Assembly: GCF_024721585.1 (NCBI RefSeq)
Contig: NZ_CP102629.1
Coordinates: forward strand, 186,001-250,000
Direction: 5' to 3'
Source of the DNA: Sphingomicrobium aestuariivivum
GTDB taxonomy: Bacteria > Pseudomonadota > Alphaproteobacteria > Sphingomonadales > Sphingomonadaceae
Length of the DNA: 64,000 nucleotides
Below, one piece after another: positions 1 to 64,000 of the stretch. The translations under genes and the position numbers were made by a program. The notes beneath the pieces are model-generated. The model made no database searches. It saw only the letters and a program-made list of their open reading frames with translations, and had not been told where the DNA came from. Each line of letters starts with the position of its first letter. Within the stretch, counting starts at the first letter, position 1.

Positions 1-1
1 G

Positions 2-1294
2 CTCACCTCGGCGCTCAAGAAGTCGGGCGGCATCTGGTTCGGCTGGTCGGGCAAGGCGGCGGAAAGCTTCACCGGTGCGGTCGATTACCAGCGCCACGGC
101 GGGGTCGCGACGGCGACGGTCGACCTTGATGAACAGGACGTCGAGGAATATTATAACGGCTATGCCAACCGGACGCTGTGGCCGGTCTTCCATTATCGCA
201 TCGACCTTGCCGATTTCGACCGCGAGTTCGGGCGGCGCTACGAGGCGGTCAACAAGAAGATGGCGGGCACGCTGGCGCCCATGATCGACCCGGGCGACAT
301 GGTCTGGGTCCACGACTATCATTTCATCCCGATGGCCTCGGACCTGCGCGCCGAGGGGGTGGCCAACCGCATCGGCTTCTTCCTGCACACGCCCTGGCCG
401 CCGCACCGGCTGATGGTGGCGCTGCCCTATCACCGCCGGCTGGTGGAAACGATGCTCGCCTATGACGTGATCGGCTTCCAGTCCGACGAATGGCGCGAGA
501 GCTTCCTCCATTATTGCGAGCGCGAGATGGATGGAGAGGTCGACGGAGAGTGGCTGACGGTCGAGGGCCGCACGATCCGCTGCGCGACCTTCCCCATCGG
601 CATCGATGCGAAGGTCTTTGCCAAGCTTGCGACGGGCCCCGATGCGCAGGCGAGCTACGTGCGGGCGCGCGACAATGTGACGGGGCAGATCATCGTCGGC
701 GTCGATCGGCTGGACTATTCCAAGGGACTGATCGAGCGCTTCAACGGCTATCGCAAGCTGCTCGAGCGCGAGGAGTGGCTGAAGAAGGTCACGCTCCTGC
801 AGATCGCGCCGCCAAGCCGCGGCGAAGTCCCGGCCTATGGCGAGATCCGTGACCAGCTCGACATGCTGTCGGGCCGGATCAACGGCGAGCATGCGCGGGT
901 CGACTGGGTGCCCATCCGCTATGTCAACAAGGGCTATGCGCGGCCCGAACTGGCGGGGATCTTCCGAGCCGCGCATGTCGGGCTGGTGACGAGCCTGCGC
1001 GACGGCATGAACCTCGTCGCCAAGGAATATGTGGCGGCGCAGGACCCCGAGGATCCGGGCGTCCTTCTCCTATCGCGCTTCACGGGGGCGGCGGCACAGA
1101 TGGAGGATGGCGCGCTCCTCATCAATCCGCACAGCCAGCTCGATATCGCCAAGACGCTCGACCAGGCGCTGCGCATGGGCTGGGAGGAGCGCAAGGAGCG
1201 CTGGCAGACGCTTTACGACGGGCTCAACGCCTATGACGTCCACCATTGGGCGGCGGACTTCCTCGAGGCGCTGAAGGGGGCGGACGAAGCCTGA
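2..1294 (+). CDS. otsA: Alpha,alpha-trehalose-phosphate synthase (partial, 5' end outside window)
   Basis: GT20 glycosyltransferase that joins UDP-glucose and glucose-6-phosphate to make trehalose-6-phosphate in the cytoplasm, the first step of the OtsAB osmoprotectant route. The frame is open from base 2 and gives 430 residues, so roughly the first 20-40 residues of a typical 460-480-residue OtsA are missing. Family motifs are present in order: GYANRTLWPVFHYR (near residue 48), WVHDYHF (near 101), VDRLDYSKGL (near 235) and LRDGMNLVAKEYVAAQ (near 330). It ends 12 nt before the convergent stop of the HlyD-type gene. No otsB is visible downstream; it may lie upstream, outside the window. Confidence 0.95.
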   Translation, partial: LTSALKKSGGIWFGWSGKAAESFTGAVDYQRHGGVATATVDLDEQDVEEYYNGYANRTLWPVFHYRIDLADFDREFGRRYEAVNKKMAGTLAPMIDPGDMVWVHDYHFIPMASDLRAEGVANRIGFFLHTPWPPHRLMVALPYHRRLVETMLAYDVIGFQSDEWRESFLHYCEREMDGEVDGEWLTVEGRTIRCATFPIGIDAKVFAKLATGPDAQASYVRARDNVTGQIIVGVDRLDYSKGLIERFNGYRKLLEREEWLKKVTLLQIAPPSRGEVPAYGEIRDQLDMLSGRINGEHARVDWVPIRYVNKGYARPELAGIFRAAHVGLVTSLRDGMNLVAKEYVAAQDPEDPGVLLLSRFTGAAAQMEDGALLINPHSQLDIAKTLDQALRMGWEERKERWQTLYDGLNAYDVHHWAADFLEALKGADEA

Positions 1295-1306
1295 GGGACG
1301 CGGGGC

Positions 1307-2695
1307 CTAATGCTCGCGGAAACTCTTCCAGAAGGCGCCGCGGAGGGGCTCGAGGAGATAGTCGAGCGCGCTACGCTTGCGTAGCGGCACGAGCACTTCC
1401 ACGGGCATGCCGGGGCGCAATTCGAAATCCTCGCCGCGACGCAGGCGGATCTCGTCGATCTCGCTGGACGGCACGGTGACCTCGGCGCTGAAGAAGCCGA
1501 GGCCGCTGCGTTCGTCCTCGAGCCGGTCGGCGGACAGGTTGGTGAGCGTGCCGCGAAGGTCGGGAAGCGAGCGTTCGTGCAGGGAGGAAAAGCGCACGCG
1601 GGTGACCTGGCCCACGTTGAGATCGTCGGCCTCGGAAGGATCGAACTGGGCGGCGATGACGAGCGGCGCGCGCTCGGGCACCACGTCCATCAGCTTCTGC
1701 CCCGGCTGGATCACCTCGCCCGCGCCGGCAAGCGTCATGCCGACGACCGTGCCGCTGGCAGGGGCGCGGATCTCGGTCGCGGCGAGCTTGTCGCGGGCGG
1801 CGCGGGCGCGGGGGGCGACCTCGCGCAGCGCGGCCTCGACCGAGCGCAGTTCCTCGGAGACGCGGTCATAATGGGCGCTGAGGGCCTGCGCGGCTTGCAT
1901 CTGCCCTTGCGCGACTGCGGCACGCGAAGAGGCTTCGCCCGCGGCAAAGGCGCCGCCCTGGCCGACGAGGTCGGCGCGGGCGCGTTCGAGCGCGCGCAGG
2001 CGGTTCTTCGAGACGAAACCCTTCTCGGCGACCGGGGCGAGTGCGGCCAGTTCCTCGTCGAGGAGGCGGCGCTGCTCGTCGGCGGCGACCGCCTGGCGGC
2101 GCGCGCCCTCGGCTTCCTGCACGGCCTGCGCCGACTGCTGGCCGATGACCGACCGGGTGGTGGACAGGAGCGCGGCGCGGCTGGCGAGCTGGCGCTGCTG
2201 GAGGTCGAGGGCGGCAGCGGCGATGGCGCGGTCCTCGTCGCGGGCGAGACGGGCGAATTGCGGGGGTGGGGTAATGGTCGACTGGCCCGACTGTTCGGCG
2301 CGCAGGCGGGCGCGTTCGGCGAGGAGCCCGATTTCCTCGCTGGTGAGAGCGCGTTCCTCGGCGGCGACCTCGGCGGCGACGAGGCGGACGAGGACATCGC
2401 CCTTCTCGACGACCTGGCCGTCCTTGACGAGGAGGGTGGCGACGACCCCGCCGTCGCGATGCTGGACGGGCTTGCGCTGGCCCGAGACGACAAGTTCGCC
2501 CTGCGCATAAGCGGCGGCATCGAGCCGGATGAGGGTGCCGCCGAGCAGCAGCGCGGCGATGAACAGGCCGAGCACGATCCAGCCGATGCGGATCTCGCGG
2601 CGCGGGTCGTCATGTGCCTCGTATGCCGCGACGGCCTGGCCCGCGGGGACGGGCAGTTGCGCCTTGTCGGGGTCGGGGATCACGGGGCCGTTCAT
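1307..2695 (-). CDS. HlyD-family type I secretion periplasmic adaptor
   Basis: Membrane fusion protein of a type I secretion system, linking the inner-membrane ABC exporter to a TolC-like outer-membrane channel. The 462 residues show a short cytoplasmic N-terminus, one membrane segment (about 37-58), a lipoyl-like half domain (HRDGGVVATLL near 79), a long Ala/Glu/Arg-rich coiled coil (about 125-300), the second lipoyl half (IRAPASGTVVGMTL near 310) and a C-terminal beta domain. This matches the PrtE/HlyD architecture. Its ATG overlaps the transporter stop by 4 nt (ATGA), so the two are translationally coupled. No TolC-family gene is in the window, so the outer-membrane channel must be encoded elsewhere. 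Confidence 0.9.
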   Translation of the reverse strand: MNGPVIPDPDKAQLPVPAGQAVAAYEAHDDPRREIRIGWIVLGLFIAALLLGGTLIRLDAAAYAQGELVVSGQRKPVQHRDGGVVATLLVKDGQVVEKGDVLVRLVAAEVAAEERALTSEEIGLLAERARLRAEQSGQSTITPPPQFARLARDEDRAIAAAALDLQQRQLASRAALLSTTRSVIGQQSAQAVQEAEGARRQAVAADEQRRLLDEELAALAPVAEKGFVSKNRLRALERARADLVGQGGAFAAGEASSRAAVAQGQMQAAQALSAHYDRVSEELRSVEAALREVAPRARAARDKLAATEIRAPASGTVVGMTLAGAGEVIQPGQKLMDVVPERAPLVIAAQFDPSEADDLNVGQVTRVRFSSLHERSLPDLRGTLTNLSADRLEDERSGLGFFSAEVTVPSSEIDEIRLRRGEDFELRPGMPVEVLVPLRKRSALDYLLEPLRGAFWKSFREH

Positions 2696-4458
2696 TTGTC
2701 GCCTCCCATCTTCACATGGTGGCGGGTGACACGGGGCTGGCCGTGGCCGATCCGCGCGAGCACCTCGTCCTTGGGGCCGTCGAGCTCGATGCGCCCGTCG
2801 CGCAGCAGCACGATGCGGTCGAGGACGGGAAGAACGCTCAGCCGGTGGACCACGATGACGAGGGTCGTGCCCGCTTCCTTGGCATCGTTGAGCGCCTCGA
2901 TAAGCTGGAGGTCGCCATCGGCGTCGAGATGGGCATTGGGCTCGTCGAGGAGCAGGTAGGGCGGGTCCTCGTAGAGGGCACGGGCGAGCGCGATGCGCTG
3001 GGCCTGCCCCATCGAGAGGCCGCTACCGCCGAGCCCGAGCTTATGGTCGTAGCCGTCGGAGAGGTTGAGGATGAGTTCGTGCGCGCCGGCCTTCTTGGCA
3101 GCCTCGACGACCTCGGCATCGATGCGCTCGCGCTCCACGCCCTCTCCTTGCGAAAAACGGGCGACATTGTCGCGCACGCTGCCCGCCATGAGGGTGGGGT
3201 GCTGGGGCATGAAGCCGATGAAGCGGGCTAGCGCCTCGCTGTCCCAGTCGCGGCGGTCGGCGCCGTCGAAGCGGATGGTGCCGGCATCGGGTTCGAGCGC
3301 GCCGGCGATGAGCGAGAGGAGGCTGGTCTTGCCCGCGCCCGAGGGGCCGATGATGGCGACCGCTTCGCCCGCGGCGATCTCGAGGTCGATGTCGTCGAGG
3401 ATGGGGCGCTCGCCATGTCCGGGGTCGAGCGAGACGCCCTTGAGCGCCAGGCGGCCGGTGGGGGCGGGCAGGGCGGTATGCTCGTCGAGCGGGGTCTCGC
3501 CCTCGGCGCTGCGGTTGATGATCCGCCAGGCCTGCCGCGCATCCACCATCTGGCGCCATGCACCGACGAGCCGGTCGATCGGCGAGAGCGCGCGGCCAAC
3601 GAGGAACATGGAGGCGAAAATTGCTCCCGGCGTCACCAGTTCGTTGATCGCCAGCAGGGCGCCGAGGCCGAGGGCCAGCGATTGGAGGAGGAGGCGGAGC
3701 GCCTTGGAGGCGGCGCCGATCGAGCTGCCGGCAAAGCTCGCGATCGCCTGCTGGCCGATCATGCGCGCCCGCTCGCCGATCTGGCGGGCGACGAGCGCGT
3801 TGCGCATGCCGAGCGCGCGCACCACGCCCGCATCGGTCAGCGTGCGGTCGTGGCTGGCATAGGCCGCGGCGGCGGCGCTGTTGGCCTCCTCGAGCGGTGC
3901 CGAGGTGCGGCGGTGGTTGAGCCAGGTCAGGCCGAGCAGCAGGCCGGCACCGAAAAGCGCCAGGAAGCCGATGGCGGGGTGGATGATGAAGCAGATGAGG
4001 ATGTAGAGCGGCGTCCAGGGCGCATCGAACAGCGCGAGGATGGCCGATCCCGACATGGCGCGACGCAGCGTGTCGAATTCGCGCATCAGCCGGCGGGCCT
4101 CGCTGCTGCCCGGCGCGCGGGCATAAGCGAGCTGGAGGAGCGGGTCGGCGAGCATGCGGTCGAGCCGGATGCTGGCGCGCACGAGAAGGCGGCCGCGGGC
4201 ATAGTCGAGCACGCCCATCGCCACGACCGCGACAATGAGGAAGAGAGTGAGGAAGAGGAGGGTCAGCCCGCCACGCGTCGGCACCACCCGGTCATAGACC
4301 TGGAGGAGGTACAGCATCGGCACGAGGAAGAGCAGGTTGAAGCCGGCGCTGAAAAGCGCGGCATAGCGCCAGTGCGAGCGGCAGGCGAGAAGCCCGGCGC
4401 GCAGGCGGTCCCTGAAGGCTCCCCCTTGCGATGGAGCGTCTAGCGGCTCACCGAGCAT
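2692..4458 (-). CDS. Type I secretion ABC transporter (permease/ATPase fusion)
   Basis: Inner-membrane exporter of the PrtD/HasD kind, 588 residues. An N-terminal membrane domain carries about six segments (residues 30-320). The ATPase domain has Walker A GPSGAGKTS (near 369), signature LSMGQAQR (near 481) and Walker B YLLLDEP (near 500). There is no N-terminal C39 peptidase, so the substrate is not expected to be cleaved as bacteriocins are; it would use a C-terminal signal. I chose the ATG at 4458, which overlaps the stop of the LuxR-type gene by 11 nt; an upstream in-frame start would add 29 low-complexity residues lying inside that gene. The likely substrate is the large protein at 5134-9072 in the same cassette. 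Confidence 0.92.
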   Translation of the reverse strand: MLGEPLDAPSQGGAFRDRLRAGLLACRSHWRYAALFSAGFNLLFLVPMLYLLQVYDRVVPTRGGLTLLFLTLFLIVAVVAMGVLDYARGRLLVRASIRLDRMLADPLLQLAYARAPGSSEARRLMREFDTLRRAMSGSAILALFDAPWTPLYILICFIIHPAIGFLALFGAGLLLGLTWLNHRRTSAPLEEANSAAAAAYASHDRTLTDAGVVRALGMRNALVARQIGERARMIGQQAIASFAGSSIGAASKALRLLLQSLALGLGALLAINELVTPGAIFASMFLVGRALSPIDRLVGAWRQMVDARQAWRIINRSAEGETPLDEHTALPAPTGRLALKGVSLDPGHGERPILDDIDLEIAAGEAVAIIGPSGAGKTSLLSLIAGALEPDAGTIRFDGADRRDWDSEALARFIGFMPQHPTLMAGSVRDNVARFSQGEGVERERIDAEVVEAAKKAGAHELILNLSDGYDHKLGLGGSGLSMGQAQRIALARALYEDPPYLLLDEPNAHLDADGDLQLIEALNDAKEAGTTLVIVVHRLSVLPVLDRIVLLRDGRIELDGPKDEVLARIGHGQPRVTRHHVKMGGDK

Positions 4459-4750
4459 TGCCCTGACCGCTGTCCGCGGCTTCGTCGGGCGCAGGATGCT
4501 CGATGATAGAGCCATCCTCCTCGAAACGGATGAGCCCCGCGGCAACCGCGCGGGCGATCAGGCTGGCGCGATTGTGCGCACCGAGCTTGAGCTTGGCATT
4601 TTCGAGATGGGTATCCACGGTGGACGGCGAGATGGTCAGCGTCTTGGCGACTTCCTTGGACGATTTGCCCAGGGCAACCAGCTCGACGATCCGGCTTTCG
4701 CGCCCGGTCAAATGCCAGGTCGCGCTTGGTTCGAGAGCAGTGGCGTTCAC
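4448..4750 (-). CDS. Small LuxR/GerE-type helix-turn-helix regulator
   Basis: A 100-residue protein that is almost only a GerE-type DNA-binding domain. The stretch from LTGRESRIVELVALGKSSK (residue 14) through SPSTVDTHLENAKLKLG (about 42-58) is the four-helix LuxR C-terminal fold. There is no receiver or autoinducer domain, so the input signal is unknown. The start is GTG at 4750, preceded by a strong AAAGGGGG ribosome binding site 9-10 nt upstream. It sits between the secreted-protein gene and the ABC transporter, all on the minus strand, and overlaps the transporter start by 11 nt. It is therefore probably a local regulator of the secretion cassette (inference from position). Confidence 0.85.
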   Translation of the reverse strand: MNATALEPSATWHLTGRESRIVELVALGKSSKEVAKTLTISPSTVDTHLENAKLKLGAHNRASLIARAVAAGLIRFEEDGSIIEHPAPDEAADSGQGNAR

Positions 4751-4812
4751 TTGTAACCCCCTTTCATCGACAGCGTGTCGCTCGCAACCGATGGCGGACC
4801 TTCCGGTGGTGA

Positions 4813-4830
4813 TCCGGTTCGAAAACCGGA
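4813..4830. promoter_or_regulatory. Perfect inverted repeat upstream of the LuxR-type gene (possible operator)
   Basis: TCCGGTT-CGAA-AACCGGA has 7-bp perfect arms and lies 63 bp upstream of the GTG start of the LuxR-type gene. The surrounding 4751-4960 stretch is unusually AT-rich for this genome and otherwise holds no gene, so it likely contains the promoter of the luxR-ABC-hlyD operon. The palindrome could be an operator or a transcript hairpin; the sequence alone does not decide. Confidence 0.4.
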
Positions 4831-4934
4831 GGATTGGGAAGCGTCACCGAGCAGTCACTTGGTAAACCCAAAGTTAACAATGATCAATAATGACACAGCG
4901 GTTTACGGCGACTTTTGACGGTAGAGGCAAAATC

Positions 4935-4944
4935 CACCTAGGTG
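4935..4944. promoter_or_regulatory. CACCTAGGTG palindrome in the same intergenic region
   Basis: A 10-bp perfect palindrome about 185 bp upstream of the LuxR-type gene and just downstream of the terminator of the large secreted-protein gene. LuxR-type proteins often bind short palindromes, but no second copy was found near 9072, so its role is speculative. Confidence 0.25.
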
Positions 4945-5020
4945 ATTTGGGGGAGGGGCGATGTGCCTCTTTAAATGCCGCTTAAAGCCCCGCCCGGGCC
5001 GCCCGAGTCGCGGACCCGCC

Positions 5021-5068
5021 GCGCAAGAAAGACCCTCCCAGTGCCGGGGCGGCACCCTTGGGAGGGTC
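5021..5068 (-). terminator. Rho-independent terminator of the large secreted-protein gene
   Basis: Arms GACCCTCCCA (5031-5040) and TGGGAGGGTC (5059-5068) pair perfectly, with a nested GTGCC/GGCAC stem inside. Read on the minus strand the stem is followed by TTTCTT. It begins about 65 nt past the stop of the 1312-residue gene, which separates that gene transcriptionally from the luxR-ABC-hlyD genes downstream. Confidence 0.85.
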
Positions 5069-5133
5069 ACTCGGTGCTGCCGCCCCGGCTCCCACCTGGA
5101 CGGGGGCGTGTCCAGGCGAGAACGGTGCCGTCT

Positions 5134-8100
5134 TCAGATCAGGACGAGGTCATCGTCGGGATCGAGGACGAGGAGGCCCATCTCGGGCACACCCTCTTCG
5201 GCGAGGCTCGCCGAGGCAGGGGCGAGCGAGGCGGGGAAGACGACATTGTCGTCGTCGAAATCACCGGTCCCGTCGACCCCGACATACCAGCTGTCGCTGG
5301 CGCTATCGCCGTCACCGTCGGTGATCTTGGCAGTGAAGCCGAGCACGAGGTCGGGGATCGGCGGCGATTCCAGCGTGCCGAAGCCGCCGATGTCGAACTT
5401 GCCTGCGACACCCTCGACATAGACCTGGTCGAATTCATCGGTACCGTTGGTCTCGATAATGATCCGATAGTCCTCGTCGATGTCGGGCAATTCGTAGCCG
5501 TTATTCCCCACGTGGATGGTCGAAATGTTGATCTCCGATCCCACCGGCGCCGAGGAATAGACCGCCATCACCGTCTGCACTCCCGTACCGGGATCGATGT
5601 GGAGGACCGTGATCTTGGCGAGGGCGACACCCATTGCACCGGGATCGGCCAGCCCGCCATTGGCATCGTCGCCGGTCGAGGTGGCGAACAGGCGGCTTCC
5701 GGCATCATTGGCGGGACCGGCGTTGTTGCCGAAGTTGAACGCCTTGATGAGCATGGTCGCCGGGCTGTTGCCCTGCACCTGGACGACATCGAGGAAGGTC
5801 GCCTTCACGTCCTTGCGGGAGGTGAATTCGATATTGTCGACATCGTCGGCCTCGTTCGAATCCAGTCCCTGGTTCGAATAGGCCGGATTGGGGCCGATCA
5901 CGAGCGTGAAGTAGACGCCTTCGCCGGGATCGATCATCTGGTTGTTCGACCCGATGGTCACATCACCACCACCCTTGGAGGTGTTGATGGTGTTGCTGTC
6001 CTTGGTCAGCTCGCCATCGCCGTCGAAATTGGGCTCCTTGGCGATGATCACGAGGCCCTCACCGCCATCCTCGAGCATGCCGAAGATGTTCTGGCCCGAC
6101 GGCAGGTTGCTGAAGTCGAAGGCCTTGGGCGGCTGCGGCGCGGCGTTGACCGCGAAGCTGTAGCTGCCCGCACCGGCCTGGTTGAGCGACAGGGTGAAGT
6201 AGAGGACGTCGTCCGCATCTCCATAGCCGTCGCCATCGGCGTCATACCAATATTTGACCTCAGTATTGCTGGCGTTGGCGAAGGCCCGGAGCGTGATGTC
6301 GCCATAGGTGACATCGCCGCCCGTCTTGCCTTCCCAGTCGGTCAGCACATAGCGGTTGGCCGTCGAGTTGACGGTGTTCGGATTGGGATCCGAACCGACC
6401 GCGCCATTGAGGGTCACGGGGCCATAGCTGCCGACCGCGAAGTCGACCGTGCTGTTGGCGATCGAGCCGATGCTCGGCCCGCTATCCTCGAACTGGATGA
6501 TCGGGCTGATGTCGACCGATGCCGTGTCGGGGTCATCGTCATTGTCGGTGATCGTCACTTCCGCCTCGACCTTGAGGTTCGAGAGGGCGAGCGGCGCGCC
6601 GGCCTCGTCGGGATCGGCGGTATTGCCGTGGATGAGCGCCCGATATTGGGTCAGCGTGAGGCTGCCGTCAGTCGAATTGATCTCGATCTTGAAGGCCATG
6701 GCGCCCGCCGGATCGGCGGCACCGCCGCTGCCCACGAGGCCGACGACATCCGCGCCCGACTTGTAGAGCCAGATGCTCTGGCCGGTGTCGGTGTCGTCGA
6801 CGCCGCTGTCGGAGCCGTCACCGTCGGTCAGCTTGAGCGTGAAGACGCGTGATTTCTCGCCGTCATTGCCCGCCACCGAAGTGTCGTTGAAGATGGTGGC
6901 ACCGGCGACCGTGATCTTGCCGAGCGTGCCGGCAGGTTCGGTTTCGGGCGCACCATTTTCGCCGATCGATTCATCGACCAGCACCTTGGCGCCATTCTTG
7001 AGCGTCAGGCCAGCGGTCGGGGCATCATCCTCGAAGTAGAGGATGCCGCCGATGTCGAGCGAAACCGCCTCTTCATCGCCGTCGGCGTCGGTCTTGGTCA
7101 GCCAGGCGAGGATTTCGCCTTCGGCGATGGTCAGCGCCGCATTGTTGGCAGGATCGGGATCGTAGGGTTCGTCGGGGTCCGTGGCATCGGGGTGCTTGAC
7201 GGCCCGCATGACGTTGAGTTGCACGACGTCGACCGGATCATCGCCGAAGTCGGGGCCGTCGGGATCCCAGTCGAAGATGATCTCGACCTCGAAGCACCAG
7301 ATCTTCGCGGAGGTCGGGTCCAACTCATCGGTGAGGATGTAGCCGCCGACCTTGGTGTCGGTGATCTCAAAAAGCTTGATCTTCTGGCCGGTCAAGCTGT
7401 CGAACAGCCCCGATTCCCCGGTACCGGTCGGATCGAGGCCGAGCGTCCAGGCCGTGCTGCCCGCACCGTCCGTGCCGTAAATGGAAATCGGATCTCCGGG
7501 ATTTTCCGGTGTCAGCACTTCATCGAACAGGTCGGTGAGGATCGTCTGGTTCTTCCCGAAGGATGTATTTTCATCCTCGCCAGCATTTTGGCCGGTGGTT
7601 TCATCGACCAGCACGACGCCACCCTTCAGTTCAATGACCGGCCCGGGGCCATCATCTTCGAAACGAAGCTCGGCACCGATATCCTGGGTGATGCTCGAGG
7701 GCTCGTTGATGCCGATGAGGCCGATGTCGAACTTGCCGCTGATCGCTTCGATGAGGACGGCATCGTGAAGGGTGCCACCGCTCGACCATTCGACGATGTA
7801 ATTGGCCTCAAGGCCATTGATCGTGGCGACACCACTGCCATCGATCGACCAGCTGACGCCCATCGTCCCATTGGTAATCGGATTGCCGGCGGCATCCTTG
7901 ACCACGATGGAGGTTACCATGACGGCGGCACCGTAATTGTTGCCTTCGAGCGCGTTCACGAATGCCTGGCCATCGGCGTCATTGCCGTTCCACAAGGTGA
8001 GTTGGATCGAGACGGGGTCGTTGCCCTGTGTCTGGCTGATCTTGAAGAAACCGCCATCGACCTCCTTACGGTTGGTGAAGTCGATATTGTCGGCGTCGTC

Positions 8101-9072
8101 GGCCTCGTTCTGGTCGAGATCACCCGGCTCGCCCGTGGCGGTGTAGCTGGGATTGGCCCCTTCGACGAAGGCGAAATAGCCACCTTCGCCGATCGGGTTG
8201 CCACCGTTGAACATCTGGTTGTTCACGCCGATGGTGGTGGGGCCACCGCCCTGCGAGGTGTTGATCGTGTTGCTCGCGTTGGTGAATTCGCCATCCGCGT
8301 CGATATCCGGATCGCGGCCAATGATCACCACAGCCGAGGAGGCGTCACCGACGATGCCGAACAGGTTCTGGCCCGAGGGCAGGAATTCGAAGTCGAATTC
8401 GGTGCTGATGGAGGCACCCACGCCGATGGCATCGAAGAGCGTCACTGCTTCATCGACACTCGTATCATCGCCATTCTTCAGCGCTTCGAACTGGACTGTC
8501 CAGACACGAGCGCTTTCGAGATTTTCGGCAGGGTCCAGATAGATGGCGAGGACAATGTCGCCATTCGTATCGACACCCAGGACCATCTGGTCGCCCAGGC
8601 CGCTATCGACGTCGCGGAAGAGATAGATAGCTTCGTCGTCGATCGTCGTGAAAGGAGCCAGAACGCCATCGGTGATGGTCGTCGACCCGGCAATGTAGGG
8701 ATCATAGGGATCGCCATTGCCATCCACGAACCCCAGCGCGGTAATGTTGGAACCGCCAGACGAGACCTGGACGAAGTTGGACGCGCTCTTGCCAACGCCG
8801 ATACCGTCGGCGAAATCCTTGGCCGGGTCGCCAAGAGCGAGTTCGCCGCCGTCGAAGAGACGCATGTAGAAGTCTGCCGCTTCTTCTTCCATCGAATCCG
8901 CGGCGTTGATGAGGTTGGGCGGATCTTCGGGGTCTTCGGTCAGGTCACCGGTATCGACGAGACGATAATCATCGTCGTTATTGTCTTCGCCGGTCGGCCA
9001 CGTTCCAGTGCCGTCCTGGTAGCCGTCGCTTTCGTCGAGAGTTACGTCGCCGTTGATGGTGATGCTGGCCAT
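5134..9072 (-). CDS. Large acidic repeat protein, probable type I secretion substrate
   Basis: A 1312-residue, Asp/Gly-rich protein with very few basic residues and no N-terminal signal peptide, as expected for a type I substrate. Three units resemble the DUF5801/T1SS-143 repeat, each opening with FEDDGP or FEDSGP and followed by VLVDE(T/S) (near residues 475, 685 and 858). A second kind of module is duplicated: about residues 225-460 and 985-1235 both run from LPSGQN-FG through NTINTS-GGG and NEADD-DNI to GKFDIG. The C-terminus ends in an acidic-then-hydrophobic tail (DDDLVLI) that may be the secretion signal. I see no GGxGxD nonapeptides. Adjacent ABC and HlyD genes support export. An AAGGGGCAG site precedes the ATG. 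Function is unknown; surface adhesion or matrix formation is a guess from the family. Confidence 0.8.
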   Translation of the reverse strand: MASITINGDVTLDESDGYQDGTGTWPTGEDNNDDDYRLVDTGDLTEDPEDPPNLINAADSMEEEAADFYMRLFDGGELALGDPAKDFADGIGVGKSASNFVQVSSGGSNITALGFVDGNGDPYDPYIAGSTTITDGVLAPFTTIDDEAIYLFRDVDSGLGDQMVLGVDTNGDIVLAIYLDPAENLESARVWTVQFEALKNGDDTSVDEAVTLFDAIGVGASISTEFDFEFLPSGQNLFGIVGDASSAVVIIGRDPDIDADGEFTNASNTINTSQGGGPTTIGVNNQMFNGGNPIGEGGYFAFVEGANPSYTATGEPGDLDQNEADDADNIDFTNRKEVDGGFFKISQTQGNDPVSIQLTLWNGNDADGQAFVNALEGNNYGAAVMVTSIVVKDAAGNPITNGTMGVSWSIDGSGVATINGLEANYIVEWSSGGTLHDAVLIEAISGKFDIGLIGINEPSSITQDIGAELRFEDDGPGPVIELKGGVVLVDETTGQNAGEDENTSFGKNQTILTDLFDEVLTPENPGDPISIYGTDGAGSTAWTLGLDPTGTGESGLFDSLTGQKIKLFEITDTKVGGYILTDELDPTSAKIWCFEVEIIFDWDPDGPDFGDDPVDVVQLNVMRAVKHPDATDPDEPYDPDPANNAALTIAEGEILAWLTKTDADGDEEAVSLDIGGILYFEDDAPTAGLTLKNGAKVLVDESIGENGAPETEPAGTLGKITVAGATIFNDTSVAGNDGEKSRVFTLKLTDGDGSDSGVDDTDTGQSIWLYKSGADVVGLVGSGGAADPAGAMAFKIEINSTDGSLTLTQYRALIHGNTADPDEAGAPLALSNLKVEAEVTITDNDDDPDTASVDISPIIQFEDSGPSIGSIANSTVDFAVGSYGPVTLNGAVGSDPNPNTVNSTANRYVLTDWEGKTGGDVTYGDITLRAFANASNTEVKYWYDADGDGYGDADDVLYFTLSLNQAGAGSYSFAVNAAPQPPKAFDFSNLPSGQNIFGMLEDGGEGLVIIAKEPNFDGDGELTKDSNTINTSKGGGDVTIGSNNQMIDPGEGVYFTLVIGPNPAYSNQGLDSNEADDVDNIEFTSRKDVKATFLDVVQVQGNSPATMLIKAFNFGNNAGPANDAGSRLFATSTGDDANGGLADPGAMGVALAKITVLHIDPGTGVQTVMAVYSSAPVGSEINISTIHVGNNGYELPDIDEDYRIIIETNGTDEFDQVYVEGVAGKFDIGGFGTLESPPIPDLVLGFTAKITDGDGDSASDSWYVGVDGTGDFDDDNVVFPASLAPASASLAEEGVPEMGLLVLDPDDDLVLI

Positions 9073-9340
9073 GATACTGCCCCTTGATGCTTGCCCCCGG
9101 ACGCAGGTGCCCCAGGAAGCCGGTTTACGAGAGGGTGCAGAAATACGCGGGAAGGGGCTCCGGCGGCATCGGAGCGGAGCGCTAAGCGCGACGCCTTAGA
9201 CCGGCCCACCAAGGACCCAAGGCCTAGGTCGATCCCGCTAGGGCAGTTGTCCTTTTCGGTGCTTTCGCGGGGCCTCGGTCAGGCGGCTGGCATCCTTGCT
9301 GCGCATCGTGCATTTGTTACGCAGGCGCAAAGGAGTTCCC

Positions 9341-10828
9341 GTGACGACAACCGAGACCATCCTCAACTATCTCGCCATCGGCTTCATCTGGCTGCTCGGC
9401 ATCGGCGTGTTGGCGGTGGCGGTGCTGTTCGTGATCGACGTCAGCCAGCGGACCGACACGGTGCGGCGCAACTTCCCCGTGATCGGGCGCTTCCGCCACC
9501 TGTTCAGCCGGCTCGGCGAATTCTTCCGGCAATATTTCTTCGCGATGGACCGCGAGGAAATGCCCTTCAACCGCGCCCAGCGCGACTGGGTCGATCGCGC
9601 CGCCTCGGGCAAGGGCGACGTGCGCCCGTTCGGCTCGACCAAGAACCTCCAGCCGGTGGGCACGCCGATCTTCGTCAACGCGGCCTGGCCGACGCTCGAC
9701 GAGGATGCGGTGGAGGCCGCGCCGCTGCTGATCGGGCCGGGGGCGAGGCGCCCCTATGAGGCGCCGAGCTTCTTCAACATGAGTTCGATGAGCTACGGTT
9801 CGCTGTCCAAGCCCGCCGTGCGCGCGCTGTCGCTCGGCACGGCCAAGGCGGGCTGCTGGATGTCGACGGGGGAAGGGGGGCTGGCGCCCGCGCATCTCGA
9901 GGGCGGGGGCGACATCGTCTTCCAGCTTGGCACCGCCAAATATGGCGCGCGCAATGACGATGGCAGTCTCAACGAGGAGAAATTGAAGGCGATCGCCGCG
10001 CATGAGGAAGTGCGGATGATCGAGTTGAAGCTCGCCCAAGGGGCCAAGCCCGGCAAGGGCGGCATCCTGCCCGCCGACAAGGTGACCGCCGAGATCGCCG
10101 AGATCCGCGGCATCCCCGAGGGCAGGGACAGCATCTCGCCCAATCGCCATCCCGAGATTTCGAACGACGAGGAACTGCTCGACTTCATCGACCGGCTGCG
10201 CCGCGTGTCGGGGCTGCCGGTGGGGATCAAGACCGTGCTCGGCGATGATTGCTGGCTCGACGGCTTCTTCGAGGCGATCATGCGGCGCGGCAAGGAGAGT
10301 GCGCCCGATTTCATCACCATCGACGGGGGCGATGGCGGGACCGGCGCGGCGCCGATGCCGCTGATGGACAATGTCGGCATGGTCATCCACGAGGCGCTGC
10401 CGCTGGCAGTGGACCTGCGCGCCAAGCACGGGCTGACCGAGCGCATCCGGATCGTCGTGTCGGGCAAGCTGATCACCCCCTCGGATATCGCCTGGGCGCT
10501 GGCGGCGGGCGCCGATTTCATCAATGCGGCGCGCGGTTTCATGTTCGCCATCGGCTGTATCCAGGCGATGAAGTGCCACACCAACAATTGCCCGACCGGC
10601 GTGACGACCCACAAGAAGCGGCTCCAGCGCGGGCTGGTGCCCGAGGAGAAGTCCGAGCGGGTGGCGCATTTCGTCGACCAGATGCGCAAGGAAGTGGGGG
10701 TGATCGCGCACAGCTGCGGGGTGGCGAGCCCGCGCGATCTCCAGCGCCATCACGTGCGCATCGTCTGTCCCGACGGGCGGACGCGGCGGATGGACGCGAT
10801 GCATCCCGACCCGGTGCGGCAAAGCTAG
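9341..10828 (+). CDS. FMN-binding glutamate-synthase-family protein
   Basis: A 495-residue membrane-anchored member of the family built on the glutamate synthase FMN domain (GltB2-like). One membrane segment (residues 7-32) is followed by the synthase barrel, with the FMN-binding GGDGGTG stretch near residue 328 and a GC-(5)-C-(4)-C cluster (GCIQAMKCHTNNCPTGV near 404-420) resembling the 3Fe-4S ligands of glutamate synthase. No glutaminase domain is present, so it is not a complete GOGAT; the physiological reaction is unknown. The start is GTG at 9341, chosen because AAAGGAG lies 5 nt upstream; an upstream in-frame start lacks such a site. Confidence 0.85.
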   Translation: MTTTETILNYLAIGFIWLLGIGVLAVAVLFVIDVSQRTDTVRRNFPVIGRFRHLFSRLGEFFRQYFFAMDREEMPFNRAQRDWVDRAASGKGDVRPFGSTKNLQPVGTPIFVNAAWPTLDEDAVEAAPLLIGPGARRPYEAPSFFNMSSMSYGSLSKPAVRALSLGTAKAGCWMSTGEGGLAPAHLEGGGDIVFQLGTAKYGARNDDGSLNEEKLKAIAAHEEVRMIELKLAQGAKPGKGGILPADKVTAEIAEIRGIPEGRDSISPNRHPEISNDEELLDFIDRLRRVSGLPVGIKTVLGDDCWLDGFFEAIMRRGKESAPDFITIDGGDGGTGAAPMPLMDNVGMVIHEALPLAVDLRAKHGLTERIRIVVSGKLITPSDIAWALAAGADFINAARGFMFAIGCIQAMKCHTNNCPTGVTTHKKRLQRGLVPEEKSERVAHFVDQMRKEVGVIAHSCGVASPRDLQRHHVRIVCPDGRTRRMDAMHPDPVRQS

Positions 10829-10886
10829 GAGTGCCGGGCCGTTCAGCCTTGTTTCACCGCTGCCTGCTATAGGCTAGGCAAGGATC

Positions 10887-11636
10887 ATGGAACGTGACGC
10901 CGCCCTCCGCCAGACCTCGATCGGCCTCCTGCTTGCCGCGCTGATCATCGGCGCGTGGGCGGGCGGGCATGTCGCGGCGGTGTGGGTGCTCGTCGCATGG
11001 GAGCAGCCGTGGCTCGCCATCGCGCTCTTCCTCGTCCAGACGTGGCTGTCGGTGGGGCTGTTCATCATCGCCCATGACGCGATGCACGGCTCGCTCGCGC
11101 CCGGCGCGCCGCGGGTCAACCGGCTGGTCGGGCGGGTGGCGCTCCGGCTCTATATGGGGTTCAGCTTCGACCGGCTCCATCCCAAGCATCACGCGCATCA
11201 CGACCATGTCGGCACCGAGGGCGATCCCGATTTCGATGCCGCCAATCCGACGAACCTGCCGCGCTGGTACGCCACTTTCATGGGGCGCTATCTCGACTGG
11301 TATGTCTTCTGGGTCACGGGGGCGATCGTCATCACCTATGGCGCGATCCTTTATGCGGTCGGCGGCTGGGAGCGGCTGGCGCATATCCTGTTCTGGGCGG
11401 GCCCCTCGCTTGCCGCCTCGATGCAGCTCTTCTATTTCGGCACCTATCGCCCGCACCGCCATGTCGAGGGCGAGGCCTTTGCCGATCATCACAATAGCCG
11501 GTCGAACGACTTTCCGGTGTGGGGCAGCCTGTTGAGCTGTTTCCATTTCGGCTATCATCACGAACATCACCTTCATCCCGGCACGCCCTGGTGGCGCCTG
11601 CCGCGGGTGCGGCAACGGACGAAGAACGCCTCATGA
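10887..11636 (+). CDS. crtW: Beta-carotene ketolase
   Basis: Integral-membrane di-iron oxygenase that adds the 4-keto group to beta-ionone rings. The 249 residues carry the CrtW histidine boxes in order: HDAMHGS (near 63), HPKHHAHH (near 97) and the long C-terminal box FHFGYHHEHHLHP plus PWWRLP (near 212-230), with a further RPHRHVEGEAFADHHNSRS stretch before it. Hydrophobic segments flank the boxes. Its stop overlaps the crtZ start by 4 nt, so ketolase and hydroxylase are made together, suiting synthesis of ketocarotenoids such as astaxanthin. Genes for the carotene backbone (crtE, crtB, crtI, crtY) are not in the window. Confidence 0.93.
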   Translation: MERDAALRQTSIGLLLAALIIGAWAGGHVAAVWVLVAWEQPWLAIALFLVQTWLSVGLFIIAHDAMHGSLAPGAPRVNRLVGRVALRLYMGFSFDRLHPKHHAHHDHVGTEGDPDFDAANPTNLPRWYATFMGRYLDWYVFWVTGAIVITYGAILYAVGGWERLAHILFWAGPSLAASMQLFYFGTYRPHRHVEGEAFADHHNSRSNDFPVWGSLLSCFHFGYHHEHHLHPGTPWWRLPRVRQRTKNAS

Positions 11637-12175
11637 GTTTCGACTTTCTCTCGACCTTTCCCGTCTGGCAGGGGCTGCTGATCGCTTTCGGTGTGGTCGC
11701 TGCCATGGAGCTGACGGCCTATGCGGTGCATCGCTGGGTGATGCACGGGGCGCTGGGCTGGGGCTGGCATGCCTCGCACCACGAGAAAACACACGGCCTG
11801 TTCGAGAAGAACGACCTCTACGCCGTCGTCTTCGCGGGGCTGGCGATCGTCATGTTCACGGTGGGGGCGCTGGGGCCGGTGTGGCTGTGGTATGTCGGGC
11901 TCGGCACGACGCTCTACGGCATCCTCTATTTCATCGCGCATGACGGGCTGGTGCACCAGCGCTGGCCGTTCCGGATCGTGCCCAAGTCGGGCTATGCGCA
12001 GCGGCTTTACCAGGCGCACCGGCTGCATCATGCGGTCGACGGGCGCGATGGCTGCGTGTCCTTCGGTTTCCTCTACGCCCCGCCGGTGCGGGTGCTGAAA
12101 GAGCAGCTCAAGCGTAACCATCCACGCGGCGTGCGCGAACCGGAGGATGTCCCCGAACTCCAGACAGGTGCGTGA
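11633..12175 (+). CDS. crtZ: Beta-carotene hydroxylase
   Basis: A 180-residue membrane di-iron hydroxylase of the fatty acid hydroxylase superfamily that places the 3-hydroxyl on beta-ionone rings. Histidine motifs are visible: HRWVMHG (near 29), HASHHEKTHG (near 42), HDGLVHQRWPF (near 104) and HRLHHAV (near 129). The ATG at 11633 overlaps the crtW stop (ATGA). Longer in-frame starts would run inside crtW and lack homology. The C-terminal tail is charged. With crtW it gives canthaxanthin-, zeaxanthin- or astaxanthin-type products depending on the upstream carotenoid. Confidence 0.93.
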   Translation: MSFDFLSTFPVWQGLLIAFGVVAAMELTAYAVHRWVMHGALGWGWHASHHEKTHGLFEKNDLYAVVFAGLAIVMFTVGALGPVWLWYVGLGTTLYGILYFIAHDGLVHQRWPFRIVPKSGYAQRLYQAHRLHHAVDGRDGCVSFGFLYAPPVRVLKEQLKRNHPRGVREPEDVPELQTGA

Positions 12176-12825
12176 TGCGACCCTTTGCCCTTGCCCTTCT
12201 TTCCTCCCTCGCGCTGGCCGCCTGCGGGTCGGCATCGGCGAGTGGCTATGAGAAGGTGCCGGCGGCAAGGCTGGTGATCGAGAATGACGCGGCCAGCGAG
12301 ACGGCGGTGTTCGCCGGTGGCTGTTTCTGGGGCGTCGAGGCGGTGTTCGAACAAGTGAAGGGCGTGCGCTCGGCCGTGTCGGGCTTTTCGGGCGGCGCGT
12401 CGCGCAAGGTCAGCTACCGTCAGGTCGTGTCGGGTGGCACCGGGCATGCGGAGGCGGTGAAGGTTGTCTTCGATCCGCGCATCGTCTCCTATGCCGAACT
12501 CATGCGGGTCTATTTCTCGGTGATTGCCGATCCCACCCAGCTCAACCGGCAGGGCCCCGATGTCGGCCCGCATTATCGGACTGCCTTCTTCCCGATGGAT
12601 GCGCGGCAGGAACGACAGGCGCGCGCCTTTATCGCACAGCTCGGGCGGGCAGGGGTCTATGACAGTCCGATCGTGACGAGGATCGAGGATTGGTCGCATT
12701 TCATCCCGGCCGCGACCTACCATCAGGATTTCGCGAGGAAGAACCCGCGCCATCCCTATATCGTGCGCCACGACGCGCCAAAGGTGGCGGCCTTCAGGCG
12801 ACTTTTTCCCGAGCTTCGCCGCTAA
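12175..12825 (+). CDS. msrA: Peptide-methionine (S)-S-oxide reductase, probable lipoprotein
   Basis: Repairs oxidised methionine. The catalytic GGCFWG motif is at about residue 45, followed by the conserved GVRSAVSGFSGG, RQVVSGGTGHAEAV and FDP stretches and the C-terminal YHQDFARKNPRH. The N-terminus is a signal peptide ending in a lipobox (LAAC, Cys near residue 16), so the enzyme is probably an envelope lipoprotein, not cytosolic. The ATG at 12175 shares one base with the crtZ stop (TGATG), coupling it to the carotenoid genes; both products protect against oxidants. It is convergent with the BCCT gene, the two stops overlapping by 4 nt. A broken second copy of its 3' end lies at 14705-14863. 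Confidence 0.93.
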   Translation: MRPFALALLSSLALAACGSASASGYEKVPAARLVIENDAASETAVFAGGCFWGVEAVFEQVKGVRSAVSGFSGGASRKVSYRQVVSGGTGHAEAVKVVFDPRIVSYAELMRVYFSVIADPTQLNRQGPDVGPHYRTAFFPMDARQERQARAFIAQLGRAGVYDSPIVTRIEDWSHFIPAATYHQDFARKNPRHPYIVRHDAPKVAAFRRLFPELRR

Positions 12826-14564
12826 TCGGCCCCGTCGCGCGGCGGCGTGTTCTCGGTCCATTCGTCGGTCGTGGCAGTGGTGGAAACACCATGATGCTTG
12901 CGCCGGAGGTCCCAAACGACCGCCTTCACGATCGCGACCGCCATGATGGCGACGACGAAGGAGAAGGGCAGCGCGCCGAGGATCATGGTAGTGCGGATCG
13001 CATCGATCCCGCCGAGCACCAGCATCGAGCCGACCATGAAGGCGAGGGCCGCGCCCCAGAAGATGATGTGGCGACGGCGCTGTCCCTCGGTCTCGCCGGC
13101 ACCGTTGATCGTGTTGATGATGAGGATCGCGCTGTCGACCGAAGTGACGAGATAGGTCAACAAGAGGAAGACGATGAGCCCCGACACGATGGCGGCGACG
13201 CCCGGGTCGAGGAGCACCGCGATGGTGGCGTAGAGCTGGTCGGAAAGCGCGGTGTCGAGAATGCGACCGCCGGCCTCGCCCGACAGTTCGAGCGAGATGG
13301 CGGTGCCACCGGCCAGCGTCATCCAGATGAAGCAGATCAGCGAGGGAACGAGGACGACACCGAAGACATATTCGCGAATGGTGCGCCCGCGCGAGATGCG
13401 GGCGATGAACATGCCCACGAAGGGTGCAAAGGCGATCCACCATGCCCAGTAGAAGATCGACCAGTCGAGCTGCCACTGGCGCTGCGCGGTGGCAATCTCG
13501 CTGCCGTCATCGCCATAGATGCGCAGCGAAAGTTCGGGCAGGTGGCGCAGATAGTCTAGGATACCGGCACCGAGCAGTTCGAGCGCGAACAGGCTCGCAC
13601 CCGCCACCGCGAAAAGCGCGAGGAGGGCGAAGGACAGCCCCATGTTGATGTTCGAGAGCCATTTGATGCCGCGCCCGACGCCGGTCAGCGCGCTGATGGT
13701 CGAAGCGCCGACGAGGACCACGAGCGCGAGCACGATGGCGGGCAGGGTGGCGCTGCCGTCCTCGACCAGCCAATCGCCAAAGCCGACGCGGTCGAGCCCG
13801 GCGACGAACTGTTCGACACCGAGCCCCATCGTCACCGCGACGCCGAGGATGGTGGCGACGACCGCGACCACGTCGACGACATGCCCGCCGAGCCCCGACA
13901 TGCGGGTGCCGAACAGCGGTGCGAGCGCCGAGCGGACGGTCAGCGGAAGATCCCGGCGATAGGCGACATAGCCAATCGCGAGGCCGACCAGCGCATAAGT
14001 ACACCAGGCGGCCAGCCCCCAGTGCAGGAAAGTGTAGCGATAGGCGGGGATGACGGCTTCGGTCGATGCAGGGCTGATGGTGCCCGCGATGATCTCGGGA
14101 TTGTTCGTGAAATGGGCGAGCGGTTCCCCGGTGGAATAGGTCAGCATCCCGATGCCGATGCCGGCGCCGAACAGCATGGCGAACCAGCTCAACCGGGAGA
14201 ATTCGGGCTTCTCGCCGGGAAGGCCGATGGTGAGGCTGCCGCTGCGCGGGGCCAGCGCGAGCAGGAAGCAGACGAGCATGAGCGCGGCGACGAGATAGAC
14301 ATACCAGCCGCCGAAGCGGCCGATGATCGCGCTGTTGGCCGCGCCCAGCGTTTCGTTGGCGCTGACGGGGAAGAAGATCGCCCAGAGGATGAGGAGCGAC
14401 ACGGTGACCTTGGCGGGCACCGTGACCGCACGGCTGAACCCCTCATAGAAACCGCGATCATGGGTCTTGATCGGCAAATGCGTCAGTGGCGGTTCGATCG
14501 GGAAATCGTCTTCGGGCCGGTGCGCGCGCGTGCCCTCTGCGCGCTGCTGTTCGGGATGGTCCAT
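12822..14564 (-). CDS. BCCT-family betaine/choline/carnitine transporter
   Basis: A 580-residue secondary transporter for quaternary ammonium osmolytes. About twelve membrane segments are visible. The family signature in the eighth segment, WAWWIAFAPFVGMFIARISRGRT, is intact near residue 360. A charged N-terminal extension of about 40 residues precedes the first segment. The start at 14564 is preceded by GGAG; an upstream in-frame start adds 11 poorly supported residues. Substrate specificity cannot be read from the sequence. It stands alone on the minus strand between the msrA gene and the msrA remnant. Confidence 0.9.
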   Translation of the reverse strand: MDHPEQQRAEGTRAHRPEDDFPIEPPLTHLPIKTHDRGFYEGFSRAVTVPAKVTVSLLILWAIFFPVSANETLGAANSAIIGRFGGWYVYLVAALMLVCFLLALAPRSGSLTIGLPGEKPEFSRLSWFAMLFGAGIGIGMLTYSTGEPLAHFTNNPEIIAGTISPASTEAVIPAYRYTFLHWGLAAWCTYALVGLAIGYVAYRRDLPLTVRSALAPLFGTRMSGLGGHVVDVVAVVATILGVAVTMGLGVEQFVAGLDRVGFGDWLVEDGSATLPAIVLALVVLVGASTISALTGVGRGIKWLSNINMGLSFALLALFAVAGASLFALELLGAGILDYLRHLPELSLRIYGDDGSEIATAQRQWQLDWSIFYWAWWIAFAPFVGMFIARISRGRTIREYVFGVVLVPSLICFIWMTLAGGTAISLELSGEAGGRILDTALSDQLYATIAVLLDPGVAAIVSGLIVFLLLTYLVTSVDSAILIINTINGAGETEGQRRRHIIFWGAALAFMVGSMLVLGGIDAIRTTMILGALPFSFVVAIMAVAIVKAVVWDLRRKHHGVSTTATTDEWTENTPPRDGAD

Positions 14565-14684
14565 TGGTCTTGCTCCGCCTCGTGATCGATGGCGCAAGAC
14601 GAAGGATCAGCCACGTCCCGCGGGGGTGTGGACGGCCCATCCTAGGGTGTCGGCTAGCGAACACAACAGCAGCACGAGGAAAAA

Positions 14685-14701
14685 TGGCGGAGAGGGTGGG
14701 A
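14685..14701. repeat. 17-bp copy of the tRNA-Ser 3' end (att-like direct repeat)
   Basis: TGGCGGAGAGGGTGGGA is identical to 17736-17752, which encodes the 3' end of tRNA-Ser (CCA tail, discriminator, acceptor strand and the start of the T stem). The two copies are in the same orientation and enclose about 3.03 kb. This is the pattern left by an element that integrated at the 3' end of a tRNA gene. No integrase is visible between the copies. Confidence 0.7.
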
Positions 14702-14704
14702 GCG

Positions 14705-14863
14705 GCAGGCTCGCGCCTACATCACCCAGCTTGGCCCGTCGTGGTGGCGGAAGGCTGTCACCAGGATTTCGCGAAGAAGAACCTGCGCCATCCCCATATC
14801 GTGCGGCATGACGCGTCCAAGGTGGCGGCGTTCAAGCGGCTGTTTCCCGAACTCGAGCGCTAG
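14705..14863 (+). pseudogene. msrA 3'-end remnant
   Basis: Two stretches match the end of msrA at 12175-12825. Bases 14705-14737 resemble the AxAFIAQLG region. Bases 14760-14861 match the last 34 codons at about 85 of 102 positions, the peptide reading CHQDFAKKNLRHPHIVRHD against YHQDFARKNPRHPYIVRHD. Between the stretches about 50 nt are missing and the frame changes, and the catalytic N-terminal half is absent, so the copy is dead. It starts 3 nt after the tRNA-Ser 3'-end repeat. It may come from an old msrA duplication or from a related second gene (msrA-like). Confidence 0.8.
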
Positions 14864-14864
14864 A

Positions 14865-16178
14865 TCAACGACGCCCGACGAGCATCGGGTCGTCGAAGCG
14901 CCGTTTGATGCGCACCGAGCAGTCGGCGTGAAGCTGGCGATCGAGGGGCAGCGTGCGTGACGTGAAGTCGAACAGGCCGAAATGCGACATCACGCCTGTC
15001 GACAAGATCCGCGTTCCGGTCTCGTCGGTCCAGACGCGCCGACCGTGGCCGGACAAGACACATTCGGTGAGGCTGCCGCTTTGTTCGCGGTGGAGCGCCG
15101 CGGCCGGTTGGCGGCCCGGCTGCGGGACGATCATGAGCGGCGGGCGCGGTAGCGTCGTGCCGGGGGGCGTGGTCGTCGTGGTCGGCGTCGGGGTAACGGT
15201 CGTCAATTGACCGACCGGCTGCGGGCCCTGCGTGGTCGGCTGGGGACGCGGCAGGGTAGGGACGGCAACCATCGGCGGCACGCGGATGGGCTGCGGCTGC
15301 GGGATTTGCTGGGGAACGGGCTGGGGTACCATTTGCGGTATCGGGGTGGGCACCTGCATCGGGGTCGGCACCTGCTGGGGCGGGAGGACCGGCTGGGGCA
15401 TGTTGACGACCGGATCGGGCGGGACCTGCTGCGTCGACGGCTGGGGCGGGATCGCCATCGGGGTCGGTGTCTGCTGCGGCGGGAGGACCGGCTGGGGGAC
15501 GTTGACGACCGGATCGGGTGGCACCTGCTGCGTCGGTGGCTGCGGCGGGATCGCCATCGGGGTAGGGGTCTGCTGCGGCGGGAGGACCGGCTGGGGCACG
15601 TTGACGACCGGATCGGGTGGCACCTGCTGCGTCGGTGGCTGCGGCGGGATCGCCATCGGGTTCGGAACCTGTTGGGGCGGGAGGACCGGCTGGGGGACGT
15701 TGACGACCGGATCAGGCGGGACCTGCTGCGTCGGCGGCTGGGGCGGGATCGCCATCGGGGTCGGTGTCTGCTGCGGCGGGAGGACCGGCTGGGGCACGTT
15801 GACGACCGGATCGGGCGGGACCTGCTGCGTCGGTGGCTGGGGCGGGATCGCCATCGGGTTCGGCACCTGCTGGGGCGGGAGGACCGGCTGGGGGATGGCG
15901 TACACGGGCTCGGGCGGCACTTGCTGTCTGGGTGGCTCGGGCGGGACCGCGTAGGTGGGCTTGCCGTCGGTAGGGGGGAGGGCAGTCTGGCTCGGTTGCG
16001 TGTTGGTTGGCTGCGTCGGGGTGATCGTCGTGGTGTCGGGGACGGACCCGCAGGCGCTATTCTGATGCGGGTTCCCGATCCCCTGGCACCAACCGTAATG
16101 ATGCCCCTGCGCCACCGCGTCGGGGGCGGCGGCGAGCAGCCAGAGAAAGAAGGCGGCAAGGGAAAGCAGGCGGGTCAT
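14865..16178 (-). CDS. Exported proline-rich protein with six 33-residue repeats
   Basis: A 437-residue protein of unknown function. Residues 1-24 form a signal peptide (hydrophobic core, AVAQ cleavage). A short Cys-containing segment follows (CQGIGNP, SACG), then six near-identical 33-residue units (residues 76-273) rich in Pro, Gln and Val, ending alternately in VPNP or TPTP, then a Pro/Thr-rich linker and a C-terminal domain of about 70 residues with two Cys and charged motifs. The ATG at 16178 overlaps the TpsB-like gene stop by 4 nt (ATGA). I chose it over an upstream start because it gives the clean signal peptide. Coupling to an outer-membrane transporter suggests a surface or secreted passenger, but it lacks the TPS haemagglutinin domain. 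Confidence 0.8.
   Translation of the reverse strand: MTRLLSLAAFFLWLLAAAPDAVAQGHHYGWCQGIGNPHQNSACGSVPDTTTITPTQPTNTQPSQTALPPTDGKPTYAVPPEPPRQQVPPEPVYAIPQPVLPPQQVPNPMAIPPQPPTQQVPPDPVVNVPQPVLPPQQTPTPMAIPPQPPTQQVPPDPVVNVPQPVLPPQQVPNPMAIPPQPPTQQVPPDPVVNVPQPVLPPQQTPTPMAIPPQPPTQQVPPDPVVNVPQPVLPPQQTPTPMAIPPQPSTQQVPPDPVVNMPQPVLPPQQVPTPMQVPTPIPQMVPQPVPQQIPQPQPIRVPPMVAVPTLPRPQPTTQGPQPVGQLTTVTPTPTTTTTPPGTTLPRPPLMIVPQPGRQPAAALHREQSGSLTECVLSGHGRRVWTDETGTRILSTGVMSHFGLFDFTSRTLPLDRQLHADCSVRIKRRFDDPMLVGRR
15360..15953 (-). repeat. Six tandem 99-bp repeats encoding 33-residue Pro-rich units
   Basis: The string ATCGCCATCG recurs at 15451, 15550, 15649, 15748 and 15847, an exact 99-bp period. The sixth, 5'-most coding unit (15855-15953) is diverged (YAVPPEPPRQQ in place of MAIPPQPPTQQ). 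The period is a whole number of codons, so copy number can change without frameshift. Confidence 0.95.
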
Positions 16179-17677
16179 CGGGTGAAAGCCTTGCTGATGC
16201 GGGCATAGATGGCGAGGTTGCCGGCGTCGCTGCGCGGTCCGTCGGCGAGCGGAACGGCGAGCCAGCTTTCGAATCCCCACCCCGACGAGATATGAGCGCG
16301 TACACCCGCGCCGGTCGAGGCGAGGCGATAGTCGTCTCCGGCAGAGAGGCGGTTGGCGCGCTGGCGGAAAGCGCCGGCTTCGAGAAAGGTGAAGACCGAC
16401 AGCTGCGCATCACTGCCATCCTCGAGGAGGTGGTCGAGCGACAGCGCGCCGATCGCGGCATCGTCGCCAACCGCCTCGCCAAGGCCGTAGCCGCGTAGCG
16501 AGGGCTGGTGACCGGCATAATAGCGCTCGAGCGCGGGCAGGTCGTCGAACGCGAGTTGGCCCGCCAGTTCGACCTGGACCTGGCTCTTTCCTCCGAGGGG
16601 CAGCGCGAGTCCGATCACGCCGTTGAGATGCGCGAAGCCGGCATCGTCCTCGCCCGGCGCAACCAGCGAGGCGTCGTCGCTGACGCCGATACTCGCGGCC
16701 AGTTCTGCTTCGACAAAGGTGCCATTGTCGGCGGTATGGCCCCCGACGAGGAAGGCGCGCAGTGCGCGGCTGCTGCTCTGGAAGTCGCTGCTGCCGAGGC
16801 GGCTCTCGGCGTCGCGATATTCGGCTTCGCCGATCATCATGAGAAAGGCGCCGGGCTTGCGCACCAGGGCGTGGCCGATGCCGATCGCGGCCTGTTTGCC
16901 CTCAAGCGTGCTGTCGACGCGGATCGTGCCGATGTCGCGTTCGCCAAAGGCGGTGCCGGCGCGCGCCTCGAGAAAGGTGCCGCTGCTGCCAAGCGGGGTG
17001 AGGTATCGCAGGATGCCTGCCAGTCCGACCCCGTCGTCGGGTTCGAGCGTGCCGACCGCGGTGGCCTGGAGCTGGTCGCCGGTCGACAGCAGCGAGGTGA
17101 CGGCGGAGTCGAGGACGAGGCGGCCACCGGTGCCGGGTGCGATGTTGATCGTATCGAGCGAGACGAGAAAGGTGGGCCCGCGTTGCGTCCCGTGCAGTTC
17201 AAGGACCGCGCCGTCCCCGCCCTCGTGCTGGAGGCTTGCGCGAAGGTCGATGCCGGCAAGGTCGTCGGCGAGGAGGAAGCGGCGGTCGAAGTCCTGCTGT
17301 TTCGGCGCATCGATTCCCACGAGGGGCGTGAAGCGTTCCGCGATGGCGCGGGCGGCGTCATCATCGAGCCCGTCGATGCGTATCTCGTCGATGCGGCCCT
17401 CGTTGACCCGAAGGACCCACTGGCCATCGCGTTGGTAGGCGGTCGCTTCGGCGAGGAAATAGCCGTCTTCACGGTAGAGGATCTCGACCGCTTCGACGAG
17501 GTGGTGGTCGGTCAGCGTCTCGCCGGCCTCGCGGATATGCTGGATGGCATAATGGACGAGGTGGTCGGCGTCGTAGCGGGTGACGCCTTCGACAGCGATG
17601 CCATGGTCGGGCAGGCTCGCGGGCGGCGCGGGCAGCGGCGCGAGCAATGCAGCCGAGATAAGCGATAGCACCGTCAT
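16175..17677 (-). CDS. TpsB/ShlB-like outer-membrane secretion protein
   Basis: A 500-residue Omp85-superfamily transporter of the two-partner secretion kind (ShlB/FhaC/HecB). After a signal peptide (about residues 1-20) comes one clear POTRA-like domain (about 28-105, including YREDGYFLAEA and VNEGRIDEIRIDG), then a beta-barrel (about 165-500). SLRGYGLGE near residue 390 corresponds to the VRGY/F loop-6 motif that plugs the barrel. The usual second POTRA is short or unclear, so the protein is somewhat below the 550-590 residues of classical TpsB. It is directly coupled (ATGA) to the proline-rich repeat gene, not to a filamentous haemagglutinin. Cognate-pair export is inferred from that coupling. 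Confidence 0.82.
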   Translation of the reverse strand: MTVLSLISAALLAPLPAPPASLPDHGIAVEGVTRYDADHLVHYAIQHIREAGETLTDHHLVEAVEILYREDGYFLAEATAYQRDGQWVLRVNEGRIDEIRIDGLDDDAARAIAERFTPLVGIDAPKQQDFDRRFLLADDLAGIDLRASLQHEGGDGAVLELHGTQRGPTFLVSLDTINIAPGTGGRLVLDSAVTSLLSTGDQLQATAVGTLEPDDGVGLAGILRYLTPLGSSGTFLEARAGTAFGERDIGTIRVDSTLEGKQAAIGIGHALVRKPGAFLMMIGEAEYRDAESRLGSSDFQSSSRALRAFLVGGHTADNGTFVEAELAASIGVSDDASLVAPGEDDAGFAHLNGVIGLALPLGGKSQVQVELAGQLAFDDLPALERYYAGHQPSLRGYGLGEAVGDDAAIGALSLDHLLEDGSDAQLSVFTFLEAGAFRQRANRLSAGDDYRLASTGAGVRAHISSGWGFESWLAVPLADGPRSDAGNLAIYARISKAFTR

Positions 17678-17735
17678 GACAACGCCCCTGCTATTCGAGG
17701 GGCATGATGCGTCCGGGGCATCGGAAAGACAAGCT

Positions 17736-17825
<90 letters not shown>

Positions 17826-17956
17826 GCAGGGCGCGGCGGAACACTTTTCGTCCACCTGCAATTCAGCAAGGCCTCGCTATGGCGAAAGGCCGGATCGTGC
17901 AAGGGCTGCGATGAACATGGATGTTTTTCCGGTCCGCGAGGGATAAGGATGGTTGC

Positions 17957-19072
17957 ATGAGCGTAAGCCTATTGATGCGTATCTCCCTTCTTGTCGCGAG
18001 CCTGTTTGCCGCCGCGCTCCCCGCCTGCGGCCAGGAACGCGACCCGCTCGCCCCGCTGCCCGAGGGCGCCGCGAGCGGTGCCGCACAGGCCGCGCCCGCC
18101 GTGCCGCCGACGCCCGCGGGGGCGATGAGCTGGGAGGCCTATAAGCGCCACCTCGCCGCGCGTAGCCTCGCCGAAGGGATCAGCCAGCGAACCGTCGATG
18201 CGGTCATCCCGGGATTGCGCATCAACCAGCGCTCGATCGACCTCGACCGCTCGCAGCCGGGCGGCTCGCCGGGCTCGACGCGGATCCCGCCCTATGCGCC
18301 CTACCAGCGCAAGCATGTCACGAGCGACATCATCAGCCGCGGCAAGGCCGAGGTGCGGCAGCACTGGACCACGCTCAACCGCATCCAGCAGCAATATGGT
18401 GTCGACAAGGACGTCATCGTCGCCATTTATGGCAAGGAGACGAGCTACGGGCGGATCATGGGCAATTTCGACCTGTTCGAGGCGCTCGGCAGCCTCGCCT
18501 GGGAAGGACGCCGCCGCGACTTGTTCGAGGGCGAGTTCGTCGCTGCCATGAAGCTCATGGACAAGGGCTATACGCGCCGCCATCTCACCGGCAGTTATGC
18601 CGGCGCGGCGGGCAAGACGCAGTTCATGCCGACCAACATCCTCAAGCTCGCCAAGGACGGCGATGGCGATGGCTGGGCCGATATCTGGGGCTCGGAGCCC
18701 GACGCTTTCGCCTCGATCGCCAATTACATGGCCTCGAAGGGCTGGGAGCGCGGCATCGACTGGGGGATCGCGGTCAACGTGCCGCGCTCGCTCGACCGCA
18801 ATGCCATCGCGCGGAAAACCCCGCCCGAGCGCTGTCCTGCAGTGTTCAACCGTCATAGCGAATGGAAGACGATGGCCGAGTGGCGCCGCCTCGGGGTGAC
18901 GCCCGTGACGACGAGTTTTTCCGATGGTGTCATGCTCAAGCTGTTCGAGCCCGACGGGCCCGGTCGGACCGCCTATCTCCTGACGAGGAATTACGACCTC
19001 ATCCTCGATTACAACTGCTCCAATTTCTACGCGCTCACCATCGGCCTCGTCGCCGACGCGATCGAGCGATAG
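17957..19072 (+). CDS. Lytic murein transglycosylase (MltB-type, SLT_2)
   Basis: Cleaves the beta-1,4 bond between MurNAc and GlcNAc in peptidoglycan, forming anhydro-MurNAc ends. The 371 residues begin with a signal peptide ending in a probable lipobox (LPAC, Cys near 23), so the enzyme is likely lipid-anchored. MltB-family motifs follow: the catalytic Glu in YGKETSYG (near residue 160), GAAGKTQFMP (near 217), DGDGDGWADIW (near 234) and SIANYMASKGW. The start at 17957 is preferred over 17921 because it begins the signal peptide. It precedes the D,D-carboxypeptidase gene by 69 nt; both act on the cell wall. Confidence 0.9.
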   Translation: MSVSLLMRISLLVASLFAAALPACGQERDPLAPLPEGAASGAAQAAPAVPPTPAGAMSWEAYKRHLAARSLAEGISQRTVDAVIPGLRINQRSIDLDRSQPGGSPGSTRIPPYAPYQRKHVTSDIISRGKAEVRQHWTTLNRIQQQYGVDKDVIVAIYGKETSYGRIMGNFDLFEALGSLAWEGRRRDLFEGEFVAAMKLMDKGYTRRHLTGSYAGAAGKTQFMPTNILKLAKDGDGDGWADIWGSEPDAFASIANYMASKGWERGIDWGIAVNVPRSLDRNAIARKTPPERCPAVFNRHSEWKTMAEWRRLGVTPVTTSFSDGVMLKLFEPDGPGRTAYLLTRNYDLILDYNCSNFYALTIGLVADAIER

Positions 19073-19141
19073 CCCTTGAGGGCAGGGGCCCCGCCGTCCT
19101 AAGACCTTTCTTCCACATTCCTCTCGAAGGTTCGCTTGCCC

Positions 19142-20305
19142 ATGCGCCTCTCCCTCCTGCCGCTCATCGCCCTTCCCGCTGCCGCTGCCGCGGTCGCCGC
19201 CGCGCCCAGCTTCGACGGGGAGGCGCCGATCGCCTATCTCATCGACCTGTCCTCGGGGCAGGTGCTCTACGAGAAGGACGCCGACCGGCAGATCCCGCCC
19301 GCCTCGATGGCCAAGATGATGACGACGCATGTCGCCTTCGAGCTGATCGATGCGGGCAAGCTCGACGAGGACAAGATGTGCACCGTGCGCCCCGAGACGT
19401 GGCGCGAATGGTCGGGGCCGCAGGCGGGCTCGACCATGTTCCTGTCGCCGGGCGAGGAAGTGAGCGTCGAGAACCTGCTTTACGGCGTGGTCACCGTGTC
19501 GGGGAACGATGCCACGATGGTGCTGGCCGAATGTATCTCGGGGACCTCGGAGGCCTTCGTCGACCGCATGAATGCGGCGGGCAAGGATCTGGGACTGACC
19601 GGCAGCCGGTTCGGCAATCCGGTCGGCTGGCCCGATGAGGGCGCGACGCTGGTCACCGCGCGCGATCTCGGCACGCTGGCGCGCTCGACCATCGAGGATC
19701 ATCCGGAACTCTACGCCAAATATTATGGCAAGCAGGAATTCACCTGGGGCGAGACGCAGGGCGGCAAGCCGATCACCCAGCCCAACCGCAACCCCTTGTT
19801 CGGCAAGGTGTCGGGGGCCGATGGCCTCAAGACCGGCCACACCGAGGAAGCAGGCTATGGCTTCACCGGTTCGGCCGAGCGCGACGGTCGCCGCCTGATC
19901 ATGGTGGTGGCGGGGCTCGACAGCTATGGCGGGCGCGTGTCGGAAAGCGTGAAGCTCATGGAATGGGGCTTCAACGCATGGGACACCATGCCGCTCTTCG
20001 CCGAGGGCGAGACGGTCTGGCAGGCGCAGGTCCAGCTCGGCAGTGCCGATACGGTCCCGCTGGTCGCGCCGCGCGACCTCGCCGCGAGCTTTGCCGGTGG
20101 CATCGCCGCCGATCCCACCGCCAAGATCCGTTACCAAGGGCCGCTCAAGGCCCCGATCGCCAAGGGCGACAAGGTGGCCGAGCTGGTCGTCACGGTCGAT
20201 GGCGAGGAAGCGGTGCTGCCGCTGGTCGCGGGCGAGGCCGTCGAGGAAGCGGGCTTCTTCCGCCGCGCGATGATCGGGCTCAAGCAGCTCTTCGGCATGG
20301 CCTGA
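19142..20305 (+). CDS. D-alanyl-D-alanine carboxypeptidase (PBP5/6 type, S11)
   Basis: Trims the terminal D-Ala from peptidoglycan stem peptides in the periplasm. The 387 residues hold a signal peptide (about 1-20), the catalytic SMAK tetrad (SxxK, near 55), SGN (SxN, near 119) and KTGH (KTG box, near 229), then a PBP5 C-terminal beta domain (about 270-355) and an amphipathic tail suited to membrane anchoring. The ATG at 19142 is chosen over the TTG at 19136. It heads a run of overlapping genes through tmk and holB, a common alphaproteobacterial arrangement; the rlpA gene often found beside it is absent here. Confidence 0.92.
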   Translation: MRLSLLPLIALPAAAAAVAAAPSFDGEAPIAYLIDLSSGQVLYEKDADRQIPPASMAKMMTTHVAFELIDAGKLDEDKMCTVRPETWREWSGPQAGSTMFLSPGEEVSVENLLYGVVTVSGNDATMVLAECISGTSEAFVDRMNAAGKDLGLTGSRFGNPVGWPDEGATLVTARDLGTLARSTIEDHPELYAKYYGKQEFTWGETQGGKPITQPNRNPLFGKVSGADGLKTGHTEEAGYGFTGSAERDGRRLIMVVAGLDSYGGRVSESVKLMEWGFNAWDTMPLFAEGETVWQAQVQLGSADTVPLVAPRDLAASFAGGIAADPTAKIRYQGPLKAPIAKGDKVAELVVTVDGEEAVLPLVAGEAVEEAGFFRRAMIGLKQLFGMA

Positions 20306-20308
20306 CCG

Positions 20309-20938
20309 GTGGTGCGGGGGCGGTTCATCAGTCTCGAGGGCGGTGAGGGGGTCGGCAAGTCGACCCAGCTCGCCGCACTGGCGCAGGCGCTCGAGGGACG
20401 AGGGCTCGAGGTCGTGGTAACACGCGAGCCGGGCGGCAGCCCGGGCGCCGAGGCGATCCGCAAGCTCCTGCTCGAGGGCGAGGAAACGCGCTGGACGCCG
20501 CGCGCCGAGGCACTGCTGTTCGCCGCCGCGCGGGCCGACCATATCGCCAAGACGATCCGGCCCGCGCTCGACGAGGGTAAGTGGGTGCTCTCGGATCGTT
20601 TCCTCGACAGCTCGCTCGCCTACCAGGGCGAGGCGGGCGGGCTCGGGTTCGAGGCGATCCGCGACCTTCACCGCTTCGGCTCGGAGGATTTCCTGCCTGA
20701 CCGTACGCTGGTGCTGCGGCTCGAGGGCGGGGAGGGAGCGCGCCGCGCCGCGACCCGCGACACCGATGGCGCCGACCGGATCGGCGGGCGCCCGCCATCC
20801 TATCATGCGATGGTCGATGCGGGCTTTGCCAAGAGCGCCGAAACGGATCCGGAGCGCGTGAAGCTGGTCGATGCCGGCGGCAGCGCGGCGACGGTGACGG
20901 CGCGGCTCCTCTATGCGCTGGGGGACCTGCTTCCATGA
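20309..20938 (+). CDS. tmk: Thymidylate kinase
   Basis: Phosphorylates dTMP to dTDP with ATP. The 209 residues show the P-loop GGEGVGKST (near 11-19), the dTMP-binding TREPGGSPGAE (near 38), SDRFLDSSLAYQG (near 95) and a short lid region. The start is one of two consecutive GTG codons at 20309/20312, 4-7 nt after the carboxypeptidase stop. The stop overlaps the holB ATG by 4 nt. Confidence 0.95.
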   Translation: MVRGRFISLEGGEGVGKSTQLAALAQALEGRGLEVVVTREPGGSPGAEAIRKLLLEGEETRWTPRAEALLFAAARADHIAKTIRPALDEGKWVLSDRFLDSSLAYQGEAGGLGFEAIRDLHRFGSEDFLPDRTLVLRLEGGEGARRAATRDTDGADRIGGRPPSYHAMVDAGFAKSAETDPERVKLVDAGGSAATVTARLLYALGDLLP

Positions 20939-21903
20939 TCATCGGACAGGAAGAAGCGGTCGGCCGTTTTGTGAAGGCGTGGCGCTCGGGCACACCGCAT
21001 CACGCCTGGCTCCTTGCCGGCCCCAAGGGCGTGGGCAAGGCGACGTTCGCGCGGGCCGCGGCGCTGCGCGTGCTCGCCGAGGCCGCGGGACCGATGCCGG
21101 CGGGCGAAGGGCTCGAGGTCGCACCCGACCATCCGACCGCACATCTGATGGAAGCGGGCTCGCACCCCGATTTCCGGCGCCTCGAGCGGGGCATGAACAA
21201 GTCGGGTACAGCGCTCGCGCGCAACATCTCGGTGGCGCAGGTGCGCGAACTTGCCGGGTTGTTCGCGGTCACACCATCGCTCGGCGACTGGCGCGTCATC
21301 ATCATCGACAGTGCCGACGATCTCGAGGCCAGCGCGGCCAACGCGCTGTTGAAGATGCTCGAGGAGCCGCCTGCCAAGACGCTCTTCTTCCTCATCACCC
21401 ATGCGCCGGGCCGGCTGCTGCCGACGATCCGGTCGCGTTGCCGTCGTCTCGATTTCGCGCCGCTGTCGCAGCATGACGTTACGCGCGTGCTCGAACAGGT
21501 GCGCCCCAAGAGCGATGCGGCCGAGCGCGAACGGCTCGCGGCCCTGTCGGCTGGTTCGGCGGGGCGGGCGCTGGCGATTGCCGAGCATGACCTCACCCCG
21601 CTCGCCGAAGCGGCGAAGATGCTGATGCGCGAGGGCGATCCGACCAACGGCAAGCGCGCCGCGCTGGCCAAGAGCCTCGGCCTCAAGGCGGCGGCCGACC
21701 GTTACGCACTGTTCCTGTCGATGCTGCCGGGGCTGGTGGCGGAGGAGGCGCGGGGTGCCGAAGGCCAACGGCGCGAAACGCTGCTCGACGCTTATGCCGA
21801 GGCGCGGCGCACCGCGCAGCTCGCGCCGCGGCTGTCGAGCGACCCTGCCTCGACCATCTATGTGCTGACGGGCCATCTTGCGGCGGCGGCGCGGCACGGC
21901 TAG
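20935..21903 (+). CDS. holB: DNA polymerase III subunit delta'
   Basis: Clamp-loader subunit that works with the DnaX protein (encoded at 50421-52247) to load the beta clamp. The 322 residues have a AAA+-like fold with GPKGVGKATFARA (near 29), the sensor-2 region and the conserved LLKMLEEPPAKTLFFLITH stretch (near 138) typical of HolB and DnaX relatives, ending with SRCRRLDFAPLS. The usual zinc-knuckle cysteines are not evident in this protein, unlike E. coli delta'. It overlaps tmk by 4 nt. Confidence 0.93.
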   Translation: MIIGQEEAVGRFVKAWRSGTPHHAWLLAGPKGVGKATFARAAALRVLAEAAGPMPAGEGLEVAPDHPTAHLMEAGSHPDFRRLERGMNKSGTALARNISVAQVRELAGLFAVTPSLGDWRVIIIDSADDLEASAANALLKMLEEPPAKTLFFLITHAPGRLLPTIRSRCRRLDFAPLSQHDVTRVLEQVRPKSDAAERERLAALSAGSAGRALAIAEHDLTPLAEAAKMLMREGDPTNGKRAALAKSLGLKAAADRYALFLSMLPGLVAEEARGAEGQRRETLLDAYAEARRTAQLAPRLSSDPASTIYVLTGHLAAAARHG

Positions 21904-21913
21904 TCGCCGAGGC

Positions 21914-23419
21914 ATGTCACAGCCCTATTATCTCTCCACCGCCATCTCCTATCCCAACGGCGCGCCGCATGTCGGCCACGCCTATGAAGCGATTGCCGCC
22001 GACGTCATGGCGCGCTTCCAGCGGGGGCTGGGCAAGGACGTCTATTTCCAGACCGGTACCGACGAGCATGGGCTGAAGATGGCGCAGACAGCGCGCGAGC
22101 AGGGGCTGACGCCCGCCGAACTGGGTGCGAAAATGTCGTCCATGTTCAAGACGATGGCCGATGACCTTGGCATCACTTACGACCGCTTCATCCGGACCAC
22201 CGACGCGGACCACCACCGCGCCGCGCAGGCGCTGTGGAAGAAGCTCGAGGAGCGCGGCGACCTCTATCTCGGGCGCTACGAGGGCTGGTATTCGGTGCGC
22301 GACGAGGCCTTCTACAACGAAGACGAGCTTTTCAAGAGTGCAAGCGGCGAGAAGCTCTCACCTCACGGTACTCCCGTCGAATGGCAGGTAGAAGAAACCT
22401 GGTTCTTCAATCTGTCGGCCTACCAGCAGCCGTTGCTCGACCATATCGCCGCCAATCCCGATTTCATCGCGCCCAAGAGCCGCCGCAACGAGGTGGTGAG
22501 CTTTATCGAGGGCGGGCTTCGCGACCTGTCGGTGAGCCGCACCAGCTTCGACTGGGGCGTGCCGGTGCCGGGGTCGGAGGACCATGTCATGTACGTCTGG
22601 CTCGATGCGCTGACCAATTACATCACCGGTGTCGGCTATCCCGATGGCGGCGAGCGCTGGGACAAATATTGGCCCGCCGACTGTCACCTCATCGGCAAGG
22701 ACATCATCCGCTTTCATGCGGTCTACTGGCCCGCCTTCCTGATGAGCGCGGGGATCGAATTGCCAAGACAGGTCTATGCCCACGGCTTCCTCCTCGGCGA
22801 GGGGGGAGTGAAAATGTCGAAGAGCCTCGGCAATGTGGTCGACCCGATGGCGATGGCGCGGCGTCATGGCGTCGATGCGCTGCGCTACTATCTCCTGCGC
22901 GAAGTGAGCTTCGGGCAGGACGGCAGCGTCGGGGAGGAGGGTCTGGTCACCCGCGTCAATGCCGAACTCGCCAACAGCTTCGGCAACCTTGCCCAGCGCA
23001 CGCTCTCGATGATCCACAAGAACCTCGACGGGGTGATCCCCGCCGCGGGTGCGGAAGAGGCCGATGCCGCGTTGCTCGAAAAGGTTCGCGTGGCCTGTGA
23101 GGAACAGCTGCCAAGTCACTTCGAAGGCTGGTCTTTCGAGAAAGGCATCGAGGCGTGGCTGCAGGCGGTCTATGCCTGCAATGCCTATGTCGACGAGATG
23201 GCGCCCTGGGCGCTGCGCAAGACCGATCCCGAGCGGATGGCGGCGGTGCTCGGGACGCTGGCGGCAGCCATCAAGCCCTTGGCCGAGGCGGTCCTGCCGG
23301 TCGTGCCGACGGGCGCGCAGTCGGTGCTCGACCAGCTGGCGGCGGGCGAGGGCGGGGCACCGATCGCGAAACCGACCCCGGCCTTTCCGCGTCTGGAGAT
23401 GAAGACGGAGGACGCATGA
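21914..23419 (+). CDS. metG: Methionyl-tRNA synthetase
   Basis: Class I aminoacyl-tRNA synthetase charging tRNA-Met. The 501 residues contain the HIGH-type signature HVGH (near 17), the KMSKS loop (VKMSKSLGN, near 298), the WQVEETWFFNLS stretch and the anticodon-binding helical domain with YVDEMAPWALRK. It is the short form without the C-terminal dimerisation domain, and the zinc-binding cysteines of the connective peptide are absent. The start at 21914 follows GAGG and lies 10 nt after the holB stop. The stop overlaps tatD (ATGA). Confidence 0.96.
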   Translation: MSQPYYLSTAISYPNGAPHVGHAYEAIAADVMARFQRGLGKDVYFQTGTDEHGLKMAQTAREQGLTPAELGAKMSSMFKTMADDLGITYDRFIRTTDADHHRAAQALWKKLEERGDLYLGRYEGWYSVRDEAFYNEDELFKSASGEKLSPHGTPVEWQVEETWFFNLSAYQQPLLDHIAANPDFIAPKSRRNEVVSFIEGGLRDLSVSRTSFDWGVPVPGSEDHVMYVWLDALTNYITGVGYPDGGERWDKYWPADCHLIGKDIIRFHAVYWPAFLMSAGIELPRQVYAHGFLLGEGGVKMSKSLGNVVDPMAMARRHGVDALRYYLLREVSFGQDGSVGEEGLVTRVNAELANSFGNLAQRTLSMIHKNLDGVIPAAGAEEADAALLEKVRVACEEQLPSHFEGWSFEKGIEAWLQAVYACNAYVDEMAPWALRKTDPERMAAVLGTLAAAIKPLAEAVLPVVPTGAQSVLDQLAAGEGGAPIAKPTPAFPRLEMKTEDA

Positions 23420-24195
23420 GCCTGATCGACAGCCACTGCCACCTCAATTACGAGGGCCTCATCGAGCGGCAGGACGAGGTGCTGGACGCGGCGCGTGCGC
23501 GCGGCGTCACGGGCATGCTCAACATCTCGACGCGGCAGAAGGAATGGGACGCCATCGTCGCTACCGCCGAGCGCAATGACGATGTCTGGGCGACCATCGG
23601 CGTGCATCCGCACGAGGCCGATGCACATCCCGATCTGGGCGTCGAGGCGCTGGTCGAGGCGGCCAAGCACCCCAAGGTGGTGGCCATCGGCGAATGCGGG
23701 CTCGATTATTATTACGACAAGTCGGACCGCGAGGCACAGAAGGCGCGCTTCCAGGCGCATATCGAGGCGGCGCGGATCACCGGGCTGCCGCTGGTCGTGC
23801 ATACCCGCGAGGCGGAGGAAGACACCGCCGAGATGCTGGGCCGCGAGGTCGCCAAGGGCGGGGTGAAGGGCGTGCTGCACTGCTTCACCAGTTCGCAGTG
23901 GCTCGCCGACCGTGCGCTGGAGTTCGATTTCTACATTTCGCTCTCGGGCATCGTGACCTTCAAGAATGCGAAGGACTTGCAGGAAACCGCGAAGATGCTG
24001 CCGGCAGACCGTTTCCTCGTGGAGACCGACAGCCCGTTTCTCGCGCCGGTGCCGCATCGCGGCAAGACGTGCGAGCCGGCCTTCGTGGCCGACACGGCGG
24101 CCTTCGTCGCCGACCTGCGCGGCGAGGACCTCGGGGAACTGCAGGAGCGCACAAGCGCAAACTTCTTCCGGCTGTTTGACAAAGCGGCGGCGTGA
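23416..24195 (+). CDS. TatD-family metal-dependent hydrolase
   Basis: A 259-residue TIM-barrel metal hydrolase of the TatD DNase family. Metal ligands are in place: DSHCHLNY (near 5-12), GECGLDYYYDKS (near 93), HTREAEEDT (near 130), HCFTSS (near 155) and ETDSPFLAPVPHRGK (near 206). Family members act as 3'-exonucleases or D-tyrosyl deacylases; the exact substrate is not shown by sequence. It overlaps metG by 4 nt and the following MBL-fold gene by 4 nt. Confidence 0.93.
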   Translation: MSLIDSHCHLNYEGLIERQDEVLDAARARGVTGMLNISTRQKEWDAIVATAERNDDVWATIGVHPHEADAHPDLGVEALVEAAKHPKVVAIGECGLDYYYDKSDREAQKARFQAHIEAARITGLPLVVHTREAEEDTAEMLGREVAKGGVKGVLHCFTSSQWLADRALEFDFYISLSGIVTFKNAKDLQETAKMLPADRFLVETDSPFLAPVPHRGKTCEPAFVADTAAFVADLRGEDLGELQERTSANFFRLFDKAAA

Positions 24196-24956
24196 AGGTT
24201 CGCATCCTCGGCTGCGGGACCTCGGGCGGGGTGCCGCATGTCGACGGGAACTGGGGCGCGTGCGATCCCGATAATGTGAAGAACCGGCGGCGTCGCTCCT
24301 CGATCCTCCTCGAGACCGGCGAGGGGCGCCTGCTGGTCGATTGCGGCCCCGATTGCCGCGAACAGCTGCTCGACGCGCAGGTGACGTCACTCGACGCCTG
24401 CGTCGTCACACATGATCATGCCGACCATTGTCACGGTATCGACGATTTGCGCGGGCTCGTGCGGAGGACGGGCAAGCGGTTGCCGCTGTGGGCGCGCGAG
24501 GAGACGCTGGACCAGCTCGAGCGGCGCTTCGCCTATGCCTTCGCCGGCTACCGCGGCTATCCGGCGCTGTTCGAGCCCGAGGCGCTCGGGTCGTCGCGGG
24601 ACTGGCGGGGCGGCCGCTTCCGCTTCGTCGACCAGCCACACGGCGGCATCACGAGCCTCGGCATGCGATTTGATCGGCATGGAAAGAGTCTTGCGTATGC
24701 AATTGATTTTCATGACCTTACTGATGAGATGGCAGCCCTCTACGAGGGCGTGGACGTCTGGATCTGCGATTGCCTCGGGGTGAAACCGCATCCGACGCAC
24801 GCCCATCTCGATGCGGTGATGGGCTGGGCGCGCGAGCTCGGTGTCGGGCAATTATGGCTCACGCACCTCGACATCGTGATGGATCATGCCCAGTTAAGTC
24901 AGATGCTGCCTGACTGGGCGGCGCCTTGTCATGACGGACTGGAAGTGAAGCTGTGA
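24192..24956 (+). CDS. MBL-fold metallohydrolase (PhnP-like)
   Basis: A 254-residue metallo-beta-lactamase-fold hydrolase. The metal-binding motif THDHADHCHG is at about residue 74, with LLVDCGPDCREQL before it and IDFHDLTDE and LTHLD later, as in PhnP/phosphodiesterase relatives. The start is GTG at 24192 overlapping the tatD stop (GTGA). A stretch at about 24655-24725 has clearly lower GC and different codon choice from the rest of the gene while the protein stays in register. Substrate is unknown; a cyclic phosphodiester or nucleotide is likely from the family. Confidence 0.9.
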   Translation: MKVRILGCGTSGGVPHVDGNWGACDPDNVKNRRRRSSILLETGEGRLLVDCGPDCREQLLDAQVTSLDACVVTHDHADHCHGIDDLRGLVRRTGKRLPLWAREETLDQLERRFAYAFAGYRGYPALFEPEALGSSRDWRGGRFRFVDQPHGGITSLGMRFDRHGKSLAYAIDFHDLTDEMAALYEGVDVWICDCLGVKPHPTHAHLDAVMGWARELGVGQLWLTHLDIVMDHAQLSQMLPDWAAPCHDGLEVKL

Positions 24957-25540
24957 CCAACGACTGGATGCTTGGCGGTGTCTATATCATGCTCGCGCTG
25001 GCGATCGTGGTGTCGGCGCTGCTGACGCGGCGCGAACCGATCGCCAAGCTGGCCAAGATGGCGTTGGCCTGGGTCGCCATTTTCGGCGCGGGCTTCGTGA
25101 TCTTCACTTTCCGCGACGATCTCGGGATGGTCGGCGACCGGCTGAAATCCGAGGTGACGGGCGATCCGATCACCGCGCAGGGCGAAGTGCGCGTGCCAAT
25201 GGCGATCGACGGCCATTTCTGGGTCGAGGTGGACGTCAACGGCATGCCGGTGAATTTCCTCGTCGACAGCGGCGCGACCATGACCACGTTGGGCCGGCCG
25301 ACCGCCGAGGCCGCGGGCATCGCGATCAATCCGCGGCGCGACCAGATGGTGCGCACCGGCAATGGCGTGGTGCGCGTGTCGCGCGGGCGCGCCGACAGCC
25401 TGCGGCTCGGTCCGATCGAGCGCAACGACATGGCGGTTCATGTTACGGACCAGGCCGACCTCAACGTCATCGGCATGAACTTTTTGTCGTCGCTTGATCG
25501 ATGGGGCGTCGAAGGGCGCTGGCTGGTGCTCGAACCCTAG
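24953..25540 (+). CDS. Membrane-anchored retropepsin-like aspartic protease (TIGR02281 family)
   Basis: A 195-residue protein with two N-terminal membrane segments (about 7-22 and 36-54) and a single retropepsin-like domain whose catalytic motif FLVDSGATMT is at about residue 101. A single-lobed aspartic protease of this kind would need to dimerise. It starts with GTG at 24953 overlapping the previous stop (GTGA) and is the last gene of the operon running from the carboxypeptidase. Substrates are unknown. Confidence 0.9.
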   Translation: MTNDWMLGGVYIMLALAIVVSALLTRREPIAKLAKMALAWVAIFGAGFVIFTFRDDLGMVGDRLKSEVTGDPITAQGEVRVPMAIDGHFWVEVDVNGMPVNFLVDSGATMTTLGRPTAEAAGIAINPRRDQMVRTGNGVVRVSRGRADSLRLGPIERNDMAVHVTDQADLNVIGMNFLSSLDRWGVEGRWLVLEP

Positions 25541-25588
25541 GGGTCCGAAACGCGCCAGAACCATGGCCGCACCCATAGTCCGCTTAAC

Positions 25589-25602
25589 ATAATATATATT
25601 AT
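25589..25602. repeat. AT-only 14-bp palindrome between convergent genes
   Basis: ATAATATATATTAT is a perfect palindrome in an AT-rich pocket of an otherwise GC-rich region, 49 nt past the protease stop and 82 nt before the convergent DUF819 stop. It may be part of a transcription-end region or a protein-binding site; nothing else was found in this 143-nt gap. Confidence 0.4.
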
Positions 25603-25683
25603 CAGACTTGCGGGTTCATGCGTTGGTGAAGCCCCCTCACGCGCTTTTCCGCCATTTTTCGAACCGTCCCGTGGTCGGGCGCC

Positions 25684-26937
25684 TTAGCCCCCGACCACCA
25701 TCCGCATCATCTCGGCGCACAGGATCGCGCCATAGGTGCCGAGCGCATAGCCGAGCACCGCGAGCAGCACGCCGACCGGCGCGAGCGCGGGATGGAAGGC
25801 CGCCGCGAGCACCGGCGCCGAGGCCGCGCCGCCGACATTGGCCTTCGAGCCGACGGCGATAAAGAAGAACGGCGCGCGGATCATCTTGGCCACCGCGAAC
25901 AGCAGGATCGTGTGGACCAGCATCCAGATGATGCCGACGAGGAACAGCAGCGGGCGCTCCGCGACCGAGAAGATGTCCATCTTGGTGCCGATGATGGTGA
26001 CGAGCAGGAAGATGAAGACGGTGCCGATCTTGGAGGCACCGGCACCCTCGAGCGAACGCGCGCGGGTGAAGCTCAGTGCGAGGCCATAGGTGGTGGCGAC
26101 GACGACGACCCAGAAGAAGCCGCTGGTCAGCACGCTTTCCTCCATGCCCGGGATGGAGGCGATGGCGGGGCCGATGATCAGGGCGACGAGGTGCGACAGG
26201 CCGACGCCGGCGAAGGTCAGCGCGACCATCACCATGAAATCCTCGGTCTTCGAGACACGCTCGATCGAGGCCGAATAGTCGGCCATCTTGGTCTGGAGCC
26301 GCGTGATGGCGCTGCTGTCGGCTTTCAGCCAGCGGTCGATCGGCTCGGGATTGCCCGCGCCATAGAGCAGGAAGGCCATCCAGATGTTGGCCACCACGAT
26401 GTCGACCGCGACCATCGCGGCATAATTTTCGATGTTGTAGCCATAGACTTCGAGCATGGCGGTCTGGTTGGCGCCGCCGCCGATCCAGCTGCCCGCGACG
26501 GTGGCGAGCCCCCGCCAGGCGGCGTCGGCCCCTTCCCCGCCCACGGTCTCGGGGCTGAAGCTGCCGACGATCGCGACCGCGATGGGGCCGCCGATGACGA
26601 TGCCGATCGTGGCGGTGAAAAACATGATCAGCGCCTTCGGCCCGAGGCCGATAACCGCTTTCATATCAATACTTAGCGTGAGGAGGATGAGAGCGGCCGG
26701 CAGGAAATAGTCCTTCGCCACCTGCCACAGGTTGGTGTCGCTTGTGATGACGTTGAAGGAGGTCAGCAGCGAGGGAATGAGGTAGCACAACAGGATGATC
26801 GGCACGACGCCATAGAATTTGGCCCATTTGCCGCCGAGGCTGCGGGTCCAGAAGAGAAGGCCGAGAATGGCGGCGAGGATGCCGAAGGTGACGGCATCGG
26901 AAGTGATGAGCGCGGTGGGCGCGACCTGTTCGTCCAC
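25684..26937 (-). CDS. DUF819 family membrane protein
   Basis: A 417-residue integral membrane protein with about ten hydrophobic segments, matching the DUF819 (YjcL-type) family of putative carboxylate/anion permease-like proteins. Characteristic stretches are TLSIDMKAVIGLGPKAL (near 90), GSWIGGGANQTAML (near 150) and the C-terminal AVGSKANVGGAASAPVLAAAF (near 360). The two Gly-rich repeats suggest an inverted-repeat transporter fold. No substrate is known. It is transcribed away from mazG, whose start is 94 nt from its own. Confidence 0.88.
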   Translation of the reverse strand: MDEQVAPTALITSDAVTFGILAAILGLLFWTRSLGGKWAKFYGVVPIILLCYLIPSLLTSFNVITSDTNLWQVAKDYFLPAALILLTLSIDMKAVIGLGPKALIMFFTATIGIVIGGPIAVAIVGSFSPETVGGEGADAAWRGLATVAGSWIGGGANQTAMLEVYGYNIENYAAMVAVDIVVANIWMAFLLYGAGNPEPIDRWLKADSSAITRLQTKMADYSASIERVSKTEDFMVMVALTFAGVGLSHLVALIIGPAIASIPGMEESVLTSGFFWVVVVATTYGLALSFTRARSLEGAGASKIGTVFIFLLVTIIGTKMDIFSVAERPLLFLVGIIWMLVHTILLFAVAKMIRAPFFFIAVGSKANVGGAASAPVLAAAFHPALAPVGVLLAVLGYALGTYGAILCAEMMRMVVGG

Positions 26938-27031
26938 GAGAAATCCTGTAGCTGTTCGCCGGGCACCATGGCGGCTCCGGGGCCTCGGGAAAAGGCTTTT
27001 GATTCATCGCGGCCCGCGCCATGCTGCGCCC

Positions 27032-27799
27032 ATGAGCGACCAGCAGAACAGCGCGGGCCTTGCGCGGCTCGTTTCCATCATGCGCCGATTGCGCGATCCC
27101 GAAACCGGCTGCGAATGGGACAGCGTTCAGGATTTCGGCACCATCGCCCCCTACACCATCGAGGAAGCCTATGAGGTCGCCGACGCCATCGCGCGCGGCG
27201 ACATGGCCGATCTTGCCGAGGAACTGGGCGACCTCCAGCTGCAGGTGATCTTCCACAGTGTGATGGCCGAGGAGGAAGGCGCCTTCACGCTGGCCGACGT
27301 GTTCGCGAAGATTTCGGACAAGATGGAGCGGCGGCATCCGCATATCTTCGGCGAAGCGGAGAATGGCGGGCATCATCTGTGGGAAGAGATCAAGGCGGCC
27401 GAACGCAAGGACAAGGCCGAGGATGAAAGCGCGCTGGCCGGGGTGGCGCTCGCCCTGCCCGCGCTCGAACGCGCGCAGAAGCTGCAGAAGCGGGCGGCGC
27501 GCACCGGCTTCGACTGGCCCGATGCGAGCGGCGCCAAGGCCAAGATCCACGAGGAGCTGGCCGAGCTCGAGGAGGCTGAAGGCGCCGCGCATCGCGAGGA
27601 GGAGCTGGGCGACCTCCTGTTCGCGGTAGTGAACCTCGCACGCTTCCTGAAGATCGATGCCGAGGAGGCGCTGCGGAAGGCCAATCGCAAGTTCGAGAAA
27701 CGCTTCCGCGCGATCGAGGCGCATCCCGAGTTCGCGGAACGCGATCTCGACGGCAAGGAAGAACTGTGGCGGGCCGCGAAGCTGTCGACCGCCGACTAG
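27032..27799 (+). CDS. mazG: Nucleoside triphosphate pyrophosphohydrolase
   Basis: Hydrolyses NTPs and dNTPs to monophosphates and pyrophosphate, limiting damaged or surplus nucleotides. The 255 residues hold two MazG domains, each with the EExxE metal-binding helix: EEAYEVADAI...EELGDLQ (about 41-65) and HEELAELEEAE...EELGDLL (about 172-195). Length and WDSVQDFGTIAPYTIEEAYE match the E. coli type. The start at 27032 lacks a strong ribosome site; earlier in-frame starts overlap the divergent DUF819 gene. The stop overlaps that of hflX by 4 nt, tail to tail. Confidence 0.93.
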   Translation: MSDQQNSAGLARLVSIMRRLRDPETGCEWDSVQDFGTIAPYTIEEAYEVADAIARGDMADLAEELGDLQLQVIFHSVMAEEEGAFTLADVFAKISDKMERRHPHIFGEAENGGHHLWEEIKAAERKDKAEDESALAGVALALPALERAQKLQKRAARTGFDWPDASGAKAKIHEELAELEEAEGAAHREEELGDLLFAVVNLARFLKIDAEEALRKANRKFEKRFRAIEAHPEFAERDLDGKEELWRAAKLSTAD

Positions 27800-29085
27800 A
27801 GCGCGTTAAAGCGTTCCCAGTCCTTTTCGGACAGTTCGACGGTGAGGTGGATGCTTTCCCCATCCATGCGCTGGTCGAGGACCTTGCCATTGGCGTGCAG
27901 CCAGCTGAGGCGCTGGCCCTCGCTCACGGATAGCGAGATCTCGTGCCGGTTGCGATCGGGATCGAGTGCCTGGCCGACCACCTCGCGGAGATGTTCGACA
28001 CCTTGCCCCGTCCCGGCGCTGATGAGGATCGCGCCGCGCGGGCCGGCGCGGCCTTCGAGTGTGGCATAATCGTCGGGGCTGAGGAGGTCGGCCTTGTTCC
28101 ACACCTCGAGACGCGGCGGCCCCTTCCCCTCTTCGAGGCCGAGTTCGGCGAGCACCCCTTCGACATCCTCGGCCTGCGCTTCGGTATCGGGGTGCGAGAT
28201 GTCGCGGACGTGAAGGATGAGGTCGGCGGAGGCGACCTCCTCCAATGTGGCGCGGAAGGCGGCGACAAGCTGTGTGGGCAAGTCGGAGACGAAGCCCACC
28301 GTGTCGGACAGGATGACCTTTTCGTGGCCCGGCAGCTTGACGCTGCGCATGGTCGGGTCGAGCGTGGCGAACAGAAGGTCCTTCGCCATGACAGAAGCTT
28401 CCGTCAGGCGATTGAAAAGCGTTGACTTTCCGGCGTTGGTATAGCCGACGAGCGCGACCACAGGCCACGGCGCGCGCTGTCGCCTGTCGCGGTGAAGGCC
28501 GCGGGTTTTCTTGACCTGCTCGAGCTCTTTCCTGATGCGCGCCATGCGGTCGCGGATCATGCGGCGGTCGGCCTCGATCTGGGTTTCGCCCGGGCCACCG
28601 AGGAAGCCGAAGCCGCCGCGCTGGCGCTCGAGGTGGGTCCATGAACGGACAAGGCGCCCGGCCTGGTAGTCGAGGTGGGCCAGCTCGACCTGGAGGCGGC
28701 CTTCGGCGGTGGCGGCGCGTTCGCCGAAGATTTCGAGGATGAGGCCGGTGCGGTCGATGACCTTGGTCTTGAGCCGGTCCTCGAGATTCTTCTGTTGCAC
28801 GGGCGTGAGCGTGTGATCGACGATGGTCAGCGTGACATCGTCGGCGGCCGCTGCGGCGGCGATCTCGTCGACCTGCCCGCTGCCCAGCAGCGTGCCGGGG
28901 CGCAGCGTGCGGACGGTGAAGCTCATCGCCTCGGTCACATGGATGCCGATCGCCTCGGCAAGACCCTTGGCTTCCTCGGTACGGGCGTCGGCGTCGCGGC
29001 TGTGCGTATGGCGGGCGAGGACGGGCACGACGAGCAGCGCGCGCTGGCCCCCTGCCCCTTCCTCGTCGCGGTTGAAAACGCTCAT
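27796..29085 (-). CDS. hflX: Ribosome-associated GTPase HflX
   Basis: GTPase that splits stalled ribosomes. The 429 residues show the glycine-rich HflX N-terminal domain, a coiled coil with the signature [12 protein letters not shown] (near 178), then the G domain: G1 GYTNAGKST (near 214), G3 [10 protein letters not shown] (near 258), G4 NKAD (near 328). A C-terminal extension of about 60 residues follows. The start overlaps the hfq stop (ATGA); co-transcription of hfq and hflX is common in proteobacteria. Confidence 0.95.
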
Positions 29086-29513
29086 CGATCCGCCTGCCCG
29101 TCGGAGATGGTGGCGATGGCATGCTTGAAGACGAGCTGGATGTCGCCGCCCTGCTGGAGGAGCAGCGCATAGGCGTCATGGCCGGCAAGACTGCCTTCGA
29201 GCGCGATGCCGTTCAGGAGGAACAGCTTCACGGACTGGCCGCGGCGGCGGGTGAGGAAGGCGTCCTGCCGGTCGCCGCGGGTGTGGCCCTCGACCTCGAA
29301 GGCGGCCTGGTCGCGCAGGAGCACGGTCGACACCCCTTGCTTGTAGACGAGCTGCTCGTGGCCGTCGCGCTGGAGCGTGAGGCTGTAGGCATCGAATCCG
29401 CTGATCAGCCCCTGGAGGCGCACGCCTTTCAGGAGGAAGATGGTCGCGGGCACCCCGCCCTTGCGGGCAAGATTGAGAAACTGGTCCTGCAGCGAGGACT
29501 TGGGCTGGGTCAT
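29082..29513 (-). CDS. hfq: RNA chaperone Hfq with two tandem Sm domains
   Basis: Post-transcriptional regulator that anneals small RNAs to mRNAs. At 143 residues it is nearly twice a normal alphaproteobacterial Hfq. Residues 7-67 form one Hfq fold, with SLQDQFLN (proximal-face Gln/Asp kept) and YKQG in place of the usual YKHA Sm2 motif. After a linker, residues 92-137 form a second fold with VKLFLLNGIALEG and a canonical FKHA. So one chain supplies two Sm domains, and three chains could make the six-fold ring. I recall double-domain Hfq proteins reported in some sphingomonads, but not with certainty. It lies 5 nt after ntrX and is coupled to hflX. Confidence 0.92.
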   Translation of the reverse strand: MTQPKSSLQDQFLNLARKGGVPATIFLLKGVRLQGLISGFDAYSLTLQRDGHEQLVYKQGVSTVLLRDQAAFEVEGHTRGDRQDAFLTRRRGQSVKLFLLNGIALEGSLAGHDAYALLLQQGGDIQLVFKHAIATISDGQADR

Positions 29514-29518
29514 GGGGT

Positions 29519-30898
29519 TCAGTTCTTGTCGCGCTTGTCCGTGACGCCCAGCGCCTTCAGCTTGCGGTGAAGGGCCGAGCGTTCCATCCCGATGAACGCG
29601 GCGGTGCGGCTGATGTTGCCGGAGAAACGACGGATCTGGACGCGCAGATATTCGCGCTCGAAATTCTCGCGCGCCTCCCTGAGCGGCGAGCCCATCATGG
29701 CAACGGTCGAGGTCGCGCTCTTGTTGTCACTGCCACCATCGGTGACTTCGGGCGGCAAAAGATCGATCTCGATGCAGTCGACCCGGTCGCCGGGGGTGAG
29801 GATCATGGTGCGCTCGATGATGTTCCTGAGCTGGCGCACGTTGCCGGGCCATTCATGCGCCTGGAGCGCGGCCATCGCCTCGTCCGACACGCGCGGCGGG
29901 CGCACGCGGCGCTCGGCGGCGAAGCGGGCGAGGAAGTGGCCGACGAGCAGCGCGATATCCTCGCGGCGCTGGTTCAGCGGCGGGATGGTCACGGGCACGA
30001 CGTTGAGGCGGTAGAAGAGGTCTTCGCGAAAGCGCCCCTCCTCGATCTCCTTCTGGAGGTCGCGCGAGGTGGCCGAGAGCACGCGCACGTCGACCTTTAC
30101 GGGGCGGTCGCCATGGACGCGGTGGAAGCTCTGGTCGGTAAGGACGCGCAGGATCTTGGCCTGCGTGTTGAGCGGCATGTCGGCGATCTCGTCAAGGAAC
30201 AGCGTGCCGCCATGCGCCTGTTCGAGGAGGCCGGGACGGGCGACGCCGCCTTCCTCGATACCGAACAGTTCCTCCTCGACCCGCTCGGGCGCCATCATGG
30301 CGGCGGAGACGACGACGAAGGGGCCGTTGGCGCGCGGGCTCCAGTTGTGGATCATCCGCGCGGCGATTTCCTTGCCGACGCCTGCAGGGCCGTTGATCAT
30401 GACGCGGCTGCCGGTGGGCGCCACGCGCTTCAGGGTGGCGCGGACCGAGTTGATGGTCGAGGACGAGCCTTCGAGTTGCTCGTCCCGCATGGTCTGCTTT
30501 TTGAGCTGCGCATTCTCGCGGCGCAGGCGATCGGTCTCGGTGGCGCGCGCGACGAGGTGGAGCAGCTTGCCCGCCTCGAAGGGCTTTTCGATGAAGTCGA
30601 CCGCGCCCGCGCGCACCGCGGCGACGGCGGTGTCGAGATTGCCATGGCCCGAGATCATGATGACGGGCAGCGAGGCATCGCGTTTCTTGACCTCCTCGAG
30701 GAGCTGTAGGCCGTCCATGTCGGAGCCCTGCAGCCAGACATCGAGCAGCGCGAGATGCGGACGGCGCCGCTCGATCGCTTCGAGTGCCTCGCGGCTGTTG
30801 GCGGCGGTGCGCACGTCATAACCTTCGTCCTCGAGCACGCCCGAGACCAGTTCGCGGATATCTTCCTCGTCGTCGACTACCAGGATCTCAAGAGCCAT
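29519..30898 (-). CDS. ntrX: Two-component response regulator NtrX (GAFTGA loop missing)
   Basis: Response regulator paired with NtrY. The 459 residues comprise a receiver domain (phospho-acceptor Asp in LLDVWLQ near 52, Lys in EKPF near 104), an AAA+ domain (Walker A GPAGVGKE near 170, Walker B LFLDEIADM near 237) and a Fis-type DNA-binding helix-turn-helix (about 420-450). The sigma-54-contacting GAFTGA loop expected after EELFG is absent: the sequence runs EELFGIEEGGVARPG. The protein therefore may not act as a sigma-54 activator and could work with sigma-70 or as a repressor. The ATG overlaps the ntrY stop by one base. Confidence 0.93.
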   Translation of the reverse strand: MALEILVVDDEEDIRELVSGVLEDEGYDVRTAANSREALEAIERRRPHLALLDVWLQGSDMDGLQLLEEVKKRDASLPVIMISGHGNLDTAVAAVRAGAVDFIEKPFEAGKLLHLVARATETDRLRRENAQLKKQTMRDEQLEGSSSTINSVRATLKRVAPTGSRVMINGPAGVGKEIAARMIHNWSPRANGPFVVVSAAMMAPERVEEELFGIEEGGVARPGLLEQAHGGTLFLDEIADMPLNTQAKILRVLTDQSFHRVHGDRPVKVDVRVLSATSRDLQKEIEEGRFREDLFYRLNVVPVTIPPLNQRREDIALLVGHFLARFAAERRVRPPRVSDEAMAALQAHEWPGNVRQLRNIIERTMILTPGDRVDCIEIDLLPPEVTDGGSDNKSATSTVAMMGSPLREARENFEREYLRVQIRRFSGNISRTAAFIGMERSALHRKLKALGVTDKRDKN

Positions 30899-33156
30899 CA
30901 GATATCCTCATCATATTCGTTATCGTCACCGGCACGGGTGAGCGGGGTGCCGGGTTCGCCCTCGGCGCGATCCTCGAGCCGGGCGGCATCGAAGCTGATC
31001 CGGACGCGGGTGCCCCCGCCCTCCCGATCGAAAAAGGCCAGCTGGCCTGCATGTTCCTCGACGATCTTCTTGACGATGGCGAGGCCGAGCCCGGTGCCGC
31101 GCACGCGCGTGGTCATGTAAGGCTCGGTCATGCGCTCGCGGTCGGCGGGCAGGCCGATGCCGGTATCGTCGAGGAGGATGGTGAGTTCGCCGCCCTCGCG
31201 TTCGAGCTTCATGGCGATGAAATCGCCTTCCTCGCGCGCCTCGCCCTTCTTGCGGCGTGCCTCGATCGCCTCGACCGCATTCTTGACGATGTTGGTGAGC
31301 GCCTGTGCCAGCTGGCGGCGGTCACAGACCATGCGCACGGGGCCGCGCGCGGGATCGATCGAGAAATGGATGCCGGGATGCGCGACCTCGTGGAGGAAGA
31401 GCGCGGCGCGGGCGATGTCATGCACGTCCTCGTCGCGGAACGAGGGCTTGGGCATGCGCGCGAAGTTGGAGAATTCATCGACCATGCGGCGAAGGTCGCC
31501 GACCTGCCGGACGATCGTCTGGGTCAGCCGCTCGAAGGTGTCGTCATCCTGCGGGATGGTGTCGCCATAGCGGCGCTGGAGCCGTTCGGCGGCGAGCTGG
31601 ATCGGGGTGAGAGGGTTCTTGATCTCGTGGGCGATGCGGCGCGCGATGTCGGACCAGGCGGCGCGCCGCTGGTCGGACAGCTGGTCGGTGACATCATCGA
31701 AGGTCAGCACCGCGCCGTCCTCGTAGCGCACACGCTTGACCGCAAGCGTGCGCGGGCCCGCCTTGGTGGCGAGTTCGAGCGTTGTCTCCTGGCTCGCGCC
31801 CGAGAGGAATTCGCCGAGTTCTGGCGAGCGATCGATGAGGCGTTCGCCCTCGAGGTTCACATCCTCGTCGGCGAGTAGCAGTAGCGCCGAGCGGTTGATG
31901 AGGAGGATGCGGTCCTCCTCGTCGGTCGCGATGACGCCGGCGGTGACCGAGGACAGGACCGCCTCGATGAAGGCACGGCGGAGGTCGAGTTCCTCGTTGG
32001 CGGTCAGGAGCGCGCCGGTCTGTTCCTCGATCCGGCTCGTCATGCGGTTGAAGGCGGTGGCGAGCGTTGCGATCTCGTCGGCGCTCGCCTGCGGCGGTAC
32101 GCGCGCGGTAAAGTCGCCCTCCTCGACGCGGTTGGCGGCGGCGACGAGCTGGCCCACGGGGCGCGCGATGCGGTCGGCGAGCTTGAGGGCCGCGAAGATG
32201 GCGAGCGCGACGATGAAGATGGCGCCGATCAGCAGCGCGGCATTAAAGCGAAGTTGGTTCACGCGGCTACGCTGGATGATGTCGTTATAGGCGGTCATCA
32301 CCCCTTCGGCGCGGATGATGCTCTCGGCCAGATTGCCTTCGACATAGCGGTTGGCGATGAGATAGCCGTTCTCGCTCTCAGGCAGCTTGATGAAGATGCT
32401 GATGCGGTCGATCGCGTCGAGGAGCACGGCATTGCCCGCGTCCGCATCATCCTTGGTGGCGAGGATCTGCTCCTCGTCGATCAACCCGTCGAAGTCGTTG
32501 ACGGTGACGAGCGCCTCGATCTCCCCATTGTCGCCGATCGCGATCAGGGCCGCCTCGTTCAAGGTGCGATAATAGACCTGTTCTTCCACGAAGAGCCGGA
32601 ATTCCTCGCTCTCGACGGGCACCTCCTGGAGGGTGAACATGATGTCGGCCGCCATGTAGGCGGCTTCCTCGGACACATCGAACTGCTCGTTCTCGAGCGT
32701 CGAGGTGGCGAGCGACACGGTGTCCTCGAGCATGGTGCGCGCGCGGTCGGAGAACCAGAATTCGAGCCCCGACTGGATCAGCAGCGAGGCGAAGATGGCG
32801 ACCGTGACGGTCGGGACCGCGGCGATGATCGAAAAGAGCGCGACGAGGCGCGTGTGGATCTGGCCGGTCCCTACTCCCTGCCTCTTGCCGCGATACTGGG
32901 CGATGCGGCGCGACAGGAGGACCATCAGGATGATGGCGGGGATGAGATTGCCGACCATCAGGAGTGCGATGAGTGGCGGACTCAGCAAGGTGGGTCGGCC
33001 GTGATCGTGAAGCAGGAGATCGGCAGAATAGGCGAGCGTGCCGATGAGGACGACCGCTGCGATGACTGTCGCGAGGCGCAGCCGCGTCGAGCGCGACGAC
33101 CAGTGCAGTGGCTTCAAGGCCTGCGGAGAATCACTGACGGCATTCATTCCGTGCAA
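30898..33156 (-). CDS. ntrY: Sensor histidine kinase NtrY
   Basis: Membrane sensor kinase of the NtrYX system, linked in other alphaproteobacteria to nitrogen, redox and envelope control. The 752 residues contain three N-terminal membrane segments (about 28-46, 56-80, 100-122), a periplasmic sensor region, a fourth segment (about 298-322), a HAMP domain (about 325-378), a PAS domain (about 385-490), the HisKA H-box IAHEIKNPLTPIQ (near 510) and a HATPase domain with DDTGIGLP and GTGLGLAIVKKIVEEH. It lies between dusB and ntrX on the same strand; ntrB and ntrC, usual neighbours, are not here. Confidence 0.95.
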   Translation of the reverse strand: MHGMNAVSDSPQALKPLHWSSRSTRLRLATVIAAVVLIGTLAYSADLLLHDHGRPTLLSPPLIALLMVGNLIPAIILMVLLSRRIAQYRGKRQGVGTGQIHTRLVALFSIIAAVPTVTVAIFASLLIQSGLEFWFSDRARTMLEDTVSLATSTLENEQFDVSEEAAYMAADIMFTLQEVPVESEEFRLFVEEQVYYRTLNEAALIAIGDNGEIEALVTVNDFDGLIDEEQILATKDDADAGNAVLLDAIDRISIFIKLPESENGYLIANRYVEGNLAESIIRAEGVMTAYNDIIQRSRVNQLRFNAALLIGAIFIVALAIFAALKLADRIARPVGQLVAAANRVEEGDFTARVPPQASADEIATLATAFNRMTSRIEEQTGALLTANEELDLRRAFIEAVLSSVTAGVIATDEEDRILLINRSALLLLADEDVNLEGERLIDRSPELGEFLSGASQETTLELATKAGPRTLAVKRVRYEDGAVLTFDDVTDQLSDQRRAAWSDIARRIAHEIKNPLTPIQLAAERLQRRYGDTIPQDDDTFERLTQTIVRQVGDLRRMVDEFSNFARMPKPSFRDEDVHDIARAALFLHEVAHPGIHFSIDPARGPVRMVCDRRQLAQALTNIVKNAVEAIEARRKKGEAREEGDFIAMKLEREGGELTILLDDTGIGLPADRERMTEPYMTTRVRGTGLGLAIVKKIVEEHAGQLAFFDREGGGTRVRISFDAARLEDRAEGEPGTPLTRAGDDNEYDEDI

Positions 33157-33214
33157 CGCCTAGCACGGAAGCGTTGCATGAAAAACACAGTTTGGCGGCT
33201 AGGCCTCAGTGAGG

Positions 33215-34219
33215 TCAGGCGGCGGCGCGCTGGGCGTCGATGAATCGACCGTAGTAGTCGCGCAGCAGCTGCTTTACCTCCGCCGCGCTCTCGACGGTGT
33301 TGACGTGGTTGCGGAACTCCGCCGAGCCGTGGAGGCCCTTGGTGTACCAGCCGAGATGCTTGCGCGCGCAATTGACGCCGACGCGCTCGCCATAGAGCGC
33401 GATCATGTCGTCATATTGCTCGAGGATCACGTCGAGCTGCTCGGCGAGCGGCGGTGCGTCCTTGGCCTCGCCGTGACAGAGATCGGCGATCATCTGTCCG
33501 AGAAGCCACGGTTTGCCATAGGCCCCGCGGCCGACCATGACCCCGTCGGCGCCCGACTGGTCGAGCGCGGCATGGGCGTCCTCGATCGCGTTGATGTCGC
33601 CGTTGACGATCACGGGGAGGCTGGTTGCTTCCTTGACGTTGCGGACAAAGGCCCAGTCGGCACTGCCGCGGTACATCTGGTTGCGGGTGCGGCCGTGAAC
33701 CGTGATCATCTGCGCGCCGAGATCCTCGGCGATGCGCGCGAGTTCGGGGGCGTTGAGGCTGTCGTGGCACCAGCCCATGCGCATCTTGACCGTCACCGGC
33801 ACCTTCACCGCCTTCACCGTCGCCTCGATCAGCGAGGCGGCGAGCGGCAGGTCGCGCATGAGGCTGGACCCGGCATAGCCGTTGACGACCTTCTTCACGG
33901 GGCAGCCCATGTTGATGTCGATGATCGCGGCGCCCTTGTCCTCGTTCAATTTGGCCGCCTCGGCCATGCGGGTCGGCTCGCAGCCCGCCAGCTGGAGCGA
34001 GACGGGTTCCTCCGACGGATCCCAGGTCGCCTTCTGGAGGCTCTGCTTGGTCTCGCGGATCATCGCTTCCGAAGCGATCATCTCCGAAACGGTCAGGCCG
34101 CAGCCATAGCGCTTGACGATCTTGCGGAAAGGCGTGTCGGTCACCCCCGTCATCGGCGCGAGGATGACGGGTTCGGCGATCTCGATGTCGCCGATCTTGA
34201 TGGGCTTCAGGCGGGTCAT
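33215..34219 (-). CDS. dusB: tRNA-dihydrouridine synthase (DusB/NifR3)
   Basis: FMN enzyme that reduces uridines in the D loop of tRNA. The 334 residues show the Dus barrel with APMTGVTDTPFR (near 21), the active-site Cys in NMGCPVKKVV (near 104), KMRMGW (near 142), HGRTRNQMYRG (near 172) and NGDIN (near 205). It is first in the dusB-ntrY-ntrX-hfq-hflX run. The same gene is nifR3 at the head of the ntr operon in other alphaproteobacteria. It is divergent from ispDF. Confidence 0.95.
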   Translation of the reverse strand: MTRLKPIKIGDIEIAEPVILAPMTGVTDTPFRKIVKRYGCGLTVSEMIASEAMIRETKQSLQKATWDPSEEPVSLQLAGCEPTRMAEAAKLNEDKGAAIIDINMGCPVKKVVNGYAGSSLMRDLPLAASLIEATVKAVKVPVTVKMRMGWCHDSLNAPELARIAEDLGAQMITVHGRTRNQMYRGSADWAFVRNVKEATSLPVIVNGDINAIEDAHAALDQSGADGVMVGRGAYGKPWLLGQMIADLCHGEAKDAPPLAEQLDVILEQYDDMIALYGERVGVNCARKHLGWYTKGLHGSAEFRNHVNTVESAAEVKQLLRDYYGRFIDAQRAAA

Positions 34220-34303
34220 GGTAGCGCGCCTTTACGGAATTTCGCCTGATCGCGCAATGAACGGCCCTTCACAGGGCGGCAATTGCGCGGCAAGGCTGGC
34301 GCC

Positions 34304-35458
34304 ATGCAAGTGACCGCCCTCATCGTCGCCGCCGGTTCGGGCACCCGCATGGGCGGCGAGACACCCAAGCAGTATCGCAAGATCGCCGGCAAGGCCGTGA
34401 TCGCTCATGCGGTGGACGCGTTGATCGACCATCCGAGGATCGATGCGGTTCGCGTCGTGATCGGCAAGGGGCAGGAAGAGGAGGCGCGCGCGGCGCTCGG
34501 CGAGCGCGACGTCGGCGCCTTCATCGTCGGTGGCGCGAGCCGGAGCGAGAGCGTGGGCAACGGGCTGGCGGCGATCGATACGAGCCACGTCCTCGTCCAT
34601 GACGCCGCCCGCCCCTTCTGCCCCGCCGAGGTCGTCGACCGGCTCGTCGAGGCGCTGCATACATATTCTGCGGTCGTGCCTGTTCTTGACGTGCCCGACA
34701 CGGTGGCGCGATCCGACGGCGCCTTTCTGACCCTATCCGAGAGCCGCGAGGGGCTGGTGCGGGTTCAGACTCCGCAAGCCTTCTTAGCCACTGATTTAAT
34801 TGATACATTTCAGAAACATTCGAGCGGTGCTACAGCGCCGCCAACGGATGAGGCGAGCGTGATTCGAGCGGCAGGACTGCCGGTCGCCACGGTCGCCGGC
34901 GATCCGCTCTTGGACAAGTTGACGGTGCCCGCCGATTGGGCGCGCGCCGAGATGATGCTGGAGGCACGAATGGCACCGCGCACGGGGCTGGGTTTCGACG
35001 TACATGCTTTTGGCGGCCCGGGGCCGGTCATGCTCGGCGGGATCGCCATCCCGCATGACACGGGGCTCAAGGGGCATAGCGATGCCGATGTGCTCCTCCA
35101 CGCCATCACCGATGCGTTGCTCGGTGCCGCCGGCATGGGCGATATCGGCGAGCATTTCCCGCCCACGGATGCGCGCTGGAAGGGCGCGGCCTCCGACCAG
35201 TTCCTCGCCCATGCGGCCAAACTCGTGCGCGATGCGGGCGGCACCATCGATCATGTCGATGCCACGGTGATCTGCGAGGCGCCAAAGGTCGGCCCGCACC
35301 GCGATGCGATCCGCTCGCGGATCGCGCGCATCCTCGGGCTGCGCGACAGCCAGGTCAGCATCAAGGCGACCACGACCGAGAAGCTGGGCTTCACCGGTCG
35401 GCGCGAGGGGATCGCCTGCCAGGCGATCGCCAATATCCGCATGGGCGTCGAGGCTTGA
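34304..35458 (+). CDS. ispDF: Bifunctional IspD/IspF isoprenoid synthesis enzyme
   Basis: Fusion carrying two non-consecutive steps of the MEP pathway: IspD (MEP cytidylyltransferase, residues 1 to about 222; AAGSGTRMGG and HDAARPF) and IspF (MECDP synthase, from RTGLGFDVHAFG at about 226; GHSDADVLLHAI, GDIGEHFPP, TTEKLGFTGRREG). The fusion is usual in alphaproteobacteria. The pathway also feeds the carotenoids made by crtW-crtZ. The start at 34304 is chosen to begin at TALIVAAGSG. A pocket at about 34785-34870 in the IspD part is AT-rich with unusual codons. The stop overlaps pncC (TTGA). Confidence 0.96.
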   Translation: MQVTALIVAAGSGTRMGGETPKQYRKIAGKAVIAHAVDALIDHPRIDAVRVVIGKGQEEEARAALGERDVGAFIVGGASRSESVGNGLAAIDTSHVLVHDAARPFCPAEVVDRLVEALHTYSAVVPVLDVPDTVARSDGAFLTLSESREGLVRVQTPQAFLATDLIDTFQKHSSGATAPPTDEASVIRAAGLPVATVAGDPLLDKLTVPADWARAEMMLEARMAPRTGLGFDVHAFGGPGPVMLGGIAIPHDTGLKGHSDADVLLHAITDALLGAAGMGDIGEHFPPTDARWKGAASDQFLAHAAKLVRDAGGTIDHVDATVICEAPKVGPHRDAIRSRIARILGLRDSQVSIKATTTEKLGFTGRREGIACQAIANIRMGVEA

Positions 35459-35946
35459 GCGAAGTCGCGCCCGCGCTGGTCGAGGCCGCTGCGGGGGTGC
35501 TCGAGGCGCATCGCAAGGCGGGCACGCGGGTGGCGATGGCCGAAAGCTGTACCGGCGGGCTGGTCTCGGCGGCGCTGACGGCGATTGCCGGCTCGTCGGA
35601 TGTCTTCACCGCGGGATTCGTGACGTACGCCAATGAAGCAAAGGTGCGGATGGTCGGGGTCGAGCCGGTCCTGATCGAACTGCATGGCGCGGTGTCGCGC
35701 GAGGTCGCGACGGCAATGGCCGAGGGCGCGCTGTCGCGCTCGGGCGCCGATGTGGCGGTGGCGATCACGGGCGTTGCCGGCCCCGGTGGGGGATCGGCGG
35801 CAAAGCCCGTCGGCACGGTCTGGTTCGCGCGCGCCTCGTCGGACGGCGCGACGACGGTGGTGCTCAAGAATTTCGACGAGGATGCGGGCCGCGAGGCGAT
35901 CCGCACTCAGGCGGCGTCGGAAGCGCTCTCGCTCTTGTTGCCGTAG
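35455..35946 (+). CDS. CinA C-terminal-type nicotinamide-nucleotide amidohydrolase
   Basis: A 163-residue stand-alone CinA_C domain of the PncC type, which deamidates NMN in pyridine nucleotide recycling. Family motifs are AESCTGGLVSAALTAIAGSS (near 24-43), GFVTYANEAKV (near 50) and AITGVAGPGGGS (near 102). The start is TTG at 35455 overlapping the ispDF stop, which leaves no room for another start of suitable length. The 3' end overlaps the convergent ratA-like gene by 40 nt, including coding sequence of both. Confidence 0.9.
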   Translation: MSEVAPALVEAAAGVLEAHRKAGTRVAMAESCTGGLVSAALTAIAGSSDVFTAGFVTYANEAKVRMVGVEPVLIELHGAVSREVATAMAEGALSRSGADVAVAITGVAGPGGGSAAKPVGTVWFARASSDGATTVVLKNFDEDAGREAIRTQAASEALSLLLP

Positions 35947-36368
35947 AGTTCGTCGGCGCGGGCGATGAAGGCGTCGGTCATGCGGCGCAATGCACGATCG
36001 AACATCTGCCCCGCCACCGTCTCGAAGATGCGGTTCTTGAAGGCGAAGTCGACGCAGAAGCCGAGCTTGGTGCCCCCCTGCCCGTCGGGCTCGAAGGTCC
36101 ATTCATTGTGCAGGAACTTCAACGGCCCCTCGACATAGTCGACGGTGATCTTGTCCGGCCGTTCCTTCTTCACGCGGCTCGTGAAACGCTCCTTGAAGGC
36201 CTTGAAGCCGACGATGAGGTCGGCGACCAGTTCCTCGTCGCTCTCGGAACGGACGCGCACCGCGCTGACCCACGGCAGGAATTCGTCATAACGGCCGACA
36301 TCGGCGACGAGCTCGAACAGCTGTTCGGGCGAATAAGGAAGGCTTCTCGTCTCGGAGTGGCGCGGCAT
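35907..36368 (-). CDS. START/SRPBCC-family protein (RatA/Coq10-like)
   Basis: A 153-residue SRPBCC-fold protein of the family including bacterial RatA and mitochondrial Coq10, which binds ubiquinone or polyketide-like ligands. Recognisable stretches are SLPYSPEQLFELVADVGRY (near 8), VSAVRVRSE and NEWTFEPDG with a C-terminal amphipathic helix. RatA was described as a toxin acting on 70S assembly; in this setting a quinone chaperone is as likely. Its ATG overlaps the lipA stop (TAATG), and its 3' end overlaps pncC by 40 nt. Confidence 0.85.
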   Translation of the reverse strand: MPRHSETRSLPYSPEQLFELVADVGRYDEFLPWVSAVRVRSESDEELVADLIVGFKAFKERFTSRVKKERPDKITVDYVEGPLKFLHNEWTFEPDGQGGTKLGFCVDFAFKNRIFETVAGQMFDRALRRMTDAFIARADELYGNKSESASDAA

Positions 36369-37288
36369 TAACGCTTGCCGGCTTTCGCAAGCTGGGCTTC
36401 GCGATTGGCGCGCATCTTCTCGAAATCGTCACCCGCATGGTAGCTCGAACGCGTCAGCGGCGAGGCGGCGACGAGGAGGAAGCCCTTGGCGCGGCCGATC
36501 GAGGCATAAGCGTCGAAGGTCTTCGGATTGACGAATTCCTTGACCTCGGCGTGCTTGGGCGTGGGCTGGAGATACTGGCCCATCGTCAGGAAATCGATGT
36601 CGGCCGAGCGCATGTCGTCCATCACCTGATGCACTTCGAGGCGCTCCTCGCCGAGCCCAAGCATGATGCCCGACTTGGTGAAGATCGACGGGTCGAGCTT
36701 CTTGACCGTCTCGAGGAGGCGCAGCGAGGCATAATAGCGCGCGCCGGGGCGGATCGTGGGATAAAGCCTCGGGACCGTCTCGAGATTGTGGTTGAACACG
36801 TCGGGACGCGCCTCGACGATTTTCTCGATCGCCTGCTCGTGCTTGCCGCGGAAATCGGGGGTAAGGATCTCGATGGTCGTGTCGGGCGTGTGCTCGCGCA
36901 GCGCCCTGATGACCTTCACGAACTGGTCGGCGCCGCCGTCGGGAAGGTCGTCGCGGTCCACACTCGTGATGACGATATGCTTGAGGCCCATCTTGGCCGC
37001 CGCGATCGCCGTATTCTCGGGCTCCATCGGATTGACCGGACGCGGCATGCCCGTCTTGACGTTGCAGAAGGCGCAGGCGCGCGTGCAGGTGTCGCCGAGG
37101 ATCATCACCGTGGCATGCTTCTTGTCCCAGCATTCGCCGATATTGGGACAGGCGGCTTCCTCGCACACCGTGGCAAGGCCGAGCTCGCGCATCAGGCCCT
37201 TGGTCTCGTTATACCCCTTCGAGACGGGCGCCTTGACGCGGATCCAGTCGGGTTTGCGTTTGGTCGGAGGTGTCACGGGTGCGTTCAT
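36368..37288 (-). CDS. lipA: Lipoyl synthase
   Basis: Radical SAM enzyme that inserts two sulfurs into octanoyl groups on lipoate-dependent enzymes. The 306 residues contain both cluster motifs: [12 protein letters not shown] (auxiliary cluster, near 46-57) and CTRACAFC (radical SAM CxxxCxxC, near 72-79), plus [17 protein letters not shown] and the C-terminal [10 protein letters not shown]. The start at 37288 gives the usual length; a longer open frame upstream is unlikely to be translated. The gene is coupled to the ratA-like gene by TAATG. Confidence 0.95.
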
Positions 37289-37367
37289 GGGCGCCGAGAT
37301 AGCGATCAGGCTTGCCATTGCCAAGCCTTGTGGCCTAGCCCGACGCTGTACTTTCATTGGGGGCTCC

Positions 37368-38312
37368 ATGATCCTTGAGACACTGACCTCGCCGATCATC
37401 CTGTTCTTCGTCCTCGGCATGTTCGCCGGCTTCGCCCGGTCGGACCTTTCGATCCCCGAAGCGATGGCCAAGGCGATGGCCATCTACCTGATGGTGGCGA
37501 TCGGCCTCAAAGGCGGGGTCGCGATCGCAGAGGCGGGGATTACCACCGAGTTGCTGCTGGCGGGCGCGGCCGGGATCGGCTTGAGTTTCCTCGTCCCCTA
37601 CCCGGCCTATTTCCTTCTCTCTCGCTTCGGGGGGTTGAAGCGGGTCGATGCGGCCGCGACCGCCGCCCATTACGGCTCGGTCAGTCTCGTCACCTACATC
37701 ACCGCGATCGAGATGTTCGATGCTGCCGGAATGCCCGCGGCGGGCTTCATGGTCGCGGTGCTCGCGCTGATGGAAGGCCCGGCGATCATTTCGGGCCTCT
37801 CGCTGGCCGCCAAGGATAGCGACAGCACGAAGGGCGAGCTGCTGCACGAGGTGCTGCTCAACAGCTCGGTCGTGCTGCTCATCGGTTCGATGCTGATCGG
37901 GTATATCGCTGGGCCCGAGGGCTTCGCACCGATCGCGCCGACATTCGCCGTCGGCTACAAGGGGATCCTCGCGCTGTTCCTGCTCGACATGGGGCTCATC
38001 GCATCGCGTCGCCTGCGCGAGACGCGGGCCATCACCTGGCGGCTCGCGACCCTCGGCATCGCCATGCCGGTCGTGAACGGGGTCATCGGGGTCACGCTCG
38101 GGACGCTGCTCGGGCTCGATGTCGGCACCGCCGCCGTGCTCGGCGTGCTCGCCGCCAGCGCCTCCTACATCGCCGTTCCCGCCGCCATGCGCCTTGCGCT
38201 GCCGCAGGCCGATCCCGGCATCTATCTCTCGATGTCGCTGGGGATTACCTTCCCCTTCAACGTCGTCGTCAACATCGCCTTTCTCAGCTGGCTCGCAGGA
38301 GTGCTCGCGTAA
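37368..38312 (+). CDS. Sodium-dependent bicarbonate transporter, SbtA-like
   Basis: A 314-residue membrane protein with about ten segments of the SBT family. Family stretches include [24 protein letters not shown] (near 15), [13 protein letters not shown] (near 104), the cytoplasmic loop between the two inverted halves and [24 protein letters not shown] (near 264). Cyanobacterial SbtA imports HCO3- with Na+. Here the gene overlaps an SbtB-like PII gene by one base (TAATG), and a carbonic anhydrase follows, making a three-gene inorganic-carbon operon. A short leader after a lipA-divergent gap precedes it. Confidence 0.9.
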
Positions 38313-38617
38313 TGGAACTGACCAGGATGAAACGCGTCGAGATCCTCGTCGAGGAGCAGCTCGTCCCGCGGCTCGGCAAGATCGTGCGCAACGCCGGTTT
38401 TTCGGGTCATACGGTGATGCAGGTCCTCGAGGGACGCGGCGCCGGCGGGGCCTGGCAGGACGAGCGGCTGACGGGCTCGAGCAAGGTCATGATGCTGGCG
38501 ATCGGTACGTCCGAGGATGCCGACAAGCTACTCGAGGAGATCGCGCCGATGCTCGACAGCCATCGCCTTCTCCTGACCATCGGCGATGTCGAGGTCGTCC
38601 GGCGGGAGCGTTTCTGA
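38312..38617 (+). CDS. SbtB-like PII-family regulator
   Basis: A 101-residue trimeric-PII-type protein. The N-terminal strand MKRVEILVEEQL, the T-loop region GRGAGGAWQDERLTGSS (about 43-59) and the C-terminal VEVVRRERF fit the SbtB branch that gates SbtA in response to adenine nucleotides. The C-terminal Cys-containing R-loop of cyanobacterial SbtB is absent, so any redox control is missing. It overlaps both neighbours by one base, so the transporter, its regulator and the anhydrase are made at tied levels. Confidence 0.85.
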   Translation: MELTRMKRVEILVEEQLVPRLGKIVRNAGFSGHTVMQVLEGRGAGGAWQDERLTGSSKVMMLAIGTSEDADKLLEEIAPMLDSHRLLLTIGDVEVVRRERF

Positions 38618-39240
38618 TGCCCGAGTTTCGCGAACTTCTCGACGGTTATCACCGCTTTCGTCGCAACGATTATCACCGTCACAGGGGGCGTTGGGAGGAA
38701 CTGGCGGAGGGCCAGCAGCCGCCGGTCATGATCATTGCCTGCTGTGACAGCAGGGTTGATCCCGCGACCGTCTTCGACCTGCTGCCCGGGCAGGCCTTCG
38801 TGCTGCGCAATGTGGCCAATATCGTCCCGCCATTCGACGTCGAGGCGGGGCTCGCCGGCGTTCGATCGGCGATCGAATTCGGGGTAACCGGTCTTGGTGT
38901 GCGCCACGTGGTGGTCATGGGCCACGGGGCTTGCGGCGGCATCAAGGCCGCGCTCGCGGGTGGCGACCAGGGCGCACCCGGCCACAGCCATCTCGACGAC
39001 TGGATCAGCCTGATTGACGAGCCGCGCGATGCCGTGGTGGCCAACGAGGCGATCGCGGACAAACAGCTGGCGCTCGAACAGGCGGCGATCCGCCACAGCC
39101 TCGCGAACCTGCGGACCTTTCCCTATATCGCCGAACGCGAAGCAGCCGGGAAGCTAAAGCTCCACGGCTGCCATTTCACCATCGGTGAAGGCCGCCTCCT
39201 CGTCCTCGACGAGGAGAGCGGCGAGTTCATGATCGACTAG
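38617..39240 (+). CDS. Beta-class carbonic anhydrase
   Basis: Zinc enzyme interconverting CO2 and HCO3-. The 207 residues hold the zinc ligands and dyad in ACCDSRVD (near 42) and MGHGACGG (near 103-110), with RNVANIVPPF between. A C-terminal strand LHGCHFTIGEGRL follows. Third gene of the SbtA-SbtB-anhydrase operon, starting one base inside the SbtB stop (TGATG). Cytosolic, with no signal peptide. The 3' end overlaps the convergent glycine-zipper gene by 4 nt. Confidence 0.94.
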   Translation: MPEFRELLDGYHRFRRNDYHRHRGRWEELAEGQQPPVMIIACCDSRVDPATVFDLLPGQAFVLRNVANIVPPFDVEAGLAGVRSAIEFGVTGLGVRHVVVMGHGACGGIKAALAGGDQGAPGHSHLDDWISLIDEPRDAVVANEAIADKQLALEQAAIRHSLANLRTFPYIAEREAAGKLKLHGCHFTIGEGRLLVLDEESGEFMID

Positions 39241-39581
39241 CATTCCGCGTCATAGTCGTAGACCGGATTGCCATTGTCATCGACATAGTAGCAATAGCCG
39301 CGCGTATCGCGGTAATATTGCTTGCCCTTGATGATCGCGCCGGCGATCGCGCCGATGGCGGCGCCCGCGGCGGCACCTTCGGCCACGCCGACACCGTCGA
39401 CCACCGCGCCGACGGCCGCACCCGCGACACCGCCGATGGCGGCGCCCTTGGCGGCGCGCTCGAGCTGGTCGTTGTTGCGGCTGCCGTAATAGGGGTCGTC
39501 ATAGCCGTAAGGATCGTTGGTCGCGCAGCCCGTTACCAGAAGGCCTGCCACCAGCATCGCTCCGCCCGTCTTCATACCCAT
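39237..39581 (-). CDS. Glycine-zipper outer-membrane lipoprotein
   Basis: A 114-residue protein with a lipoprotein signal (LLVTGC, Cys near 18), a Tyr/Asp-rich linker and a glycine-zipper hairpin (AAIGGVAGAAVGAVV and AAAGAAIGAIAGAII, about 45-85), ending in a Tyr-rich tail. Proteins of the YMGG/17-kDa-antigen kind sit in the outer membrane and respond to envelope stress. GGGAGAAG precedes the ATG at 39581. A near-consensus EcfG-type promoter lies 39 nt upstream of the start. Confidence 0.85.
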   Translation of the reverse strand: MGMKTGGAMLVAGLLVTGCATNDPYGYDDPYYGSRNNDQLERAAKGAAIGGVAGAAVGAVVDGVGVAEGAAAGAAIGAIAGAIIKGKQYYRDTRGYCYYVDDNGNPVYDYDAEC

Positions 39582-39619
39582 CGCAACTTCTCCCTTGTCT
39601 TGAACGTCACTGGGTGACG

Positions 39620-39645
39620 GACGAAGGGGATAGGCCTTTCGTTCC
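39620..39645 (-). promoter_or_regulatory. Possible EcfG-type promoter of the glycine-zipper lipoprotein gene
   Basis: On the minus strand the sequence reads GGAAC, 17 nt, CGTC. This differs from the EcfG consensus GGAAC-N17-CGTT at one base and ends 38 nt before the ATG. It is weaker than the exact match at 40425. Confidence 0.4.
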
Positions 39646-39687
39646 GCCACCGAACCGCTATGTGAGACGGATGGGAATGAACGACAG

Positions 39688-40419
39688 ATGAGTGGGCGCC
39701 AGAACCGCAACAGCGAAGAGGAGCTCAATATCGCGCTCCTGATCGATGCCGACAATGCCAGCCCCGATCACCTCGACGAGGTGCTGACCGTCCTCGCCGA
39801 ACTGGGCGAGATCAATGTGCGCCGCGCCTATGGCAACTGGCGCAAGCCCGCGCTCAAGACGTGGGGCGAACTCACGGGGCGTCACTCGATCGTGCCGGTC
39901 CAGCAGTTCGACGTGGTCAAGGGCAAGTCGGCGACCGACATGCGGATGGTGATCGACGCGATGGACCTCCTCTATCGCGGCACCATCGACGGCTTCGGGC
40001 TGATGAGCTCGGACAGCGACTTCCTCCCCCTCGCCCAGCGGCTGCGCGAGGACGGGCTGCCGGTCTATGGCTTCGGCACCGCCAAGACGCCCTTTTCGTT
40101 CAAGCAGGCCTGTACGCGCTTCTTCGACGTCGCCGCGCTGGCCGCCAAGAGCAGCGACAATGGCGCCGAGGCCGATACGGCGGAGCGCGCGGTGGATGAC
40201 GAACTGCTCGCCATCCTCGGCAATGCCTACAAGGCCTCCAAGCGCGACGAGGAAGGCTATACCCCGCTCGCCGAACTGGGGCAGCGCGCCAAGGCGGTGT
40301 CGAGCTTTGCCGTGCGCAATTACGGCTTCACCCGCCTGTCCGATCTCGTCCGCAGCCTCGACCACTATGACGTGAAGAAAGGCGCCGACGGACGACTGGT
40401 GGTGAAACGGCTGCGGTAG
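39688..40419 (+). CDS. NYN-domain nuclease-like protein with C-terminal OST-HTH/LOTUS domain
   Basis: A 243-residue protein. Residues 14-150 form a PIN-like NYN domain with the acidic active-site pattern ALLIDADNAS, KSATDMRMVIDAMD and LMSSDSDFLPLA, suggesting metal-dependent RNA cleavage. A LOTUS/OST-HTH-like domain (about 165-243) follows, with LLAILGNAYKAS, GYTPLAELGQ and NYGFTRLSDLVRSL. The pairing fits the bacterial LabA/Limkain-type proteins thought to act on RNA; the target is unknown. It is divergent from the lipoprotein gene, 106 nt between starts. Confidence 0.88.
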   Translation: MSGRQNRNSEEELNIALLIDADNASPDHLDEVLTVLAELGEINVRRAYGNWRKPALKTWGELTGRHSIVPVQQFDVVKGKSATDMRMVIDAMDLLYRGTIDGFGLMSSDSDFLPLAQRLREDGLPVYGFGTAKTPFSFKQACTRFFDVAALAAKSSDNGAEADTAERAVDDELLAILGNAYKASKRDEEGYTPLAELGQRAKAVSSFAVRNYGFTRLSDLVRSLDHYDVKKGADGRLVVKRLR

Positions 40420-40424
40420 GACGC

Positions 40425-40450
40425 GGAACGGCGCTCCTTTTCCACCCGTT
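40425..40450 (+). promoter_or_regulatory. EcfG (general stress sigma factor) promoter
   Basis: An exact GGAAC (40425-40429), 17-nt spacer, CGTT (40447-40450) lies 29 nt upstream of the ATG of the stress protein at 40480. This is the alphaproteobacterial general stress response consensus. It would drive the flavin-binding protein and the 85-residue gene behind it, both ended by the terminator at 41302. Confidence 0.8.
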
Positions 40451-40479
40451 TTAGGAGGGAATGGAAAAAGGAGCGTTTG

Positions 40480-41007
40480 ATGTTTTTCAAGAATGACAAG
40501 AGCGACGCAGAAGTACGCCGCGACCTCGAGGCCAAGCTGTGGAAGGCGCTCGGCTCGTCGAGCCCGTTCGTCATGCTCGGCCTGCAGGGTGTCGAGGACA
40601 GCCGCACGCGCCCGATGACGGTGCAGATCGATGGCGAAGGCGCGGGCCGCAAGATCTATTTCTTCGCCGACAAGCGCGAGAGCCTCGTCGAAGGGCTTGG
40701 CCAGAGCCACCGTGCGATCGCCAGCTTCCAGGACAAGGGGCATGACCTGTTCGCCCATATCCACGGCAATCTCGTCGTCGATAACGACCGTGTGGTGATC
40801 GACCGCCTGTGGAACTCGATGATCGCGCCCTGGTATGAAGGCGGCAAGGATGATCCCAACCTCGTCCTCCTGCGCTTCGATACCGAGACCGCGAATGTCT
40901 GGGAAAATGCGGGTGCCGAACATCTCGTGCAGGCGGCCGTGGACTTCCTCGGCGGTGACCCCGAGCAGCCCGATTACGAGAACCACCGCGCCGACGTGAA
41001 TTTGTAA
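40480..41007 (+). CDS. Pyridoxamine 5'-phosphate oxidase-like general stress protein
   Basis: A 175-residue split-barrel flavin-binding-type protein resembling general stress protein 26. Visible features are SSPFVMLGLQGVEDSRTRPMT (about 27-47), KIYFFADKRES (near 59) and SMIAPWYEGGKDDPNLVLLRFD (near 109). AAGGAG lies 5 nt upstream of the ATG. It stands under an exact EcfG promoter and forms a two-gene unit with the 85-residue gene 11 nt downstream. The cofactor (FMN, FAD or F420) is not decided by sequence. Confidence 0.87.
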   Translation: MFFKNDKSDAEVRRDLEAKLWKALGSSSPFVMLGLQGVEDSRTRPMTVQIDGEGAGRKIYFFADKRESLVEGLGQSHRAIASFQDKGHDLFAHIHGNLVVDNDRVVIDRLWNSMIAPWYEGGKDDPNLVLLRFDTETANVWENAGAEHLVQAAVDFLGGDPEQPDYENHRADVNL

Positions 41008-41018
41008 GGAGAGCCAGG

Positions 41019-41276
41019 ATGAGCGAGCAGGACCTCAATCGCCGCGCAGAGACGGCGAAACAGAATGACGACAGCGACATTCTCGAGCGTAGCCTCGAGA
41101 CGCCCAGCTTCCAGGGTCGCTTCCAGGGCGACCTCAACACCGATGTGGGCACGCAGGCCGCGCTCGAGCGGGTCGATGACCCCGACGCCACCGAGGGTGT
41201 GACCAAGCAGGACGATATCAATCACGGCCTGCGCACGCCGGTGCAGGACGTGCCGGGCGGTCGTGGTAGCGGCTGA
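41019..41276 (+). CDS. Small hydrophilic protein of unknown function, EcfG-operon member
   Basis: An 85-residue, highly polar protein with many Asp, Gln and Asn and no hydrophobic segment, probably disordered in part (ETAKQNDDSDILERSLETP near 12). AAGGAG precedes its ATG. It follows the stress protein by 11 nt and ends before a strong terminator, so it belongs to the same stress-induced unit. I do not recognise a family. Confidence 0.75.
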   Translation: MSEQDLNRRAETAKQNDDSDILERSLETPSFQGRFQGDLNTDVGTQAALERVDDPDATEGVTKQDDINHGLRTPVQDVPGGRGSG

Positions 41277-41301
41277 GCCGTTATCGCCATCTGATCGCGG
41301 A

Positions 41302-41329
41302 GGGGCTGGCATTTGCCGGCCCCTTTTTC
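41302..41329 (+). terminator. Rho-independent terminator of the stress operon
   Basis: GGGGCTGGC-ATTT-GCCGGCCCC forms a 9-bp stem with one T-G pair, followed by five Ts. It begins about 25 nt after the stop of the 85-residue gene. Confidence 0.9.
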
Positions 41330-41332
41330 GTG

Positions 41333-41620
41333 TCAGCCGCAGACCTCGAGGCTGATGGCGACCACGCTCCCCTCTCCCAGCCCCTCGGCGTCGCGGACGG
41401 CCTTTTTCAACGGCAGCAGGAAGCTTCCCGACTGGCGGTCGGGAAAGAGCGAGGTGCGCCAGACGCTGGCTCCCAGGCGGACGGCGACCTTGATGGAGCC
41501 GAAGCCGCCGCGGCGTCCTTCGGCCTCGAAGCGCGCTTCGGCGGCCGCCTCTTCGGGCAGCGTGACAAAATACCAGTTGCCGCCCGACCAGCGGTGCACG
41601 CGTGCCTCGAAGCCGATCAT
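41333..41620 (-). CDS. DUF1905 domain protein
   Basis: A 95-residue beta-rich protein matching the DUF1905 family: HRWSGGNWYFVTLPEE (near 10), GSIKVAVRLGASVWRTSLFP (near 41) and SFLLPLKKAVRDAEGLGEG (near 66). DUF1905 often occurs with YdeI-type domains and has no known reaction. Its start overlaps the end of the next upstream gene by 4 nt. It is convergent with the stress operon and lies just past its terminator. Confidence 0.85.
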   Translation of the reverse strand: MIGFEARVHRWSGGNWYFVTLPEEAAAEARFEAEGRRGGFGSIKVAVRLGASVWRTSLFPDRQSGSFLLPLKKAVRDAEGLGEGSVVAISLEVCG

Positions 41621-41952
41621 CGCGCGGCGCGCGGGGCGAACATCTGCGAGACGGTGCAGTCGGGATAGCGGTCGCGCGTCACCTCGAGCGCGGCAGTGTC
41701 GAGGAGGCGGTGGTCGAGGACATAGACGTGGCGTGGCAGCGCGCCTTCGCAGGCGATCCGCATGTGCGCATAATCCTCCGCCGCGAGCCGGTGGACCATG
41801 AAACGGGGCCAGAGCTCCTCACCGAGCCCGCGCCACTCGTAGGCGGGGATCGACAGGCGCGCGCCGAGCGCCTTGGCGCCGGGCACGGCCACCATCATGG
41901 CTGCGGCGGTCGCAACCGCGCCGCCGATCGTCTTGAGCGATCCGTCCATCAT
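41617..41952 (-). CDS. Hypothetical exported or membrane-anchored protein
   Basis: A 111-residue protein with a hydrophobic N-terminus (IGGAVATAAAMMVAVPGAKA, about 9-28) that could be a signal peptide or anchor, followed by a mixed domain with two Cys (CEGALPRHVYVLDHRLLD, CTVSQMF). I chose the ATG at 41952; TTG at 41985 would add 11 residues. It overlaps the DUF1905 gene by 4 nt, so they form a pair. No family recognised. Confidence 0.65.
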   Translation of the reverse strand: MMDGSLKTIGGAVATAAAMMVAVPGAKALGARLSIPAYEWRGLGEELWPRFMVHRLAAEDYAHMRIACEGALPRHVYVLDHRLLDTAALEVTRDRYPDCTVSQMFAPRAAR

Positions 41953-42023
41953 GGCGCGCTGCACTAGACGAAAAGGCGGCGCCAAGGCTAGTCCCGAGGA
42001 CGCGCTGCTGACAGGAGACCCGC

Positions 42024-42608
42024 ATGGCCCAGCCCGATACGCTCGACGCGGTCCTCGCCGACGCCCTCGACCGGCTCGAGGAAGGCGCGCGCAATCGCAA
42101 GAACGCCATGCACCTGCCGGTTGTCGCGACCGCCGATGCCGATGCGCGGGTGATGGTGCTCCGCCATGTCGACCGCGAGGCGCGGGCGCTGCGCTTCCAC
42201 ACCGACCTGCGCGCGCCCAAGGTGGCAGCGCTGGCCGCCGATCCGCGGATCGGGCTGCTCGCTTATGATCCCGAGGCGCATGTGCAGCTTCGCATGCGCG
42301 GGGAAGGACGGATCGAACGCGACGGCGCCGAGGTGGAGGAGGCCTGGGGCGCGAGCAGCAATTTCGCGCGGCGCTGCTATCTTGCCCCCCACCCGCCGAG
42401 CAGCGCGCATGGGGCCCCCCTCCCCAACCTTCCCGAGGATGTCCGCGATGCCGAACCCGACCCGGCGCGGCTCGAGGAGGAGGCGCGCGCCAATTTCGCG
42501 ATCCTCAAGGTCCGGCTCGACGAGATCGACTGGTTCAGCCTCGCGCATGACGGCCATCGCCGCGCCCTGTGGCGGCGCGAGGGTCAGTCGACATGGTTAG
42601 CGCCCTAG
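42024..42608 (+). CDS. Pyridoxamine 5'-phosphate oxidase family flavoprotein
   Basis: A 194-residue split-barrel protein related to PdxH. Residues 26-52 (RKNAMHLPVVATADADARVMVLRHVD) and 54-74 (LRFHTDLRAPKVAALAADPR) are the FMN-binding core, and HLPVV-type and W-S-LA motifs occur near the C-terminus. It lacks the full C-terminal dimerisation domain of true PdxH, so it is unlikely to be the vitamin B6 oxidase. A CAGGAG site precedes the ATG. Confidence 0.85.
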   Translation: MAQPDTLDAVLADALDRLEEGARNRKNAMHLPVVATADADARVMVLRHVDREARALRFHTDLRAPKVAALAADPRIGLLAYDPEAHVQLRMRGEGRIERDGAEVEEAWGASSNFARRCYLAPHPPSSAHGAPLPNLPEDVRDAEPDPARLEEEARANFAILKVRLDEIDWFSLAHDGHRRALWRREGQSTWLAP

Positions 42609-42746
42609 CAAGTCCGATCAGTTCGTCGCGGCGCTAGCTTCGGTTCGCCGATAACCGTTCACCCCGCCTATACCCCCAGATTGACCCGGCACCCGCCTCG
42701 GGGCTCAACCTGCGGTCCTAGTAAGTATCCCGGGGAGTGGACGATT

Positions 42747-43244
42747 ATGACCAAGAAGACGATGCTGGTGGCTGCGGCCGCCGCGATGTTCGCGATCACG
42801 CCCGTCATGGCACAGGATGCCGGCGGCGAGGATCCCGACACCGAAACCGACGGTGACACCGAAACCGACACCGACACCGAGGCGGACGAGGGCACCGAGC
42901 CCGACACCGATACCGAGGAAGGCGAAGCCACCGAAGGCGAAGAAGCCACCGAGGGTGAAGAGGTTGAAGACGTCGAGGACGGTGAGGAAACCGCCTCGAA
43001 CGGCCTCGGCGCGACCGTTAAGGAAATGGCGCAGGGCGAACGCGACCCCGAGCGCAATGGTATCGGCTATGCCGTGCGCGAGCTCGCCCGTCCCGAGCAT
43101 GTGAGCGAAGCGCGCGCCGCCGCCGAGGAAGCGCGTGCGCAGGCCCGCGTCGCCCGCGAGGAAGCCCGTGCTGCCCGCGAGGAAGCGCGCGAAGCTCGCC
43201 GGGCTGCCAAGGAAGCCCGCGAGAACGGTCGCGGTCGCCCGTAA
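42747..43244 (+). CDS. Exported protein with acidic repeat and Ala/Arg/Glu-rich helix
   Basis: A 165-residue protein of unknown function. A signal peptide (residues 1-23, cleavage after VMA) is followed by an acidic low-complexity stretch of TDTE and EATEGEE repeats (about 30-85), a middle segment, and a long helix rich in Ala, Arg and Glu (about 115-160; EEARAQARVAREEARAARE pattern) likely to form a coiled coil. The opposite charges of the two halves suggest interaction with a charged partner or itself. It ends before a strong terminator at 43313. Confidence 0.78.
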   Translation: MTKKTMLVAAAAAMFAITPVMAQDAGGEDPDTETDGDTETDTDTEADEGTEPDTDTEEGEATEGEEATEGEEVEDVEDGEETASNGLGATVKEMAQGERDPERNGIGYAVRELARPEHVSEARAAAEEARAQARVAREEARAAREEAREARRAAKEARENGRGRP

Positions 43245-43312
43245 GCTCTCACGTCATGAGACAAGGTCGGTCGCCTTCCCGAGCCTGGCTCACCGGAAGC
43301 CGACCGATCGCG

Positions 43313-43358
43313 AAGGGGCACCGCCTTAAGGGAGATGGCGGTGCCCCTTCCCTTTTTC
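43313..43358 (+). terminator. Rho-independent terminator
   Basis: AAGGGGCACCGCC (43313-43325) pairs perfectly with GGCGGTGCCCCTT (43337-43349), then CCCTTTTT. It closes the gene at 42747-43244. The next gene's ATG at 43374 lies only 16 nt further on, so that gene's promoter must overlap or precede the hairpin, or it is read through. Confidence 0.92.
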
Positions 43359-43373
43359 AGAAAGACAGATTCG

Positions 43374-44138
43374 ATGTTCCGACTTCTCACGCTTGCCGCG
43401 GGGGCGAGCATGATTGCCGCCGGCCCCGCTGCCGCCCAGCGCGTCACCGTGTCGACCGGGGTGGACTATTCCTCGGGCGACTATGGCACCGATACCGACA
43501 CCAGCATCCTCGTCATCCCCTTCAGCCTGCGGGCCTCGAAGGACCGCTGGACCTTCGGCGCCTCCATGCCCTTCATCTCGATCGACGGGTCGGACAGCGT
43601 CGTCGGCGGCGGCGGCGGCCCGATCGTCGGTGGCGGTAACGATACGAGCTCGAGCCGTTCCGGGCTCGGCGACCTGTCGCTGCGCGGCGGCTATGAGATC
43701 TTCGACCGCAATGGCGCCGAATTCTCGGTCGGCGGCAAGGTCAAGCTGCCCACCGGGAGCGAGGAGGACAATCTGTCGACCGGCGAGGCCGACTTCTCGC
43801 TCGGCGGCGAATTTGCCCTGACGCGCGGCGATGTCACGCCCTTCGTCGAGCTCGGTTATCGCTGGCTTGGCGATCCCGAGGGCCGCAACCTGCGCAACGG
43901 CAGCTACGGCACGCTCGGCGCGAGCGTCATCCTGCCGTCCGACATGGTGGGTATTGTCAGCTATGACTATAGCGCGGCGAGCACCGGCGGCATCGACGAC
44001 AGCCATTCGCTGTTCGGCGGGCTCGTGACGCGGCTCAACCGGCGCCTCAGCCTGACCGGCTATGGCACGGTCGGCCTGTCCGAAGGCGCGCCCGACTATG
44101 GCGTTGGCGTGCTGCTCAGCGTTCGCGCCAAGGACTGA
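43374..44138 (+). CDS. Outer-membrane beta-barrel protein of unknown function
   Basis: A 254-residue exported protein. After a signal peptide (about 1-22, cleavage after AAA) come alternating polar/aromatic strands with short turns, typical of a 10- to 12-strand barrel (VDYSSGDYG, FGASMPFISID, DLSLRGGYEIFD, VKLPTGSEEDN). A Gly-rich loop occurs near 80-90. The C-terminus is VLLSVRAKD, without the usual terminal Phe. The KLPTGS stretch resembles transporter/porin-like barrels of uncharacterised families. The ATG at 43374 gives the signal peptide directly. Confidence 0.78.
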   Translation: MFRLLTLAAGASMIAAGPAAAQRVTVSTGVDYSSGDYGTDTDTSILVIPFSLRASKDRWTFGASMPFISIDGSDSVVGGGGGPIVGGGNDTSSSRSGLGDLSLRGGYEIFDRNGAEFSVGGKVKLPTGSEEDNLSTGEADFSLGGEFALTRGDVTPFVELGYRWLGDPEGRNLRNGSYGTLGASVILPSDMVGIVSYDYSAASTGGIDDSHSLFGGLVTRLNRRLSLTGYGTVGLSEGAPDYGVGVLLSVRAKD

Positions 44139-44140
44139 GC

Positions 44141-44165
44141 GGGGCGGGGCCCGGGCCCCGTCCCC
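44141..44165 (+). terminator. GC-rich hairpin after the barrel gene (possible terminator)
   Basis: GGGGCGGGGCCCGGGCCCCGTCCCC folds on itself with one mismatch and starts 2 nt past the stop. The T-run after it is weak, so termination is likely but not certain. Confidence 0.5.
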
Positions 44166-44290
44166 TTACCCCTCGCCTTTTCGCAGGCCATTCGTCGCTT
44201 CTACGAACGGCGGGTTGAACCCGCGCGTCAGCCTTCCCATTTCCACTGTATTGCTGTAACCATACAGCAGGTCGGAAAGGAAGGTCCATC

Positions 44291-44728
44291 ATGAACGAAC
44301 AGGCCGAGGCCCGCGAAAGGGCAAAGGAGCATATCGCGCGCTTCAAGGAGTTGGCGATGCAGGCGCGCGACGAGTTTCTCGCCGCGATCGGCGAGATGCG
44401 CGACATGTCGCAGGACGACTGGAAGTGCCGCGCCGAGCATGTCCGCGACAATATGCAGCACCAGGCCGCGCAGATGCGTGACCGGGCCGCGCGGCAGGCC
44501 GAACGGGCAGCGCATCAGGCGCGCAAGGCTGCGGAGCGTGCCGAGCGGCAGGCGCAGAAAGCCGCCGAACGTGCGGCGCGGGCCGCCGACATGCCCGATC
44601 CCGCCCAGCGTGCGGCGGAAAAGGCGCAGGCCCGGGTCGACCGGCTCGAGGCCAAGCTCGAGGCTGCGAAGCAGGCTGCGCGCGACGCCGCCGAGCGCGC
44701 GGGGCGCAACGAGGACGACAAGAGCTAG
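44291..44728 (+). CDS. Ala/Arg-rich coiled-coil protein of unknown function
   Basis: A 145-residue, very basic-and-acidic protein rich in Ala, Arg, Glu and Gln, predicted as an almost continuous helix (AERAAHQARKAAERAERQAQ pattern). One Cys occurs near residue 53 (DDWKCRAEHV). No signal peptide, so it is cytoplasmic. AAGGAAGG precedes the ATG. Composition resembles histone-like or phasin-like helical proteins, but I do not recognise a family. The convergent GGDEF gene ends 6 nt away. Confidence 0.72.
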   Translation: MNEQAEARERAKEHIARFKELAMQARDEFLAAIGEMRDMSQDDWKCRAEHVRDNMQHQAAQMRDRAARQAERAAHQARKAAERAERQAQKAAERAARAADMPDPAQRAAEKAQARVDRLEAKLEAAKQAARDAAERAGRNEDDKS

Positions 44729-44734
44729 GGCGAG

Positions 44735-46150
44735 CTAGGGCGCTAGCGCGATGTTGACGCGGTCGCCCTCGTGGGGCGCTGCATCATCGTCGCTGAAAGC
44801 CGCGAGCTCGCAGCGGTTCCGGCCGCCATCCTTGGCGCGGTAGAGCGCGGCGTCCGCATCGCGCAGCATCTCGCCCGGAAGCCGGTGTTCGGGACCGAAA
44901 TCGGCAAGCCCGATGCTCAACGTCACCGCGTCGGGACCGTCCGACGGCCACGGCGTGGCCGCCGCCGCCTCGCGCAGGAGTTCGCACAGGTCGAGGCGGT
45001 CGCGCGCGCTGACCCCTTCGAAGATGACGAGGAATTCCTCGCCGCCGAGCCGCCCGAGTTTGCCGATGGGGCCGAGCTGGTCGCGCATCAGCGAGGTGAT
45101 GGTGGCGAGGATCTGGTCGCCTTTCTCGTGGCCGAAGCGGTCGTTGATGCGCTTGAAATGGTCGAGGTCGATCATCGCGATCGACAGCGGGCGCTTGGTC
45201 CGGCGCGCGGACTTCATCGCGGCATCGAGCTGCGTGAGGATCTTGCGTCGCGTCGCCAGCCCCGTGAGGGCGTCGGTCTCCGCCAGTTCGAGATTGGCTT
45301 CCGCTTCGGCCTCGCGCTGCGTCAGCAGCACCGCCAGCGGCAGGGTCGAGGCGATGAGGCAGAGCAGATAGGCCTGGAAATAGAGGACCTGGCTGACGAT
45401 ATTCTCGAAGGCGAGGCTGACCGGCCCCTCGCCCATCGCAGTGAATAGCGAGCCGATGGCGGTGACGATGACCATCGCCACGGCGGTGCCGCTGACCCCG
45501 ATGGCAAAGGTAGCGAAGGCGAGCCCCGCCATCGGCAGGAACAGCAGCGGATAGTCGGTCTGGCCGAAGGCGGCGACCGATAATCCCGCGACCATCGCAA
45601 GCACGGCAAGCGCCTTGAAGCTGGCGAGGCGGCGGCGTCCGCGCCGGTCCTGCACGAGGAACATGATGGTGGGCGTGACCGTGGCCATGCCGAGGAGAAC
45701 GGTGGTGGCCCAGCTCGACAGGAAGGTGGGCGACAGGTTCATCGACAGGCCCGCCGCCATGACCGTGCTGGCAGCAGTGCCGGCAGCCATGGCGATGAGG
45801 AAGCGGAGCAGCGTCTCGGGGGTGACGAAAGAGGTGCCGCGGCGCGGCCCCATGATGCGCCAGACGACGAGGCCCTCGATGATGTTGGCGATGGTGTAGC
45901 CGCCCGCCTCGAGCCAGCTGATGCCGCCCCAGAGGTTCGCGCCGAGGCTCGCGGTGGCGACGCCGGCGATGAGCGGGCCGCGATAGTCTCGGGAGGTAAG
46001 GAGGAGCCCGGCGATGAAGACGCCGCTGGCGGGCCAGATGGCCGCGATGCCGTCCTCGCCGCCCGTGACGTAGAGCGCGGCGATGGCACAGCCGAAATAC
46101 AGCACCGAAAAGATGGCCACGCCGCCAAGGGCGCGATACCGATCCGTCAT
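44735..46150 (-). CDS. Diguanylate cyclase with MASE1 membrane sensor
   Basis: A 471-residue membrane protein. The N-terminal MASE1-type domain (about 1-285) carries eight to ten segments and the motif AIWPASGVFIAGLLL. A GGDEF domain (about 300-460) follows, with the active-site variant RLGGEEFLVIFEG and upstream DHFKRINDRFGHEKGD; the Glu variant is active in many cyclases. It makes cyclic di-GMP, which often controls biofilm and secreted adhesins. The real ATG is at 46150, preceded by GGGGGA. A hairpin at 46167-46184 overlies the leader. Confidence 0.93.
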   Translation of the reverse strand: MTDRYRALGGVAIFSVLYFGCAIAALYVTGGEDGIAAIWPASGVFIAGLLLTSRDYRGPLIAGVATASLGANLWGGISWLEAGGYTIANIIEGLVVWRIMGPRRGTSFVTPETLLRFLIAMAAGTAASTVMAAGLSMNLSPTFLSSWATTVLLGMATVTPTIMFLVQDRRGRRRLASFKALAVLAMVAGLSVAAFGQTDYPLLFLPMAGLAFATFAIGVSGTAVAMVIVTAIGSLFTAMGEGPVSLAFENIVSQVLYFQAYLLCLIASTLPLAVLLTQREAEAEANLELAETDALTGLATRRKILTQLDAAMKSARRTKRPLSIAMIDLDHFKRINDRFGHEKGDQILATITSLMRDQLGPIGKLGRLGGEEFLVIFEGVSARDRLDLCELLREAAAATPWPSDGPDAVTLSIGLADFGPEHRLPGEMLRDADAALYRAKDGGRNRCELAAFSDDDAAPHEGDRVNIALAP

Positions 46151-46166
46151 CAAATCCCCCAGATTG

Positions 46167-46184
46167 GCGGACGCCCCCGTCCGC
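46167..46184. promoter_or_regulatory. Small hairpin in the leader of the GGDEF gene
   Basis: GCGGACG-CCCC-CGTCCGC is a perfect 7-bp stem lying just 5' of the ribosome binding site of the GGDEF gene. It could affect translation, or be coincidental. Confidence 0.35.
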
Positions 46185-46263
46185 GATTGTGCTCCTGTTT
46201 AGCGCGAACGAGGCGACTTGTCAGCCGCGTTGCGAAAGCTTGTTGTCATGCGTTGCAAAAGAG

Positions 46264-46305
46264 AAAGGCCCCCTTCCCGTGGAGGAAGGAGGCCTTTGCT
46301 TTTTG
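46264..46305 (-). terminator. Terminator of ettA (possibly bidirectional)
   Basis: AAAGGCCnCCTTCC and GGAAGGnGGCCTTT form a 14-position stem (46264-46297) with one mismatch; flanking T-runs exist on both strands (CTCTTTTG on the minus strand, GCTTTTTG on the plus strand). It lies about 27 nt past the ettA stop. Confidence 0.85.
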
Positions 46306-46324
46306 CGCTCGCGGCCGGTCGGGC

Positions 46325-48004
46325 CTAGCGCGTCAGCTTTTTGTAGGCGAGGCGCGTCGGGCGGTCGGCGGCGTCGCCGAGGCGGCGGCGCTTGTCTTCC
46401 TCATAGGCCTCGAAGTTCCCTTCGAACCATTCGACATGGCTGTCGCCCTCGAAAGCGAGGATGTGCGTGGCGAGACGGTCGAGGAAGAAGCGGTCGTGGC
46501 TGATGACCACGGCGCAACCCGCGAAATTCTCGATCGCTTCCTCGAGCGCGCCGAGCGTCTCGACGTCGAGGTCATTGGTCGGTTCGTCGAGCAGGAGGAC
46601 GTTGCCACCCTCCTTGAGCATCTTGGCGATGTGGACGCGGTTACGCTCACCGCCCGACAGCTTGCCGACGTTCTTCTGCTGGTCCGCGCCCTTGAAGTTG
46701 AAGGCGCCGACATAGGCACGGGTCGAGGTGTCGTGGCCGTTGACCTGCATGTAGTCGAGGCCGTCGGAGATTTCTTCCCAGACGTTGTTCTTGGGATCGA
46801 GGTCATCGCGCGACTGGTCGACATAGCCGAGGCGGACGGTCTCGCCGACCTCGATCTTGCCGCTGTCGGGCGTTTCCTGGCCGGTGATGATCTTGAACAG
46901 CGTCGACTTACCCGCGCCGTTGGGGCCGATCACGCCGACGATGCCGCCGGGCGGCAGGGTGAAGCTGAGGTTCTCGAACAGGAGCTTGTCGCCATAGGCC
47001 TTGGAAATGTTCTCGGCCTCGATGACCTTGCCGCCGAGGCGCTCGGGCACCTGGATGACGATCTGCGCCTTGCCGGGCTTGCGATCGCCCTGCGCGTCCT
47101 GCAGTTCCTCGAACTTGCGGATACGCGCCTTGGACTTGGTCTGGCGCGCCTTCGGCGATTGGCGGATCCATTCGAGTTCGCGCGACAGGCTCTTCTGACG
47201 GCCGCTTTCCTCGCGGGCTTCCTGCTCGAGGCGCTTGGCCTTCTTCTCGAGATAGGTCGAGTAATTGCCCTCGTAGGGGAAGTATTTGCCGCGATCCAAT
47301 TCGAGGATCCAGCCGACGACATTGTCGAGGAAGTAGCGGTCGTGGGTGATCATCAGCACCGCGCCGGCATATTCCTTGAGGTGATTTTCGAGCCACTCGA
47401 CGCTCTCGGCATCGAGGTGGTTGGTCGGTTCGTCGAGGAGCAGGATGTCGGGCTTCTGGATGAGCAGGCGGGTGAGCGCGACACGGCGCTTTTCACCGCC
47501 CGACAGGTTCGACACCGAGGCATCGGACGGCGGGCAGCGCAGCGCTTCCATCGCGATCTCGAGCTGGTTGTCGAGGGTCCAGCCGTCGACCGCGTCGATC
47601 TCTTCCTGCAGCTCGCCCATCTCGGCCATCAGCGCGTCGAAATCGGCGTCGGCGGGCGGGTCGCCCATCAGCGTGGTGATCTCGTTGAAGCGGTCGACCT
47701 TGTCGGCGATCTCGCGCGCACCGTCCTTGACGTTCTCGAGCACGGTCTTGCTCTCGTCGAGCTGCGGCTCCTGCGGGAGATAGCCGACGGTGATGTTCTC
47801 GCCCGGCCAGGCCTCGCCCTGGAAGTCCTTGTCGATGCCGGCCATGATCTTCATGAGCGTCGACTTGCCCGCGCCGTTGGGGCCCACGATGCCGATCTTG
47901 GCACCCTGGTAGAATTGCAGGTTGATATTCTCGAGCACCGGCTTCTGGGCACCGGGGAAGGACTTGGTCATGTCCTTCATGACGAAAGCGTATTGAGCGG
48001 CCAT
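46325..48004 (-). CDS. ettA: Energy-dependent translational throttle protein EttA (ABC-F)
   Basis: Ribosome-binding ABC-F ATPase without membrane segments that gates translation with ATP/ADP ratio. The 559 residues contain two ABC domains, each with Walker A GPNGAGKST (near 39 and 355), signatures LSGGEKRR (near 165) and LSGGERNR (near 443), Walker B DEPTNHLD and DEPTNDLD, and an inter-domain linker with the KAKRLEQEAREESGR arm. Length fits EttA. The ATG at 48004 is preferred over an upstream in-frame start that adds three residues. Confidence 0.95.
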   Translation of the reverse strand: MAAQYAFVMKDMTKSFPGAQKPVLENINLQFYQGAKIGIVGPNGAGKSTLMKIMAGIDKDFQGEAWPGENITVGYLPQEPQLDESKTVLENVKDGAREIADKVDRFNEITTLMGDPPADADFDALMAEMGELQEEIDAVDGWTLDNQLEIAMEALRCPPSDASVSNLSGGEKRRVALTRLLIQKPDILLLDEPTNHLDAESVEWLENHLKEYAGAVLMITHDRYFLDNVVGWILELDRGKYFPYEGNYSTYLEKKAKRLEQEAREESGRQKSLSRELEWIRQSPKARQTKSKARIRKFEELQDAQGDRKPGKAQIVIQVPERLGGKVIEAENISKAYGDKLLFENLSFTLPPGGIVGVIGPNGAGKSTLFKIITGQETPDSGKIEVGETVRLGYVDQSRDDLDPKNNVWEEISDGLDYMQVNGHDTSTRAYVGAFNFKGADQQKNVGKLSGGERNRVHIAKMLKEGGNVLLLDEPTNDLDVETLGALEEAIENFAGCAVVISHDRFFLDRLATHILAFEGDSHVEWFEGNFEAYEEDKRRRLGDAADRPTRLAYKKLTR

Positions 48005-48080
48005 GGGTCGCAAATGTCCTTGAATAGGAGTGGAAAATTCGAAGTGGCGGTTAGCCCAACTTAGCCGGAGACGCTACCCC

Positions 48081-48251
48081 TTAGTGATTGGGACAGTAGC
48101 CGTCCTCATAAAGCGGGGAGGCCGCCGGATTATCGAAGCACTCGAATATGAGCCGCTGACGTTCGAGGCGTTTGTAGTCTCGATACTCATACCCTGCCCC
48201 CACGAGTAACCCGCCGAGCACCATCCCGAGAGCGAGGTTTTTCCAGCGCAT
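48081..48251 (-). CDS. Small membrane protein coupled to the acyl-CoA ligase gene
   Basis: A 56-residue protein with one N-terminal hydrophobic segment (LALGMVLGGLLVGAGYEY, about 6-23) and a short C-terminal part with two Cys (IFECFDNPAASPLYEDGYC). The ATG shares one base with the ligase stop (TGATG), so translation is coupled. A single anchored small protein; function is not recognised. The coupling to a fatty-acid activating enzyme is the only clue. Confidence 0.7.
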   Translation of the reverse strand: MRWKNLALGMVLGGLLVGAGYEYRDYKRLERQRLIFECFDNPAASPLYEDGYCPNH

Positions 48252-49885
48252 CAGTCGCGTCCCGTCATCGCCTCCACGCCCTCGAAGCGATAGTCCTTGA
48301 ACTGCTCGCGCAGCGTCTTCTTGGACAGCTTGCCAGTGGCGGTGTGCGGGAGTTCGTCGACGAACTCGACGGCATCGGGCAGCCACCATTTGGCGACGTC
48401 GCCGCGGATGCCCTCGACCACGTCCTCGCCGGTGACGTGATGGCCTTCCTCGCGCACGCACACGAGCAGCGGGCGCTCGTCCCACTTGGGGTGGAAGATG
48501 CCGATGCAGGCGGCCTCGGCCACCCCGTCGACGCCGATGGCGGCATTTTCAAGCTCGATGGAGGAAATCCATTCGCCGCCCGACTTGATGACATCCTTCG
48601 AGCGGTCGGTGATCTGCATGGTGCCGTCGGGATGGAGCGCGGCGACATCGCCGGTCGAGAACCAGCCGTCGGCATCGATGGCGGGTTCGTCTTCCTTGAA
48701 ATAGCGCTCGATCACCCAGGCGCCGCGCACCTGCAGGTCGCCGCTGGCCTTGCCGTCGCGGGGCAGCACATTGCCCTCGTCATCGACGATGCGCATTTCG
48801 ATGCCGAAGGGCACCCTGCCCTGACGCGCGGTCCATTCGATCTGCTCTTCGTCGGACATGTCGTCCCAGCCTGCTGGCTTGCCGGCGAGGCTGCCGATGG
48901 GGCTGAGTTCGGTCATGCCCCACGCATGGCCAACCTCGATGCCATGCTCGCGGAACCACTTGATCATGGCGCGCGGTGCGGCCGAGCCGCCGATGGTGAC
49001 GGTCTTCAGATTGTCGAGCGTGTCGCCGGTCTTCTCGATATGCGCGATCATGTCGACCCAGATGGTCGGCACGCCCGCCGAATGGGTCACCTTTTCGTCG
49101 CGGAACAGATCGACCATGCGCTTGGCGGTATAGTCGGCCGAGAGCACCATCTTGCAGCCAACGAGCGGCGCGGCCCAGGGCAGGCCCCAGGCATTGGCGT
49201 GGAACATGGGCACGATGGGGAGCGCGCAGTCGCGCTTGCCGAGATCGAAGCAGTCGGGCTGCACCTCGGCGAGGGCGTGGAGGACCATGCCGCGATGCTC
49301 GTAGATGACGCCCTTGGGATTGCCGGTGGTGCCAGAGGTGTAGCACAGGCCGATGGGATCGCGTTCGTCGGCCTCGACCCACTGGTAGTCGTCATCCTCG
49401 GCGCCGATCCATTCCTCGAACGAGGGGTCGCCTTCCCAGCCTTCGGGCGGATCGTAGACGATGTAATGCTCGATGGTCTTCCATGCGGGCTTCATCGCGT
49501 CGACGAGCGGTTTCATCATCGCATCGTAAAGAAGGACGCGGTCCTCGGCATGGTTGCCGATGTAGGCGAGCTGCTCGGGGAACAGGCGCGGGTTGATGGT
49601 GTGGAGCACCCCGCCCATGCCGATGGCGCCATACCAGCTGATCAGGTGGCGCTCGTGGTTCATCGCCAGCGTGGCGACGCGGTCACCCTTCTTGAGTCCG
49701 AGCTTTTCGAGCGCCTTTGCCATCTTGCGCGCCTTGGAGGCGATCTCGCCCCAGGTCGTGCGGGTCATCGAGCCGTCGGCCCAAGCCGAGACGACTTCGC
49801 GATCCCCATGTTCGCGCTCGGCGTGATCGACGAGCCGCATGACATTGAGCGGCCAGTCCTGTTGGGTTCCGAGGCGAATGGTCAT
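48251..49885 (-). CDS. Medium/long-chain acyl-CoA ligase
   Basis: Adenylate-forming enzyme that activates fatty acids to acyl-CoA. The 544 residues contain the AMP-binding signature [12 protein letters not shown] (near 188), the A5 [11 protein letters not shown]-type motif ([10 protein letters not shown] near 327), [13 protein letters not shown] (near 412), and the C-terminal [15 protein letters not shown] and KLSKKTLR with the catalytic Lys. It resembles medium-chain FadK/AlkK-like ligases; chain length is not readable. A hairpin sits downstream only of the neighbouring ebfC gene. Confidence 0.92.
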
Positions 49886-50037
49886 CTTGCGTCTACTCCT
49901 GCTCCTGACAGGAATGTACGCTAAGCGGGATTTCCGTGGCCCGCAACGGGCCTTTAGGCGCTAGCGGGGATGGTCGCCCTGCCCCGCCGCGACAGGAACT
50001 GGGCATGCAGGAGCGGCAGCATCGTGCCGGCGAGAGT

Positions 50038-50077
50038 GGCGCGCGTCGCCTGCCGCCTCCGGCGGGCGACGCGCGCC
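50038..50077. terminator. Large perfect hairpin after ebfC (possible terminator, no T-run)
   Basis: GGCGCGCGTCGCC (50038-50050) and GGCGACGCGCGCC (50065-50077) are perfect 13-bp arms, with an extra GCCG/CGGC stem inside. It begins 12 nt after the ebfC stop on the minus strand. No U-tract follows on either strand, so this may be a dissociating repeat, a 3'-end stabiliser or a rho-assisted site. Confidence 0.45.
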
Positions 50078-50088
50078 ATATGCTTGGC

Positions 50089-50421
50089 CTAGAAAGGCAT
50101 CTTCATGCCGGGCGGAAGCGGAAAGCCCGACGTGGCCTTCTTCATTTCCTCGGCGGCGGCCATGTCGGCCTTGGCCTTGGCGTCGTTGAAGGCGGCGGCG
50201 ACAAGGTCTTCCACCATGCCCTTTTCCTCGGGCTTCATCAGGCTCTCGTCGATCTCGACGCGGATGATGCGGCCTTTTGCCGAGGCGCGGACCTTGACGA
50301 GCCCGCCGCCCGCCTGACCCTCGACCTCGATTTCGTCGAGCTTGTTCTGGGCGTTGGCGAGGTCTTCCTGCGCCTTCTGGGCCATGGCGAGGATGTCGTT
50401 CATATCGGGCATGTCGGGCAT
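50089..50421 (-). CDS. YbaB/EbfC nucleoid-associated protein
   Basis: A 110-residue DNA-binding protein of the YbaB/EbfC family. The pattern NDILAMAQKAQEDLANAQNKLDEIEVEGQAGGGLVKV (about 8-45) and the PEEKGMVEDLVAAAFNDAKAKAD helix are typical. It acts as a dimer clasping DNA and is often in an operon with dnaX and recR. The ATG overlaps the dnaX stop (TAATG). Confidence 0.93.
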   Translation of the reverse strand: MPDMPDMNDILAMAQKAQEDLANAQNKLDEIEVEGQAGGGLVKVRASAKGRIIRVEIDESLMKPEEKGMVEDLVAAAFNDAKAKADMAAAEEMKKATSGFPLPPGMKMPF

Positions 50422-52247
50422 TAGCTTGCGTCCTTGATCTCTTCGAGGCTGGCGTCGGGGAACGCCGTGGTGACGGCCTTGACCATCGGGTCGGCCAGCA
50501 CGCGTTCGCGGTCGGCCTGTTGGCGCATTACCTCGGCTTCGGCAAGGCTCGGTGCGCCGCCATGTTCCTGTAGCACGATTTCCCAATTCTCGCCCGTTAC
50601 CTGCTTGGCGGCGGCGGCGAGGTCGCGGGTGAAGTCGCTGTCGAGCGGCGCCTTGGGCTGCAGCACGAGGCGGCCGGGCGCATAGTCGACGAGCCCGATC
50701 TTGTCATGAAGGTCCACCCCGAGGCGCGGGCGCGCATCGTCGATGAGGTGATAAAGCTCCATGAAGTCGCCGGGCAACGAGGGCGCGAGTGGCTCGGGCT
50801 CGGGCGCGGCAGCCGGGGCCGTCGGGGTCGGTGCTGCTACTGCAGGCTCTGCCGCTTCGGCTTCCCACGGGGCCGGTTTGGGTGCCGGCTCCGGAGCGGG
50901 CGCTTCGGCTTCGACTGTCGGCGTCCGCGCGGCAGGGCTTTCTGCGGGCGCGGGCGTCGGCGCGGCGGCGGGCGCATTGCCTTGCTGCGGCTTGGGCGGT
51001 GCCTTGCCGCCGGCCAGCGCGTCGATGATCGCGCCGGGATCGGGCATGCCCGCGGCATGGATGACGCGCAGCAGCGCCATGTCGGCGGCCTCGCGCGGGT
51101 CGGGCGCGACCTCGACATCCTTCAGCCCCTTGAGAAGGAGCTGCCAGAGCATGTGAAGCTGCGGCCAGCCGAGCGTCCCGGCATCCCTCGCGATCGCTTC
51201 CTGCTCCTCGGCGGAGCGCAGGACATCGTCGCTGCCACTCGCCTTGCGGCGGCTGATGGCATGGAGGCTGTCGAGCAGGCCGCGCAGCAGCGCGCCGGGC
51301 TCGACGCCCAGTTCATGCGCGCGGTCGAGACCCTCAAGCATGGCACCCGCATCGCCCTCGAGGATGAGATCGAGCAGCTTGCGCACGCTGCCGCGGTCGG
51401 CGAGACCGAGCATGTCGCGCACGTCGGCGGCCTTCACCATGTCGCCGCCATGGGCGATCGCCTGGTCGAGCAGCGACAGGCCGTCGCGCACCGATCCTTC
51501 AGCGGCGCGCGCGATGATGGCGAGCGCATCGGGTTCGACGCCGATGCCTTCCTTCTCGGCGATGCCGGCGAAATGGTCGGCGAGCTGGTCGGCGGAGATG
51601 CGGCGCAAGTCAAAGCGCTGGCAGCGCGACAGCACCGTCACCGGCACCTTGTCGACCTCGGTCGTGGCGAACAGGAATTTGACGTGGGGCGGCGGCTCCT
51701 CGAGCGTCTTCAGGATCGCGTTGAAGGCGCTCTTGGAGAGCATGTGGACTTCGTCGATGATGTAAATCTTGTAGCGCGCCGAGACCGAGGCATAGCGCAC
51801 CGCCTCGATGATCTCGCGCATGTCGTCGACGCCGGTGTGGCTGGCGGCGTCCATCTCCACGACGTCGATATGACGCCCCTCGGCGATCGCCTGGCAGGGC
51901 TCGCAGACGCCGCACGGGCTGATCGTCGGGCCGCCATTGCCGTCGGGACCGACGCAGTTCAGCGCCTTCGCCATGAGACGCGCGGTCGAGGTCTTGCCGA
52001 CCCCGCGCACGCCGGTCATCAGGAAGGCATGGGCGATGCGGTCGGTCTCGATCGCATTGGCGAGCGTGCGGACCATCGCGTCCTGCCCGATCAGCTCGTT
52101 GAAGCTCTGCGGGCGGTATTTGCGCGCGAGGACGCGGTAGGCCTCGTCCTTCTTTGCCGGTTCGAGCGGCTGTTCGGGCTCGTCGAGGCCAAGGCCGGGG
52201 CCCATGTCGACTGGCGGCTCGTCCTGCGGCGATTCGTGATCGTTCAT
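50421..52247 (-). CDS. dnaX: DNA polymerase III subunit tau/gamma
   Basis: AAA+ clamp-loader ATPase. The 608 residues have Walker A GVRGVGKTSTARL (near 58), zinc-knuckle cysteines in CVGPDGNGG...CGVCEPC (near 76-96), Walker B IIDEVHMLS (near 142), sensor 1 TEVDKVP, then a Pro/Ala/Glu-rich linker (about 400-470) and a C-terminal tau domain (about 485-600). No frameshift site for a short gamma product was evident on reading. Works with the holB product. Confidence 0.95.
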   Translation of the reverse strand: MNDHESPQDEPPVDMGPGLGLDEPEQPLEPAKKDEAYRVLARKYRPQSFNELIGQDAMVRTLANAIETDRIAHAFLMTGVRGVGKTSTARLMAKALNCVGPDGNGGPTISPCGVCEPCQAIAEGRHIDVVEMDAASHTGVDDMREIIEAVRYASVSARYKIYIIDEVHMLSKSAFNAILKTLEEPPPHVKFLFATTEVDKVPVTVLSRCQRFDLRRISADQLADHFAGIAEKEGIGVEPDALAIIARAAEGSVRDGLSLLDQAIAHGGDMVKAADVRDMLGLADRGSVRKLLDLILEGDAGAMLEGLDRAHELGVEPGALLRGLLDSLHAISRRKASGSDDVLRSAEEQEAIARDAGTLGWPQLHMLWQLLLKGLKDVEVAPDPREAADMALLRVIHAAGMPDPGAIIDALAGGKAPPKPQQGNAPAAAPTPAPAESPAARTPTVEAEAPAPEPAPKPAPWEAEAAEPAVAAPTPTAPAAAPEPEPLAPSLPGDFMELYHLIDDARPRLGVDLHDKIGLVDYAPGRLVLQPKAPLDSDFTRDLAAAAKQVTGENWEIVLQEHGGAPSLAEAEVMRQQADRERVLADPMVKAVTTAFPDASLEEIKDAS

Positions 52248-52347
52248 GGAGCGAGCCTAGGCAAAGGCGCGGTGGATTGCGAGTGGCTGTCTACGTCGTC
52301 GCAAGGGCTAAAGGATTTGGCAACATCCTATAGCCTAATCGTCAAAC

Positions 52348-53232
52348 ATGAACAGAAAATCGCTCTTTCCGGCGCTTGCCGCCGCTCTCGCTTTCGCTGC
52401 CACGCCTGCCCATGCGGCTGCGGCGCCCGTGGATTTCGGCGACGACGAAGGCGTCTTTGCCAATGACGACGAGTGTGACGATCCGCGTTTCACCGGCGAG
52501 GGGTCCTCGGACATCGCGCCGATGCGCGCGCTGGTCGGCCATGACGCGACCGACTGCAAGACGGCGTACGAGGCCGGCACCATCCGTCTTGCCACCGCCG
52601 AGGAACTGCTCGCGGCCGAAGCCGCCACCGGCTCGCGCGACCTGCCGGTCGGCGATTTCGGCGATGACAGCTCGACCTGGGCGAATGACGGCGAATGCGA
52701 CGATCCGCGTTTCCGCGGCACCGGCATGGCCTCGACGCTGAGCGACGATGACAATGGCCGCGACGCGACCGATTGCTCGACGCTTCTCGAGGCGGGCAAG
52801 ATCCGCTGGTTCGACGCCGAAGAGGAAGCGCGGCTCCAGGCCGTGCCGGGCCCCGGCGGTTTCTTCTTCGGGTCAGACGGCAGCTCGCTCGCGAACAACG
52901 GCATTTGCGACGACATGCGTTTCATCGGCGAAGGCACCCACCCGATCCAGCTCGGCGAGGACATCCGCGCCGATGCTTCCGACTGCCGCGCGGGCTTCGA
53001 GGCGGGAACGGTGCGCCACCGCGTGCTTGAGACGGGGCCGTTCACCGCGCGTCCCGACGTCGCGAGGATCGATTTCGGTGACGACAGCAGCGATTATGCC
53101 AAGAACGACAAGTGCGACGATGCGCGCTTTGCCGGCGCCGGCATGAACCCGCCGCTCCTGCAGGACGATATCGGCCGCGATGCGACCGATTGCCGCGCCC
53201 TGTTCGAGGCGGGCCGCGTCGAGCTGCACTAG
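52348..53232 (+). CDS. Exported protein with four Cys-pair repeats of unknown function
   Basis: A 294-residue protein with a signal peptide (about 1-24, cleavage near AHA) and four tandem repeats of about 51 residues at about 29-80, 103-153, 173-223 and 242-292. Each repeat reads FGDDxSxxANDxxCDDxRFxGxGM...DDxGRDATDCxxLFEAGxIR. Each contains exactly two Cys, 26-27 apart (43/70, 117/143, 187/213, 256/282), suggesting one disulfide per unit, and an Asp-rich motif that could bind Ca2+. I do not recognise a named family. It ends before a terminator and is divergent from dnaX. Confidence 0.85.
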   Translation: MNRKSLFPALAAALAFAATPAHAAAAPVDFGDDEGVFANDDECDDPRFTGEGSSDIAPMRALVGHDATDCKTAYEAGTIRLATAEELLAAEAATGSRDLPVGDFGDDSSTWANDGECDDPRFRGTGMASTLSDDDNGRDATDCSTLLEAGKIRWFDAEEEARLQAVPGPGGFFFGSDGSSLANNGICDDMRFIGEGTHPIQLGEDIRADASDCRAGFEAGTVRHRVLETGPFTARPDVARIDFGDDSSDYAKNDKCDDARFAGAGMNPPLLQDDIGRDATDCRALFEAGRVELH

Positions 53233-53255
53233 ACGCAGCAACAGGCGATGATGGA

Positions 53256-53282
53256 GGGGTCGGCGCGTCCGGCCCCTTTTTC
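53256..53282 (+). terminator. Rho-independent terminator of the four-repeat gene
   Basis: GGGGTCGG-CGCGT-CCGGCCCC stem followed by five Ts, starting 24 nt after the stop. Confidence 0.88.
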
Positions 53283-53321
53283 ATTGCGCGGCGATGTCGG
53301 GAAAAGTCGGGTCGGGAAAAG

Positions 53322-53414
53322 GTGGAAGCCGACGACCCGACCGAAACCGCTGTGGCTGCTCCCTTCCGGGCCTGACCAGGTTCACGGGCAAGTCGTCCGC
53401 CGACTTCCGAGAGG
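53322..53414 (-). ncRNA. ffs: Signal recognition particle RNA (small bacterial type)
   Basis: The minus strand carries the diagnostic SRP core: GAACCTGGTCAGGCCCGGAA followed by GGGAGCAGCCACAG (53347-53379), the conserved asymmetric loop and tetraloop bound by Ffh. The flanks GGAAGTCGGCGGACGAC and GTCGTCGGCTTCC pair to close the rod, and a run of Ts (ACCTTTTCCC) follows. Ends are estimated from this pairing to within a few nt. SRP RNA near dnaX is common in alphaproteobacteria. Confidence 0.93.
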
Positions 53415-53448
53415 CCATATGGCGAGGAAGTCGCGGCGGTGCAAGACC

Positions 53449-54336
53449 CTAGTCGCCGATGGTCGCGGCGAAATGCGCGCCGATCTCGGCGATGATGGCC
53501 TTGGCCTCGCGGACCGGCACGCTCGGGCGCTGGGCCATCACCGCGAAATAGTAGCGATCGCGGCCGTTGGGATGGTCGATGAAGCCGACATCGTTGACCT
53601 GCTGGTCGGGGTGGCCATCGGGGTGGCAGGTGCCGGTCTTGTCGCCCGCGCTCCAGCCGTCGGGGAGCCCCGCGCGGACGCGGTCGAGCCCGGTGGTCGA
53701 GCGTTTTGCGAGGTCGAACAGGCGATCCCGCTGATCGTCGGTGAGCGCGCGGCTTGTCTCCAGCCGCCGCCAGAAGTCGGCCATCGCTTTGGGAGTGGAC
53801 GTATCGCGCAGGTCGCCTTGCGCATTTTCGTTGAGCGCGGTCTCGCGCCGGTCGAGCCGCGCGCCGAGCTGCCAGCGCTCGAAGGTTTTGTTCACGGCGG
53901 CGGGCCCGCCGAGCGCGTCGATCATGAGATTGGTCGCGCCATTGTCGCTTGCCAGCATGGCGGCATCGAGCGCGGCGCCGAGGCTGGTCGTGCCCCTGCC
54001 CCGCGCCAGTACGGGGGAATGGCCCGGCAAGGCGCCAGGGTCGTAGCGGACGGGCTGGTCGAGGTGGACCGCTCCTGCGTTGCTTTCTGCCATGACCACC
54101 GCGGCGAGCATCGGCTTGAAAGAGGAGCAGAAGGCCATGCGCTCCTCGGCACGATGACCAAGCAACAGGCGGCCCGAACCGTCCATGAGGACGAGGCCGA
54201 GCGGCCCGCCGAGGCGCTCCTCGAAAGCGGGTATGGCGTCGATAAAGGCGGAAGGCTCTTCAGCGGGCGCCGTAGGGCCATCGCTCGCGGCCGAGGCGCA
54301 GGTGGCAAGGCCAAGGGCGAGAAACGCGGCCTTCAT
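53449..54336 (-). CDS. Class A beta-lactamase with Cys69/Cys238 pair
   Basis: A 295-residue serine beta-lactamase. The active-site motifs are S70-x-x-K73 in FCSSFK (near 80), S130-D-N in ASDNGATN (near 140), E166-x-x-L-N170 in RETALNEN (near 179) and KTG in DKTGTCHPDG (near 247). By the standard ABL numbering, Cys precedes Ser70 (C69) and follows KTGT (C238), the two cysteines whose disulfide marks class A carbapenemases such as KPC, SME and NMC-A. The N-terminal signal peptide (LATCASA) could also be lipid-modified. The ATG overlaps the ferredoxin stop by 4 nt, an unusual operon partner. Substrate range cannot be read from sequence. Confidence 0.9.
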   Translation of the reverse strand: MKAAFLALGLATCASAASDGPTAPAEEPSAFIDAIPAFEERLGGPLGLVLMDGSGRLLLGHRAEERMAFCSSFKPMLAAVVMAESNAGAVHLDQPVRYDPGALPGHSPVLARGRGTTSLGAALDAAMLASDNGATNLMIDALGGPAAVNKTFERWQLGARLDRRETALNENAQGDLRDTSTPKAMADFWRRLETSRALTDDQRDRLFDLAKRSTTGLDRVRAGLPDGWSAGDKTGTCHPDGHPDQQVNDVGFIDHPNGRDRYYFAVMAQRPSVPVREAKAIIAEIGAHFAATIGD

Positions 54337-54662
54337 CGGCTCCAGTCCTTCGAGGCGCCCGGCATGCGGACGGTGAGCGTGCCGGTGTCGGGCACCTCGA
54401 CCTGGCAGGCAAGCCGCGAGGTGGCGCGGACGTGCGGCGCAAAGTCGAGGAGGTCGTCCTCTTCCTCGCTCGCTTGCGGAAGGCGGTCGAAGTCCTCGCG
54501 GGCGAGGATGACGTGACAGGTCGAGCAGGCCATCGCGCCCTCGCAGGTGCCCTCGAGGGGCTGGCCGTTCTGCTGCGCGACATCGAGGAGACGCGCGCCC
54601 GGTTCGGCCTCGACCTCGCGGTCGACGCTGCCATCGGGGCGGAGGAAGCGGACGAGGGTCAT
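54333..54662 (-). CDS. 2Fe-2S ferredoxin
   Basis: A 109-residue plant/adrenodoxin-type ferredoxin. The cluster ligands are CEGAMACSTC (near 40-49) and a fourth Cys in SRLACQVEV (near 86). The overall pattern GTCEGAMACSTCHVIL matches the Isc/adrenodoxin branch used in Fe-S cluster assembly. It overlaps the upstream cysteine desulfurase (ATGA) and the downstream beta-lactamase (ATGA). Its likely role is electron donor for cluster synthesis or for a P450-like partner encoded elsewhere. Confidence 0.93.
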   Translation of the reverse strand: MTLVRFLRPDGSVDREVEAEPGARLLDVAQQNGQPLEGTCEGAMACSTCHVILAREDFDRLPQASEEEDDLLDFAPHVRATSRLACQVEVPDTGTLTVRMPGASKDWSR

Positions 54663-55750
54663 TGCGCCTTCGCCGCCGTGTCGATGCGGTCGAGCGCCTC
54701 GGCGAGCTCGTCGGCGGTGGTGTAGCGACCGAAGCCGATCCGGATCGAGGAGCGGGCCTCGCGGTCGGACAGGCCGAGCGCGCGCAGGACATGGCTGGGG
54801 CGTCCTGAACCGCTGGCGCAAGCCGATCCCAGGGAGAAAGCCACTCCCCTCACCTCGCTCATGAGACGCGCGGCGTCGAGACCGTCGCGTCGCAGGTTGA
54901 GATTACCGTGATAGCGCTGCGCCGCGCTGCCGTTCAATGTCCAGTCGCGCATGCGCTCGTGCGCCATTTCCCACAGGGACTCGACATGGTCGTGGTCGGC
55001 GGGGGCGCGTTCGGCGATCAGGCTCGCCGCGGCGCCGAAACCGGCACAGAGCGCGGGGCTGAGCGTCCCCGAGCGCAAGCCGAGCTCTTGCCCGCCTCCG
55101 TGAATGAGCGGGGCGGGTTCAACGCTGTCGGCCATCCACAAGGCGCCGATCGCCTTGGGGCCGTGCACCTTGTGCGCGCTGATGGCGATCAGGTCGGCCT
55201 GCTCGGGCACGGCGATGCGGCCTAGCCCCTGCACGGCGTCGCACAGCATGAGTGCGCCAGCCTCATGGGCAATGGAGGCGATCTCGTCGACGGGCTGGAG
55301 CACGCCGATCTCGTTGTTGACGAGCATGGCCGCGACGAGCGCGGTGCGCGGGCCGACGGCGGCGCGCAGGGCGTCCAAGTCGACGATCCCTTCGTGATCG
55401 ACCGGAAGGATATGCACCTTGTGGGTGCTGCCGAGAAACTGGACCGTGTCGAGGACGGCGGCATGTTCGGTGGCGATGGTGACGATCTCGTCGCGCCCCT
55501 CGCGCCCGACGCTACCCTTCAGCGCCCAGTTGAGCGCTTCGGTGGCGGAGCCGGTGAAGGCGAGCCTGCCCGAGGTCTTGCCGAGCGCCCGCATGACCTG
55601 CTTGCGCGCGACCTCCACCGTCGCGGCCGCCTCGCGCCCCGCCGTATAGGGAGCATGAGGGTTGGCGAATTTCTCGCCGAGCCAGGGCGCCATCGCCGCC
55701 TCGACCTCGGGGGCCAGCGGGGTGGTCGCCTGGTAGTCGAGATAGATCAT
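54659..55750 (-). CDS. Cysteine desulfurase (NifS/IscS family), copy 2
   Basis: PLP enzyme that removes sulfur from cysteine for Fe-S clusters and tRNA thiolation. The 363 residues show YLDYQATTPLAPEV (near 3), TEHAAVLD (near 99), the PLP Lys in SAHKVHGPK (near 190) and the catalytic Cys loop SACASGSGRPSHVL (near 314). It is similar in architecture to the gene just upstream and overlaps it by 4 nt. It carries the family's GSACASG loop and looks active. Confidence 0.93.
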   Translation of the reverse strand: MIYLDYQATTPLAPEVEAAMAPWLGEKFANPHAPYTAGREAAATVEVARKQVMRALGKTSGRLAFTGSATEALNWALKGSVGREGRDEIVTIATEHAAVLDTVQFLGSTHKVHILPVDHEGIVDLDALRAAVGPRTALVAAMLVNNEIGVLQPVDEIASIAHEAGALMLCDAVQGLGRIAVPEQADLIAISAHKVHGPKAIGALWMADSVEPAPLIHGGGQELGLRSGTLSPALCAGFGAAASLIAERAPADHDHVESLWEMAHERMRDWTLNGSAAQRYHGNLNLRRDGLDAARLMSEVRGVAFSLGSACASGSGRPSHVLRALGLSDREARSSIRIGFGRYTTADELAEALDRIDTAAKAQ

Positions 55751-56820
55751 GCGGCGCGGGCGCGGGCGAGGATCGTGTCGAGCCGTCCAAGCAGGGCGTC
55801 GACATCCGCTTCGCTGGTGTCAGGGCCGAAGCTGATGCGGACGAAGCCGCGGGTAACGTCCTCGGGAAGGCCCATTTCGCCGACGACGCGGCTGCCCTTC
55901 ATCGCGCCCGAGGAGCAGGCCGAGCCCGCCGATACGGCAACGCCCGCGAGGTCGAGTTGCACGAGCAGCGTCGGTGCCTCGATGCCGGGGAAGCTGTAGC
56001 CGCCGATGGTGGCGGTGCGCGGCGCGTCCTTGGCGATGACGGTGCCGCCACGCGCCTCGATCGCGGCCTCGAGCTTCTCGCGCAGCGCGGCAAGGCGCGG
56101 ATAGGCGTTGCGGTAGCGCTTGGCCTCGACCGCGGCGGCGAAGGCGGCGGCGGCAGGCACGTTCTGCGTCCCGCGACGATAGCCCTTCTCCTGCCCGCCC
56201 GCGGCGCGCAGGGTGGTGAGGTCTTTTACCAGCAGCGCGCCGACGCCGATGGGGCCGCCGAGCTTGTGGCCCGACAGTGCGATGAAATCGGCGTCGGGCA
56301 GGTCGATCTTGCCGGCGGCCTGTGCGGCGTCGACGAGGAGGAGCGAGCCCGCCTCGTGGACCTGCACGGCAATGGCGGCAATATCCTGGATGACGCCGGT
56401 CTCGTTGTTGACCTGCTGGATGGCGACGAGCGCGGGACCCTTGGCGAGGGCATCGGCCAGCGCGTCGCGGTCGATCGCGCCTTGCGCGTCGACAGGCAAC
56501 TTGATGCTCCCCTCGCCCATCGAGGCACCGACGACATCATGCTCGGTTGCGCCGTGGATGCGTCCTTCGAGCGGACAGCGCGCGGCGCAGATGGCGATGG
56601 CTTCGGAGGCGCCGCCGGTGAAGACGAGGTCATGGCCCCAGCCGAGCTCGGCCTTGAGCGAGCGGCGGGCTTTTTCGAAGAGGGCGTTGCAGGCGCGGGC
56701 CTCGGCATAGGGGCTGTTCGGATTGGCCCAGCAATCGAAGGCGGCGACCATGGCCTCGCGCGCTTCGGGATGCAGCGGCGTGGCGGCAGCGTGATCGAAA
56801 TAGAGTCGTGTCGCGTTCAC
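55747..56820 (-). CDS. Cysteine desulfurase (NifS/IscS family), copy 1
   Basis: A 357-residue PLP-dependent desulfurase with YFDHAAATPLHPE (near 7), ATEHDVVGA (near 91), PLP Lys in SGHKLGGPIG (near 182) and catalytic Cys in SAGSACSSGAMKGS (near 307). The two tandem copies differ in sequence throughout, so they are paralogues of long standing and not a recent duplication. The start is GTG at 56820, preceded by GGGAG. No IscU, SufB or IscR gene is adjacent. First gene of the desulfurase-desulfurase-ferredoxin-lactamase operon. Confidence 0.93.
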   Translation of the reverse strand: MNATRLYFDHAAATPLHPEAREAMVAAFDCWANPNSPYAEARACNALFEKARRSLKAELGWGHDLVFTGGASEAIAICAARCPLEGRIHGATEHDVVGASMGEGSIKLPVDAQGAIDRDALADALAKGPALVAIQQVNNETGVIQDIAAIAVQVHEAGSLLLVDAAQAAGKIDLPDADFIALSGHKLGGPIGVGALLVKDLTTLRAAGGQEKGYRRGTQNVPAAAAFAAAVEAKRYRNAYPRLAALREKLEAAIEARGGTVIAKDAPRTATIGGYSFPGIEAPTLLVQLDLAGVAVSAGSACSSGAMKGSRVVGEMGLPEDVTRGFVRISFGPDTSEADVDALLGRLDTILARARAA

Positions 56821-56846
56821 CCTGTCAAATCTCCCGTTTCCAGCGA

Positions 56847-56874
56847 TTGCACGTTGATACGCTTTGCCTATATA
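56847..56874 (+). promoter_or_regulatory. Possible promoter of the alpha/beta hydrolase gene
   Basis: TTGCAC (56847-56852), 16-nt spacer, TATATA (56869-56874), 61 nt before the ATG at 56935. A reasonable sigma-70-type match in the gap between the divergent desulfurase and hydrolase genes. Confidence 0.5.
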
Positions 56875-56934
56875 GGAGCCACGCCCGCACGGAAGCCCTT
56901 CCGTGCAACTTTATATCATAGAGATTGAGCGCGA

Positions 56935-57591
56935 ATGCCCGAAGTCATTTTTCCCGGCCCCGAAGGACGTCTCGAAGGACGTTTCACCCCCGCCCCGCGC
57001 CCGCGCGCCCCGGCAGCGGTGATCCTCCACGCCCATCCGCAGGCCGGCGGGACCATGAACAACCGCATGGTCCAGATGCTGCACAAGGATTTCGTGCGCC
57101 GCGGCTTTGCCACGCTGCGCTTCAATTTCCGCGGTGTCGGACGCAGCCAGGGCACCTTCGACAATGGCATCGGCGAACTGTCGGACGCGGCCGCCGCATT
57201 GGACTGGATGCAGCAGATCCATCCCGAAGCCGAGGTGACCTGGGTTGCCGGCGTGAGCTTCGGTGCTTGGATCGGCATGCAGCTCCTGATGCGCCGCCCC
57301 GAAGTGCGCGGCTTCATCTCGATCTCGCCGCCCGCCAACATGTATGATTTCAGCTTCCTTGCCCCCTGCCCCGCCTCGGGCATCATCATCCAGGGGCTGG
57401 CGGACGAAGTGGTGACGCCGAGCGCGGTGCAGAAGCTTGTCGACAAGCTGCGCACCCAGAAGCACATCACCATCGAGCATAAGGAAATCCCGGGCGCGAA
57501 CCATTTCTTCGAAAATGAAATGGACGACCTGTTCAAGGTGATCGACGAATATCTCGACTATCGCCTCGATCCGGACTGCCCGATCCGCTGA
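56935..57591 (+). CDS. Alpha/beta hydrolase
   Basis: A 218-residue small serine hydrolase. The oxyanion region HAHPQAGGTMNN is at about 32-43, FNFRGVGRSQG near 63, the nucleophile elbow GVSFGAW (GxSxG) near 106, the acid in GLADEVVTPS near 154 and His in GANHFF near 190. No signal peptide. It resembles the short alpha/beta-hydrolase family commonly next to cysteine desulfurase genes in alphaproteobacteria. Substrate unknown. Confidence 0.9.
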   Translation: MPEVIFPGPEGRLEGRFTPAPRPRAPAAVILHAHPQAGGTMNNRMVQMLHKDFVRRGFATLRFNFRGVGRSQGTFDNGIGELSDAAAALDWMQQIHPEAEVTWVAGVSFGAWIGMQLLMRRPEVRGFISISPPANMYDFSFLAPCPASGIIIQGLADEVVTPSAVQKLVDKLRTQKHITIEHKEIPGANHFFENEMDDLFKVIDEYLDYRLDPDCPIR

Positions 57592-57607
57592 GGCAAGCGC
57601 TGCCGGC

Positions 57608-57781
57608 CTAGATCGTCCAGATTGCCACGTTCGCGACGAGGATGACGGCCATTGCGATCATCAGCCAGCCGCGCTGTTTGACGGCGCGGTCGGGCTTCCT
57701 GACCTGCGTGATGCCGACCCCTGCGAGCAGGAAGGCGGCGAGCATGGCGATCCCGAGGGCGGCGCTGGCAATTGGCGGCAT
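57608..57781 (-). CDS. 57-residue two-segment membrane protein
   Basis: The minus strand from the ATG at 57781 to the TAG at 57608-57610 encodes 57 residues: one hydrophobic segment (ASAALGIAMLAAFLLAGVG, about 5-23), a basic loop (QVRKPDRAVKQRG) and a second segment (WLMIAMAVILVANVAIW, about 39-55). AAGGA lies about 11 nt upstream. The positive-inside rule puts the loop in the cytoplasm. It is tail-to-tail with the hydrolase gene. Function unknown; the gene was found by reading the minus strand. Confidence 0.7.
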   Translation of the reverse strand: MPPIASAALGIAMLAAFLLAGVGITQVRKPDRAVKQRGWLMIAMAVILVANVAIWTI

Positions 57782-57829
57782 TCGGCGAAAAATCCTTCAT
57801 CTAATCTTTACCCATTGCGCGCTAGGGCA

Positions 57830-58084
57830 ATGGGCATGGCAACGACTAGCCCCGAAAAACGGCTCGAGGAAGCCTTCGAACGGATCGAGGAAACGATCCT
57901 GCCGTGCATTTCCATGATGCTCGACACGCTGCTTGACGCCTCGGCGGGTCTCGAAGAGGCCGATCCGAAGGTGCTGGTGGCCGAATTGCAGATCCTCGCC
58001 GCCGAACTGGAAGAGCTGATCCAGGCGGTCGAAAAGTCGAGCCCCGCCAAGCTCGACGCCGGCCCCTATCGCGCCACCGCCTAG
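57830..58084 (+). CDS. Small helical protein of unknown function
   Basis: An 84-residue, Leu- and Glu-rich protein (KRLEEAFERIEETILPCISMM and AELQILAAELEELIQAVEK) expected to form two or three amphipathic helices, with no signal peptide. One Cys near residue 29. ATG at 57830 or 57836. It starts 48 nt from the divergent 57-residue membrane gene and its stop overlaps that of the dehydratase gene by 4 nt, tail to tail. Confidence 0.7.
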   Translation: MGMATTSPEKRLEEAFERIEETILPCISMMLDTLLDASAGLEEADPKVLVAELQILAAELEELIQAVEKSSPAKLDAGPYRATA

Positions 58085-59019
58085 GCAATCAGCTGCGCGT
58101 GCAGCGCAGGGTCGACATTCCCGCCACTGACGATCGCGACATCGCCTTCGCGAGGGCTGACGACGCCGGACAATAGAGCCGCGAGTGCGGCCGAACCGCC
58201 CGGCTCGACGGTCTCGCCGCATTCCTCCCTTGCCCATTTTACCGCCTGCCTTACCGCGGCGTCGCCGACCTGTACCGCCGTTGCACCGGCATCGCGCAAG
58301 ATGGCGACGGTGGCCTCGGCGGGCCGGAAGGTCTGGATCGCATCGCAGATGGTGGGCGGCGGGTTGTCGCCGACCGATTGCGGTGTGCCGACTTCGAGAC
58401 TGCGGGCCATGTCGTCCCAGCCCTCGGGCTCGACGATAAGTATTTCGGCTTGCGGACAGGCCAGCGCGATCCCGCCCGACAGGCCGCCGCCACCGCAACA
58501 GGCGATGATCCGTTTCACCGGCTCTTCCGCCTGTTCGAGCAGTTCGAGCCCGACCGTGCCCTGCCCCGCGATGATGTACGGGTCATCGAAGCTGGGGACG
58601 AGCGTGGCGCCGCGTTCCTTGGCGAGCCGTGCGCCGATTTCCTCGCGGCTCTCGGTCATGCGATCGTAGAGGATGATCTCGGCGCCCTCGGCGCGGGTTG
58701 CCTCGATCTTCACCCCCGGCGCGTCGGCGGGCATGACGATCGCGGCCCGCATCCCGAGCCGCCGCGCGGCGATGGCGACACCGCGGGCATGATTGCCGCT
58801 CGAGAAAGCCACGACGCCGCGGGCGCGTTCTTCTTCGGTCATGGCAAGGAGGCGGTTGGAGGCGCCGCGCAGTTTGAAGGCGCCGCCTTCCTGCCGGTTC
58901 TCCCATTTGATGCCGATCCGCGTGCCGCCGAGCGCGGCATAGGTCAGCGGCGTGCGGCGAATCGCGCCACGAATACGCTCGGTCGCCGCCTCCACGGCCT
59001 TGAGATCGGGAACGTTCAT
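58081..59019 (-). CDS. Threonine/serine dehydratase-like PLP enzyme
   Basis: A 312-residue fold-type II PLP enzyme related to biodegradative threonine dehydratase and serine racemase. PLP Lys in GGAFKLRGASN (near 48), SSGNHARGVAIAA (near 74), the phosphate cradle CCGGGGLSGGIAL (near 174) and SGGNVDP at the C-terminus. No regulatory ACT domain, so it is not the feedback-controlled IlvA. It may act on threonine, serine or hydroxyaspartate. Start chosen at 59019. Confidence 0.9.
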   Translation of the reverse strand: MNVPDLKAVEAATERIRGAIRRTPLTYAALGGTRIGIKWENRQEGGAFKLRGASNRLLAMTEEERARGVVAFSSGNHARGVAIAARRLGMRAAIVMPADAPGVKIEATRAEGAEIILYDRMTESREEIGARLAKERGATLVPSFDDPYIIAGQGTVGLELLEQAEEPVKRIIACCGGGGLSGGIALACPQAEILIVEPEGWDDMARSLEVGTPQSVGDNPPPTICDAIQTFRPAEATVAILRDAGATAVQVGDAAVRQAVKWAREECGETVEPGGSAALAALLSGVVSPREGDVAIVSGGNVDPALHAQLIA

Positions 59020-59209
59020 CGCCAGCTAAGCCTTTCTAGAGTAAAGGAAGTTCCCGTATTGAAAGTGCCCGCGAAACGAGGCGCATTTTCACCTCTTTAC
59101 AAGAGCGTCCAGACGGACATATAGCGCCGTCCGCTGCCCCATGGGACTTCCGCAAGGCAGCAAGTGTTGAACAGGCTGAAGAAGCCGGACATTTCGGAGG
59201 TCCCGTGAA

Positions 59210-60397
59210 TTGCACGACCATCATTCTGCGCTTGGGCTAGTCAAGGCCCGCAAGCCCATTCTCCCGGTAACCCTGGTTCGTCCCCACGCGGCTTTCCGCG
59301 CGGCGCGTTTCTTCGTGGAGAATTTCCCCGGAAAGAGCCTCTATGCGGTGAAGGCCAATCCCGATCCGGACCTCCTGAAGGTCCTGTGGGACGCCGGCAT
59401 CACCCATTATGACGTCGCCTCGATGGGCGAAGTGCGGCTCGTCGCCGAGACGCTGCCGGATGCGACCTTGTGCTTCATGCACCCGGTCAAGGCAGTGGAA
59501 GCGATCGAGGAAGCCTATTTCTGCCACGGGGTGAAGACCTTCAGCCTCGACAGCCTGCACGAGCTCGAGAAGATCCGCCGCGCCACCCGCGGGGCGACCG
59601 ATCTCAACCTCCTCGTGCGCCTGCGCGTGTCGTCGGATCATTCGAAGCTCAGCCTCGCCACCAAGTTCGGTGCCGAGCCCGAGGAACTGCCGCAGCTTCT
59701 CATGGAAGCGCGCCAGATGGCCGATGCGCTCGGCATCTGTTTCCACGTCGGCAGCCAGGCGATGAGCCCGATGGCCTATGGCGAGGCGATGGAGCGCGTG
59801 CGCCAGGCGATCATCGACAGCTCGGTCACGCTCGATATCGTCGATGTCGGCGGCGGCTTCCCTTCGGCCTATCCCGACATGGAGCCCCCTGCCCTCGACG
59901 CCTTCTTCAAGATGATCCACGAGAAGTTCGAGGACCTGCCGATCAGCTATTCGGCGGAACTGTGGGCCGAACCCGGCCGTGCGCTGTGCGCCGAATATAG
60001 CTCGGTGCTGGCGCGCGTCGAACAGCGTCGCGGCAACACGCTCTACATCAACGAGGGCGCCTATGGCGCGCTGTTCGATGCCGCGCATATCGGTTGGCGC
60101 TACCCGACCCGCCTCGTGCGCGAGGAAGACAGCACCGCTGAACTCGCGCCGTTCCGCTTCTTCGGCCCGACCTGCGACGACATGGACAAGATGGAAGGCC
60201 CCTTCTTCCTGCCCGACGACGTGGGTCCCGGCGACTATATCGAGATCGGCATGCTCGGCGCCTATGGCTGCGCGATGCGCACCGGCTTCAACGGCTTCGG
60301 CATCGAGGACAAGGTCCGTGTGTCGGACGAGCCGATGCTCACCCTTTATGGCCAGCGTTCGGAACAGGACGAGGCCTCGAACGTGGTACGCCTGTAA
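59210..60397 (+). CDS. PLP-dependent ornithine/lysine decarboxylase (fold type III)
   Basis: A 395-residue alanine-racemase-fold decarboxylase that makes putrescine (or cadaverine). PLP Lys in YAVKANPDP (near 48), HVGSQAMSP (near 184), DVGGGFPS (near 222), the GAYG pattern and EPGRA (near 262), and the active-site Cys of the partner subunit in FGPTCDDMD (near 325). The start is TTG at 59210, fixed by GGAGG 9 nt upstream; no ATG in this frame fits. It stands 54 nt before the deoxyhypusine-synthase-like gene, giving a polyamine unit. Confidence 0.92.
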   Translation: MHDHHSALGLVKARKPILPVTLVRPHAAFRAARFFVENFPGKSLYAVKANPDPDLLKVLWDAGITHYDVASMGEVRLVAETLPDATLCFMHPVKAVEAIEEAYFCHGVKTFSLDSLHELEKIRRATRGATDLNLLVRLRVSSDHSKLSLATKFGAEPEELPQLLMEARQMADALGICFHVGSQAMSPMAYGEAMERVRQAIIDSSVTLDIVDVGGGFPSAYPDMEPPALDAFFKMIHEKFEDLPISYSAELWAEPGRALCAEYSSVLARVEQRRGNTLYINEGAYGALFDAAHIGWRYPTRLVREEDSTAELAPFRFFGPTCDDMDKMEGPFFLPDDVGPGDYIEIGMLGAYGCAMRTGFNGFGIEDKVRVSDEPMLTLYGQRSEQDEASNVVRL

Positions 60398-60451
60398 GGC
60401 GCGTTCACCCGCCAATTTTGGCCGCTAATTTTTGGATTCCAGGAGACGACT

Positions 60452-61528
60452 ATGAGCGAGGAACTCGCCACCCATCCGGCCGAGGAACAGATCGACCGCC
60501 AGCGCAAGGCGGAGCTGCTCCAGCACCAGGTCGAGCATATCGACATCACCTCGTTCGACGCGCGTCCGATCGTCGATGCGATGGGCAAGATGAGCTTCAC
60601 CAGCCGCGACCTCGCCCGCGCCACGCGCATCTACAACCAGATGCTCGAGGACAAGGACTGCTCGATCATCCTCGTGGTCGCGGGTTCGACCTCGGCTGGC
60701 GGCTGCATGGACCTCTATGCAGAGCTGGTGCGCAACAACATGGTCGATGCCATCGTCGCAACCGGCGCGACCATCGTCGACATGGATTTCTTCGAGGGCC
60801 TCGGTCACAAGCATTACCAAGCGCTCGAGATCCCCGACGACAAGGTGCTGCGCTCGCTCTACATCGACCGCATCTACGACACCTATATCGACGAGGAAGC
60901 GCTTCAGGACACCGATCACACGATCGCCGAAATCGCCAATTCGCTCGAGCCCAAGGCCTATTCGAGCCGCGCCTTCATCCGCGAGATGGGCAAGTATCTC
61001 GTCGAGAACGGCAAGAAGGACAACAGCCTCGTCAAGCTCGCTTACGAGCATGACGTGCCGATCTTCTGCCCGGCCTTCGTCGACTCATCGGCGGGCTTTG
61101 GCCTCGTCAAGCACCAGGTCGACCGCGCCAAGGCGGGCGAGGACTATATGGTGCTCGACGCCATCGCCGACTTCCGCGAACTGACCGACATCAAGATCAA
61201 GGCTGGCACCACCGGCCTCCTGATGATCGGCGGCGGCGTGCCCAAGAACTTCGCGCAGGACACCGTCGTCTGCGCCGAGATCCTCGGTCACGAAGACGTC
61301 GAGATGCACAAATATGCGGTGCAGATCACCGTCGCCGACGTGCGTGACGGCGCCTGCTCCTCCTCCACGCTCCAGGAAGCCTGCAGCTGGGGCAAGGTCG
61401 ACACCGCGCTCGAACAGATGGTCTATGCCGAGGCGACCTCGGTGCTGCCGCTGCTCGCCAGCGATGCCTATCATCGCGGCGCGTGGAAGGATCGCGCCAA
61501 GCGCGCCTTCGGCAAGATGTTCGACTAG
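60452..61528 (+). CDS. Deoxyhypusine-synthase-like enzyme, probable homospermidine synthase
   Basis: A 358-residue protein of the deoxyhypusine synthase fold, which transfers an aminobutyl group from a polyamine using NAD+. The substrate-transfer Lys sits in CSWGKVD (near 313), as in the eukaryotic active-site SWGK, with the Rossmann-like TSAGGCMDLY (near 75) and GGGVPKNF (near 261) stretches. Bacteria lack eIF5A, so the target is not deoxyhypusine. Beside a decarboxylase the likely product is sym-homospermidine, the main polyamine in Sphingomonas. A strong terminator follows. Confidence 0.9.
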   Translation: MSEELATHPAEEQIDRQRKAELLQHQVEHIDITSFDARPIVDAMGKMSFTSRDLARATRIYNQMLEDKDCSIILVVAGSTSAGGCMDLYAELVRNNMVDAIVATGATIVDMDFFEGLGHKHYQALEIPDDKVLRSLYIDRIYDTYIDEEALQDTDHTIAEIANSLEPKAYSSRAFIREMGKYLVENGKKDNSLVKLAYEHDVPIFCPAFVDSSAGFGLVKHQVDRAKAGEDYMVLDAIADFRELTDIKIKAGTTGLLMIGGGVPKNFAQDTVVCAEILGHEDVEMHKYAVQITVADVRDGACSSSTLQEACSWGKVDTALEQMVYAEATSVLPLLASDAYHRGAWKDRAKRAFGKMFD

Positions 61529-61552
61529 TTTCCTTTTCGAAACCGAAACGAT

Positions 61553-61589
61553 AAAAGCCCCTCACGAGAAACCGTGGGGGGCTTTTTTC
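61553..61589 (+). terminator. Rho-independent terminator of the polyamine unit
   Basis: AAAGCCCCTCACG-AGAAAC-CGTGGGGGGCTTT, a 13-position stem with one T-G pair, then a run of Ts, 25 nt after the stop. The TTG start proposed for the next gene is at its 3' edge. Confidence 0.9.
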
Positions 61590-62015
61590 TTGGCACTACT
61601 CGTTCAACCCGTGGCCGTGCTTGCGGCATGGACCATGATCGTCTGGCTGTGGCTCTATGCCACCCGACTGCCGGCGATGAAGCGGGCGGGCATCGATTTG
61701 TCGAAGCGGCGCGGGGGACGCGGCAAGGACCTCGACGGTGTGCTGCCCGACAAGGTCCAGTGGGTCAGCCACAATTACAATCACCTGCTCGAACAGCCGC
61801 CGCTCTTCTATGCGGTGGTGATCGCCCTCGCCCTGCTTGGCGATGCGAGTGCCACCTCGCTCGGGCTGGCGTGGGGCTATGTCGCCCTCCGCGTGGCGCA
61901 CAGTCTTGTCCAGATCCTCAGTAACCGTGTCCCGCTGCGTTTCCTGTTGTTCGCGCTGTCATCGGCATGCCTGCTCGTGCTGGTCGTGCGACTGGTTGGC
62001 GCGGCATTCGCCTAA
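61590..62015 (+). CDS. MAPEG-family membrane protein 1
   Basis: A 141-residue four-segment membrane protein resembling MAPEG (eicosanoid and glutathione-metabolism) proteins: NHLLEQPPLFYAVVIALALLG (near 68) and the WTMIVWLWLYATRLPAMKR stretch. The start is uncertain: TTG at 61590 aligns the N-terminus with the paralogue downstream but lacks a clear ribosome site; GTG at 61611 is the alternative. It overlaps the end of the terminator, so it may depend on its own promoter or be weakly expressed. Function unknown. Confidence 0.75.
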   Translation: MALLVQPVAVLAAWTMIVWLWLYATRLPAMKRAGIDLSKRRGGRGKDLDGVLPDKVQWVSHNYNHLLEQPPLFYAVVIALALLGDASATSLGLAWGYVALRVAHSLVQILSNRVPLRFLLFALSSACLLVLVVRLVGAAFA

Positions 62016-62029
62016 TTCCCGGAGGTCAT

Positions 62030-62458
62030 ATGTTGGAAGTGCATCATCTTCTCGCGCCGCTGGTGGCGCTTGTCGCCTGGACGATCATCATGATGTTCGT
62101 CGCCGTCTACAAGATCCAGCGCGGCATCAAGGGCGCGGACCTTTCGGGCCTGCGCAAGGCGGCGCGAGCGCGCGATCTCGACGGCCATGTCGACGGGCGC
62201 ATCCTTTATGCACGCGAGAATTACGAGCATCTCGTCGAGCAGCCGACGCTTTTTTACGCGATCGTGCTGGCGCTGGCGCTGATGGGCGCGACTCATCCGT
62301 TCAACGTCGGGCTCGCCTGGGCCTATGTGCTGCTGCGCATCGGCCATTCGGTCGTGCAGACGATGGGCAGGAGGCGCGGTTTCTTCTTCGTCACCTCGAC
62401 GCTGGCGCTCCTGCTCCTAGTCATCCACGCTGGCATGGAGCTGGCGCACCACCTTTAG
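62030..62458 (+). CDS. MAPEG-family membrane protein 2
   Basis: A 142-residue paralogue of the preceding gene, 14 nt downstream, with a GGAGG site 4 nt before the ATG. Matching stretches are LVALVAWTIIMMF (near 12), ENYEHLVEQPTLFYAIVLALALMG (near 63) and WAYVLLRIGHSVVQT (near 95). Both copies keep the EQP-FYA motif of MAPEG relatives. The pair suggests a heteromeric or diverged membrane trimer. The stop overlaps the convergent RNA methyltransferase gene by 4 nt. Confidence 0.82.
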   Translation: MLEVHHLLAPLVALVAWTIIMMFVAVYKIQRGIKGADLSGLRKAARARDLDGHVDGRILYARENYEHLVEQPTLFYAIVLALALMGATHPFNVGLAWAYVLLRIGHSVVQTMGRRRGFFFVTSTLALLLLVIHAGMELAHHL

Positions 62459-63642
62459 CGCGAGAAGCGGCTCACCAGCTCGACGTGGGTCGACCAGCGG
62501 AACTGGCCGACGGGGCGGACCCAGTCGAGGCTGTAGCCGCCCTCGATCAGGATGGCGGCATCGCGGGCGAAGGTGCCGGGGTTGCAGCTGACATAGGCGA
62601 TGGTCGACACATCGCTCTTTGCCAATTCGCGGCACTGCGCCTCCGCGCCCGAGCGCGGCGGATCGAGTACGACCGCGCCGAAATCCTCGAGCTCCTTGGC
62701 ATCATAGGGTCGGCGGTAGAGGTCGCGGTGGGTGGCCTCGACCGAGCGGCCCGAGCGGCGTGCCGCCTGCATCAGCGAGAGGATCGCCTCGCGCCCGGCT
62801 TCGGCGGCGATGACGGGGCATTCCAGCGCCAGCGCGAAAGTGCCGAGCCCCGCGAACAGGTCGAGCGTCTTGCCCGTGCCTCCCTCGAGCGCCTCGATGA
62901 CCCCGGCGACGAGCGCCTGCTCGCCATCCTTGGTGGCCTGAAGAAAGGCACCTTGCGGGAAGGGCACGGCCACGTCGCCGAGCGTGATGGTCACGGGCTG
63001 CGGCTCGTAGCGCGCTTCGGCGCCATAACCATCGTCGATCGATAGCCGCGCGAGGCGATGCCGCTCGGCAAAGGCGGGAAGCGCCTCGGCCGCCTCGAGC
63101 CCGTCGGTCTCGACGCCGCCGAGGAGGAGGTCGACGCCTTGGTCGGTAAGCGTCATCTGGACGCGGCCCGTGCGGCGCTGCGGGAGCATCGTATCGAGAA
63201 GGTCGCGGAGCGGATCTAGGAGGGCGAACAATTCGGGCGCCAGCACGTGGCACTCGGCCATGTCCACGATCTGGTGCGATTTCTCGCGCGTGAAGCCGAT
63301 CAGCCGTTTCCTGCCGAGGCGGAGCGCCTTGAGGTCGGCACGGCGACGACTGCGCGGCGGCGAGACATGCGCGGGGCGATAGTCGGTCGAAATGCCCTTC
63401 TGTGCCAGCGCACCGGCGATGCGGTCGCGGCAATAGTCGGCGAAGGCGGCGGCGGTGAGGTGCTGGAGCTGGCAGCCGCCGCACTGCGGGAAATGGCGGC
63501 AGGGCGGGTCCTGGTAGCCGGCGCCGCGCGCGACGACCTCTCCGTTTTCGACGCGGTCGCCGGGGGCGGCGAGCGCGACATAGGTGCCCGCATCGGTGAC
63601 GCCGTCGCCGCGGCCGGCGATCTTGAGGACGGTCTCGGTCAC
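62455..63642 (-). CDS. RumA/RlmD-type rRNA uracil-C5 methyltransferase
   Basis: A 395-residue SAM-dependent methyltransferase of the TrmA/RlmC/RlmD family. An N-terminal four-Cys cluster (CRHFPQCGGCQ, near 48-58, plus CHVL near 132) for 4Fe-4S binding, SAM motif DLFAGLGTFAL (near 260), DPPRSGA (near 340) and the catalytic Cys in YVSCNPGTFARD (near 361). The TRAM domain is short. The start is GTG at 63642, overlapping the nnrD stop (GTGA). Target uracil (23S rRNA or tRNA) is not decided. Confidence 0.9.
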   Translation of the reverse strand: MTETVLKIAGRGDGVTDAGTYVALAAPGDRVENGEVVARGAGYQDPPCRHFPQCGGCQLQHLTAAAFADYCRDRIAGALAQKGISTDYRPAHVSPPRSRRRADLKALRLGRKRLIGFTREKSHQIVDMAECHVLAPELFALLDPLRDLLDTMLPQRRTGRVQMTLTDQGVDLLLGGVETDGLEAAEALPAFAERHRLARLSIDDGYGAEARYEPQPVTITLGDVAVPFPQGAFLQATKDGEQALVAGVIEALEGGTGKTLDLFAGLGTFALALECPVIAAEAGREAILSLMQAARRSGRSVEATHRDLYRRPYDAKELEDFGAVVLDPPRSGAEAQCRELAKSDVSTIAYVSCNPGTFARDAAILIEGGYSLDWVRPVGQFRWSTHVELVSRFSR

Positions 63643-64000
63643 ATCACCACCGCGATGGCGGCGACCAGGTCGTCGGCGATGAAGGGCGCCTTGCAGGCTT
63701 CGGCCGCGCGGCCGTGGATCCAGACACCGGCGCAGGCGGCCTCGAACCGGTCGAGCCCGCGCGCTCGGCAAGCGGCGATGATGCCGGCGAGCACGTCCCC
63801 TGCCCCCGCGGTCGCAAGCGATGCGGGTGCCGGCGGCGCGAAACCGAGGCGTCCGTCGGGCGCGGCGACGAGCGTGTCGGCGCCCTTGTAGACGATGATG
63901 CACTGGCTCGCGGCGGCGGCCTGCAGAGCACGGTCGGCCTTCGAGCCTTCGAGGTCGCCGAACAGCTCGACGAATTCGCCTTCGTGCGGGGTGAGGATGG
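63639..64000 (-). CDS. ADP-dependent NAD(P)H-hydrate dehydratase, C-terminal part
   Basis: C-terminal 119 residues of the kinase-fold enzyme that repairs hydrated NADH/NADPH (YjeF/Nnr). Read from the window edge the frame opens with LTPHEGEFVELFGDLEG and contains the active-site LATAGAGDVLAGIIAACR (near residue 63 of this fragment) that binds ADP. Residues before the window are missing, so whether an NnrE epimerase half is fused is unknown. It overlaps the downstream methyltransferase (GTGA). Confidence 0.9.
   Translation of the reverse strand, partial: ILTPHEGEFVELFGDLEGSKADRALQAAAASQCIIVYKGADTLVAAPDGRLGFAPPAPASLATAGAGDVLAGIIAACRARGLDRFEAACAGVWIHGRAAEACKAPFIADDLVAAIAVVM

Follow-up and report, generated by a model that had tools for sequence, protein, structure and literature searches.

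The closest described relatives of the gene pair reported here are the two-partner (type Vb) secretion systems, in which, according to passages of PMC5422565, the TPS domain serves to address the cargo and presumably initiates folding; the force proposed to drive export is that of folding once the cargo has left the cell. An N-terminal plug helix, H1, together with a linker is a specific feature of the TpsB transporters (PMC9355242); similar N-terminal helices are predicted in most TpsBs, and secretion by FhaC requires its linker (both from passages of PMC5422565). Here we analyse a pair of genes, coding for a TpsB-type transporter and an exported Pro-rich partner, in a 64-kb stretch of DNA, the whole of which is called the window. 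The pair looks like an apparently undescribed branch of the two-partner secretion route, and the literature searched contains no description of such a pair or partner class.

Results

Organisation of the locus

Both genes lie on the minus strand, the transporter gene first and the partner gene second, and are joined by the sequence ATGA, i.e. by a 4-nt overlap (Table 1). The partner gene likely starts at the ATG at 16178, the longer open reading frame from a GTG at 16280 being mechanical. Re-examination of the sequence confirmed the coordinates, the strand, the overlap and the loop-6 sequence SLRGYGLGE given by the first-pass annotation, and its description of the second product as an exported Pro/Gln repeat protein without a recognised TPS domain holds on both the sequence and a Pfam scan.

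Table 1. Features of the gene pair and of the flanking DNA (positions in the window)
Feature	Position	Strand	Basis
17-bp direct repeat, copy 2, just past the end of the pair	14685..14701	+	repeat search
104-nt copy, 84% identical, of the 3' end of a gene (12172-12825) that we take to be msrA-like	14759..14862	+	sequence comparison
Gene 2, partner: exported Pro/Gln-rich protein, 437 aa	14865..16178	-	ORF; recurrence of the pair
Partner, C-terminal domain with C373 and C420 and basic tail; candidate disulfide anchor	14868..15116	-	9/9 partners
Partner, tandem array, 99-nt (33-aa) unit, 6.0 copies	15357..15950	-	repeat analysis
Partner, conserved N-terminal motif HHYGWCQGIGNPHQNSAC (C-x6-H-x4-C), candidate secretion signal	16050..16103	-	alignment
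Partner, signal peptide, residues 1-23, ...DAVA/QG (slash, cleavage site)	16110..16178	-	inspection; alignment of 11 partners
Gene 1, TpsB-type outer-membrane transporter, 500 aa	16175..17677	-	ORF; Pfam ShlB 2e-6; PDB profile matches
Transporter, loop-6 motif LRGY, residues 394-397	16487..16498	-	alignment of pair transporters
Transporter, approximate POTRA region, residues 27-165	17183..17599	-	profile/Pfam matches; barrel boundary estimated
17-bp direct repeat, copy 1, identical to the 3' end of the tRNA-Ser gene	17736..17752	+	repeat search
tRNA-Ser(tga), immediately upstream of gene 1	17736..17825	-	tRNA scan

The 17-bp direct repeat has no further copy in the window at ≤2 mismatches. As a general rule, insertion next to a tRNA gene is unsupported: among ten other pair loci scanned G216 alone has a tRNA gene, a tRNA-Ser(cga) at a distance of about 4.3 kb, and in about 52 kb around it no second copy of its 3' end was found.

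Recurrence of the pair

Looking for the repeat protein beside TpsB genes in relatives, a check put forward with the first-pass annotation, yielded 11 pairs in 10 genomes, which belong to the window's family, to another family within its class (four genomes with the pair) and to Roseivivax lentus, so that the pair extends past the window's family. In all 11 pairs the partner starts between -4 and +4 nt from the transporter stop, taking the start codon nearest to that stop, as some partners have further in-frame starts. Between G608 and G976 dN/dS is 0.16 for the whole partner gene (0.44 in the first 43 codons, leader included) and 0.11 for the transporter gene. As the pair recurs 11 times with equal order and spacing and the partner gene is under purifying selection, the pair is more than a chance association.

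Searches for the partner away from a transporter used its N-terminal motif (397, 385, 71, 248 and 249 genomes, in overlapping samples of which part of the candidates was scored) and its C-terminal domain (269 genomes). All clear matches lie directly behind transporters of a single clade and none was found apart from a transporter, the case that had been named as speaking against a dedicated, undescribed partner class; the proposal of such a class is thus supported. This count rests on clear matches, some match at E ≤10 being present in 340 of 397 genomes. Seven weak loci (L143, L144, L145, L135, L090, L092 and L099) were judged unrelated on frame-by-frame inspection. Of the weak P0002 matches in the genus (E 1.5e-4 and worse) the best, L032, which overlies other ORFs, one presumably resembling SbcD, was taken as low-complexity chance. 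G432 and G357 are missing from the C-terminal-domain results for the 269 genomes, probably as they are outside this sample, and the G357 partner ends before the C-terminus. On plasmids, the TpsB search found only distant TpsBs with 23-32% identity.

The transporters form a separate clade with a short N-terminus

The window transporter is matched by Pfam ShlB above the curated cut-off, and a ShlB match is present in 11/11 pair transporters. Its POTRA_2 match is weak by itself (0.18), and eight of the 11 pair transporters have a match at E ≤0.1, the best being 0.0025. Against the PDB, the family profile matches CdiB best (6wim, 1.4e-11) and also the TpsB4 POTRA structure (2mhj, 5.7e-5); the POTRA structures cover profile positions 27-108. 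Before the barrel there is room for two POTRA domains, the second of which does not stand out by itself. RGY of loop-6 is present in 11/11, and the β-13 F/GxDxG motif varies, with Ala or Ser at the Asp position in G216 and both G432 copies and Glu in the window.

In a tree with 42 other TpsBs, from which the fragment L081 had been dropped, the 11 pair transporters form one clade (support 100/100), which has an SH-aLRT value of 100 when the tree is repeated with a quick mixture model after removal of L020 and L016, two rows with long branches. The partner is found behind all 11 and behind none of the 42. In the window the POTRA region starts right after the signal peptide, leaving no space for plug helix H1 and linker. 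According to a simple hydrophobicity rule applied to the sequence, the distance from the signal-peptide core to POTRA1 is 6-26 residues (median 14) in the pair transporters as compared to 41-78 residues (median 58) in the 42 others, and by this rule the stretch for H1 and linker is absent in 11/11.

Tight coupling, which had been read as the sign of a dedicated system, is not special: 10 of the 42 other TpsBs are likewise followed by an ORF of at least 100 aa, the longest ORF being taken, that starts between -4 and +4. It was therefore rejected as a distinctive feature, while the dedicated pairing stands. In 20 of the 42 the next ORF starts -20 to +60 nt away and extends beyond the stretch examined; one that was seen complete codes for 2265 aa. 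By position, the partner sits in the slot of the presumed cargo at other TpsBs of related genomes.

Architecture of the partner

Four features define the partner class: a signal peptide, the motif CX6HX4C (GWC.G.GN.H), a middle rich in Pro and, at the C-terminus, a domain of some 75 residues. The hydrophobic leaders end, on inspection of the alignment, in signal-peptidase-like sites, and the C-x6-H-x4-C spacing is unchanged in 11/11 partners. Partners with both ends comprise 293-523 aa, with a middle of 163-387 residues that contains 20-36% Pro. The truncated partners G432b and G357 were left out of all C-terminal counts; in the nine whose 3' end is present two C-terminal cysteines, 45-47 residues apart, are invariant, and the mature protein has four cysteines, all at the termini, none being seen in the middle (that of G216 contains a run of N). 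The C-terminal domain of the window partner is 23-39% identical to those of the eight others, and C-terminal and transporter distances are correlated (r = 0.95; 0/5000 permutations as high), which could also arise from common descent alone. Searches of Pfam, NCBIfam and the PDB with the domain gave nothing significant, no Pfam family matches at E ≤0.1 in the five of 11 partners scanned, and PHROGs gave no match at E ≤0.01.

The Pro/Gln repeats, by which the class had first been characterised, are its least conserved feature; what stood of that description is the dedicated partner class. The best protein period is 33 for the window partner and for G357, 31 for G303, 30 for G216 and the two G432 copies and 62 for Roseivivax, and no clear period was seen in G608, G976, G1016 and G860, so that repeat similarity was rejected as a hallmark.

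Search for a TPS domain

The TPS domain profile PF05860 gave no match in the nine pair genomes searched of the 10 (the tenth is that of Roseivivax lentus), and so no sign of a TpsA elsewhere in these nine. As a positive control, 24 genomes with other TpsBs were searched, of which 10 have a match at E ≤0.01, six of them over the cut-off; since the other 14 are also without a match, its absence from the pair genomes carries modest weight. In the window genome a single TpsB match was found and none to the TPS domain, and NPNG/NPNL is found in none of the 11 partners (two of them truncated and one containing N).

Discussion

Sequence comparison shows a dedicated pairing, joint inheritance, a transporter clade of its own, a short transporter N-terminus and the lack of a detected TPS domain; that the partner is a secreted passenger we infer. 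On these grounds we think it rather probable that the pair constitutes a dedicated, non-canonical two-partner (type Vb-like) system in which the partner is exported as an extended chain. Judging from the signal peptides, Sec would export transporter and partner, both made from one coupled message. The POTRA region of the transporter, a protein without the N-terminal stretch that holds plug helix and linker in ordinary TpsBs, may then read the short CX6HX4C motif instead of a TPS domain, and the Pro-rich, weakly charged middle would cross the barrel in extended form, with no need for β-helical folding. Finally, and of this step we are least sure, the C-terminal two-cysteine domain may form a periplasmic disulfide knot that keeps the partner in or at its own pore, which would result in a length-variable Pro-rich stalk at the surface with the CX6HX4C motif at its tip, comparable to the C-terminal disulfide of HMW1 and HxuA, the precedent for such an anchor in passages of PMC5422565 and PMC3983070. 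As FhaC needs its linker and the pair transporters seem to be without one, the latter may do something else. Counting against this scheme, a Pro-rich chain may not supply the drive that folding provides, and a periplasmic disulfide between the N-terminal cysteines, if closed first, could hinder passage; the variation of the β-13 motif among the pair transporters counts against it as well. More speculatively, and here we are inclined to doubt, the pair might represent a separate type V subtype, i.e. an Omp85 pore without plug helix and linker that reads a short disulfide- or metal-binding CX6HX4C signal in place of a TPS domain, exports an intrinsically disordered polyproline chain unaided by β-helix folding and is corked by the C-terminal disulfide domain of its cargo, which replaces the plug.

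The partner could also be no cargo at all but a periplasmic accessory, e.g. a plug, a gate, a Pro-rich spacer for the missing H1 and linker or a TonB-like tether of the barrel, the real cargo being another protein. In TonB, a Pro-rich region spans the periplasm, with a leader before it and a small C-terminal domain behind it, an order that is found here with a hydrophobic leader, and both the strict pairing and co-inheritance with the transporter and the lack of the H1/linker stretch would suit such a role. Nevertheless, we regard it as rather unlikely, as the leaders end in signal-peptidase-like sites, unlike the uncleaved TonB anchor, the variable length of the middle is easier to reconcile with a stalk at the surface than with a span of fixed size, the search of nine pair genomes gave no TPS-domain cargo, and on inspection of six loci we noticed no third gene shared by the pairs. 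Still less probable is a passenger that is freed into the medium, with the C-terminal domain as functional head rather than anchor. Some TpsA proteins do go into the milieu (a passage of PMC5422565) and the domain exceeds the 20-residue HMW1 anchor in size, but where the domain lies, its two cysteines, its basic tail and its close co-variation with the transporter (r = 0.95) suit a part that stays in touch with the transporter.

We give little credence to a canonical system, i.e. a TPS domain that has diverged past recognition or a true TpsA elsewhere in the genome. Diverged domains can escape profile searches, and 14 of the 24 control genomes are without a match too, but only about 53 residues separate signal peptide and repeat array in the window partner, too few for the 252 positions of the TPS profile, and neither the NPNG/NPNL search nor the window genome with its single TpsB match points this way. 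Chance neighbours or a frame artefact, suggested by the several frames that are open in GC-rich repetitive DNA, are already refuted by the comparative data, namely 11 pairs of identical order and spacing in distant genomes, the dN/dS of 0.16 and C-termini that are recognisable at 23-39% identity.

If our preferred reading, a dedicated type Vb-like export system, is true, the pair would offer a small system for studying what drives ATP-free transport across an Omp85 pore. Surveys that require PF05860 beside a TpsB, as in passages of PMC2702493, have a blind spot for such pairs.

Among known systems, HMW1/HMW1B and HxuA share with the pair a cysteine pair at the C-terminus of the cargo, and in these proteins a disulfide holds the C-terminus (passages of PMC5422565 and PMC3983070); the anchoring cysteines are 10 residues apart in HMW1 and 45-47 in the partners, with no sequence similarity detected, so that homology to known anchors is at most a candidate, by position and cysteine pair, and anchoring here is putative. 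The 42 other TpsBs of related genomes share the superfamily and, over matched stretches, 23-39% identity with the window transporter, but fall outside the pair clade, have a long N-terminal extension and lack the partner. With FhaC/FHA, CdiB/CdiA and ShlB/ShlA the pair has in common a TpsB/Omp85 transporter that has a POTRA region, a barrel of the ShlB type and RGY in loop-6, and a tightly linked downstream gene for an exported partner, an order also seen at the other TpsBs of related genomes. It differs from these type Vb systems in that its transporters are without the H1 and linker stretch and its partners, without a recognised TPS domain or NPNG motif, are small and, judged by sequence, rich in Pro in their middle, whereas TpsA passengers are long and mainly β-helical. 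With such a short Pro-rich chain, free of a TPS domain, as its natural cargo, a TpsB branch would separate addressing from folding.

Results

A TpsB-type transporter and a Pro-rich partner recur as a pair

The first-pass annotation had described a TpsB-like gene overlapping that of a repeat protein, and this description holds, as the transporter stop and the partner start share an ATGA, the transporter matches Pfam ShlB at 2e-6, i.e. over the curated cut-off, and the partner contains six copies of a 33-aa repeat unit. Besides ShlB, no Pfam family exceeds its cut-off for the transporter, and neither Pfam nor NCBIfam contains a family near its cut-off for the partner. In the PDB, a profile built from the window transporter plus ten relatives hits CdiB (6wim, 1.4e-11) and the TpsB4 POTRA structure (2mhj, 5.7e-5), with weaker matches to further Omp85 POTRA structures. 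The window's genome (2.35 Mb, one contig) yields one TpsB match to the transporter.

Features of the pair in the window and at related loci (L082, G216; L117 and L118, the two G432 copies; L119, G357)
Feature	Location	Strand	Remark
Transporter gene, 500 aa	window 16175-17677	minus	Pfam ShlB match
Partner gene, 437 aa	window 14865-16178	minus	signal peptide by inspection; repeats
17-bp direct repeat	window 17736-17752 and 14685-14701		exact; 3' end of tRNA-Ser(tga); flanks the pair on both sides
Copy of 3' end of msrA-like gene (12172-12825)	window 14759-14862		104 nt, 84% identical
AraC-type regulator gene	L082 5654-6751		Pfam scan; within ~4 kb of pair, overlaps transporter start
AraC-type regulator gene	L117 2663-3841	minus	Pfam scan; within ~4 kb of pair
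AraC-type regulator gene	L118 6224-7357		within ~4 kb of pair
Secreted-looking protein gene	L117 6855-7658		37 nt upstream of transporter
Secreted-looking protein gene	L118 2357-3223	minus	37 nt upstream of transporter
IS240-type transposase gene	L082 10640-11356	minus	within 5 kb of pair
IS240-type transposase gene	L119 1931-2629		within 5 kb of pair

Among 71 genomes of the genus, 16 matched the transporter at E up to 0.001, G216 being the only strong match (33% identity, E = 1.4e-65); here, too, the transporter is followed by a Pro-rich protein, both ends of which resemble those of the window partner. A two-row N-terminal alignment retrieved G303, G357 and, with two copies on separate contigs, G432 at E below 1e-6 from 397 genomes of the window's family. 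With a seven-row motif, 385 genomes of the class yielded G608, and 248 genomes of G608's family yielded G976, G1016 and G860. Searching 249 genomes of the phylum with this motif returned only G608, the window's own genome and one spurious match. A collection-wide scan using the transporter alignment produced 66 pattern matches, one of them a relative, from Roseivivax lentus (Rhodobacterales), likewise followed by a partner-type protein. Thus, the proposed search for such a protein beside TpsB genes elsewhere brings the total to 11 pairs in 10 genomes. The pair is rare (2/71 genomes in the window's genus, 4/248 in G608's family), all counts being lower bounds as the searches scored only part of the first candidates. 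Assembly of the repeat arrays appears to be difficult, and some members may therefore go unnoticed in draft genomes.

Anatomy and co-inheritance of the partner

Measured from where the transporter stop codon ends to the start codon nearest to it, the partner begins at -4 to +4 nt in all 11 pairs (further in-frame starts exist in some). In the alignment every partner has a hydrophobic leader and, behind it, GWC-x-G-[VI]-GN-x-H-x4-C with conserved C-x6-H-x4-C spacing. The middle is rich in Pro (20-36%) and poor in charged residues (2-8%). Both its sequence and its length are lineage-specific, the latter ranging from 163 to 387 aa where both ends are present. The C-terminus of ~75 residues has 14 invariant columns, including two cysteines, in the nine partners with a 3' end. 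The mature protein contains four cysteines, two per end, although the repeats in the G216 middle include a run of N; the leaders of the G216 and G357 partners have one extra cysteine. The partner genes of L118 and L119 run off their contigs within the repeat array.

Transporter distances correlate with those of the partner C-terminal domain (r = 0.95; 0/5000 permutations as high) and of its N-terminus (r = 0.56; 0.0004). Comparing G608 with G976 gives a dN/dS of 0.11 (transporter) and 0.16 (partner); within the latter, the first 43 codons have 0.44, the middle 0.13 and the C-terminus 0.10. The partners of the two G432 copies are saturated for synonymous substitutions and have a pN/pS of 0.33.

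Genomic setting

The window contains no further copy of the 17-bp repeat at up to two mismatches (expected 0.01). The msrA-like remnant separates the partner gene from the outer repeat copy, next to which it lies, within the 3.05-kb repeat-bounded stretch. As the two genes fill this stretch except for ~160 and 60 nt, an integrase would not fit in. The arrangement in the window has the appearance of an islet acquired at the tRNA gene, and such an origin would agree with the patchy distribution of the pair; the tRNA/direct-repeat pattern is not repeated at the other pair loci. The secreted-looking upstream protein, for which Pfam gave no family in the L117 copy, is possibly a third component at the G432 pairs. 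A 221/222-aa protein recurs near the G216 pair and both G432 pairs, and the first G432 pair also has an M13-type peptidase gene nearby, an ORF similar to it being found close to the G216 pair.

Discussion

The first-pass annotation took the coupling of the genes as the mark of a dedicated passenger class. A GWC-type partner directly behind the transporter is indeed found at 11/11 pair loci and at 0/42 other TpsBs from related genomes, but the coupling as such is not distinctive. In 10/42 other TpsBs the next ORF (at least 100 aa) also starts at -4 to +4; in 20/42 an ORF with little Pro begins at -20 to +60 nt and runs beyond the fetched stretch, and at one further locus the next ORF is 2265 aa long. 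Thus, TPS operons of these bacteria commonly put the transporter first, with tight spacing, and the novelty is the protein occupying the cargo slot. The absence of a TPS domain is borne out, as PF05860 has no match in the nine pair genomes searched and none of the 11 partners contains NPNG or NPNL. On its own the PF05860 result is modest evidence, since 14/24 genomes with other TpsBs are also silent (matches in 10/24, over the cut-off in 6/24); combined with the pairing, however, it points to the Pro-rich protein as the natural cargo candidate.

In a tree with the 42 others, a split supported at 100/100 sets the 11 pair transporters apart. For this tree the program warned of long branches (L020 and L016) meeting the pair clade; without these two rows, SH-aLRT of the split is 100 under a mixture model with quick search. 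From the hydrophobic signal-peptide core to POTRA1, a simple hydrophobicity rule applied to the alignment counts 6-26 residues in the pair transporters and 41-78 in the others, without overlap. The corresponding segment of FhaC and CdiB contains plug helix H1 and the linker, a TpsB-specific feature (PMC9355242, PMC5422565), and in FhaC H1 is dispensable, but the linker is needed (PMC5422565). Judged from sequence, the apparently linker-less branch must thus work somewhat differently from ordinary TpsBs. As the usual plug is missing, it is a real alternative that the partner is not cargo but a plug or tether for the transporter.

Most likely, however, the partner is exported: Sec would export both proteins, the POTRA region, free of a covering linker, would take the short N-terminal motif of the partner, and the extended Pro-rich chain would pass through the barrel, whereas the C-terminal domain, given disulfide formation between its two cysteines in the periplasm, would be too bulky to follow. 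Such anchoring has a precedent in HMW1 and HxuA, each of which is held in its TpsB by a C-terminal disulfide (PMC5422565, PMC3983070), with no sequence relation found to the partner.

The class had been called apparently undescribed, and none of the papers listed by literature searches that mainly covered open-access work reports a TpsB partner without a TPS domain or this partner family. A survey of marine bacteria screened with PF05860 and demanded both components in adjacent frames (PMC2702493), so it could not have seen such pairs; in a superfamily analysis (PMC4104836) the words TpsA and TPS domain are absent from the main text. The pair transporters qualify as TpsBs in barrel and loop 6, but lack the H1/linker feature, and the partner falls outside the definition of TpsA, which is why we file the pair as a putative new form of type V secretion.
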